From: Comamonadaceae bacterium
Lineage (GTDB): Bacteria; Pseudomonadota; Gammaproteobacteria; Burkholderiales; Burkholderiaceae_C
DNA length: 39,590 nucleotides
Assembly (NCBI GenBank): GCA_947453645.1
Contig: CANGHG010000003.1
Coordinates: 1-39,590, forward strand
Direction of reading: 5' to 3'
A program made the position numbers and the translations under genes. Of the stretch, positions 1-39,590 are shown in pieces (positions within the stretch are counted from its first letter, which is position 1; the number at the start of each line of letters is the position of its first letter). The notes below the pieces were generated by a model that ran no database searches, was not told the origin of the DNA, and was given only the letters and a program-made list of their open reading frames with translations.

Positions 1-706
1 AGGGGGTTTGCAGGCGTGAATCCACCAGCAGCAAATGGGGTTGGCGCGGGGTGCTCACGCCGCGCACATTCAACAAGGGGTTGTCTTCCAGCACGGTGCC
101 AATGCCCGAAAGCACCGCGCAAGCCCTGGCGCGCCAGTGGTGGCCGTCCAATCGAGCGGCCTCTCCCGTGATCCATTGGCTTTGGCCATTGAGCAAGGCG
201 GTTTGGCCGTCCAGCGACTGGGCCGTCTTCAGGCGCAGCCAAGGCGTGCCTTGGGTCATGCGCTTGAAAAAGCCCATGTTGAGTTCTGCACTCTGCTCGG
301 CCAACAAACCAACAGACACCGCCACGCCTGCGGCTTGCAGTTTGGCCAGACCTTGCCCCGCCACTTGCGGGTTGGGGTCTTGGATGCTGACCACCACCCG
401 CGCCACACCTGCTTGCAACAGGGCGTCACAACAAGGGCCTGTGCGCCCCTGGTGGCTGCAGGGTTCTAGCGTGACATAGGCGGTGGCACCCTGGGTGCTG
501 TGGCCACGCGCCTGCGCGTCACGTAGCGCCATCACCTCGGCATGCGCCTGACCAGCCGCTTGGGTGTGGCCTTGGCCCAGCAGCTCACCTTGTGCATTGG
601 TGATGACGCAGCCCACTCGGGGGTTGGGCGAGGTGATGAACAGCGCCTGCTCGGCCAAGGCCAAGGCCTGGGCCATGCGGGTGTGGTCGATGGGGGAATA
701 GGGCAT
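1..706 (-). CDS. ribD: RibD, bifunctional riboflavin biosynthesis deaminase/reductase (3' end outside window)
   Basis: Catalyses two early riboflavin steps in the cytoplasm: deamination of diaminohydroxyphosphoribosylaminopyrimidine, then NADPH-dependent reduction of the ribosyl side chain. The reverse strand from the ATG at 706-704 translates to MPYSPIDHTRMAQALALAEQ, followed by the deaminase signature: SPNPRVGCV near residue 26, the zinc-ligand and catalytic HAEV near residue 54, and PCSHQGRTGPCC near residue 82, which carries the other two zinc cysteines. The reductase domain begins around residue 145 (RLKTAQSLDGQ) and is cut by the window edge after about 235 codons. It follows the minor-pilin genes with a gap of about 42 bases. 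No clear ribosome binding site is visible before the ATG. Confidence 0.93.
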   Translation of the reverse strand, partial: MPYSPIDHTRMAQALALAEQALFITSPNPRVGCVITNAQGELLGQGHTQAAGQAHAEVMALRDAQARGHSTQGATAYVTLEPCSHQGRTGPCCDALLQAGVARVVVSIQDPNPQVAGQGLAKLQAAGVAVSVGLLAEQSAELNMGFFKRMTQGTPWLRLKTAQSLDGQTALLNGQSQWITGEAARLDGHHWRARACAVLSGIGTVLEDNPLLNVRGVSTPRQPHLLLVDSRLQTP

Positions 707-748
707 GCACAGATTATGGAGGGCCCAATTCAGGCCATCGGATGATGT

Positions 749-1144
749 TCATTGGCCCCAGCAAACTCCCGCCCCTGCTGAAGCGCCCTCCACCCCGCGC
801 TCCCCAGCCTGGTTGAGGGTGAGGGTGGCGCAAGCGTCCGACGTTTGCGACCCCGTGGGCTCGGCTTTCAAGACAAAGGCATCCGCTTGGCTTTGCAACT
901 GCAGTCGGTAGTGCAATTCAGCGCCTTGCCATACCGCCTCGGGCAAGTTGCTGGGGTAGCTGCCTTGTGTGCTGGCTGAGCGCTCCAGCCAAGCCGCTGC
1001 TTTGAGCAGCGCCACTTTGGCCAATGCGCGTTGGCTGCGTTGCTGCATGCCTTGGAATCTGGGCATGGCCATGCTGCTGAGCAGGCCGATCAAGGCCAAG
1101 GCCACCAGCAACTCCAGCAGGGTGAAGCCTTTGACCTGCCTCAT
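749..1144 (-). CDS. PilE/ComP-like type IV minor pilin
   Basis: Small type IV pilin, 131 residues, probably a minor subunit of the pilus or its priming complex. The N-terminus MRQVKG followed by FTLLELLVALALIGLLSS is a textbook class III leader: prepilin peptidase (PilD) would cut after Gly6 and methylate Phe, and Glu is present at mature position 5. The hydrophobic helix spans about residues 7-26. A C-terminal Cys pair (Cys105 and Cys128) could close a disulfide loop as in major pilins. The ATG at 1144 overlaps the previous stop as ATGA, so it is the last cistron of the five-gene pilin operon. Reading the frame further upstream only adds sequence antisense to nothing meaningful and lacks a pilin leader. 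Whether it is the major or a minor subunit cannot be told from sequence alone. Confidence 0.85.
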   Translation of the reverse strand: MRQVKGFTLLELLVALALIGLLSSMAMPRFQGMQQRSQRALAKVALLKAAAWLERSASTQGSYPSNLPEAVWQGAELHYRLQLQSQADAFVLKAEPTGSQTSDACATLTLNQAGERGVEGASAGAGVCWGQ

Positions 1145-1767
1145 GGCGACAAACTCAGCAGACGCTTGAAACCCGCCAGTGGCATGGGCACCGCCAACGA
1201 GGCTGCATGGCTGGGCGTGGGGTGCCACAAGGCCTGGGAGGCGAAGACTGCGTTTGGCGAGCCACCCTTGGCCAAGGCCGTGATGCGGTAAACAAAGGGC
1301 GCGCTTGCCGTGGCCAATTTGGTTTGCAAGGGCAGTACCTCCACCCAGTAGTAAACACTGGTGGTGTCCGATACCACCTGGGTTTGCGCTTGCGACAAAC
1401 GGCTGAGCCAATGCGTGAAGCTGTTGCTGTCTTCTCCCAAGGGTTTGCAAATGCCCGCCACGCAGTCGTTGGTTCCCAAGCGGGTTTGCAAGGTGGTCCA
1501 GGCTTTGGTGCTGTTGGGGAAAAACACCTGAGTGGCTTTGCTGCTGCCCGCCTGGTGGCGGCTGTCGCTGAGCGGTCCTTGGATGTCTTGCACCGCCCGC
1601 AGCAGCGCCGACTGGGTGGTGTGTTGCAAGGACCATCGTTGGCTGGCGCTTTGCCCAGAACCCTCTGCCAAGGCCAGGCCGCGCCACTCGGCCAAGAGCA
1701 TGACGCTGCCCATGAGTGACAAGGCCATGACCGTGGGCAATGCCAGGCCTTGTTGTTGGTGCTTCAT
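1141..1767 (-). CDS. PilX-like minor pilin
   Basis: 208-residue pseudopilin of the PilX/GspK type. The leader is MKHQQQG, and cleavage after Gly7 would expose LALPTVMALSLMG. Mature position 5 is Thr, not Glu. Lack of Glu5 is usual for PilX/GspK tip subunits, which supports the assignment. A periplasmic domain of about 175 residues follows, with a Cys pair (Cys102 and Cys107) in a short loop. It is coupled to its neighbours on both sides by ATGA overlaps (1764-1767 and 1141-1144), so the pilin genes are almost certainly one transcript. The family is known to sit at the pilus tip and prime assembly. The specific name rests on gene order and the leader rather than on strong domain identity. Confidence 0.75.
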   Translation of the reverse strand: MKHQQQGLALPTVMALSLMGSVMLLAEWRGLALAEGSGQSASQRWSLQHTTQSALLRAVQDIQGPLSDSRHQAGSSKATQVFFPNSTKAWTTLQTRLGTNDCVAGICKPLGEDSNSFTHWLSRLSQAQTQVVSDTTSVYYWVEVLPLQTKLATASAPFVYRITALAKGGSPNAVFASQALWHPTPSHAASLAVPMPLAGFKRLLSLSP

Positions 1768-2456
1768 GGTGAGTGGTGGCGCATGGCGGCCACCCCTCGC
1801 CATGCCAAGCCCTTGGCCATGGGGATACAAGGCGAGGACCCTGCTGCTTGTGGCGGCCCTTCTGCTTGGACTTGAACGCAACTCGCGACCCCGGTGACGG
1901 TCTGCCAGTCGATGACCTGCTCGGCGCTCACCCACTGCATCTGCAAGCTGTCGCCTGGCAGTGGCTGGGCATAGCGAAATTGAACCGCCGTGACACCATC
2001 GACCAAGGCCTGGTAGAGGCTGCCATCGCGCCAACTGTCTTTGCAGACCAGTTCTTGGCGGCTGCTGAGCATGAAGTCGTCCATCAACCAATACCAGTCT
2101 GAGGCCTGGTGCCCTTGGCAGTCTGCTGGGGTGAGGCTGCGCACCTGCGGCACTGACAATCCCTGGTCACTGCCTTGCAAGTCCACAGGCGGGGGCGACA
2201 AAGCTGCCTTGCCCTTGCTGTCAAACACCAACTCAGGCGCTGCGCCTCGCTGCACCCGTTCGCGCAACAGGTTCAAGCTGGTGTTCAAGCGCGCATGGGT
2301 GTCGGCTTGCGCTTGCAACTGACGGTGACTGGCTTGCAAGCAGGCAAACAAGGCAAAGGCGGCACACACCACCAACAGGGACAAGGCCATGCCCAACAAG
2401 GTTTGCGCCAAGGTGTGACCGCTTTGTGAGCGCTGAGCGTGGATCAAAGTGGCCAT
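1764..2456 (-). CDS. PilW-like minor pilin with unusual Gln at mature position 5
   Basis: 230 residues, a PilW-type minor pilin. From the ATG at 2456 the protein begins MATLIHAQRSQSG and then HTLAQTLLGMALSLLVV. Prepilin peptidase would cut after Gly13. The mature protein would start with His rather than Phe and carry Gln at position 5, where PilW proteins normally have Glu. The long periplasmic part contains several Cys residues. The C-terminal segment (VTAVQFRYA, then VASCVQVQ and AWRGVAAMR) has the layout of PilW tails. It overlaps the pilV-like gene by 13 bases and the pilX-like gene by ATGA. An alternative start at 2489 only lengthens the leader. No good ribosome binding site precedes either start, consistent with translational coupling. 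Confidence 0.75.
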   Translation of the reverse strand: MATLIHAQRSQSGHTLAQTLLGMALSLLVVCAAFALFACLQASHRQLQAQADTHARLNTSLNLLRERVQRGAAPELVFDSKGKAALSPPPVDLQGSDQGLSVPQVRSLTPADCQGHQASDWYWLMDDFMLSSRQELVCKDSWRDGSLYQALVDGVTAVQFRYAQPLPGDSLQMQWVSAEQVIDWQTVTGVASCVQVQAEGPPQAAGSSPCIPMAKGLAWRGVAAMRHHSP

Positions 2457-2935
2457 GTGGTTTGCCAACAGCGGTGTTGTTCGGGGCAAGCTGGGTCGCT
2501 AGCGCTTGGGGATGGGTTGGCGCGGCTGGGCCAGATTAAGGTCAGGCTGACGTTGGTCGGCAGACTGACTTGGGCAGGGCTGGTCAGTTTGGTTTCCAAC
2601 TGCGCTTTGGCGCCTGGGATGCGAAGCTGCATGTCTTGTTGCCACTCGGCTAAATTGGCTTGGGCCCATTGGCTGGGGTCACACGGCTGTGCGTGGCAAT
2701 TGGGGCCTTGAACCACCTCGCCCAACACCAGTTGGTAGCTCAGGGCCGCAGCGGGGTTGACTTGCATGCGTTGCCACAGGTCCTGCGCCAAACCCACGGC
2801 GTTTTGAAAAGCCAGTGCGTCGCGCTGGGCTTGCAGGGCCTGCCACTGCCAGTGCAGCAGCCCGACACCCAGGAGGTTGAGGACCAGCAAGGCGCACAGC
2901 GCCTCCAAGATGGAAAAGCCCCTAGAGCGGTTCAT
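2444..2935 (-). CDS. PilV-like minor pilin
   Basis: 163-residue type IV minor pilin. The start ATG at 2935 overlaps the fimT stop (ATGA). A TTG two codons upstream is possible but unnecessary. The leader MNRSRG followed by FSILEALCALLVLNLLGVG gives cleavage after Gly6, Phe at +1 and Glu at +5, all canonical. The segment after the helix (QAQRDALAFQNAVGLAQDL, then RMQVNPAA) matches the usual PilV pattern, in which a helix is followed by a residue stretch around RMxxNP. The C-terminus holds a Cys-rich tail (SDPACPEQHRCWQ). Position between fimT and pilW supports the name. Role: minor subunit of the pilus initiation and tip complex in the inner membrane and periplasm. Confidence 0.8.
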   Translation of the reverse strand: MNRSRGFSILEALCALLVLNLLGVGLLHWQWQALQAQRDALAFQNAVGLAQDLWQRMQVNPAAALSYQLVLGEVVQGPNCHAQPCDPSQWAQANLAEWQQDMQLRIPGAKAQLETKLTSPAQVSLPTNVSLTLIWPSRANPSPSASDPACPEQHRCWQTTWPL

Positions 2936-3450
2936 GTGCAACTGCCTGCGCTCACCACGCGCAGCCGCCCAGTGGTGTTGATGCAGATGCTGCGCACCAC
3001 GGCCTGAGAACCACGGGGCTGCACCACCAGGCGCAAACCACCCGCCACGGCTTCACCCAGGGGGGTGATGTCCAGGCTGTTTTGGCTGGGGTAGAGCTGC
3101 ACCTGCAGTTCACCAGCCAGTGGGCTGCTGAACAAGCTGCGTCCCGACTTGAAGGTCAATTGCCAGCCGCAACGCCAGTCGCCCGTGGGCAGGGGGGTGT
3201 TGAGGCAGTGGCTCAGGCGCTGCAATTGCAACAACTCGCCACGGCGCAGGGCTTGCAGCCTGGCGGACTGCAAGTCGCTGGCCCATGTTTGCACCGCAGC
3301 CTCTACCCGCAAGCGCCAAAACCATTGGCCCAAAGCTGGGGCAGCCAAGCTGACCGTGGTGGCACAGATGGCCAAGACCACGCACAGCTCGGCCAGGGTG
3401 TAACCCCCTTGGTGGGTGCGGTGGACAAAGAAAAATGGCAGCCGTTTCAT
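2932..3450 (-). CDS. FimT/GspH-family pseudopilin, first gene of the minor pilin operon
   Basis: 172 residues from the ATG at 3450. The leader MKRLPFFFVHRTHQGG is followed by YTLAELCVVLAICATTVSLA, with PilD cleavage after Gly16 and Glu at +5. The stretch QTWASDLQSARLQALRRGE and the beta-rich domain ending in RSICINTTGRLRVV are typical of FimT/GspH. In some species FimT proteins bind DNA during natural transformation; whether this one does is unknown. An in-frame ATG at 3459 is possible, but GAAG sits directly on it, while the ATG at 3450 has that purine run about 9 bases away. The 3450 start lies in the loop of a perfect hairpin (see 3435-3459). It is 81 bases downstream of nrdR on the same strand. 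Confidence 0.82.
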   Translation of the reverse strand: MKRLPFFFVHRTHQGGYTLAELCVVLAICATTVSLAAPALGQWFWRLRVEAAVQTWASDLQSARLQALRRGELLQLQRLSHCLNTPLPTGDWRCGWQLTFKSGRSLFSSPLAGELQVQLYPSQNSLDITPLGEAVAGGLRLVVQPRGSQAVVRSICINTTGRLRVVSAGSCT

Positions 3451-3459
3451 GGCTGCCAT
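3435..3459 (-). promoter_or_regulatory. Perfect 9-bp inverted repeat over the fimT start codon
   Basis: ATGGCAGCC (3435-3443) and GGCTGCCAT (3451-3459) are exact reverse complements separated by 7 bases. In fimT mRNA the loop would contain the ATG at 3450-3448, and the stem would absorb the neighbouring alternative ATG at 3459-3457 and part of the sequence between the purine run and the start. This could limit initiation on the pilin operon message. Chance coding redundancy cannot be excluded. Confidence 0.5.
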
Positions 3460-3531
3460 CTTCAAAGAAACAGGCTTGAACAGGCGGTGTTGCTGTACCT
3501 CCAACCGTGTGCGCTTTGCACACTGCAGGCT

Positions 3532-3981
3532 TTAGCGCCTGAACTCGTCCACCAGGGTTTTGAACTCGTCCACATCTTCAAAGCTGCGGTAAACACTGGC
3601 AAAACGCACATAGGCCACTTTGTCCAGTTTTTTCAGCTCCCGCATGACCAACTCGCCAATGCGGGTGGACGCCACTTCACGCTGCCCCAGGGTGAGCAAT
3701 TTGTCCTCGATGCGTTCAATGGCCAAGTCCACTTGCTCGGTGCTGACCGGGCGTTTGCGCAGCGCCAAGTTCAAGGAGCCCTGCAATTTGCGGCGGTCGT
3801 ACTCGATGCGCCGACCATCTTTTTTCACCACGGCGGGGTAGCTCACATCGGGCCGCTCGTAGGTGGTGAAACGCTTTTCGCAGTGACTGCACGAGCGACG
3901 GCGGCGAATCGAATCGCCTTCTTCGGACATGCGGGTCTCCATCACCTGGGTTTCCACATGGCCGCAAAAAGGACATTTCAT
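3532..3981 (-). CDS. nrdR: NrdR, ribonucleotide reductase transcriptional repressor
   Basis: 149 residues, full family length. The zinc ribbon is visible as CPFC (residues 3-6) and CSHC (31-34). It is followed by RFTTYERPD and the ATP-cone domain (about 49-139), with [16 protein letters not shown] at its start and [19 protein letters not shown] near the end. NrdR senses ATP/dATP through the ATP cone and represses ribonucleotide reductase operons. No reductase gene lies in this window, so its targets are elsewhere. It starts 6 bases after the glyA stop, an arrangement (glyA-nrdR) common in Burkholderiales. Confidence 0.97.
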
Positions 3982-3987
3982 GACGGC

Positions 3988-5232
3988 TTATCCGTAGACC
4001 GGGAAACGGCTGGTCAGGGCGTGAACCTTGGCCCGCACCGCTGCGATGTGGGCTTCGTCGTGCGGGTTGTCCAGCACGTCGGCAATCAGGTGGGCCGTGG
4101 CACGAGCCTCCTCGTCCTTGAAACCACGCGTGGTCATGGCGGGGGTGCCAATGCGCACGCCGCTGGTGACCATGGGTTTTTCGGGGTCGTTGGGAATGGC
4201 GTTTTTATTGATCGTCATGTGGGCCGCGCCCAAGGCCGCTTCAGCCACCTTGCCGGTGATGTGTTTCGAGCGCAAATCGACCAACATGACATGGCTTTGG
4301 GTGCCGCCGCTCACAATGCGCAGGCCGCGCTCGGTGAGGGTTTGCGCCACGATTTGGGCGTTTTTCACCACCTGCTGTTGGTAGTCCTTGAAGCCGGGTT
4401 GCAGGGCTTCTTTGAAGGCCACGGCTTTGGCGGCAATGACGTGCATCAAGGGGCCGCCTTGCAGGCCAGGGAAGACGGCGCTGTTGATGGCTTTTTCATG
4501 CTCGGACTTCATGAGGATGATGCCCCCGCGCGGGCCGCGCAGGCTTTTGTGGGTGGTGGAGGTGACCACATCGGCGTGGGGCACCGGGTTGGGGTAGACG
4601 CCCGCGGCAATCAAGCCAGCGTAATGCGCCATGTCCACCAAAAAGATGGCGCCAATTTCTTTGGCCACTTTGGCAAAGCGGGCGAAGTCGATGTGCAAGC
4701 TGTACGCTGAAGCACCTGCGATGATGAGTTTGGGCTTGGTGGCACGGGCCTTGGCTTCCATGGCGTCGTAGTCAATTTCTTCTTTGGCGTTCAGGCCATA
4801 GCTCTCCACCTTGAACCATTTGCCCGACATGTTCAGCGGCATCCCGTGGGTCAGATGGCCACCTTCGGCCAAGCTCATGCCCATGATGGTGTCGCCGGGC
4901 GTCAAGAAGGCCAAAAACACCGCCTGATTGGCCGATGCGCCGCAATGCGGTTGCACATTGGCCGCTTCAGCGCCAAAAATTTGTTTCACGCGGTCGATGG
5001 CGAGTTGCTCGGCCACATCCACGTTGTCACAGCCACCGTAGTAGCGCTTGCCGGGATAGCCCTCGGCGTATTTGTTGGTCAGCTGCGAGCCTTGAGCGGC
5101 CATGACCGCAGGCGAGGCGTAGTTCTCGCTGGCAATCAGCTCAATGTGGTGCTCTTGGCGGGCGTTTTCCGCTTGGATGGCGGCCCACAGTTCGGGGTCG
5201 GCTTGCTCGACCAAGTGGTTGCGGTGGTACAT
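3988..5232 (-). CDS. glyA: GlyA, serine hydroxymethyltransferase
   Basis: 414 residues, typical length. A PLP enzyme converting serine and tetrahydrofolate to glycine and 5,10-methylene-tetrahydrofolate in the cytoplasm, the main one-carbon source. Landmarks include [15 protein letters not shown] near residue 30, [13 protein letters not shown] near residue 55 and the PLP-lysine motif [14 protein letters not shown] around residues 225-238. A good ribosome binding site (GGAGA) lies 7 bases before the ATG at 5232. It lies between a lytic transglycosylase gene (26-base gap) and nrdR (6-base gap), and the three are probably cotranscribed. No glycine riboswitch-like leader is visible, because the upstream gap is only 26 bases. 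Confidence 0.98.
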
Positions 5233-5258
5233 GAACAGTCTCCAGGAAATGAACAGGG

Positions 5259-6005
5259 TCAGGGGTTGATGGGTTCGATGGTGAGCACGCGTTTGCCGTT
5301 GGCCACATCTTTGATGCGCTGTTGTTCGGCCAACACTTTGTTGATGTAGCCGCCGTCTTCACCGCTGATGGCCGCGCCCACGTACTGGCGCAAACCAGCC
5401 TCCAAAGAGCCGTTGCGGTCTATGGCTTCGCGCAACACTTGGGCGCCCACGCGCAGGTTGGTGACCGGGTCGAAGGCGGCAAAGTCGCCGCCGTAGTCGT
5501 CGTATTTGTCGCTGTGCACATTGGTGCGCACTTGCATGAGGCCCTGAGCGCCTGCATTGCTTTGGGCAAACGGGTTGAAGCTCGATTCCACCGCCATGAC
5601 GGCCAAGATGAGCGAGGGTTCGAGCTTGTATTTGGGTCCCACCTCATAGGCTTCGGCCACCAAGGCGCTGAGAGGTTCAGGGGCCACGCGGTACTTGCGG
5701 CTGAGCCAAAACGCGATATTGGCTTGGTCTTTGGGGAGGTCTTCGGGGTCGGCAGCGGTGGCGCGGTCAATGGCCTCGGTGTTGCTGCTGAAGCTGAAAT
5801 CCAGGCCATGGCGGGTTTGCAGCCAGTCGATGAGTTCGACCTCGGCGGAAGAGCGCAAATCGGGCTTGGCACTGAAGATGATCATGAAGCAAAACACACC
5901 CAAGCCCAGCAAGGCCAAGCCACTGTGAGTGATGAGGAAAAAACCTTGGCCCACATCCAAAGCGAAAACACGTGCGCCATGGAGGACGGTTTGTAAAACT
6001 TTCAT
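5259..6005 (-). CDS. Membrane-anchored lytic transglycosylase (SLT domain)
   Basis: 248 residues. The N-terminal segment (about residues 21-46, [20 protein letters not shown]) is a membrane helix or uncleaved signal anchor. The C-terminal half (about 118-235) is a soluble lytic transglycosylase domain with the catalytic glutamate at residue 140 in [15 protein letters not shown], followed by AQGLMQV and NLRVGAQVL. Such enzymes cleave the MurNAc-GlcNAc bond of peptidoglycan, forming 1,6-anhydro-MurNAc. The middle part (50-110) has no recognised domain. The ATG at 6005 is preceded on the reverse strand by an AT-rich TAAAAT (6017-6012), which could be a -10 for a nearly leaderless transcript. It is probably cotranscribed with glyA. 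Confidence 0.88.
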
Positions 6006-6094
6006 ATGGATATTTTAAGCATTGCGCTCGTGCGCCCTGTCACAATAGCCATCTTTGCCCCTACCTGGGGCGCCACTTAACGATTTGAGCCGAC

Positions 6095-8623
6095 GTGAAC
6101 ACCCCTTCTTCCAGCGCACATGACTTGACTTCTTTGGATGCCCTCACCGGTGGCGCTTTGACAGCCCCGACCTCCGGCGAACGCGCCGCGCGTTTGCGCG
6201 AATGGATGGCCAGCGACCCCAGCAGCGAATTGCTGCAACAGGTGTTCAAGGAAATGAGCGCTCGTGACAAAGGCGCAGCCAAACCCTTGCGAGAAAAACT
6301 GGATGAACTGCGTCGCACCAAAAACCAAGATGTTTTGGCCGAAGAATGGGCTCAAAAAGCCCAGCAGTTGCTGGCCACGGCCCGTTTGAACTTGGCCGAC
6401 GCCATGACCTGGGCGCGGGATGCCGCCAAAGCGGGAGCACCTTTGTCGCGCGAACCCCTGGCGGGCTTGCGCGTGGCTTTGGCAGATCGGGTCAAGCACA
6501 TTGAAGATTTGCAGCACCGCGCCCAAGTGCTGCGTGAGTCGGCCGTGCTCATGGTGCAGCGCATCGAGGTGCTGTCCACCAAGGCCTGGAGCGAGGCCGT
6601 TGAGTTGCAAGCCAGTTTGGCTGCCGATTTGCAGCGTTTGCAAACCGAACTTCAGGCTTTGAGCGAGGACGCGCACTGGCTGAGCGTCGACCCCAAATAC
6701 CCCACCAGCGTGAGCGACAGTGCCACCCACATTCAATTGGTCTGGGATGCTTTTTCTGCCGCACTCACCCAAACCCAAGCGGCTGCGCTAGACCCGGCCT
6801 TGCCCCTGCCAGCCGTGCCTGCCTGGGCCGATCAACTGCGGGCCTTGCGAGGTGAAGCCCCAGCGGTGATGGCTGCCACCCCGGCCAAACCCAAGCTCGA
6901 CCCCGCCGCACAAGCCCAGGCCAAAGAGGCGCAAGCGGCTGCGACTGAGCAGGCCGCCGAGCAAAAACGCCAAGCCGATCTGCTGCGTACCGAACTGGTG
7001 GCCAAGGCCGAGGCCTTGCTCAAGCCTGTCCCTGTGGCAGCGCCAGTGCCGCCAGTGGAGGGTGAGGCTGACCCTGTCCCTGTCCCAACGCCTGCAACGC
7101 CCGAGTGGATGCCCGTCATCACAGGCCGCAAATTGCAAGACAGCTTGCGCCAATTGCGCGAGGCCTGGAAGCAAGCGGACCAAGGCGGCCAGCCTAACCA
7201 TGCCTTGTGGAAACGGTTTGACCAAGCCTGCAACCGCGCCTATCCCTTTGTGCAAGCTTGGCTGGAAAAAGCCAAGGCCGAGTCCGCTGCCCACCGCGAA
7301 CAGCGGGTGGCGTTGTTGGCCGAAGTGGCGGCTTGGACCCAGGCCCACGTGGGCAATACCGATTGGAAAAAACAAGCGCGTGAATTGCATGCTTTCTCTG
7401 AACGCTGGCGCAACAGCGGTCATTTGAGCGAGAAGCTGTTTGCCGAAATGCAAGCGCAATGGAAGACCGCCATGCAGGCCGCCCATGCGGCCATCGACAA
7501 AGTTCAGTCAGAAAGCGTGGCTGCACGTCGCGCCCTGATTGAAGAAGCCAAGCAATTGGGAGCCGCACCCAGCCTGCGCATTGACGCGGTGAAAGCCCTG
7601 CAACAACGCTGGCAGCTTGAGTCACAGGCCGTGCCCATTGACCGCAAACTCGCCCAAAAACTCTGGGACGCATTCCGCTTGCCCTTGGATGAGGCGTTTC
7701 AGCGCAAAACCCAAGACCGTTCAGTTGCAAGCACCCAGCCCCTGTCCGCCCATGACCAAAGCGTGCTCCAAGCCTCGCAGGATTTGGAAAAAGCCATTGC
7801 CCAAGGCGACGCCATCCAGATTCGCCAAGCTGTGCAGCATTTGAACGAGGTGTCACTGGGCCGCGCCCCAGCCCCTGTGGTGGCCCCGGTCGTTGAGCAG
7901 GCAACAGAAGCAGCCCCCGAAGTCCTTACAGAGCAGCCTGCAGACACCCCAGTCGAAGAGGCCCCCGAGACCAAAGCCCCAGCAGCACCAGCCAAAAAAG
8001 TGGTGGCGGTGCGTGGAGACGACCGCCCTGGTCAAAAGAAAACCGAACCGGTTCAAGCAGGTCGATTTGGCGACAAACCAGGTGCACGTCGCTCCGAGCG
8101 AGATGGCGCTGTGGGCCGTCGTGGCGATGCACCCCGTGGCCGCGATGGCTTTGAACCTCGTGGTCCGCGTTTGGGCGACGCTGCCTTTCGTGCCCAGCGT
8201 CACGCCTTGGAACAGGCGGATGCCGCTTTGCGTCGCTTGGCCATGCAAGCGCATGGTGAAACCTTGGTGCATGTGTTGGGTGCCTGGGAGCATCGGCAAG
8301 CCGATCAACTGCCGCCTGCCAAAGAACTGGGCAACCGCATCACGGCCGGCCAGCGCCAAAGCTGGGTCCAGGCGCTGCAGTCACCCGTGACAGCAGAAGC
8401 GGACACGGCCATGCTGCGTTTGGAAATGGCTGCCGAGGTGCCCACACCTGCCAGCCATGTGGACGCCAGACGCGCCTTGCAACTGCAGTTGCTGACCAAG
8501 CGTCATGAGGCGCCACCCGCTCAAACTTGGGCGCAGGATGTGGCCACGGTGTTGGCTTCGCCTTTCCAGGCCGAATCTTCGCGCCGACTTCAAGCCGCCT
8601 TGAAGGTCTTGCTCAAGCGTTAA
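6095..8623 (+). CDS. DUF349 multi-repeat protein with an Arg/Gly-rich linker
   Basis: 842 residues with no signal peptide, so cytoplasmic. It starts at GTG 6095; an in-frame TGA at 6086 excludes anything further upstream. Three helical segments of DUF349 type are visible at about residues 335-385 (REAWKQADQGG, then WKRFDQACNRAY), 402-458 (KELF-like ERWRNSGHLSEKLF, then MQAQWKTAM) and 478-535 (LQQRWQLESQAVPIDRKL, then LWDAFRLPLDEAF). Ala/Glu/Lys-rich coiled coils lie between them. Residues about 590-635 are Pro/Ala/Glu-rich and residues 640-700 are Arg/Gly/Asp-rich (RFGDKPGARRSERDG, RRGDAPRGRDG), probably disordered. The biochemical function of DUF349 proteins is not established to my knowledge. 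It is divergent from the transglycosylase and convergent with lpxH, sharing the overlapping stop TTAA. Confidence 0.85.
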   Translation: MNTPSSSAHDLTSLDALTGGALTAPTSGERAARLREWMASDPSSELLQQVFKEMSARDKGAAKPLREKLDELRRTKNQDVLAEEWAQKAQQLLATARLNLADAMTWARDAAKAGAPLSREPLAGLRVALADRVKHIEDLQHRAQVLRESAVLMVQRIEVLSTKAWSEAVELQASLAADLQRLQTELQALSEDAHWLSVDPKYPTSVSDSATHIQLVWDAFSAALTQTQAAALDPALPLPAVPAWADQLRALRGEAPAVMAATPAKPKLDPAAQAQAKEAQAAATEQAAEQKRQADLLRTELVAKAEALLKPVPVAAPVPPVEGEADPVPVPTPATPEWMPVITGRKLQDSLRQLREAWKQADQGGQPNHALWKRFDQACNRAYPFVQAWLEKAKAESAAHREQRVALLAEVAAWTQAHVGNTDWKKQARELHAFSERWRNSGHLSEKLFAEMQAQWKTAMQAAHAAIDKVQSESVAARRALIEEAKQLGAAPSLRIDAVKALQQRWQLESQAVPIDRKLAQKLWDAFRLPLDEAFQRKTQDRSVASTQPLSAHDQSVLQASQDLEKAIAQGDAIQIRQAVQHLNEVSLGRAPAPVVAPVVEQATEAAPEVLTEQPADTPVEEAPETKAPAAPAKKVVAVRGDDRPGQKKTEPVQAGRFGDKPGARRSERDGAVGRRGDAPRGRDGFEPRGPRLGDAAFRAQRHALEQADAALRRLAMQAHGETLVHVLGAWEHRQADQLPPAKELGNRITAGQRQSWVQALQSPVTAEADTAMLRLEMAAEVPTPASHVDARRALQLQLLTKRHEAPPAQTWAQDVATVLASPFQAESSRRLQAALKVLLKR

Positions 8624-9384
8624 ACCAAGGGCCTGGTGGCAAAGCCACTGGCAGCTTCCCAGCGCAAAGATTGCAAGCGTGGCGGTTTGGCATGAGCCTC
8701 CCAATCGCTCAAGACCCAGCGCGAAAGCCCTGCAGACAAGGTGTGATGGGCGGCTTGGTGCGTGTGCCCGTGAATCAGCACATGGCAGTGGTGTTGTTTC
8801 AACCATTGTTCGGCGCTGGCCTTGTCTACATCCACCCAGCTGGGTTGCTGAGCTTTGCGGGCTTCGCTTTGCTGGCGCAGGTCACGCGCCATTTGCATGC
8901 GTTGCAACAAAGGTTGGGACAAGAACGACTGTTGCCACTGCGCCGAACGCACTGTTTGGCGAAATGCCTGGTAGTCGGTGTCGCCCACACACAGCTCATC
9001 GCCGTGGCTGAGCAGCCAGTTGTCTTGAGCGGTGTGCACCACGCAGGGGTCGCTCAGGGCTTGCATGCCACTGGCTTTGAGGGCGCGTTCGCCGACTAAA
9101 AAATCCCGATTGCCGACCAACCAATGAACGGGCATGCGTTGACTGGTTTGGTGAATCAGGGCCAGGCATTCACGCTCAAAATCGCCCTCAGGATGGTCCA
9201 GCAGATCGTCGCCCACCCAGACCTCAAACAAGTCGCCCAAGATGAACAAGGCGTCGGCTCGGACTTGCGAGAGGTAGCGCGACCAAGCCTCGAAATTGGC
9301 AGGTTCGCTGCGTTGCAAGTGGATGTCAGAAATGAACTCGATGCTGGACCAATGCCGCGCATCGATTTGGCTGAGTTCAGCCAT
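8620..9384 (-). CDS. lpxH: LpxH, UDP-2,3-diacylglucosamine diphosphatase
   Basis: 254 residues. A peripheral membrane metallophosphoesterase of lipid A synthesis that cleaves UDP-2,3-diacylglucosamine to lipid X and UMP. The calcineurin-like metal motifs are all visible: SDIHL (Asp20, His22), LGDLFEVWVGDD near residue 50, HWLVGNRDFL near 85, SHGDELC near 120 and IHGHTHQ near 205. Cap residues between 127 and 165 (QAFRQTVRSAQWQ, then FLSQPLLQRMQMARDLR) match the LpxH helical lid. It lies 8 bases downstream of ppiB, the last gene of the TPR-ppiA-ppiB-lpxH operon. Its stop codon overlaps the DUF349 stop on the other strand. Confidence 0.96.
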   Translation of the reverse strand: MAELSQIDARHWSSIEFISDIHLQRSEPANFEAWSRYLSQVRADALFILGDLFEVWVGDDLLDHPEGDFERECLALIHQTSQRMPVHWLVGNRDFLVGERALKASGMQALSDPCVVHTAQDNWLLSHGDELCVGDTDYQAFRQTVRSAQWQQSFLSQPLLQRMQMARDLRQQSEARKAQQPSWVDVDKASAEQWLKQHHCHVLIHGHTHQAAHHTLSAGLSRWVLSDWEAHAKPPRLQSLRWEAASGFATRPLV

Positions 9385-9392
9385 GGTGGCGC

Positions 9393-9899
9393 TCAGAGCA
9401 AAACAGCTTTGCTGATGACCACATCGTCCTTGGGCACGTCATCGTGAAAGCCACGGCGACCTGTGGGGACATCGCAAATGGCATCGACCACGTCGGTGCC
9501 AGACACCACTTTGCCAAACACGGCGTAGCCCCAGCCTGAACCTGTGGGTGCGGTGTGGTTCAAAAAGCCGTTGTCTTTGACGTTGATGAAAAACTGGGCG
9601 GTCGCCGAATGGGGGTCGCTGGTGCGGGCCATGGCCACGGTGTAGCAGTCGTTTTTCAAGCCGTTGTTGGCTTCGTTGTCGATGGTGCTGGCGACTTTTT
9701 TCTCTTTCATGCCAGGCGACATGCCGCCGCCTTGCACCATGAAGCCAGGGATGACGCGGTGAAAAATGGTGTCGTCATAGTGACCTTTTTCCACATAGTG
9801 CAAAAAGTTGGCGACAGTTTTGGGCGCTTTTTCAGCGTCAAGTTCAAGGGTGATGACGCCGTGGTCTTGGATGTGCAGTTCGACTTGAGGATTGGACAT
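9393..9899 (-). CDS. ppiB: PpiB-type cytoplasmic cyclophilin (peptidyl-prolyl isomerase)
   Basis: 168 residues with no signal peptide. A cyclophilin that isomerises Xaa-Pro bonds. Core motifs: [15 protein letters not shown] (catalytic Arg), [19 protein letters not shown] and [17 protein letters not shown] chose the ATG at 9899 because GGTGA lies 7 bases before it. The ATG at 9905 overlaps the ppiA stop as ATGA but leaves that purine run only one base away. The two starts differ by two residues. It is adjacent to a periplasmic paralogue, giving a tandem pair that serves two compartments. Confidence 0.94.
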
Positions 9900-9901
9900 G
9901 T

Positions 9902-10504
9902 TCATTTCACCAAAGTTGCAGATTGAATAACCACCTGTGTTTGTGGCACGTCTGATGGGAAGGGACCGCCGTGACCTGTGGGCATTTGTTTGATTTTGTT
10001 GATGACGTCCATGCCAGAGATGACTTTGCCAAAGGCCACATAGCCCCAGCCTTGGCCATTGGGCGCTTGGTGGTCCAGGAAGTCGTTGTCTTTCACATTG
10101 ATGAAAAACTGCGCACTGGCAGAGTGCGGGTTGTTGGTGCGGGCCATGGCGATGGTGCCCATGGTGTTGCGTGGACCGCCCTTGGCTTTGACTTCGGCAC
10201 CTTCGTGTTTGATGGGGGCTTTGGTGGGTTTTTCTTGGTACTTGGCGTCGTATCCGCCGCCTTGGATCATGAAGTTGTTGATGACGCGGTGAAAGATGGT
10301 GCCGCTGTAGTGGCCATCGCGCACGTAGCCCAGGAAGTTCTCCACAGTGGCAGGCGCTTTGTCAGCCGCGAGTTCAACCACAAACTCACCCGCAGTGGTG
10401 ACAAATTTGACTTGGGGGTTGGCGCTGCTTTGGGCCTGAGCGCCAGTCAAGGCGAGCACGGACAAGAGCAAGGTCAGTAATTGGCGGCGTGATGAGTTGA
10501 TCAT
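9902..10504 (-). CDS. ppiA: PpiA-type periplasmic cyclophilin
   Basis: 200 residues. A signal peptide is visible: MINSSRRQ, a hydrophobic core [13 protein letters not shown], then AQAQSS with likely cleavage after Ala24. The mature domain is a cyclophilin: [34 protein letters not shown] and [15 protein letters not shown]. It folds proline-containing exported proteins in the periplasm. It is clearly paralogous to the downstream cytoplasmic cyclophilin; the two share most core motifs. The ATG at 10504 overlaps the stop of the TPR gene (ATGA), so it is translationally coupled. Confidence 0.93.
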
Positions 10505-11055
10505 GGTTTGGTCAGGGTGAGTTGAAGGGCAGGTTGTAGCGCTTGCAGTTTGGCTTGCAATGTCCGTGACGTGGCGCTGAGGGCTTGTGCCTTGTCAAAC
10601 GAGCGCTTGGCCAAATGCAGCAACACATCGCCCAGGTTTTCGTGGGCAGTGGCGTAGTTGGGGTTGTTGCGCAAGGCGTGTTCAAACGCTTGTTGGGCTT
10701 CGTCCATCTTGCCGCGAGCCGCCAGCAAAACCCCCAAGTTGTTTTGCACTTCAGGCAGTTCTGGATAGTCTTGGGCCAATTGCAGGTAAACATCAAAGGC
10801 TTCGTCCGTGCGCTTTTGCTGCTCTAAAAGACGGGCTCGCCAAAAGCGCATTTGCGGGTCACGCGGTTGGTTTTGCAAATAGTCTTCAATCAGCCACATG
10901 GCTTTGTTCCAGTCGCGCTGGGCCAGGCTTTTTTGCACTTCCTCGTGCGGCGTGCCTTTGTAGGTTTGGCTGGTGCTGGATTGCGCATGCACTGCACCAA
11001 GGCCCATCCAGACACAACAAATCAGCATCAGAAAGGTGCGACTCAGTTGGTGCAT
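10501..11055 (-). CDS. Exported TPR-repeat protein
   Basis: About 184 residues. The start is uncertain: ATG 11055 (MHQLSRTFLMLICCVWMGLG) gives a compact signal peptide ending VHAQSS, while ATG 11085 adds ten residues. Neither has a convincing ribosome binding site. The mature part contains two to three tetratricopeptide helices pairs, for example LAQRDWNKAMWLIEDYL, PELPEVQNNLGVLLAARG and PNYATAHENLGDVLLHLA. These are protein-interaction scaffolds. Being first in an operon with cyclophilins and lpxH, it may act in envelope assembly, but that is inference. It is divergent from cysS. Confidence 0.8.
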   Translation of the reverse strand: MHQLSRTFLMLICCVWMGLGAVHAQSSTSQTYKGTPHEEVQKSLAQRDWNKAMWLIEDYLQNQPRDPQMRFWRARLLEQQKRTDEAFDVYLQLAQDYPELPEVQNNLGVLLAARGKMDEAQQAFEHALRNNPNYATAHENLGDVLLHLAKRSFDKAQALSATSRTLQAKLQALQPALQLTLTKP

Positions 11056-11133
11056 CTGGGGAATTGAAGGAGGGAGCAAGCGCATGTATGACAGTGAGGA
11101 AGACAAGCGAGTGATGCTTGTCAATTGGCTAGA

Positions 11134-11139
11134 TATACT
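11134..11139 (+). promoter_or_regulatory. cysS: Candidate -10 element (TATACT) for cysS
   Basis: The 147-base region between the TPR gene and cysS contains AGATATACTG on the plus strand. TATACT would place a transcript start near 11146 and a leader of about 57 bases. The properly spaced -35 position (GTGATG) is poor, so this is a weak call. Confidence 0.33.
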
Positions 11140-11202
11140 GCGGGCATTGTAGTAGAGAGACCTTACGCGCCCTGTAGCGCCATTCACGCTTAAGCTCACA
11201 CC

Positions 11203-12579
11203 ATGGCCCTTCGGATTCACAACACGCTCACGCGTGATTTGCAAACTTTTGCACCCCTGCAAGCAGGGCATGTGCGCATGTATGTGTGCGGCATGACGGT
11301 TTACGATTTTTGCCACATCGGTCACGCTCGCTCCATGGTGGCTTTTGATGTGGTTCAACGCTGGCTCAAGCAATCCGGCTACCAAGTCACTTACATCCGC
11401 AACATCACCGACATTGACGACAAAATCATTCGCCGTGCCACTGACAACGGTGAAACCATTCGCGCCTTGACCGATCGCATGATCAGCGCTTTGCATGAAG
11501 ACGCGCAGGCGCTTGGCATTGAGCGTCCCAGCGCTGAACCCCGCGCCACCGACCATATCCCAGGCATGTTGTCACTCATCGACAAGTTAGAGCACAAAGG
11601 CTTGGCGTACCGCGCTGCCAATGGCGATGTGAATTTCGCGGTTCGCAAATTGCCTGGCTATGGCAAATTGTCTGGCAAGTCCTTGGATGAATTGCACGCG
11701 GGCGAGCGCGTGGCCGTGCTCGACGGCAAACAAGACCCCCTGGACTTTGTCTTGTGGAAGTCCGCTAAAGCCGAGGAACCCGCGGATGTGAAATGGACAA
11801 GTCCTTTTGGCACTGGACGTCCTGGTTGGCACATCGAGTGTTCGGCCATGGCCTGTGAATTGCTGGGCGAGTCGTTTGATATTCATGGCGGTGGCGCCGA
11901 TTTGCAGTTTCCCCACCACGAGAACGAAATCGCCCAAAGCGAAGGTGCACATGGTATGCCGATGGCGGCGTTTTGGATGCACAACGGTTTCATCAATGTG
12001 GACAACGTGAAGATGTCCAAAAGCCTGGGCAACTTTTTCACCATCCGCGATGTCTTTAAAAACTACGAAGCCGAGGTGGTGCGTTTCTTTGTGGTGCGCA
12101 GCCACTACCGCAGCCCTTTGAATTTCAGCGACGTGCATTTGGATGACGCCAAAGCTTCCCTGAAACGCCTTTACACCGCGCTGCATGCGGTCCAACCTGA
12201 CCAGGTGGTCATTGATTGGACCGAGCCCTATGCCGCCCGATTCAAAGTGGCCATGGACGAAGACTTTGGCACGCCCGAAGCGGTGGCTGTGTTGTTTGAA
12301 ATGGCCGCTGAAGTCAATCGCAGCAACTCCCATGCGCTGAGTGGCTTGCTCAAAAGCTTAGGGGGCGTGTTGGGTTTGCTCCAGCAAGACCCACAAGCCC
12401 ATTTGCAAGCGGGCAGTTCAGGCGTCGACGAAGCAGACATACAAGCGCAAATTCAAGCCCGAGCCCAAGCCAAGGCTGCCAAAAATTTCGCCGAGGCCGA
12501 CCGCATTCGCCAAGCCTTGCTGGCCCAAGGCATTGTGCTCAAAGATTCGGCTCAGGGTACTCAGTGGGAGCGTGCTTGA
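11203..12579 (+). CDS. cysS: CysS, cysteinyl-tRNA synthetase
   Basis: 458 residues, normal length. Charges tRNA-Cys. The class I signatures are present: [19 protein letters not shown] (HIGH motif near residue 38, with a preceding zinc-site Cys) and [11 protein letters not shown] (KMSKS near residue 271). The second zinc-site region WHIECSAMA and [12 protein letters not shown] lies near residues 208-245. The C-terminal helical part ends in the [18 protein letters not shown]-like segment common to CysS. Its stop overlaps the start of the next gene (TGATG), beginning the plus-strand cluster cysS-alkA-accA-tilS-lysC. Confidence 0.97.
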
Positions 12580-13226
12580 TGCCTGTTCGCCCATTGCAAG
12601 TCAAACGCATCAAACCCGCCTATTGGGAAGAGGCCTGCAAGCATCTGGCCAAAAAAGACCGTGTCATGCGCCGACTCATTCCCCAGTTTGGCGATGTGTC
12701 CTTGGAGTCTAGAGGCGATGCTTTCGTGACCTTGGCGCGCAGCATCGTGGGGCAGCAAATCTCAGTCAAGGCTGCGCAATCGGTGTGGGAGCGTTTTGCC
12801 GCACTCAGCAAAACACTGACACCCGCGAGTGTGCTCAAACTCAAAGTGGACGACATGCGTGCAGCGGGCTTGTCGGCGCGCAAAGTGGAATACCTGGTGG
12901 ACTTGGCGATTCATTTCTCCAATGGCGCGGTGCACACCCGCAAATGGGCCGAGATGGACGACGAGTCCATCATCGAAGAATTGGTGGCCATTCGTGGCAT
13001 TGGTCGCTGGACCGCCGAGATGTTCCTCATCTTTTATTTGCTGCGACCCAATGTGCTGCCCCTGGACGATGTAGGCCTGATCAACGGCATCAGCCACAAC
13101 TATTTTTCAGGTGAAGCCGTGAGTCGCAGCGATGCCCGTGAAGTGGCCTCGGCCTGGGCACCTTATTGCAGCGTTGCAACTTGGTATATTTGGCGCTCAC
13201 TCGACCCGCAAGCTGTTGCCTACTGA
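12579..13226 (+). CDS. AlkA-type DNA-3-methyladenine glycosylase (HhH-GPD family)
   Basis: 215 residues from the ATG at 12579, which shares an A with the cysS stop (TGATG) and has GGGAG 8 bases upstream. Base-excision repair glycosylase that removes alkylated purines such as 3-methyladenine. The helix-hairpin-helix is visible as VAIRGIGRWTAEMFLIF (about 132-150), followed by PLDDVGL, which holds the family's catalytic aspartate. LARSIVGQQISVKAAQSVWERF near residues 50-71 is the conserved N-terminal helix of the family. It lacks the N-terminal TBP-like domain of E. coli AlkA, giving the shorter form common in Burkholderiales. A GTG at 12564 is a possible but less likely start. Confidence 0.92.
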   Translation: MPVRPLQVKRIKPAYWEEACKHLAKKDRVMRRLIPQFGDVSLESRGDAFVTLARSIVGQQISVKAAQSVWERFAALSKTLTPASVLKLKVDDMRAAGLSARKVEYLVDLAIHFSNGAVHTRKWAEMDDESIIEELVAIRGIGRWTAEMFLIFYLLRPNVLPLDDVGLINGISHNYFSGEAVSRSDAREVASAWAPYCSVATWYIWRSLDPQAVAY

Positions 13227-13259
13227 ACAGCCCTGGGCCTGACGATCAAGGAGACCCGA

Positions 13260-14237
13260 TTGGCGAAGAAAAATTTTCTCGACTTTGAGCAACCCATTGC
13301 CGAACTCGAAACCAAGATCGAAGAACTGCGCTATGTGCAAGTGGAATCGGCGGTGGATATTTCTGAAGAAATCGATCAACTCTCTAAAAAGAGTTTGCAA
13401 CTCACCAAAGACATTTACAGTGATTTGACCCCCTGGCAAATCACCAAAATTGCCCGTCATCCCGAGCGCCCCTACACCCTGGACTACATCAACGACATCT
13501 TCACCGACTTTGTCGAGATGCATGGCGACCGCCACTTCGCAGACGACTTGAGCATCGTGGGTGGTTTGGCTCGTTTCAATGGCAATGCCTGCATGGTCAT
13601 TGGTCAGCAAAAAGGCCGTGACACCAAAGAACGCACGGCTCGCAATTTTGGTATGACCCGCCCTGAGGGTTACCGCAAAGCCTTGCGGCTCATGAAGACG
13701 GCCGAGAAATTCAAGTTGCCGGTGTTCACCTTTGTCGACACACCAGGTGCTTTTCCTGGCATTGACGCTGAAGAGCGAAGCCAATCTGAAGCCATTGGCC
13801 GCAATATTTTCGAAATGGCGCAACTGCAAGTGCCCATCATCACCACCATCATTGGCGAGGGTGGTTCGGGCGGTGCCTTGGCCATCAGCGTGGCTGACCA
13901 GTTGTTGATGCTGCAGTACTCCATTTACTCGGTCATCAGCCCAGAGGGTTGTGCGTCTATTTTGTGGAAAACCTCGGAGAAAGCCTCCGATGCTGCTGAC
14001 GCCTTGGGCATCACAGCGCACCGCTTGAAAGCCTTGGGCTTGGTGGACAAGATCGTCAATGAACCTGTTGGTGGCGCACACCGCGACACCAAGCAAATGG
14101 CAGCTCAACTCAAGCGAGGCCTCAACGATGCGTGGCGTCAGGTGAGCGACCTCAAGACCAAGGAACTCTTGGACAGACGCTATGAACGGCTGCAAAGCTA
14201 TGGCCGATTCAACGACACCAAAGCCGACGCTCGTTGA
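13260..14237 (+). CDS. accA: AccA, acetyl-CoA carboxylase carboxyltransferase alpha subunit (TTG start)
   Basis: 325 residues. Forms the carboxyltransferase with AccD and makes malonyl-CoA for fatty acid synthesis. The N-terminus [20 protein letters not shown] is the expected one for AccA and is reached only from a TTG at 13260, which has AAGGAG (13248-13253) 6 bases upstream. No ATG fits. Conserved segments: [56 protein letters not shown] and [17 protein letters not shown], with [10 protein letters not shown] further on. The rare TTG start may hold expression down. It is 33 bases after the glycosylase gene and overlaps the tilS start. Confidence 0.97.
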
Positions 14238-15195
14238 TGCTTTGAGCCAGGCCGCTATGCCAGCGGCCTTGTCTCTCGAACACTTTCATCCCCCTTTGCC
14301 TTTTGCTGTGGCCTTGAGCGGCGGCGCAGACTCTTGCGCCTTGTTATTGGCTTGCGTCAAGCGTTGGCCCGGGCAGGTGAGGGCAGTGCATGTGCACCAT
14401 GGCTTGCAATTGGCAGCCGATGGCTTTGTGCTGCACTGCCAGCAACTGTGTCAGCAACTGGCTGTGCCATTGGTCGTTCAACATGTGCATGCGGTCCATG
14501 CGCAAGGTGAAAGTCCCGAAGACGCTGCACGTCAAGCGCGTTACACCGCTTTCAAACAAGCCCTGCAGTCCAACTGGGGCGGGACCATCAAGCACACGGT
14601 GTTGGCCCAGCATGCAGATGACCAGGTGGAAACCATGTTGTTGGCCTTGTCTCGCGGTGCGGGTGTGCCTGGCTTGTCCGCCATGCCCGAGCGCATCGAG
14701 CGCGACGGCTTGGTGATTCACCGTCCTTGGCTCTTGGTGCCTGGACAAGCATTGCGCGACTGGCTTCTCAGCATGGGGGTGACTTGGGTGGAAGACCCCA
14801 GCAACACCAACACCCGCTACACCCGCAACAAAATTCGGCATCAACTCATGCCTGCCTTGCAAGCTGCGTTTCCTTCATTCAGAAGCACTTTTGCCCGCAG
14901 TGCCAGACATGCGGCACAAGCGCAAACACTGTTGGTGACCTTGGCCCAGCAAGACCTGCAAACCGTGGGAGAACCACCCCAGATAGCCTTGTTGCAAGGC
15001 ATGAGCGAGGCGAGAGCGGCCAATTTGCTGCGTTATTGGCTCAAGCTCAAGGGCGTGCAAGCCAGTACCCGACAACTGGACGCTTTGTGGGTGCAAATCA
15101 AAGCCTGCCAAACACGCGGCCACCAGATTGACATCAAAGTGGGCGAAGGCTTTGTGCGGCGCAGTGGCGCAGTGTTGGATTGGTACAATTTCTAG
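14200..15195 (+). CDS. tilS: TilS, tRNA(Ile)-lysidine synthetase
   Basis: 331 residues from ATG 14200. Modifies C34 of the CAU anticodon of tRNA-Ile to lysidine, so that it reads AUA. The PP-loop SGGADS is at residues 40-45, followed by [33 protein letters not shown] and [19 protein letters not shown], all diagnostic. The C-terminal part is shorter than E. coli TilS (432 residues), retaining the first substrate-recognition region but not the full C-terminal domain. The start is uncertain. ATG 14182 and ATG 14257 are in frame, and both 14182 and 14200 overlap the end of accA. It ends 26 bases before lysC. Confidence 0.93.
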
Positions 15196-15221
15196 CTTTT
15201 CCAGACGCACACCACTACAAG

Positions 15222-16490
15222 ATGGCTCTCATCGTTCACAAATACGGCGGCACCTCCATGGGCTCGACCGAACGCATTCAAAACGTGGCCAAGCGCGTGG
15301 CCAAATGGGCCAAAGCAGGCCACCAGATGGTGGTGGTTCCATCCGCCATGAGCGGCGAAACCAACCGCCTCTTGGGCTTGGCCAAAGAACTTGCAGGCAA
15401 CGCCCACAGCGACGCCCACTTGCGCGAACTTGATGCCTTGGCCGCCACAGGCGAGCAGGCTTCATCGGCTTTGCTGGCCATTGCCTTGCAAGCCGAAGGC
15501 ATTCCAGCTGTGAGCTATGCAGGCTGGCAAGTGCCCATCCGCACCAACAGCGCCTTCACCAAGGCCCGCATTGAATCGATTGACGACCAGCGTGTTCGCG
15601 CAGACCTGAGCGCAGGCAAAGTGGTCATCATCACGGGCTTTCAAGGCGTAGACCCTGAGGGCCATGTCACCACCTTGGGCCGAGGCGGTTCAGACACCTC
15701 TGCAGTGGCAGTGGCCGCCGCCATGAAAGCGGCGGAATGCTTGATTTACACCGACGTGGATGGGGTCTACACCACCGACCCCCGCGTGGTGCCCGAAGCA
15801 CGCCGCTTGCACACCGTGAGCTTTGAAGAGATGCTGGAAATGGCGTCGCTGGGCAGCAAGGTGTTGCAAATCCGTTCGGTGGAATTTGCAGGCAAGTACA
15901 AAGTGCCTTTGCGGGTGCTCTCTAGCTTCACACCCTGGGACATCGACATCAATGAGGAAGCCAAGTCTGGCACCTTGATCACTTTTGAGGAAGACGAACA
16001 AATGGAACAAGCCATCGTATCTGGCATTGCCTTCACCCGCGACGAAGCCAAAATTTCCGTCATCGGCGTGCCCGACAAACCTGGCATTGCCCACAAAATT
16101 TTGGGTACGGTGGCCGACGCGAATATTGAAGTGGACATGATCATTCAAAACATCAGCAAAGGTGGTTTGACCGACTTCAGCTTCACCGTCAACCGCAACG
16201 ACCATGCCCGCGCCATGGACCTGCTCAAAACCAAGGTGCTGCCCGAACTTGGCGCACCCGAAGTGTTGGGCGACGCCAAGATTTGCAAAGTGTCCATAGT
16301 GGGCATTGGCATGCGCAGCCATGTGGGCGTTGCCAGCAAAATGTTCGCTTGTCTCAGCGCCGAGGGCATCAATATCCAAATGATTTCCACCAGTGAAATC
16401 AAAACTTCGGTGGTCATTGACGAGAAGTATTTGGAACTGGCGGTTCGTGCTTTGCACAAAGCCTTTGACCTGGAACAGAATCAGGCATAA
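15222..16490 (+). CDS. lysC: LysC, aspartate kinase
   Basis: 422 residues. Phosphorylates aspartate, the first step to lysine, threonine, methionine and diaminopimelate. The ATG at 15222 gives the standard N-terminus MALIVHKYGGTSMG (kinase motif KYGGTSMG at residues 7-14). Other landmarks: LGRGGSDTSAVAVAAAM near 155-170 and YTDVDGVYTTDPRVV near 182. Two C-terminal ACT domains (about 265-420) include SVIGVPDKPGIAHKIL and VSIVGIGMRSHVGVASKMF, the usual site of lysine/threonine feedback inhibition. No lysine riboswitch is visible; the gap to tilS is 26 bases. The last bases of the gene double as a probable tRNA promoter. Confidence 0.97.
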   Translation: MALIVHKYGGTSMGSTERIQNVAKRVAKWAKAGHQMVVVPSAMSGETNRLLGLAKELAGNAHSDAHLRELDALAATGEQASSALLAIALQAEGIPAVSYAGWQVPIRTNSAFTKARIESIDDQRVRADLSAGKVVIITGFQGVDPEGHVTTLGRGGSDTSAVAVAAAMKAAECLIYTDVDGVYTTDPRVVPEARRLHTVSFEEMLEMASLGSKVLQIRSVEFAGKYKVPLRVLSSFTPWDIDINEEAKSGTLITFEEDEQMEQAIVSGIAFTRDEAKISVIGVPDKPGIAHKILGTVADANIEVDMIIQNISKGGLTDFSFTVNRNDHARAMDLLKTKVLPELGAPEVLGDAKICKVSIVGIGMRSHVGVASKMFACLSAEGINIQMISTSEIKTSVVIDEKYLELAVRALHKAFDLEQNQA

Positions 16491-16491
16491 T
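16465..16491 (+). promoter_or_regulatory. Probable tRNA-Ser promoter inside the lysC 3' end
   Basis: TTGACC (16465-16470) and CATAAT (16486-16491) each match sigma-70 hexamers at five of six positions, with a 15-base spacer, slightly short. The -10 overlaps the lysC TAA stop. Transcription would start near 16498, only about 4 bases before the mature tRNA end, which suits a stand-alone tRNA transcript. Readthrough from lysC remains possible. Confidence 0.5.
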
Positions 16492-16501
16492 TTACCTAGC
16501 T

Positions 16502-16594
16502 GGAAACGTGACCGAGTGGCCGAAGGTGCTCCCCTGCTAAGGGAGTATGGGGTGTTGAGCCTCATCAAGGGTTCGAATCCCTTCGTTTCCGCCA
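16502..16594 (+). tRNA. tRNA-Ser, anticodon GCT (reads AGC/AGU)
   Basis: A 93-base cloverleaf can be drawn by hand. The acceptor stem is GGAAACG (16502-16508) with CGTTTCC (16584-16590), then discriminator G 16591 and encoded CCA 16592-16594. The anticodon stem is CTCCC (16529-16533) with GGGAG (16541-16545), and the loop CTGCTAA places GCT at 16536-16538. A long variable arm of class II type contains TGGGG and CCTCA. The T arm is AAGGG-TTCGAAT-CCCTT (16567-16583). The long variable arm and the GCT anticodon identify serine. Confidence 0.97.
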
Positions 16595-16605
16595 GCTACC
16601 ACATC

Positions 16606-16630
16606 AAAACGCCCCTCACGGGGCGTTTTT
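16606..16630 (+). terminator. Rho-independent terminator after tRNA-Ser
   Basis: CGCCCC (16610-16615), loop TCAC and GGGGCG (16620-16625) form a perfect GC stem, flanked by AAAA on the left and TTTTT on the right. It ends the lysC/tRNA-Ser transcript. The A-run on the other side lets it also work for transcripts from the minus strand. Confidence 0.92.
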
Positions 16631-16765
16631 GTTATCCACACTCCAACTACCAGTTCTTTTGAATTGAGTTGATCTTATTTGCAACTAAATCTGCCTGCTC
16701 ACCTGCAGCAAACCCTGTTCAATATTTCTACAAAGAACCAGGTATTTTTTCCAGCATTGAGAAAT

Positions 16766-17392
16766 TCAAAACAACATTCCCACGTTGATAAATGAACGGT
16801 TCAAATTGGTGATGGAGTTTAGATCCGCACCCAGGTAGAGGTTTGGGGTGAATTTGTATTTCATGCCCAGCGCCAGGCCGTGGCGCCAAGTACGCTGGCC
16901 CAGCATCTCGGCGCTGGAGAAATGATAAGCGGTCGTTGTTTCAAATCCTGGAACCCAACTGACAGATTTGAGCCCCAATCGAAGTCCAAAATCAGTGGTG
17001 CCAGGGAAAAGGGTGAACAACGCATCTGAGTGCGATACAACCGCCAGCATGTCGGTCCCTTCAGACAATGCTTGCCTGTAGCCCAAGCCCATTTTGTTTT
17101 TTCGATAGTGGTCTTCGCTGCTACCGCTGCCGGTGGATGTGTGGTCATAGCCAGCAAGCAGGTAAAAATGTTCGTTGAACAAATAACTGAGCTCGAAAGA
17201 GTAGCCTGTGTAATTGGCTTGACCTTGGGTGTTGGTCACATCTTGGGTGGTGTGTCCGATGGCCACATGGCTGTAATTCAGACCATTGGCACTAAGGGGT
17301 TCAGCATTCAACGGAAGGCATGCAAGCGTACATCCCACCGTCAGCAGCAGTGCTTTGAAGTTCAATGGATCCGTAAACCTCGCCAACAACAT
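16766..17392 (-). CDS. Small outer-membrane beta-barrel protein (unknown role)
   Basis: 208 residues. It has a cleavable signal peptide (hydrophobic FKALLLTVGCTLACLPL, then NAEP with cleavage near residue 31). The mature part is made of alternating amphipathic strands rich in aromatic residues (YTGYSFELSYLFNEHFYLLAGY, split by turns; HGLALGMKYKFTPNLYLGADL) and ends in Phe (INVGMLF), the usual signal for BAM-dependent insertion. The size suits an eight-stranded barrel. I do not recognise the family. The ATG at 17392 shares one base with the previous stop (TAATG), so it is translated together with the upstream 562-residue exported protein, its probable partner. Confidence 0.75.
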   Translation of the reverse strand: MLLARFTDPLNFKALLLTVGCTLACLPLNAEPLSANGLNYSHVAIGHTTQDVTNTQGQANYTGYSFELSYLFNEHFYLLAGYDHTSTGSGSSEDHYRKNKMGLGYRQALSEGTDMLAVVSHSDALFTLFPGTTDFGLRLGLKSVSWVPGFETTTAYHFSSAEMLGQRTWRHGLALGMKYKFTPNLYLGADLNSITNLNRSFINVGMLF

Positions 17393-19080
17393 TATTGGAA
17401 AAAGGCGCTGTCAATCAAAACTTCCTTCGAAGTAGTCACCACAAATGTGCTCACAATCCCGGTGAATTTTTTGTCATGACTGGTACCTTTGAAAGTCCCT
17501 GTGATGTTGAAACTGATCACGCAAGTTTTCCCATTCCAGCCGTAACTGATGTTGGTGGCTGTGCCTCCGGCGCTTAAAAATTCAGAATAGTCACCGTTGT
17601 AATAAACACCAAGACCTCTTCTCACGCGCTTGGTGAATCCATTTGCAAAATCACATATTTGCTTGTACTGATTGATATTCAAGCATCTCTCGCCTGAACT
17701 ATCAGTGCAAGTGCCATCGTTGTAGTATTTGTACTCGAGGCTAGGATTAAGAGTTGCTTTGGTAAGAGGTAGATTTCTAATTCTTTGAGCTTCAGCCAAG
17801 CGTTCTTTTTCAATTTGAGCTTCTTTTTCAAGTTTGGCTTCACGTTCTTTTTTGATTGAGGTGGCCGTGGCGCCATTTTTTTTCGATGCGGAATTTTTGT
17901 CTTCAAGGTATGACATGACTTCCGTTAGATTCTTTCCTTCACCATATTTGGCAGCACGAATTTCATTCAAAATTTGTTCATAGGTGGTCTTGTCCGAAAT
18001 GCCGTTGGAATTCAATGTGGCGAGTACTTTGGGCGTTGCGCCAATTTGTGCGGCAAAGTCAAGATCGGATAAGTTGTTGAACCCTTGTTTTTTGGCCCAA
18101 GTTTCTCGCAGCTCAACGACATTCACCAATGTATTTATTTCATAAGCCTTGGCTTTTTGATCCCGCTCAATAGCGGTCATGAGCTGTTTTAAATTCTTTG
18201 GGAAATCAACATAGACGTGACATGCAGAATTGTCGCGTTGGTATTCTTTGTAGAAGGAATCGATATTTTTGAAAACAGTAGAGTAGGGCCGTGTTTTGTT
18301 GAAAGTGGCCTCTGCTTTGACTGCGTTTTTTCTAAAGATCGCAGAGGTATAAAAAATAACCCCTTCACCGTAAACGGAAATTGCTTGTGAGACTGGCCCA
18401 GCATATTCCGATGTGCAAATTTTCAAAGCACTATCTTGTTGAATTTTGTAACTTAGAGTGATTGATCCTAATTTTTCAAAATTGTCACTGGAGGCATATT
18501 TTTCAATATCAGATGCCCATAGCTTTTCATCATTGGCTCTTTTCTGCTGTGCTTCTTCATTTTTCTTGATCGCCAACTTTAAATTTTCTAATTTCAATTC
18601 GGAGAATAATTCAAAATTTGAAAATTCTTGCAACCCTGCCAACAAAGGAACAGCCTTCCTTTGAATAATCACAACATTGGCTGTGTTGTGACCTATGAAA
18701 TCATTCCCGTTGATGCACTCAGTGCTGCGGTTTTTGATTTGTTTTTTGCCGTACAACCGAGTGATGGTATCTTCAACTTCATTTAGAAATATTTCTTGAG
18801 TCGTATCTGGATTACCAAGATTTTTGTAAGTGTCAGGAAACAACACAAAACAGTAAGAATATCCACGGCGATCTAAAGCCTCATTGTTATCTAATGTTTT
18901 GGTGCCGTCGATATTGGAAATGATTTTGAATTCATTGAAGAACTTGTTGTAATACAAAACCAAATCGGCTTCGTTATTTGTAACGGATGGGGCAGGTTTA
19001 TTTTGGGCAGCAGCTGTACCTGTTATCGCTATCAAAATGATGAAAAATAAGCTTTTAAAACTTTTTAAAAAAATGTCCAT
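17392..19080 (-). CDS. Unrecognised exported protein with coiled coil, in AT-rich DNA
   Basis: 562 residues from ATG 19080, which has GGGGA about 6 bases upstream; a TTG at 19092 is possible but unneeded. A signal peptide is clear (SFKSLFFIILIAITGTAAAQ, cleavage around residue 25). The middle is mixed helix with charged stretches (LKLAIKKNEEAQQKRAND). Residues about 405-440 form a Lys/Glu-rich coiled coil (KKEREAKLEKEAQ, then EKERLAEAQRIRN). The C-terminal 120 residues are beta-rich with several Cys (DGTCTDSSGERCLN, QICDFANGF, KTCVISFNITG) and may be a separate disulfide-bonded domain. No known domain is recognised. Base composition is far lower in GC than the flanks, indicating acquisition from elsewhere. 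It is coupled to the barrel gene by TAATG. Confidence 0.75.
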   Translation of the reverse strand: MDIFLKSFKSLFFIILIAITGTAAAQNKPAPSVTNNEADLVLYYNKFFNEFKIISNIDGTKTLDNNEALDRRGYSYCFVLFPDTYKNLGNPDTTQEIFLNEVEDTITRLYGKKQIKNRSTECINGNDFIGHNTANVVIIQRKAVPLLAGLQEFSNFELFSELKLENLKLAIKKNEEAQQKRANDEKLWASDIEKYASSDNFEKLGSITLSYKIQQDSALKICTSEYAGPVSQAISVYGEGVIFYTSAIFRKNAVKAEATFNKTRPYSTVFKNIDSFYKEYQRDNSACHVYVDFPKNLKQLMTAIERDQKAKAYEINTLVNVVELRETWAKKQGFNNLSDLDFAAQIGATPKVLATLNSNGISDKTTYEQILNEIRAAKYGEGKNLTEVMSYLEDKNSASKKNGATATSIKKEREAKLEKEAQIEKERLAEAQRIRNLPLTKATLNPSLEYKYYNDGTCTDSSGERCLNINQYKQICDFANGFTKRVRRGLGVYYNGDYSEFLSAGGTATNISYGWNGKTCVISFNITGTFKGTSHDKKFTGIVSTFVVTTSKEVLIDSAFFQ

Positions 19081-19088
19081 ATTGATCC

Positions 19089-19140
19089 CCAATTTGATAC
19101 CTAAAATTGATCTCAGTTTTATCTATTTTATCAAATTTGG
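19089..19140. repeat. Near-perfect inverted repeat flanking the candidate promoter start
   Basis: CCAATTTGATA (19089-19099) and TATCAAATTTGG (19129-19140) are inverted copies differing by one A, with 29 bases between. They bracket the predicted -10 and transcript start of the 562-residue protein gene. This could be a dimeric operator or a leader stem-loop. Confidence 0.45.
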
Positions 19141-19151
19141 CGATAATTCAA
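19125..19151 (-). promoter_or_regulatory. Candidate promoter of the AT-rich exported-protein gene
   Basis: On the minus strand TTGAAT (19151-19146) and TAAAAT (19130-19125) are separated by 15 bases. Transcription would start near 19118, about 38 bases before the ATG at 19080. The region is so AT-rich that -10-like strings are expected by chance, hence moderate confidence. Confidence 0.4.
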
Positions 19152-19227
19152 CGTCTCTCTTCTGAGCAGAGGCAGCTCATCAAGGTGAGTACTGAGATGG
19201 CGCGCCGAGTTGAGGAATGACCTAGTC

Positions 19228-19542
19228 TCAGGGCTTCAGCAACACCCGCATGACTTCATTCACCGAGGCACCTGGTTCACGTTCGCAAAAAACGTTGGCT
19301 TTCTCTATCAATGTTTCCACAGCAGGCATGGTCTGAAAAATATCCTGGCCGTTTTGCGCCAGTTGTGCGTCACGCCAACCGTTCACATAACCAAATAGCC
19401 ATTCGCGCTGAACCGCGCTGCTGAGGTTGGCTTTGCGAGCGGTGTTCCAGGCATCGCAAGTTCTGGCTTGAAGCGCTTGCGCTTGAGCGCCCAAGGGATA
19501 AAGCATGGCGGTGAGGCATAGCGCAGAGAAAAAGCGTTTCAT
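19228..19542 (-). CDS. Small secreted protein, possibly Rap1a/Tai-like fold
   Basis: 104 residues. A signal peptide is present (MKRFFSALCLTAMLYPLGAQAQ, in two parts: charged MKR and a hydrophobic core; cleavage near AQA-QA). The mature protein of about 82 residues has two Cys (in ARTCDAWN and ANVFCERE) that may form a disulfide, and a central helix REWLFGYVNGWRDAQ. The Cys-helix-GYxxG-Cys layout resembles the Rap1a/Tai and HdeA-like periplasmic families, but this is a resemblance by eye only. The ATG at 19542 overlaps the stop of the preceding small membrane-protein gene (ATGA), so the two are coupled. Function unknown. Confidence 0.75.
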   Translation of the reverse strand: MKRFFSALCLTAMLYPLGAQAQALQARTCDAWNTARKANLSSAVQREWLFGYVNGWRDAQLAQNGQDIFQTMPAVETLIEKANVFCEREPGASVNEVMRVLLKP

Positions 19543-19676
19543 GGCCCACAGCAATCGGTGAGGTAGGTGCTGGCCACCCAAACCATCAGGCCGCAAGTGA
19601 AAACGGCGAAGGCGCAGGCCAGCAACAGTCTGCCAAAACGGGGTTGGATGTCTTCGGTTTCATTCATAAGCCTCAT
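19539..19676 (-). CDS. Small single-pass membrane protein
   Basis: 45 residues from ATG 19676 (AGG 8 bases upstream) or 42 from ATG 19667 (GAGG only 3 bases away). The protein has a charged N-terminus (NETEDIQPRFGR), then a hydrophobic segment LLLACAFAVFTCGLMVWVAS, and ends TYLTDCCGP with two adjacent Cys. It overlaps the next small secreted-protein gene by ATGA, which is the main reason to believe it is translated. Function unknown. Confidence 0.6.
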   Translation of the reverse strand: MRLMNETEDIQPRFGRLLLACAFAVFTCGLMVWVASTYLTDCCGP

Positions 19677-19750
19677 TATCAACGCCTGGCCAGGGCCCCG
19701 CTTTTTTCCCGCACAATCTGCGTTCACCCAACCACACAGGAGTTTGAGCT

Positions 19751-20737
19751 ATGAGCTGGTTAGACCATTCCATCATGCGCCAACGTGGCGTTGCCCAAGG
19801 TCGCAACCCCACCACCCACGAGTTGAGTGAGGCCAAACAAGGCAATTACCACTACACGATTGGCCCCTACTCACAACCGGTGCTCAGCGTCAAACCAGGC
19901 GACCGAATCATTGTGGAAACCCGAGACGCTTTTGAGGGCAAGGTGAAAACCGAGCAAGACCTGCCCTCCAAGGTGCTGACCATGCCCTTTGTCAATCCTC
20001 AAAACGGCCCCATCATGGTCGAGGGCGCTGAGCCTGGTGATGTGGTGGCGGTCTACATCGAGTCCATCGCGCCGCGTGGCCCCAACCCGCGAGGCACCTG
20101 CGCCATGATTCCTGAATTTGGTGCCCTGAGTGCCACCATGTTCACCTCTTTGCTCACTGAACCGTTGCCTGAAATTGTGCGCAAAATTGATGTTGATGAA
20201 AAAGGTGTTTATTGGAGCAAGCGGGTCACCTTGCCTTACAAACCGCACATTGGCACCTTGAGCTGCTCGCCCATGCTGGACTCGATCAACACCCTCACAC
20301 CTGACACCCACGGCGGCAACATGGACTTGCCTGATATGGGCCCTGGCAGCATCACCTATTTACCTGTCTGGACCGATGGCGCGCGGGTGTTCATTGGTGA
20401 CGCCCACGCTTGCCAAGGTGACGGCGAGGTGTGTGGCACGGCCGTGGAGTTTCAAAGCACCACCACCATCCAGGTCGACTTGATCAAAAAATGGTCCATT
20501 GGCTGGCCGCGTCTTGAAAACGAAGAAATGATCATGGCCATTGGCAGCGCCAGACCTTTGGAAGACGCCACCCGCATTGCCTACAAAGACTTGGTGCTCT
20601 GGATGGAGGCCGAATATGGTTTTGACCGTTGGGACGCCTACATGATGCTCAGTCAGTGCGGACGGGTGCGTTTGGGCAACTTCGTGGACCCCAAGTACAC
20701 GGTTGGAGCCGGCATTCTCAAAACTTATTTGAAGTAA
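19751..20737 (+). CDS. Acetamidase/formamidase family protein (FmdA_AmdA)
   Basis: 328 residues, cytoplasmic. The family hydrolyses short amides such as formamide or acetamide to ammonia and the acid. Landmarks: a beta-rich N-terminal half with VKPGDRIIVETRDAF, GAEPGDVVAVYIESI near residues 93-107, HGGNMDLPDMGPGSITYLPV near 187-206, and IGDAHACQGDGEVCGTAVEF near 213-232, which holds the conserved Asp/His/Cys/Glu metal and active-site cluster. The ribosome binding site AGGAG (19738-19742) lies 8 bases before the ATG. It is a single gene with no nearby amide or urea transporter, so the natural substrate is uncertain. Its stop abuts the stop of the convergent receiver gene with no gap. Confidence 0.9.
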   Translation: MSWLDHSIMRQRGVAQGRNPTTHELSEAKQGNYHYTIGPYSQPVLSVKPGDRIIVETRDAFEGKVKTEQDLPSKVLTMPFVNPQNGPIMVEGAEPGDVVAVYIESIAPRGPNPRGTCAMIPEFGALSATMFTSLLTEPLPEIVRKIDVDEKGVYWSKRVTLPYKPHIGTLSCSPMLDSINTLTPDTHGGNMDLPDMGPGSITYLPVWTDGARVFIGDAHACQGDGEVCGTAVEFQSTTTIQVDLIKKWSIGWPRLENEEMIMAIGSARPLEDATRIAYKDLVLWMEAEYGFDRWDAYMMLSQCGRVRLGNFVDPKYTVGAGILKTYLK

Positions 20738-21097
20738 TCAGCTTCCAAGCGCAGCCAGCAAATCCTGGCTGCGAATGGGTTTCAAGAGTAAATGGTCAAA
20801 TCCCGCCGAGGTCAACTGCGCGAGCTCCTCAGGCAGTGCATGCGCTGTATAAGCGATGATTTTCAGGTGTGCCATGTGGGCTTGCCCTCGCAGTTGTTGG
20901 CACAACTCCAAACCACTCACGGTAGGCATGGAAATATCAAGCAGCAGCAAATCGCAAGGGTGTTGTGCCAGCCAATCCAAGGCGGCGGCTGCACTCTCGC
21001 ATTCATGGACAAGGTGACCCAGTGGCCTGAGGAACAAGCCTGGTAGCAGGCGGTTGGTGTGGTTGTCATCGACCACAAGCACGTTGAGGCTGGCCAT
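20738..21097 (-). CDS. Stand-alone response-regulator receiver domain
   Basis: 119 residues, a CheY-like receiver with no output domain. Conserved residues are all present: acidic pair Asp10-Asp11 (VLVVDDN), phosphoacceptor Asp54 in LLLLDISMP, Thr near 84 in IIAYTAHA and Lys near 107 in LLKPIRS. The pattern LLLDISMPxxSGLEL and AxxLPEE is typical of receivers from hybrid kinases. It follows the histidine kinase gene by 3 bases and is its obvious partner. Without an output domain it may act in a phosphorelay or by binding another protein. Confidence 0.9.
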   Translation of the reverse strand: MASLNVLVVDDNHTNRLLPGLFLRPLGHLVHECESAAAALDWLAQHPCDLLLLDISMPTVSGLELCQQLRGQAHMAHLKIIAYTAHALPEELAQLTSAGFDHLLLKPIRSQDLLAALGS

Positions 21098-21100
21098 GTT

Positions 21101-21928
21101 TCAGTGCTTGAACTCGCGCAAGGGCAGGGTGAAAAAGAACAAGCTGCCTTTTCCCGCTTGGGTGTTGTAGTCCAAGATGCCGCCCATCAAATCAACCAAT
21201 TGGTAACTCAAGATCAGCCCCAAACCTGCACCCTCATTGGGCTGGAGCACAAAGGGTTCTTTCTTTTGCTGCTTGCGCATGAACAGTGTTTTTTGAACTT
21301 CTGCTGGTACGCCTTGCCCCGAGTCTTGAACCGAGAAGGTGATGAATTGACCGTTGGCACTGGGAGAAACTGTCAGCAACACGCTGCCATTTTGTTTGTT
21401 GTAGTTCAGTGCGTTGTCCACCAAGTTGTTGAGCACTTGGCGCACACGGTAGGGGTCGGCACGCATGCGCGAGGGGGCGTTGTGCGCCATGTTCACGCTG
21501 AGGGTGATTTTCAAATCATTGGCGCGTGCTTGGTGCAAGGCGCGCACAGACTCCACCACTTCTTGTATGTCAAATTCGGCGTTGGACAAAGTCAAGCTGC
21601 CCTCTTGAATTTTGGTGAGGTCTAGCAAGCCATTGACCAAATGCAACATTTGAAGGCTGTTCTCCAAAATGATTTTGGAGGTGAACTTGATCATGGGTTC
21701 ACTGGTGCTGCTGTAAACATATTCCGCGTAGCCCATCACGCCGTTGAGCGGGGTGCGCAGGTGATGCGACATGGAAGCCAAGAAGTCTTGCAAACGCTGC
21801 CTGCCTGCAAGCGCGTCGTTGAGCTGGTTTTTCAGCAAATGGGTGCGCTGTTGGGCCTGCCAGTAGATGAATGCAACCCCAGCCAAGGCCAACACCACAA
21901 CCAGGCTTGCAATTGAAAAAGAGTTCAT
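21101..21928 (-). CDS. Histidine kinase with one membrane helix and no sensor domain
   Basis: 275 residues. One N-terminal membrane helix (about residues 5-24, SIASLVVVLALAGVAFIYW), a short linker QRTHLLKNQLNDAL, then HisKA with the phosphohistidine at residue 55 (FLASMSHHLRTPLNGVMGY). The HATPase_c domain has the N box NNLVDNALNYN near 167, G1 DSGQGVP and G2 GAGLGLILSYQ, and ends FFFTLPL. There is no periplasmic, PAS or HAMP region, so the signal must come through the membrane helix, a partner protein or the cytoplasm. The next gene is its likely receiver, 3 bases away, and the winged-helix gene lies 24 bases upstream. Confidence 0.92.
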   Translation of the reverse strand: MNSFSIASLVVVLALAGVAFIYWQAQQRTHLLKNQLNDALAGRQRLQDFLASMSHHLRTPLNGVMGYAEYVYSSTSEPMIKFTSKIILENSLQMLHLVNGLLDLTKIQEGSLTLSNAEFDIQEVVESVRALHQARANDLKITLSVNMAHNAPSRMRADPYRVRQVLNNLVDNALNYNKQNGSVLLTVSPSANGQFITFSVQDSGQGVPAEVQKTLFMRKQQKKEPFVLQPNEGAGLGLILSYQLVDLMGGILDYNTQAGKGSLFFFTLPLREFKH

Positions 21929-21952
21929 GGGGCCTGGGGGGCTTGCCTGTAC

Positions 21953-22345
21953 TTATTTTTTCGGAAAGATCAAAAACTCATTGCCGAGCATGCGTCCAAA
22001 CTCGGCTGCATGCGCATCCAGGGTCTTGATGAAGGCGTCAGTGGGCAAGATTTTCTTGGAGCGTTTGTCCAAATTGCTGGCCTCGAATTCAATCAGGCCA
22101 TCGTTTTCAAATTCGCGAATCTTGTAACGCAGCGCACGCTCACTCAACTCTTTGTTGTAGTAAATGCCTTTGAGTACAGCACTGGGGCCGCCGCGCTTTT
22201 CTTGAAGCTGCTTGGCAATGTTCAGGTAAAGGTATCGGCCGGCTTGGGTTTGTGCAAGTTCCAGATGTTGGTTTTCCCATTCATGCAGCTGGCAAATGAC
22301 TTGCAGAAATTTGGTGCTGAGCTGAGGGTCTTGATCGTGTCGCAT
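21953..22345 (-). CDS. Winged-helix DNA-binding protein (MarR-like)
   Basis: 130 residues. The central part carries a winged helix-turn-helix: GGPSAVLKGIYYNKELSERA, then LRYKIREFENDGLIEFEA, with the wing at SNLDKRSKKILPT. An N-terminal helical region (TKFLQVICQLHEWENQHLEL) may form the dimer interface. The order helix, HTH, wing (DKRSKKIxPT), C-terminal helix is as in MarR proteins, where the wing binds the minor groove. No sensory domain is visible. It is placed 24 bases before the kinase gene and may be controlled by that system or control it; this is inference. A 121-base spacer with no recognised element separates it from the regulator gene upstream. Confidence 0.8.
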   Translation of the reverse strand: MRHDQDPQLSTKFLQVICQLHEWENQHLELAQTQAGRYLYLNIAKQLQEKRGGPSAVLKGIYYNKELSERALRYKIREFENDGLIEFEASNLDKRSKKILPTDAFIKTLDAHAAEFGRMLGNEFLIFPKK

Positions 22346-22466
22346 GCTGGCTATCCCTGGTTTTTCAGTGGGAGCGCGATCTTAAAAAACAAGCTGATGT
22401 GAAGCTGATGAAACCTGATAATTTCGACAATGAAAGTTAAAGTAATTACTCAAGTGAGGCGGCAAA

Positions 22467-23165
22467 CTAGCTGATCCAACAGGGGCAGCAGAGTTGGTAA
22501 CCCTTAAGCCGCATGGCCCTTAGCGCCTGATTTCCGGCACCAGAATCCTTCAATTTTTTCCGCAATCTGGAGATTTGAGCTTCCAAAGCAGTTTTCTGAA
22601 GTGTCTGTTCATTTTTGCCCAATACGTCGTAGATTTGCCACAACTCCAGCTGTTTGCCCTTGGCCCGGGCCAAGGCTTGCAGCAACACGAACTCGCTGTG
22701 GGTCAAGGTTTGTTCTGATTCGGGCCCTCGAATACATCGGTTTTGACGGTTGATTTCAATGCTGTTGGGTTGATTTTTCAGCTGTTTGTGGGTCAAACCC
22801 GAGGATTCCAGGTGCCTCGTCAAGCTTCGAATGGCGGCCGTCAACTCCACGGGCTCCAATGGCAAGGCCAGCGCATGGTCAGCCCCACAGGCCAGCGCTT
22901 TGATGCGAGCAGCTTGATCCGCTGCTTTGGTGATGCAGACAATGCCCACAAGGGGTTGAACCTCGCGCAGACGGCTGCAAAGTTCAAAGGTTTGCTCGGG
23001 GTCTTTGTCTGCGTCGATGATGCAGACTTCCAAGGCCTCTGGGACTTCATCCTCCAAAGCCTCAGGCGAGTTGATGACTTGTAATTCGGTGTCCAGCAAG
23101 GCTTGTACTTGCTCGGACAAATGGGCTTGGGCAGTCACCAGCAGAATGCTCAGAGGGGAGGGCAT
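22467..23165 (-). CDS. OmpR-like regulator with a degenerate receiver domain
   Basis: 232 residues from ATG 23165. Residues 6-117 have the receiver fold pattern, but key residues are missing: the acidic pair is replaced by Thr11-Ala12 (ILLVTAQ), and the conserved Lys by Leu101 (ALALPLEP). Asp51 (CIIDADKD) and Thr79 remain. Residues 135-226 form an OmpR/PhoB winged helix (LTHSEFVLLQALARAKGK, then ISRLRKKLKD and RLKGYQL). The tail ends in CCPCWIS, a Cys cluster unusual for this family. Phosphorylation by the usual route looks unlikely. It is divergent from the SGICH-repeat gene across an AT-rich spacer and upstream of the winged-helix/kinase/receiver genes on the same strand. Confidence 0.85.
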   Translation of the reverse strand: MPSPLSILLVTAQAHLSEQVQALLDTELQVINSPEALEDEVPEALEVCIIDADKDPEQTFELCSRLREVQPLVGIVCITKAADQAARIKALACGADHALALPLEPVELTAAIRSLTRHLESSGLTHKQLKNQPNSIEINRQNRCIRGPESEQTLTHSEFVLLQALARAKGKQLELWQIYDVLGKNEQTLQKTALEAQISRLRKKLKDSGAGNQALRAMRLKGYQLCCPCWIS

Positions 23166-23302
23166 GGGGGTGATGTCAAGGTAGAGGTAGCTAATGGCAA
23201 TATATGTTGAATAGTGTAATTTTGTCTTTTTTAAAATACATCTCAAATCAGAGACATCAGCCTCCGTTAAGATATTTGTTTTCTAATGCAGGAGCAATTT
23301 CA

Positions 23303-23686
23303 ATGGTGAATTCAATTTCTCGCGTTGCGCTGGCTTTGAGCTTGGTCACAACCCTTGGGTTGACTTGGGCGGCTGACAAGAAAGAAGCCGCAGAACCCGC
23401 GGTCAAAAAATCAGACTCAGGCATTTGCCACGACAAAACCAGCCCTTCTTTTGCCAACACCAAAAAATTCACGCCTTTCAACTCGGTTGACGAGTGTGTG
23501 AAAAGCGGCGGCAAATTGCCTGCTGGTCAGCCCGCTGCAGCCGCACCTGCTGCGCCCATCGTCAAAAAGTCGGACAGCGGCATTTGCCACGACGCCAAAA
23601 GCCCCAGCTATGAGCGCACCAAGAAATTCACCGAATTCAAAACCCTGGACGAATGCGTGAAAAGTGGCGGCAAACTGCCCAAGTAA
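23303..23686 (+). CDS. Small secreted protein with two SGICH...GGKLP repeats
   Basis: 127 residues. The ATG at 23303 has AGGAG (23290-23294) 8 bases upstream. A signal peptide is visible (ISRVALALSLVTTLGLTWA, cleavage near Ala23-Ala24). The mature protein is almost entirely two copies of one unit, at residues 34-73 and 87-126. Each reads VKKSDSGICHD, then SPS, TKKFT, F, DECVKSGGKLP. Each unit has two Cys that could form a disulfide. A Pro/Ala-rich linker (PAGQPAAAAPAAPIV) separates them. I recall similar SGICH/TK.F/GGRLP motifs as short modules in other proteobacterial exported or nuclease-linked proteins, but no function is assigned. The nearest regulator is the divergent OmpR-like gene. Confidence 0.88.
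   Translation: MVNSISRVALALSLVTTLGLTWAADKKEAAEPAVKKSDSGICHDKTSPSFANTKKFTPFNSVDECVKSGGKLPAGQPAAAAPAAPIVKKSDSGICHDAKSPSYERTKKFTEFKTLDECVKSGGKLPK
23402..23680 (+). repeat. Tandem coding duplication, two units about 159 bases apart
   Basis: The two 40-residue modules begin at 23402 (residue 34) and 23561 (residue 87). They share VKKSDSGICHD, TKKFT and DECVKSGGKLP, and also share long nucleotide identities (for example around GTGAAAAGYGGCGGCAAA), pointing to a fairly recent internal duplication. Confidence 0.8.
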
Positions 23687-23703
23687 ACCAGCTTCACCCA
23701 TGA

Positions 23704-23731
23704 AAAAAGGCGACCCATGGGTCGCCTTTTT
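23704..23731. terminator. Bidirectional intrinsic terminator between the SGICH gene and minE
   Basis: AAAAAGGCGACC (23704-23715) pairs with GGTCGCCTTTTT (23720-23731) around a CATG loop. With A-runs on one side and T-runs on the other it can terminate both convergent transcripts: the SGICH gene on plus and the minCDE operon on minus. Confidence 0.92.
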
Positions 23732-23750
23732 CGTTGCCAATGCGCAGTTG

Positions 23751-24011
23751 TCAGCGAGCGTCAGGCAATTCGATTTTCACTTCCAAGACCTCTAGGTTGT
23801 CTTGGCGCTCCAGGTTGACCTTGATGTCATCTGGATTGATGTTGACGTACTTGGCCAGCACCGCAATCAGGTCACGCTGCAAGTCGGGGAGGTAGTCGGG
23901 TTGGTGTGCGTTTTTTCCTGAGCGCTCGTGCGCCAGAATGATTTGCAGCCGTTCTTTGGCCACACTGGCGGTCTTTTTCTTCTCGCCAAGCAATAAGGAC
24001 AGGAGAGACAT
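23751..24011 (-). CDS. minE: MinE, division-site topological specificity factor
   Basis: 86 residues. MinE stimulates MinD ATPase and drives pole-to-pole oscillation so that MinC blocks FtsZ only near poles. The N-terminal membrane-targeting and anti-MinCD part is visible: [20 protein letters not shown], then [12 protein letters not shown]. The C-terminal dimer domain reads [21 protein letters not shown] and ends [10 protein letters not shown]. Its start is 5 bases after minD, in the standard order minC-minD-minE. Confidence 0.97.
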
Positions 24012-24016
24012 GCTGC

Positions 24017-24832
24017 TTATCTCCGACCAAAGACGCGTTGCAACAGCCCTGGTTTGGCAGCTTCGGTGAAGCGCAAGGGCACTTCTTTGCCCAAGAAACG
24101 GTCCACCACGTCTTTGTAGGCTTCGGCCACATCGCTTTTTTCCAGCAACACCGCAGGCACGCCTTGGTTGGAGGCTTCCAGCACGTCTTCGGACTCAGGA
24201 ATGACGCCAATGAGGGGGATGCGCAAGATGTCTTGAATGTCTTCCAAAGACAGCATATGGCCGTCTTGCACCCGGCTGGGGTTGTAGCGGGTGATGAGCA
24301 GGTGCTCTTTGATGGGTTCTTGGCCTTGGATGGCACGCAAGGTTTTACTGCCCAGCATGCCCAAAATGCGGTCGGAGTCGCGTACCGAGGACACCTCGGG
24401 ATTGGTCACCACCACGGCTTCATCGGCAAAGTGCATGGCCATGAGGGCACCAGTTTCAATGCCCGCAGGTGAATCGCAAACAATGTATTCAAAGTCCATG
24501 CCAGCGAGTTCGCGCAACACACGCTCCACGCCGTCTTGGGTCAAGGCTTCTTTGTCCCGGGTTTGAGAAGCCGCCAGCACATACAAATGGTCTGAATGCT
24601 TGTCTTTGATGAGCGCTTGGTTGAGCGTGGCTTCGCCGTTGATGACGTTCACAAAATCGTAGACCACACGGCGCTCGCAGCCCATGATCAAGTCCAGGTT
24701 GCGCAAGCCGACGTCAAAGTCGATCACCACGGTTTTGTGGCCACGCAAAGCCAGGCCGGACGCAAAACTGGCGCTGGTGGTGGTTTTGCCAACGCCACCT
24801 TTGCCCGAGGTCACCACGACTATTTTTGTCAT
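24017..24832 (-). CDS. minD: MinD, septum site-determining ATPase
   Basis: 271 residues. ParA/MinD ATPase that recruits MinC to the membrane. The deviant Walker A is KGGVGKTTT at about residues 10-18, with the signature Lys at its start. [20 protein letters not shown] is the A' region, [11 protein letters not shown] the Walker B/switch II. The C-terminal amphipathic membrane-targeting helix is [10 protein letters not shown]. The purine run AGAAGGA lies about 10 bases before the ATG at 24832. A 70-base spacer separates it from minC. Confidence 0.98.
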
Positions 24833-24902
24833 CGAAAAAGGTCCTTCTAGATTTGAAATCTGCTTGCAACGCGATTGCGTTGATTTTGGTTAACTTGAGA
24901 GT

Positions 24903-25628
24903 TTACAAGGCCCGCATTTGCAGCTTGTCGTCTGACAACCAAACTTGGGCCGGTTTGCCCGCCACCTCTTTGGGCAGGGGCGTGTCGCTGGTGCGGTAAA
25001 CGCCTGCAATCGACACCAATTCGGCCTCTAAACTGGCCGCAAAAATGCGTGCCGAGGTGTCGCCTTTGGCGCCTGCAATGGCTTTGCCACGCAACGGCGC
25101 ATACACGTGTATATGCCCATCAGCCATGACTTCTGCACCTGGGTTGACCATGGCCAAGACCACCAAATCACGGCCTCGGGCATAGACCTGTTGGCCCGAA
25201 CGCAGGGGTTTGTCCACCACCATGGCGCTTTGGCCCGCAGCGGCCACTTCACGCACCACCTCCACCTCGCGAATCACTTCACGCACCACTTCGGTGGGGG
25301 GAGGCACACGGGCTTCAGCGGTCACAAACAAACCGGCCAAGGCGGCTGCAGCTTCTTGTGAAGGGTTACCTGCTCTGAGGGCCACGGGGTTCATTTGGTA
25401 GCGGCGCAGCAGTTGCAGCAAACCGTTGAAATCAATGGGGTCGTCAATGCTGTGCAAATCAATCAGCACAGGGTCGTTGTCGAAAAAACCAGGGGTATCG
25501 CCAAAGCGGGTTTGCATGTTGGTGGACAGCAGTTGCAAATCCGCCGACTTGATCAGCACCGACACCAAGGGCAGGGTGGCGCTTTTGATTTCAAATGACA
25601 GGGAAGATGAGGAAGAACGAGCGTTCAT
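24903..25628 (-). CDS. minC: MinC, septum site-determining inhibitor of FtsZ
   Basis: 241 residues from ATG 25628 (MNARSSSSSLSFEIKSATLP). Blocks FtsZ assembly away from midcell. The N-terminal domain includes LVSVLIKSADLQLL and PVLIDLHSID near residue 50. The linker is an unusual run of Val/Glu/Arg repeats (EVVREVIREVEVVREV, about residues 122-137). The C-terminal beta-helix domain carries RSGQQVYARGRDLVVLAMV, GAEVMADGHIHVYAPLRGKA and GAKGDTSARIFAASLEAELV, the standard MinC_C sequence. It is first in the minCDE operon. Upstream lies an 8-base palindrome (25644-25662). Confidence 0.96.
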   Translation of the reverse strand: MNARSSSSSLSFEIKSATLPLVSVLIKSADLQLLSTNMQTRFGDTPGFFDNDPVLIDLHSIDDPIDFNGLLQLLRRYQMNPVALRAGNPSQEAAAALAGLFVTAEARVPPPTEVVREVIREVEVVREVAAAGQSAMVVDKPLRSGQQVYARGRDLVVLAMVNPGAEVMADGHIHVYAPLRGKAIAGAKGDTSARIFAASLEAELVSIAGVYRTSDTPLPKEVAGKPAQVWLSDDKLQMRAL

Positions 25629-25643
25629 AAGGTATCCGAATCG

Positions 25644-25662
25644 TTCAGGCGGTGCGCCTGAA
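25644..25662 (-). promoter_or_regulatory. Perfect inverted repeat in the minC leader
   Basis: TTCAGGCG (25644-25651) and CGCCTGAA (25655-25662) are exact reverse complements around GTG. The element ends 16 bases before the minC ATG, just upstream of a weak GGAT ribosome binding site. It could be an operator or an RNA hairpin that affects translation of the min operon. The three-base loop is tight for RNA. Confidence 0.4.
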
Positions 25663-25753
25663 ACATCAGGCCATGACTTTACACGCTCGCAGCTTGGAAA
25701 ATGCCAAACATGAAATTCGTGACAATTGACCGAACTGACAGGAGCTTCTGGGC

Positions 25754-26266
25754 ATGCAGACCATACTTTGGTTGTTGTTGATTTACTTTGCTTGGCTGGC
25801 GCTGGGCCTGCTTTGGCAAACACGCACCGTGCGTGGGCCATGGTTTTTCTTGCTCCGGGCTTTTTTCCCCAATTGGCAGTTCTATCACCAGGTGGGGCCG
25901 GTGCCGCATTTGTATGTGCGTTACCAAACCAAGACCTCAGATTGGAGTGAATGGCACTGGGTCTATCCGCGCCGAGATCGCAACTTTTGGCATTTGTTCC
26001 ACAACCCTTGGGGTAACCGTGCGCTGGCCGAGCAAAACCTGGTGGACCATCTGTCCAGCGACATCAAAGACTTGGGGGAGGGGCAAGATGCCAGCCCCTT
26101 GGTGACTTACCAACTGGTATGCAGACTGGCCGCTACCGCCTTGCGCAGACTGCACCCCGACTTGGGTGAAGGCCAATACCAGCTTGAAATTCGGCTGGAG
26201 CGCCCCGACCCCAGCGGCTATATCAGCAGCGACACCGTGCTGCGCAGCCCGGAGATGGCTTTGTGA
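25754..26266 (+). CDS. Conserved-looking membrane-anchored protein of unknown function
   Basis: 170 residues. AGGAG (25740-25744) lies 9 bases before the ATG. One N-terminal membrane helix (TILWLLLIYFAWLALGLLW, residues 3-21) is followed by a Trp/Tyr/Phe/His-rich soluble region: FFPNWQFYHQVGPVPHLYVR, then WSEWHWVYPRRDRNFWHLF and HNPWGNRALAEQNLVDHL. The last 60 residues are helical (LVCRLAATALRRLHPD) and end in RLERPDPSGYISSDTVLRS. No domain is recognised. The stop overlaps the next gene (GTGA), so the two proteins are coupled and probably act together at the membrane. Confidence 0.78.
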   Translation: MQTILWLLLIYFAWLALGLLWQTRTVRGPWFFLLRAFFPNWQFYHQVGPVPHLYVRYQTKTSDWSEWHWVYPRRDRNFWHLFHNPWGNRALAEQNLVDHLSSDIKDLGEGQDASPLVTYQLVCRLAATALRRLHPDLGEGQYQLEIRLERPDPSGYISSDTVLRSPEMAL

Positions 26267-27063
26267 ACGGCGACACCGCCATCCAAAGCCTCACCTTGCT
26301 GTGCGCCTGGAGCGTGCTCTTGCAAACGCTGGAGTATTGGCGCATCGCAGACAGCGTAGCCCCCACTGGCGTTTGGTCGTGGCCCGTCCAGCGGGCCGAC
26401 ATTCCAAACACATCCCCGAAGTTGAAACATGTTTTAGATTGGGCTTACCAGCCCTCTGTCTACCGAGCGCAGTTGCTGATGCGCGGCTTGGCGGCCTTGG
26501 CCTTGGCGCTTTGGGGCGCGAATTTGGGTGTGGCCTTGGTGCTGTTTGTCGGGCAGTTGCTGCTCTTGGTGAGATGGCGCGGGGCTTTCAACGGGGGCAG
26601 CGACTTCATGACCTTGGTGGCGCTTTCTGGCATTTTGATGGCCCAGGTGTTGGCGCTGTTCATCGACCCCGCCATGGCCTGGGCGGCGGGGTTGGGCTAT
26701 ATCGGCATCCAAACCCTGAGCTCCTATTTCGTGTCGGGCTGGGTGAAAGTCAAGCGAGCTGAGTGGCGAAGTGGGCGGGCGCTCACCGTTTTCCTAAATA
26801 CTGGCCTATATGGGCCCCTGCCACCTGGCAGTGTGTTCAGACAACCTGTGGTGGCGTTTGTCTGCAGCTGGGCCTTCATGTTGTGGGAGGGCGTTTTCCC
26901 GTTGGTGCTGTTCAAGCCCGATTGGGTCTGGGTTTTTGGCGGTATGGCCCTGCTTTTTCACTTTTTGGTGTTTTGGTTTTTTGGCTTGAACCGATTTTTT
27001 TGGGCCTGGGCCACCAACTTAAGCAGTCTTTTCTTCCTAAGCAGCGTGATAAGTAGCTATTAA
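26263..27063 (+). CDS. Polytopic membrane protein, HTTM-like
   Basis: 266 residues. It starts at GTG 26263, overlapping the upstream TGA, with GGAGA 8 bases before. About six hydrophobic segments are visible, for example SLTLLCAWSVLLQTLEYWRI, LAALALALWGANLGVALVLF, ILMAQVLALFIDPAMAWAAG, VVAFVCSWAFMLWEGVFPLV and FGGMALLFHFLVFWFFGLNR. The pattern resembles the HTTM region of vitamin K-dependent gamma-carboxylase-like bacterial proteins (a Tyr/Trp-rich first helix, then GS-DF motif FNGGSDFMTLVAL, and late LVLFKPDWVW). No gamma-carboxylase catalytic domain is present. Family placement is tentative. The partner is the preceding coupled gene. Confidence 0.72.
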   Translation: MNGDTAIQSLTLLCAWSVLLQTLEYWRIADSVAPTGVWSWPVQRADIPNTSPKLKHVLDWAYQPSVYRAQLLMRGLAALALALWGANLGVALVLFVGQLLLLVRWRGAFNGGSDFMTLVALSGILMAQVLALFIDPAMAWAAGLGYIGIQTLSSYFVSGWVKVKRAEWRSGRALTVFLNTGLYGPLPPGSVFRQPVVAFVCSWAFMLWEGVFPLVLFKPDWVWVFGGMALLFHFLVFWFFGLNRFFWAWATNLSSLFFLSSVISSY

Positions 27064-27131
27064 ATATCTTTTTACATGTCATATTGAATACTTTTAAAGT
27101 GATCATGTCATGGATTGCCGGTTTTTTTTGC

Positions 27132-27159
27132 TTGCGCCCTTCAGGACTGTGCATAGAAT
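27132..27159 (+). promoter_or_regulatory. Candidate promoter for the M23 peptidase/bactofilin genes
   Basis: TTGCGC (27132-27137) and TAGAAT (27154-27159) are separated by 16 bases in the 146-base spacer after the HTTM-like gene. The transcript would start near 27166, at a small CCCTGT/ACAGGG inverted repeat (27166-27183). Hexamer matches are four and five of six. The rest of the spacer is AT-rich with a T8 run at 27122-27129 that lacks a stem. Confidence 0.35.
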
Positions 27160-27209
27160 GTCGATCCCTGTACTGACACAGGGCTCACAAAAACACAGGA
27201 CTTTCTCGC

Positions 27210-28139
27210 ATGCAGCTGATGTGGCTTTCAGGGCCAACCGGTAACGTTAGAACCATCTCCATCACCACGCGCACCGTGCTCACGGCTGCCGTTGTCGTGG
27301 GCTTGTTCTTGGTTGCCTCTGGCTTTTTGCTGCATTTCGTGGGTTTCAAGATCGCTGTGGAATACAACCCCGACCTGGCCCGAAGCATTGGCGGCGTGAC
27401 CACCGAAGCTGAGCAAAAGCGCATGGAGTCGGTCTACCGTGACCATTTGTCCCAGTTGCGCGAGTCCATGCACACCACGGTCAACGAAATTCGTCAGCTC
27501 GAAACCATGAAAAACCGCTTCATGGAAATGGCAACGCCCACGGTGGTGCGCGACAAAATCAACCGCAAGGACGACAACAAAGGCGGCCCCCTGGTGGCAC
27601 CCCGTCCTTTCTCTTCCTTGTTCCGCCAGCCTTTGGGCATGGAGTTTGACCAAACCCTGCAAGATTTTGTGCAAACCCAAACAGCGGTGGCCGAGTTGCA
27701 TTCGCGCTGGGAAAAACAACTCGAGTGGCTCTCCACCTTGCCCACAGGCGTTCCGGTGCAGGGCGATTTCCGGGTGAGCAGCGGCTTTGGCATTCGCAAT
27801 GACCCCTTCACGGGCGGCTTGGCCATGCACGAAGGCTTGGATTTCACAGCCAGTTCTGGCACACCCGTGGTGGCTTCCGCCAAGGGCACGGTCACCCGCT
27901 CAGGCTGGGACTTGGGTTACGGCAATGTGGTGGAAGTCCAGCACGCCGAAGGTTTTGCCACCCGCTATGCCCACCTCAGCAAGCGACTGGTTCAGCCGGG
28001 CGACCAAGTCGAGCGTGGCGGCATTTTGGGCGAAGTCGGTAGCACCGGCCGCTCCACAGGACCGCATTTGCACTACGAAGTCTTCAGCAAAGAAAGGGTG
28101 ATCAACCCTGTGCAAGTGTTGCTCATCGGCTCCAACTGA
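27210..28139 (+). CDS. M23/LytM-type peptidase, membrane anchored
   Basis: 309 residues. AGGA (27197-27200) lies 9 bases before the ATG. One membrane helix (about 22-47, VLTAAVVVGLFLVASGFLLHF), then a periplasmic coiled-coil region (residues 65-165: EAEQKRMESVYRDHLSQLRE, and VQTQTAVAELHSRWEKQL). The LytM domain (about 185-300) contains SGFGIRNDPFTG, the metal ligands in MHEGLDF (His and Asp) and HLHYEV, and YAHLSKRL before it. All catalytic ligands are kept, so an active peptidoglycan endopeptidase is likely. The bactofilin gene follows after 21 bases, a pairing known from other bacteria where bactofilin localises the LytM protein. Confidence 0.92.
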   Translation: MQLMWLSGPTGNVRTISITTRTVLTAAVVVGLFLVASGFLLHFVGFKIAVEYNPDLARSIGGVTTEAEQKRMESVYRDHLSQLRESMHTTVNEIRQLETMKNRFMEMATPTVVRDKINRKDDNKGGPLVAPRPFSSLFRQPLGMEFDQTLQDFVQTQTAVAELHSRWEKQLEWLSTLPTGVPVQGDFRVSSGFGIRNDPFTGGLAMHEGLDFTASSGTPVVASAKGTVTRSGWDLGYGNVVEVQHAEGFATRYAHLSKRLVQPGDQVERGGILGEVGSTGRSTGPHLHYEVFSKERVINPVQVLLIGSN

Positions 28140-28160
28140 CCATTTACCTGGGTTCACACC

Positions 28161-28595
28161 ATGTTTGAAAAATTGCGCGACAAGCCTTTGGCCAGTTCTC
28201 AGGAGCGTTTTGAAACCCTCATTGGACGCACCACCCAAATTTATGGCCGCTTGGTCTTGGTCGACAGTGTGCGCATCGACGGCAAGGTGGTGGGCAACAT
28301 CGAAACCAGCAAAGAAAACAAGGTCACTGTGGCCATTGGCGCCAGTGGCGAAGTCTCAGGCGACGTGACCGCGCACCGTGTGATGGTGGCTGGCAAGGTG
28401 GAAGGCAATATTTACGCCTCTGAGCGCGTGGAATTCCACAAAGACTCGGTGGTGCACGGCGATATTTCTTATGGCTCCATCGCGGTGGAACACGGTGCTC
28501 GTTTATTGGGCTTGGTGATTCAAAACCCCGCAGGTGGCAGCAACGCTGGTGACGCCGCCAGTTCGGCCATTCGGCAGGCACAGACCAGCAAATAA
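28161..28595 (+). CDS. Bactofilin (polymer-forming cytoskeletal protein)
   Basis: 144 residues. Core of right-handed beta-helix repeats: TTQIYGRLVLVDSVRIDGKV, VTVAIGASGEVSGDVTAHRV, MVAGKVEGNIYASERVEFHK and SVVHGDISYGSIAVEHGARL. Flanked by short disordered ends (N-terminal MFEKLRDKPLASSQERFETL; C-terminal Ser/Ala/Gly-rich), as usual for bactofilins. These self-assemble without nucleotide into filaments at the inner membrane face and position wall enzymes. Adjacent to a LytM peptidase gene, so a role in cell shape or local wall remodelling is likely. Its stop is 55 bases from the convergent yajQ stop. Confidence 0.95.
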   Translation: MFEKLRDKPLASSQERFETLIGRTTQIYGRLVLVDSVRIDGKVVGNIETSKENKVTVAIGASGEVSGDVTAHRVMVAGKVEGNIYASERVEFHKDSVVHGDISYGSIAVEHGARLLGLVIQNPAGGSNAGDAASSAIRQAQTSK

Positions 28596-28649
28596 AACCG
28601 CCTGCCTGCGAGCAACTTGCTGCACGGGAGAGGATGGCAATCGCAGTGC

Positions 28650-29135
28650 TTAGTCTCGGAAATTGTCAAAGCTCAGCGGCAACTCGGTCATGTCTTTGCG
28701 AATCAGCGCCATGGCCGCTTGTAAATCGTCGCGCTTGGCGCCTGTCACCCGTACCGACTCGCCTTGTATGGCCGCTTGCACTTTGAGTTTGCTGTCTTTG
28801 ATGATGCGCTGAATCTTTTTGGCGTCCTCGCTGGCAATGCCGTTGCGCACTTTCACCACCTGTTTCACCTTGTCGCCGCCCATTTTTTGCACATCGCCCT
28901 TGTCCAAAAAGCGGATGTCCACATTGCGCTTGGCCAGTTTGTTGCGCAAGATGTCGTCAATTTGTTGCAGCTGAAAGTCGCTGTCACCAATGAGGGTGAT
29001 GTCTTTGTCTTTCAGTTCAATGGCAGCTGAGGTGCCTTTGAAATCAAAACGGGTGACGATTTCTTTGGCGGTGTTGTCCACCGCATTTTTCACTTCCACC
29101 ACGTCGGCTTCACAAACAGTATCAAAAGAGGGCAT
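28650..29135 (-). CDS. YajQ-family nucleotide-binding protein
   Basis: 161 residues from ATG 29135 ([20 protein letters not shown]), the normal start and length; a GTG three codons upstream is possible. Motifs: [19 protein letters not shown], then [39 protein letters not shown] and [19 protein letters not shown], closing with [10 protein letters not shown]. The family binds nucleic acid or nucleotides, and a Xanthomonas member is a reported cyclic-di-GMP effector. The role here is unknown. Divergent from murB with a 39-base spacer. Confidence 0.95.
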
Positions 29136-29174
29136 GGTTGGCACTTCACAAGTTCAGGGTGCGACAATTCTCAC

Positions 29175-30224
29175 ATGATTATTGAGACGAACGTCCCCTT
29201 GCAGCAGCACAACAGCTTTGGCATCGTCGCCCGCGCAGAGCGCTTGCTGCGGCTCAGAACCGAGCAGGATGTGCATGCATTTTTGCAAAGCCCCGAGCGT
29301 CTAGAGCCTCATGTTGTGCTGGGGGGTGGGAGCAACATCGTCATCACCGGCGACATCAAACCGCTGGTGGTCAAGATCGAGTTGATGGGCAAACACCTGG
29401 TGTCCGAGGATGACAAAGCCTGGGTGGTGCAAGCCGCAGCGGGTGAAAACTGGCACGACTTGGTGGTCTGGACCTTGGCCCAAGGTTGGCCTGGTCTGGA
29501 AAACATGGCCATGATTCCAGGGTCCGTGGGCGCTTCCCCGGTACAAAACATCGGCGCTTATGGGGTGGAACTGCAAGACCGATTCGAGTCTTTGGACGCT
29601 GTGGATTTGCAAACCGGTCAAACCTTCACCTTGAATGCGGCCCAATGTGCCTTTGGCTACCGCGATTCGGTGTTCAAACACGCGGCCACTGACCAACGCA
29701 ACTTAGGCCTCTTAGGCCGCGCCCTCATCACCCAGGTGCGGTTTCGCTTGCCCAAGAAATGGCAATGCGATGTGAGCTATCTGGACCTGTCCAAAAAACA
29801 AAGCCAGTATGGTGTTGCACACCCCACACCACAGCAGGTGTTCGATTGGGTGTGTGAAATTCGCCGCGCCAAACTACCCGACCCGATTCACTTGGGCAGT
29901 GCAGGCAGCTTCTTCAAAAATCCCACGGTCAGCGCCGAACAGTGCGCGGACATCATCGCCCGCGAGCCCAAGGTGGTGCATTACCACTTGGCCGATGGCC
30001 GCATCAAACTCGCGGCGGGATGGTTGATCGACGCTTGCGGTTGGCGCGGCAAAAGCGTGGGCAATGCCGCGGTCTATGAACGCCAAGCCCTGGTCATCGT
30101 CAACAAGGGTGGACGTGACAACCCCTGCACCGGTGGCGAGGTGATGACCTTGGCCAAAGCCATTCAAACCAGCGTCTACGAGCGCTTTGGTATTCGGCTC
30201 GAACCTGAGCCTGTGGTGGTGTGA
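29175..30224 (+). CDS. murB: MurB, UDP-N-acetylenolpyruvoylglucosamine reductase
   Basis: 349 residues, type I MurB length. Reduces the enolpyruvyl group to make UDP-MurNAc with NADPH and FAD. FAD-binding motifs: VVLGGGSNIVITGD (about 47-60) and MAMIPGSVGASPVQNIGAYG (112-131). FGYRDSVFK follows, and GSAGSFFKNP near 241-250 contains the proton-donor Ser. The C-terminal catalytic Glu is in RLEPEPVVV. The start MIIETNVPLQQHNSFGI is standard. The stop overlaps the GTG of the next gene (GTGA). The 39-base spacer to divergent yajQ must hold both promoters or they lie inside the genes. Confidence 0.97.
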   Translation: MIIETNVPLQQHNSFGIVARAERLLRLRTEQDVHAFLQSPERLEPHVVLGGGSNIVITGDIKPLVVKIELMGKHLVSEDDKAWVVQAAAGENWHDLVVWTLAQGWPGLENMAMIPGSVGASPVQNIGAYGVELQDRFESLDAVDLQTGQTFTLNAAQCAFGYRDSVFKHAATDQRNLGLLGRALITQVRFRLPKKWQCDVSYLDLSKKQSQYGVAHPTPQQVFDWVCEIRRAKLPDPIHLGSAGSFFKNPTVSAEQCADIIAREPKVVHYHLADGRIKLAAGWLIDACGWRGKSVGNAAVYERQALVIVNKGGRDNPCTGGEVMTLAKAIQTSVYERFGIRLEPEPVVV

Positions 30225-31207
30225 ACACCCTTCATGCATTCATGCACAGGGCAGGCCGAGTGGTTTGCTGGGGTTTGGTCTTGGTGGGCCTGTCCGCTCA
30301 AGCACAACACTTTCCTCAAAAGCCCATTCGTTTGATCGTCCCCTTTGCCGCGGGCGGCACCACCGACTTGGTGGCGCGCATGGTGGCCGAGCCTTTGGGC
30401 AAGTTGCTGGGTCAAAACGTGGTGGTGGACAACAAACCCGGAGGCGGTGGCGTGGTGGGGGCGGCTGAACTCACGCGCGCAGCCCCCGATGGCTACACCT
30501 TGGGGCTGGCCACGGCGTCGAGTGCCGCCACCAACCCGGCCATCAACCCCCATGTGCCCTACAAGCCGCTCACCGATTTCACGCCCATCATCAACATGGT
30601 GGCCACACCCAATGTGCTGGCGGTCCACCCCTCGTTTCCCGCCAAAGACATGGCGGGTTTTCTCAAAGCCTTGCGTGGCAAGCCTGGCCAATACGACTAT
30701 GCCTCGTCAGGCGCGGGTGGGGTGGGGCATTTGCAAATGGAGTTGTTCAAAAGCCTGACCCAAACCCATGTGGTGCACATCCCTTACAGCGGTGCAGGCC
30801 CCGCATTGCGTGACACCGTGGGCGGTCAGGTGCTCATCATTTTTGACAATTTGCCGTCGGCGCTGCCGCACATCAAGGACGGTCGTTTGATGGCCATGGC
30901 CGTGGCTGCCCCCGAGCGTGTGCCCGAATTGCCGCAAGTGCCGACCTTCAAAGAATTGGGACTTGACGCGGTGAACAGGCCCGCCCTGTATGGCATATGG
31001 GCGCCCAAGGGCATGCCGCCCGCATTGGTGGCGCAGCTCAACCAAGCGGTTCGCAAAGTGCTGCAAGACCCAGCACTGGTCAAGCGCATCGAGGCCAGTG
31101 GCTCCAAAGTCGTGGCCAACAGCCCCGAACAATTTGCCGCGCAGTTGAAAGAGGAATACCAGGTTTACAAGAAGGTGGTCGATGGCCAACAACTCAAGCT
31201 CGACTGA
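30221..31207 (+). CDS. Bug/TctC-family periplasmic substrate-binding protein
   Basis: 328 residues from GTG 30221 (overlapping the murB stop); ATG 30242 is an alternative seven residues in. The signal peptide is GRVVCWGLVLVGLSAQAQ. The mature protein shows the Bug pattern: FPQKPIRLIVPFAAGGTTDL, LGQNVVVDNKPGGGGVVGA, GQYDYASSGAGGVGHLQM, VVHIPYSGAGPALRDTVGG, and PQVPTFKELGLDAVNRPALY. Such proteins bind carboxylates or other small anions for tripartite tricarboxylate transporters. No TctA/TctB genes are near, so it is an orphan, as is common in Burkholderiales. It overlaps xerD by 26 bases. Ligand unknown. Confidence 0.93.
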   Translation: MNTLHAFMHRAGRVVCWGLVLVGLSAQAQHFPQKPIRLIVPFAAGGTTDLVARMVAEPLGKLLGQNVVVDNKPGGGGVVGAAELTRAAPDGYTLGLATASSAATNPAINPHVPYKPLTDFTPIINMVATPNVLAVHPSFPAKDMAGFLKALRGKPGQYDYASSGAGGVGHLQMELFKSLTQTHVVHIPYSGAGPALRDTVGGQVLIIFDNLPSALPHIKDGRLMAMAVAAPERVPELPQVPTFKELGLDAVNRPALYGIWAPKGMPPALVAQLNQAVRKVLQDPALVKRIEASGSKVVANSPEQFAAQLKEEYQVYKKVVDGQQLKLD

Positions 31208-32093
31208 CACCCCAGACCCGCTGATCGACGCGTTCATCGACAGCCTGTGGTTGGAGGATGGCTTGTCCAAGCTCACCTTGGCAGCCTATCGACGGGACTT
31301 GAACGGCTTGGCCCATTGGCTGCACAGCCAAGACAGCAGTTTGTCTGCCGCCAGCGAGGCCGATGTTCAAAGCTATTTCGCCACCCGCCATCATGAAACC
31401 AAGGCCAGCAGTGCCAACCGACGCATGACCGTGTTCAGGCGTTTTTTCCAGTGGGCCTTGCGTGACAACCGCTTGTTGGTCGACCCCACCCTGAAGCTCT
31501 TGTCGGCCAAGCAACCCCAGCGTTTACCCAAGTCCTTGAGCGAGGCGCAGGTGGAGGCCTTGTTGCAAGCGCCCGATGTTGAAACGCCTTTGGGCTTGCG
31601 CGACCGCGCCATGCTGGAGTTGCTCTACGCCAGTGGCTTGCGGGTGAGTGAACTGGTGGACCTGCCCATGCTGTCGCTCAATCTGCGTGAAGGCGTGTTG
31701 CGGGTGACAGGCAAGGGGGACAAAGAACGCTTGGTGCCCTTTGGCGAAGAGGCTGGCGACTGGTTGCAGCGTTACTTGGCGCAGGCCCGCAGCGAGTTGC
31801 TGGGACCACACAACAGCCCATCGGTGTTCGTGACCCAGCGCGGCAGCGCCATGAGCCGGGTGATGTTTTGGATGCTGATCAAGAAATACGCTTTGCTTGC
31901 CGACATCCAGGTGCCCATCTCACCCCACACCTTGCGCCATGCGTTTGCCACACATTTGCTCAACCACGGGGCCGATTTGAGGGCCGTGCAAATGCTCTTG
32001 GGCCATGCCGATATTTCCACCACCACCATTTACACCCATGTGGCGCGCGAACGCTTGAAGTCGCTGCATGCGCAGCATCATCCACGGGGTTAG
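31182..32093 (+). CDS. xerD: XerD, tyrosine site-specific recombinase
   Basis: 303 residues. Acts with XerC at dif to resolve chromosome dimers. N-terminal SAM-like domain (about 12-105). Catalytic residues are visible: Arg154 (YASGLRVSELVDL), Lys178 (VTGKGDKERLVPFG), His249 and Arg252 (PHTLRHAFATHLL), His275 (LLGHADIST) and nucleophile Tyr284 (TTIYTHV). The C-terminus ends soon after (LKSLHAQHHPRG), as in XerC/D. XerD rather than XerC is my reading of the sequence, and no mobile-element genes are nearby, so it is not an island integrase. It overlaps the Bug gene; AAGAAGG upstream gives a ribosome binding site. Confidence 0.92.
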   Translation: MANNSSSTDTPDPLIDAFIDSLWLEDGLSKLTLAAYRRDLNGLAHWLHSQDSSLSAASEADVQSYFATRHHETKASSANRRMTVFRRFFQWALRDNRLLVDPTLKLLSAKQPQRLPKSLSEAQVEALLQAPDVETPLGLRDRAMLELLYASGLRVSELVDLPMLSLNLREGVLRVTGKGDKERLVPFGEEAGDWLQRYLAQARSELLGPHNSPSVFVTQRGSAMSRVMFWMLIKKYALLADIQVPISPHTLRHAFATHLLNHGADLRAVQMLLGHADISTTTIYTHVARERLKSLHAQHHPRG

Positions 32094-32145
32094 GGTAGCG
32101 AAGCAATTCGCCCCTTGCTCGCCATGACTAATCAGCCCGCAATGA

Positions 32146-32955
32146 CTACGCCACCCGTTGCGCCAGCAACCAATCGATCTCTGCCTGGGTGAAGCCTGCC
32201 CTCAGTCGTGCCTCGTGGTTGAACGGCGGTTTCAAGCGGGGCGCGGCGTGGCGCTTCACCAGTGCGGGGTAATGCTGCAAAGGGTCCAGGCCTTGCTGGG
32301 CGCACAGCCATCTGAACCAATGGTTGCCCACCGCCACATGGCCCACCTCGTCACGCAAGATGATGTCCAAAATGGACAGCAAAGATGGCGCATGGGCCGA
32401 TGCAGCGCCTTGTAATTTGGCTTGTATCAGGGGCGTGGCGTCCAAGCCTCTGGCTTCCAAGGTGCGTGGCACCAAGGCCATGCGGGCCAGCACATCGTCA
32501 GCGGTTTTCTCGCACATGGCCCACAGGCCGTCGTGGGCCTCAAAGTCGCCGTAAGCCTGACCCATTTGGTGCAGCAAGCCATGCAACAACTCGAAATGGG
32601 TGGACTCCTCATAAGCCACCTTGAACCAGTCTTGGTAATAGGCTTGGGGCAAGTGGGGGTAGCGCCAGATGGCATCCAGCGCCAAATTGATGGCATTGAA
32701 CTCGATGTGGCAAATGGCATGCACCATGCCGCCCAAGCCTGACTCGGTATGCACCGAGCGCTTGGGCACTTGCTGCGCAGGGCAGAGCAGGGGTTTGTCG
32801 GGGCGTCCCGGCACCACCAAACCCTGGGTGCTGAAGACGGTTTGCGTGTCCAAGACCACGACCTGGCGCTCGTGCCACAGCGACTGCAGCGCCTGCACCT
32901 TGCTGTGCGGGTCGGTCAGACACAAGACCTTGAGAGCAGAAAAGCGCAGTTCCAT
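32146..32955 (-). CDS. DUF455 ferritin-like protein
   Basis: 269 residues from ATG 32955. A ferritin-like four-helix fold is suggested by di-iron type Glu/His motifs: HIEFNAINLALDAIWRYP, YEESTHFELLHGLLHQMG, and ILRDEVGHVAVGNHWF. The sequence KRSVHTESGLGGMVHAICHI precedes the first motif, and a Met-Cys-x-Lys motif GLWAMCEKTADDVLARMALV sits in the middle. Function is not established; members may be diiron oxidases or hydroxylases. Divergent from the gamma-carbonic anhydrase gene with a 35-base spacer carrying a palindrome. Confidence 0.9.
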   Translation of the reverse strand: MELRFSALKVLCLTDPHSKVQALQSLWHERQVVVLDTQTVFSTQGLVVPGRPDKPLLCPAQQVPKRSVHTESGLGGMVHAICHIEFNAINLALDAIWRYPHLPQAYYQDWFKVAYEESTHFELLHGLLHQMGQAYGDFEAHDGLWAMCEKTADDVLARMALVPRTLEARGLDATPLIQAKLQGAASAHAPSLLSILDIILRDEVGHVAVGNHWFRWLCAQQGLDPLQHYPALVKRHAAPRLKPPFNHEARLRAGFTQAEIDWLLAQRVA

Positions 32956-32957
32956 CC

Positions 32958-32969
32958 CTACAATTGTAG
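32958..32969. promoter_or_regulatory. 12-bp perfect palindrome, candidate bidirectional -10
   Basis: CTACAATTGTAG is its own reverse complement and gives TACAAT on both strands (32959-32964 plus, 32968-32963 minus). Five of six bases match the -10 consensus in each direction. It lies 3 bases from the DUF455 start and 21 bases before the carbonic anhydrase ATG. No good -35 was seen on either side. Confidence 0.45.
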
Positions 32970-32990
32970 AAAGCACCCAAAGAGAGAGCC

Positions 32991-33515
32991 ATGCCCCTAT
33001 ACCAACTTGATGAACACACGCCCCAAATAGACGACAGCGCTTGGCTGGCCGATAGCGCGGACGTCATGGGTGCGGTCAGCCTGGCCGCACATACCAGTGT
33101 CTGGTTTGGCGCGGTCATCCGTGGCGACACCGAAACCATCACCATTGGCGAGGGCAGCAATGTGCAGGACTTGGCCGTCATCCATGCCGACAACGGCATG
33201 CCGGTGGTGGTGGGCAAGCACGTGACCGTGGGCCACAAGGTCATGCTGCACGGTTGCACCATTGGCGACGAGAGTCTGATTGGCATCGGGGCCATTGTGT
33301 TGAACGGCGTGCGCATTGGCAAAAACTGCTTGGTGGGCGCGGGCTCTTTGGTGACCGAGGGCAAAGAGTTTCCCGATGGCTCCATGATTTTGGGCAGCCC
33401 GGCCAAGGTGGTGCGCCAACTCAGCCCCGAACAAATCGAGGGACTGCGTGCCAGCGCACGCCATTACATCCACAACGCCCAGCGTTACCAAGCCGGTCTG
33501 AAGAAAATCAAATGA
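32991..33515 (+). CDS. Gamma-class carbonic anhydrase family protein (YrdA/PaaY-like)
   Basis: 174 residues. Left-handed beta-helix built of hexapeptide repeats ([47 protein letters not shown]). Putative zinc ligands His65 (VIHADNG), His82 and His87 (GHKVMLHG) are all present, arranged as in gamma-carbonic anhydrases. The C-terminal helix reads [19 protein letters not shown]. Many members of this subgroup show little or no anhydrase activity, so the reaction is uncertain. The stop overlaps the hslO start (ATGA). Confidence 0.93.
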
Positions 33516-34498
33516 GTGTGTTGCATCCGTTTTTGTTCGAAGGCCTGCCTGTGCGAGGCCTGTTGGTCCGACTCACCGACACCTGGCAAGACATCTTGCG
33601 CCGCCGAGCCAACAACCTGGAAACAGGGCCTTACCCCGAGGCGGTGCGCCATTTGCTGGGCGAGATGACGGCGGCCGCCGTGCTGATGCAGGCCAATATC
33701 AAGTTTGACGGGGCGCTGGTGTTGCAATTGCATGGTGAAGGCCCCTTGAAGTTGGCGGTGGTCGAGGTGCAGTCCGACTTGCGCTTGCGTGCCACGGCCA
33801 AAACCATTGGTGAGGTCACGCCCCAGATGTCGTTGGAAGACCTGTGCAATCAAAACAACTTGGGCCGCTGTGCCATCACCTTAGACCCGGTGGGACGTCG
33901 CCCTGGGCAGCAGCCCTACCAAGGCGTGGTGTCCTTGTATGACGATCAACGCCAACCCTTGAAGCGTTTCAGCGAGGTGCTGGCGCATTACATGCTGCAA
34001 AGCGAACAACTCGACACCACCTTGGTGTTGGCCGCCAACGACCAAGTGGCCGCAGGTTTGTTGATTCAACGCCTGCCCATGGGCGGCATTGGCAACCTGG
34101 GCGGCCACAAAACCATGGCCGACGAAGACGCCATTGGTCGCAGCGAGGACTACAACCGCATTGCCATCTTGGCCAACAGCCTCACCTCGGACGAATTGCT
34201 GAACCTCCCCCCCGAGAAGGTGCTTCACCGTTTGTTTTGGCAAGAGCATGTGCGGCATTTCGCGCCTCAGCCCAGCGACCCCACACCCCGTTTTTCATGC
34301 AGTTGCAGCCGTGAGCGGGTCAGCCAAATGATCCGAGGATTGGGTCAAGCCGAGGCCGACAGCATCTTGGCCGAGCGCGAGAACATCGAGGTGGGCTGCG
34401 ATTTTTGTGGCCAGCAATACCACTATGACGCGGTAGACGCGGCGCACATCTTCGCCCATGACGCGCCGCAGCCCCCAGGCACTTCAGCTTTGCAATAA
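33512..34498 (+). CDS. hslO: HslO (Hsp33), redox-regulated chaperone
   Basis: 328 residues from ATG 33512, which overlaps the previous stop (ATGA). Hsp33 is a cytoplasmic holdase switched on by oxidation. The four zinc cysteines are in place: Cys263 and Cys265 (FSCSCS), and Cys296 and Cys299 (CDFC). Other conserved parts: [20 protein letters not shown] near 58-77, TVLAANDQ-like [19 protein letters not shown] near 171-189, and [16 protein letters not shown] near 235-250. Its last 15 bases overlap the convergent Cys-motif gene. Confidence 0.96.
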
Positions 34499-34897
34499 AC
34501 GGCTGAACAAGCGCTGCTCGCAGTCGGCGTCCCCACAGGTTTCACACACACCGCTCCAGCGCGTGGGTGGCATGGGGCGCGCCCAATCTCGCGCCTGCTC
34601 AGGTGGGAGCAGGGCATACAGGCATTGTTTCAAGCTCTCTTCCCCCGAACCTTGCACCACCTTGTAATCACGTTGCAGCTGGTGCAGTTGGGCACGCCAT
34701 GGGGCACTGGACTGTGCAGTCCACAGCAAATGCAGGGCCTCAGGGGGGCAAGCAGCCAAGTTGTGGGGATGTTCAGGCAGATGCCATTGGGGCTGAAGCC
34801 CCAAAGTTTGCAAGACCTGTTGCAGGGCTTGCGCCAAGTGCTGTCGTTGGCCGAGTTCAGCGCCTGTCAACACCACCTGAAGCACGGGGGAGGGCAC
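34484..34897 (-). CDS. Hypothetical protein with C-terminal Cys cluster (between ftsB and hslO)
   Basis: 137 residues from GTG 34897, 3 bases after the ftsB stop. No clear ribosome binding site, so it probably relies on ftsB translation. No signal peptide or membrane helix. The body is mixed alpha/beta (VLQVVLTGAELGQRQHLAQA, then EALHLLWTAQSS and QRDYKVVQGSGEESLKQCL). The C-terminus has GVCETCGDADCEQRLF, a CxxC followed by Cys four residues on, plausible for zinc or iron-sulfur binding. No family recognised. Overlaps hslO by 15 bases tail to tail. Confidence 0.7.
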   Translation of the reverse strand: MPSPVLQVVLTGAELGQRQHLAQALQQVLQTLGLQPQWHLPEHPHNLAACPPEALHLLWTAQSSAPWRAQLHQLQRDYKVVQGSGEESLKQCLYALLPPEQARDWARPMPPTRWSGVCETCGDADCEQRLFSRLLQS

Positions 34898-34900
34898 GGT

Positions 34901-35173
34901 TTATTTGGCGATTTGCACGAATATTTCGTTGGGCTTGACCATGCCAATTTCAGAGCGGGCTCGCTCTTCCACCATCTCCAAACCATCGCGCAAATCGCGC
35001 AACTCAGCTCGCAGGCGCTCAATGTCTTGTTCGGCCACGGCATTGAGTTGAAGCTGCGCTTGGTACTGCTGGCGCAGCCGCCACACGTCGGGAATACTGC
35101 CGCGACCAAACCAAAGCTGCAGCTGCAACAACAGCAGCAAGCTCAGCAAGATCATGGGAACAGGACGACGCAT
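34901..35173 (-). CDS. ftsB: FtsB, divisome protein (septum formation initiator)
   Basis: 90 residues. A bitopic inner-membrane protein that forms a complex with FtsL and FtsQ and helps activate septal wall synthesis. N-terminal membrane helix (PMILLSLLLLLQLQLWFG, about 6-23), then a leucine-zipper-like coiled coil (WRLRQQYQAQLQLNAV, DIERLRAELRDLRDGLEMV), ending in the family motif EERARSEIGMVKPNEIFVQI. It is 33 bases downstream of eno, the usual eno-ftsB order. Confidence 0.96.
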   Translation of the reverse strand: MRRPVPMILLSLLLLLQLQLWFGRGSIPDVWRLRQQYQAQLQLNAVAEQDIERLRAELRDLRDGLEMVEERARSEIGMVKPNEIFVQIAK

Positions 35174-35206
35174 GTATACAGCTCAGGTCGGGTTGAGAGA
35201 AGGAGA

Positions 35207-36514
<1,308 letters not shown>

Positions 36515-36526
36515 TCACTAAGGGGG

Positions 36527-39590
<3,064 letters not shown>

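Follow-up and report, generated by a model that had tools for sequence, protein, structure and literature searches.

A probable strain-specific cassette behind tRNA-Ser(gct) in a Comamonadaceae bacterium, with a member of a sparse exported-protein family beside a predicted outer-membrane barrel

The AT-rich islet at positions 16631-19227 of the stretch of DNA analysed here (the window, 39,590 nucleotides, which is one contig of the 1.59-Mb, 69%-complete genome of a Comamonadaceae bacterium) is probably a small cassette, specific to this strain and located where recombination is frequent behind tRNA-Ser(gct), in which a gene for an exported protein of the periplasm or envelope lies beside a gene for an independent barrel (Table 1). 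The drop in composition next to the tRNA gene, noticed in a preliminary description of the sequence, is real: the islet has 41.8% G+C against a contig mean of 57.5% (sd 2.9 over same-size stretches outside the islet; z about -5.5), the lowest same-size stretch elsewhere in the contig has 50.8%, and at 18541-18600 only 18 of the 60 bases are G or C (counted by eye). The gene-by-gene computation proposed at that time bore out the AT-richness for the exported gene, with a G+C of about 39% (0.391) against 57% for the contig and a GC3 of 0.406, but not for the barrel gene, whose G+C of about 50% (0.503) and GC3 of 0.591 are within the values of nearby ORFs (0.49-0.58 and 0.57-0.69, respectively, from 13.2 to 23.2 kb with the islet excluded; this range comes from a simple caller and may include false ORFs). 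The dip is owed mainly to the exported gene.

Table 1. Features of the islet and of its left border, in positions of the window
Feature	Position	Strand	Basis and remarks
tRNA-Ser (anticodon gct)	16502-16594	+	ARAGORN; left border of the variable site, behind lysC
G+C-rich hairpin, terminator-like	16607-16630	+	By eye; absent from the terminator-scan list; congener homology stops near here
Barrel ORF, 208 aa from ATG (199 aa if TTG 17365), C-terminal Phe	16766-17392	-	ORF list
Exported protein, 562 aa from ATG 19080	17392-19080	-	ORF list; relatives in 8 further genomes
AT-rich upstream region	19081-19227		Sequence; homology to the congener G015 restarts at 19239

The DNA from lysC to the tRNA gene matches 75 of the 84 genus genomes (own genome included) at E <= 0.001, many of the matches being short, and the stretches behind tRNA-Ser(gct) were read in 13 congeners, for 378 bases in G492, 381 in G012, 952 in G023, 2207 in G462 and at least 3.5 kb in the other nine. 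The homology of the window to these congeners stops between 16594 and 16643, at 16630 in four of them, and over the first 3.5 kb that follow the terminator in the window only one of the 13 (G015) matches again, by a 122-aa gene; farther out G013, G014, G015 and G006 rejoin the window from about 19.75 or 20.8 kb. Neither islet gene was found behind the tRNA by profile search in these 13 congeners, four of which were read for only 0.4-2.2 kb; such a comparison of the lysC-tRNA-Ser locus across relatives, looking for presence or absence of the pair, had been proposed in the preliminary description. The content in place of the pair differs among the relatives. G015, in the interval from the tRNA to the 122-aa gene that it shares with the window, carries SRAP (E 1e-32), MerR (E 3.2e-16) and an ORF of 139 aa that matches no Pfam family and has a signal peptide by eye; G014 has 2.5 kb of AT-rich DNA behind the tRNA (G+C 0.418), with a 382-aa ORF (L026 17965-19113) of no Pfam family and again with a signal peptide by eye; G013, G014 and G036 have a gene order of their own in common; and G462 bears a tyrosine integrase gene (Phage_integrase, PF00589, E 1.8e-14; L033 573-1610) 0.2 kb behind the tRNA, and 82 bases there are common to G462 and G492 at 77% identity. 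A small AlpA-looking ORF, without a Pfam match, was also seen by eye in L033 of G462 on the strand opposite to the integrase. The site behind tRNA-Ser(gct) is variable, and an integrase-bearing element has used it in at least one congener.

Within the islet itself, the marks of an integrative element, namely an integrase gene and, at the far border, a direct repeat of the 3' end of the tRNA, were not seen: the ORF list of 16631-19227 contains no integrase-like ORF by eye, the 22-base tRNA 3' end has no second copy in the window at up to 3 mismatches, and its 14-base end has only chance-level matches in the window, none of them near the islet. The differing content behind the same tRNA in the 13 congeners, together with the sparseness of the exported gene (below), supports the earlier suggestion of accessory, probably transferred, DNA beside a tRNA gene. 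The distance from the acetamidase gene to the tRNA is 3.2 kb in the window versus about 20 kb in G013 and G014. This acetamidase/formamidase gene (19751-20737) is 94-95% identical in five congeners (G012, G468, G021, G013 and G014), with any match in 18 of the 84 genus genomes, mostly far weaker, and the neighbouring sensor kinase is only 63-68% identical in the four congeners where it was read. The tRNA-flanked flexible islands of Methylophilaceae, in the portion of their description available (PMC10872708), likewise have variable cargo with a tRNA-Ser border; however, they belong to another bacterial family and are bordered by tRNA-Ser gga instead of gct, and the cargo in the window consists of two genes only, with tRNA repeats not found.

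The smaller of the two genes was placed by the first inspection among the outer-membrane barrels, and the profile matches are in accord with this. The protein of the window matches OMP_b-brl (PF13505) at E 4.8e-6 and 27.3 bits, just under the gathering cut-off of 28.7, all five aligned barrel members (the window's included) match the same family at E <= 0.01 (best E 4.9e-8), and residues 22-122 match Ax21/OmpO (TIGR04273) at E 4.6e-7 and 30.1 bits against an NCBIfam cut-off of 250. By these comparisons, OMP_b-brl is the family to which the predicted barrel is related, with a weak relationship to Ax21 as well. Its C-terminus reads GMLF; the alternation of hydrophobic residues was not significant by two measures (p 0.08 and 0.16), and the single-sequence AlphaFold2 model was useless (mean pLDDT 29.8). 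Of 60 other genomes searched, 6, all of them in the genus, have relatives with 25-31% identity, and none were found in 298 other genomes of the family (299 searched, with the own genome alone giving a match) nor in viral contigs. In two of the congeners (G015 and G035; L004 and L005), the barrel relatives adjoin ORFs that by eye look like a pair of sensor kinase and NarL-type response regulator. The Ax21/OmpO proteins, such as Ax21 of Xanthomonas and ObfA of Vibrio cholerae, are small barrels with signal peptides, as is predicted for that of the window. In the available parts of the respective papers, ObfA is described as released on vesicles and as having about 25% identity to the Ax21 family (PMC11386269), and secretion in vesicles is reported for Ax21, itself a predicted barrel (PMC3897388). 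Vesicle release is thus reported for that known system, which the barrel of the window resembles in its small size, its signal peptide and a weak profile match.

Both ORFs, of 562 and 208 residues, and their shared TAATG exist as first described, the stop codon TAA of the exported gene and the ATG of the barrel gene overlapping by one base. A longer exported ORF of 566 aa from TTG 19092 is an alternative, and a GGGGA lies a little 5' of the exported-gene ATG (by eye). For the barrel, on inspection by eye, a purine-rich stretch is absent immediately 5' of the ATG in TAATG, and a start there would give a signal peptide beginning MLLARFTDPLNF, with an acidic residue included; TTG 17365, located 27 bases downstream, would give (M)NFKALLLTVGCTLACLPLNAEP, a more usual signal peptide, and it aligns with the starts of the congeners' barrels. 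The true start of the barrel may thus be TTG 17365, in which case there is no overlap and the TAATG coupling is possibly an artefact; translational coupling may occur, but it cannot be relied on. The scan for promoters and terminators was uninformative (1 promoter-like site versus 5.0 expected; 5 terminator-like versus 3.9 expected).

On the basis of this junction, the two genes had been taken for coupled partners with a fixed stoichiometry, making up a two-part envelope system in which the exported protein would work with the barrel or be secreted or displayed by it; in a fuller form of this reading, the exported protein would be coupled to the barrel in translation and might also be anchored by it. 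The adjacency of the genes on one strand, the TAATG and the signal peptides seen by eye in both proteins speak for such a system. However, among 42 sequences examined by profile search (the window, the loci of the exported relatives in 8 further genomes, 7 barrel-relative loci of 6 congeners and 20 tRNA-side stretches, with flanks mostly of 1.5 kb and up to 8 kb, some of which ended at contig ends), the two families occur together in the window only, and the co-occurrence across genomes by which a two-partner system would be recognised is not seen there; this result is evidence against a fixed pair, short of proof. The exported relatives adjoin other genes: that of Inhella, a gene for a patatin-like phospholipase (PF01734, E 2.9e-28; L011 3361-4305), and others a LysR-type regulator and a carbonic-anhydrase-like protein (ORF lists, by eye). 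The differing composition of the two islet genes, furthermore, hints at different histories, and the possible TTG start would do away with the overlap. A two-part system is, on present evidence, unlikely, and the claim of partnership is not sustained.

For the exported protein, nothing in Pfam or NCBIfam scored above its curated cut-off, and Pfam gave no match for four of its relatives. Besides the own genome, 8 others proved to have relatives, i.e., one of the genus (G013), three of the family (G081, G275 and G360) and four of the order (G578, G683, G741 and G827), and the members include Inhella crocodyli, an Inhella MAG, the Comamonadaceae MAG G013 and Betaproteobacteria bacterium MOLA814; Comamonadaceae and Inhella are both within Burkholderiales. 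With the own genome included each time, the gene is present in 2 of 84 genus genomes, 4 of 399 sampled genomes of the family and 5 of 399 sampled genomes of the order, and in none of the 40 genus genomes at least 90% complete, many congener genomes being incomplete. Identity between the protein of the window and the other members is 15-31% over residues 148-435. The gene has a low G+C both in the window (0.39) and in G013, where it is 0.37 and the contig is at about 0.51; in Inhella, MOLA814, G578, G741, G360 and G827 the composition of the gene is near that of its surroundings. The tree of nine members did not resolve, with a weakly supported grouping of the window and G827 (73/86) and without rejection of the two congeneric copies held together (p 0.37), and for that reason leaves gain versus loss undecided. 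No relatives were found in phage and plasmid records by tblastn, nor in viral contigs by a pattern scan suited to close relatives only; a scan of genome contigs with the exported protein of the window alone found none, and PHROGs gave no match for either protein of the window. Two library matches were set aside: JetB of a defence library (E 0.0014 over 87 residues), weak and obtained with the window protein alone among the four scanned, and an M3 peptidase of NCBIfam, taken for a chance match (E 1.7e-4; 20.3 bits, with the cut-off at 442), whose best stretch covers 55 residues of the helical region. By sequence comparison, the exported proteins form a sparse Burkholderiales family that is not named by the libraries searched.

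The layout of the exported protein, as predicted, comprises a signal peptide (by eye), an alpha/beta region at about 38-196, a second alpha/beta and helical region at about 203-400, a long helix at 405-435 and a Cys-containing C-terminal region at 436-562; the long helix and the Cys residues of the C-terminal part, noted in the preliminary description as a coiled coil with a Cys-rich end, were borne out by the AlphaFold2 model and the sequence comparison. The model was made from 5 sequences, with a mean pLDDT of 57.8, 230 of the 562 residues at pLDDT 70-90 and a poor C-terminal region. All eight aligned domain sequences have both Cys 222 and Cys 287, whereas the full-length alignment (n = 9) lists Cys 287 and not Cys 222 as invariant, so that the invariance of Cys 222 rests on the domain alignment; counterparts of Cys 77/122 are found in four of eight proteins compared. 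The pairs 222/287, throughout the family, and 77/122, in part of it, are probably disulphides. The C-terminal region of the window is common to the member in G827 (score 78 versus 50 for the largest of 300 shuffles), and against three other members (Inhella, MOLA814 and G013) it scores 23-27, no better than shuffles, while these three share a different C-terminal region among themselves (scores 184-260), a kind also seen in G578, G683 and G741 (alignment, by eye). As judged from these alignments, the C-terminal domain is exchanged between members and, being swapped, probably sets the specificity. Additional sequence is present at the N-terminus of the members in Inhella and MOLA814, and the member in G578 has by eye the appearance of a lipoprotein (LAGC), so that the localisation may differ among members.

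A reading of the exported protein as a type II periplasmic binding protein of the PtxB/PhnD kind, which would feed a ligand through the barrel or report that ligand, was prompted by the fold of residues 38-165 in the model, which aligns best with PtxB (Z 5.0, rmsd 3.6, 95 residues), with PhnD chains, LAO and HisJ among the structure matches. However, a Z of 5 is usual when a model has no clear counterpart, and folds of other kinds reach a similar Z among the same matches; Foldseek found no match for the exported model in PDB or the viral library at E <= 0.001, PDB sequence searches with the exported family and domain profiles had a best E of 0.048, and no SBP family was matched in the profile searches. 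Against 21 Phosphonate-bd sequences (from 24 loci, minus L069 with a stop and the two weakest, L077 and L078), hhalign gave a probability of at most 0.2%, versus 0.07-0.11% in controls and other comparisons. Nor do the two alpha/beta regions of the exported protein have hhalign support for being alike, an earlier score between them having had no control. The likeness to PtxB and PhnD is thus a weak one of fold, without sequence or profile support, and the reading, which has little probability, may serve as a weak lead.

That the two genes are native ones in a low-G+C patch instead of acquired DNA is very unlikely, as the mobile genes not seen in the patch, the barrel composition in the neighbours' range and the barrel relatives in 6 other genus genomes, which favour it, stand against an exported gene found in just two of the 84 genomes of the genus, the search for either gene at the site in the 13 congeners read, which found neither, and an islet composition far removed from that of the remaining contig.

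In the cassette that is the preferred explanation of the islet, two genes would thus sit at a recombination-prone site behind tRNA-Ser(gct), the content of which differs among congeners and includes an integrase in one of them. The exported protein would leave the cytoplasm via Sec and stay in the periplasm or at the envelope, where it may work as a binding or sensing module, with a body held by probable disulphides, followed by a helical stalk and an exchangeable C-terminal domain that probably sets the specificity. The barrel would be an independent small outer-membrane protein, perhaps co-transcribed. It is conceivable, though very doubtful, that the family represents a new modular envelope class with a disulphide body, a helical stalk and exchangeable heads, carried on tRNA-side cassettes of Burkholderiales and here captured beside an Ax21-like barrel to make a new surface display pair.

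The case also serves as a warning that a stop-start overlap alone, without co-occurrence in other genomes, is poor evidence for partnership. As a whole, the islet is an ordinary example of the variable cargo of a tRNA site in a betaproteobacterium. Proteins of binding or recognition often have such a design with a swapped C-terminal domain, and the exported family, with no curated match, a thin spread across the order and such a domain, is worth naming.
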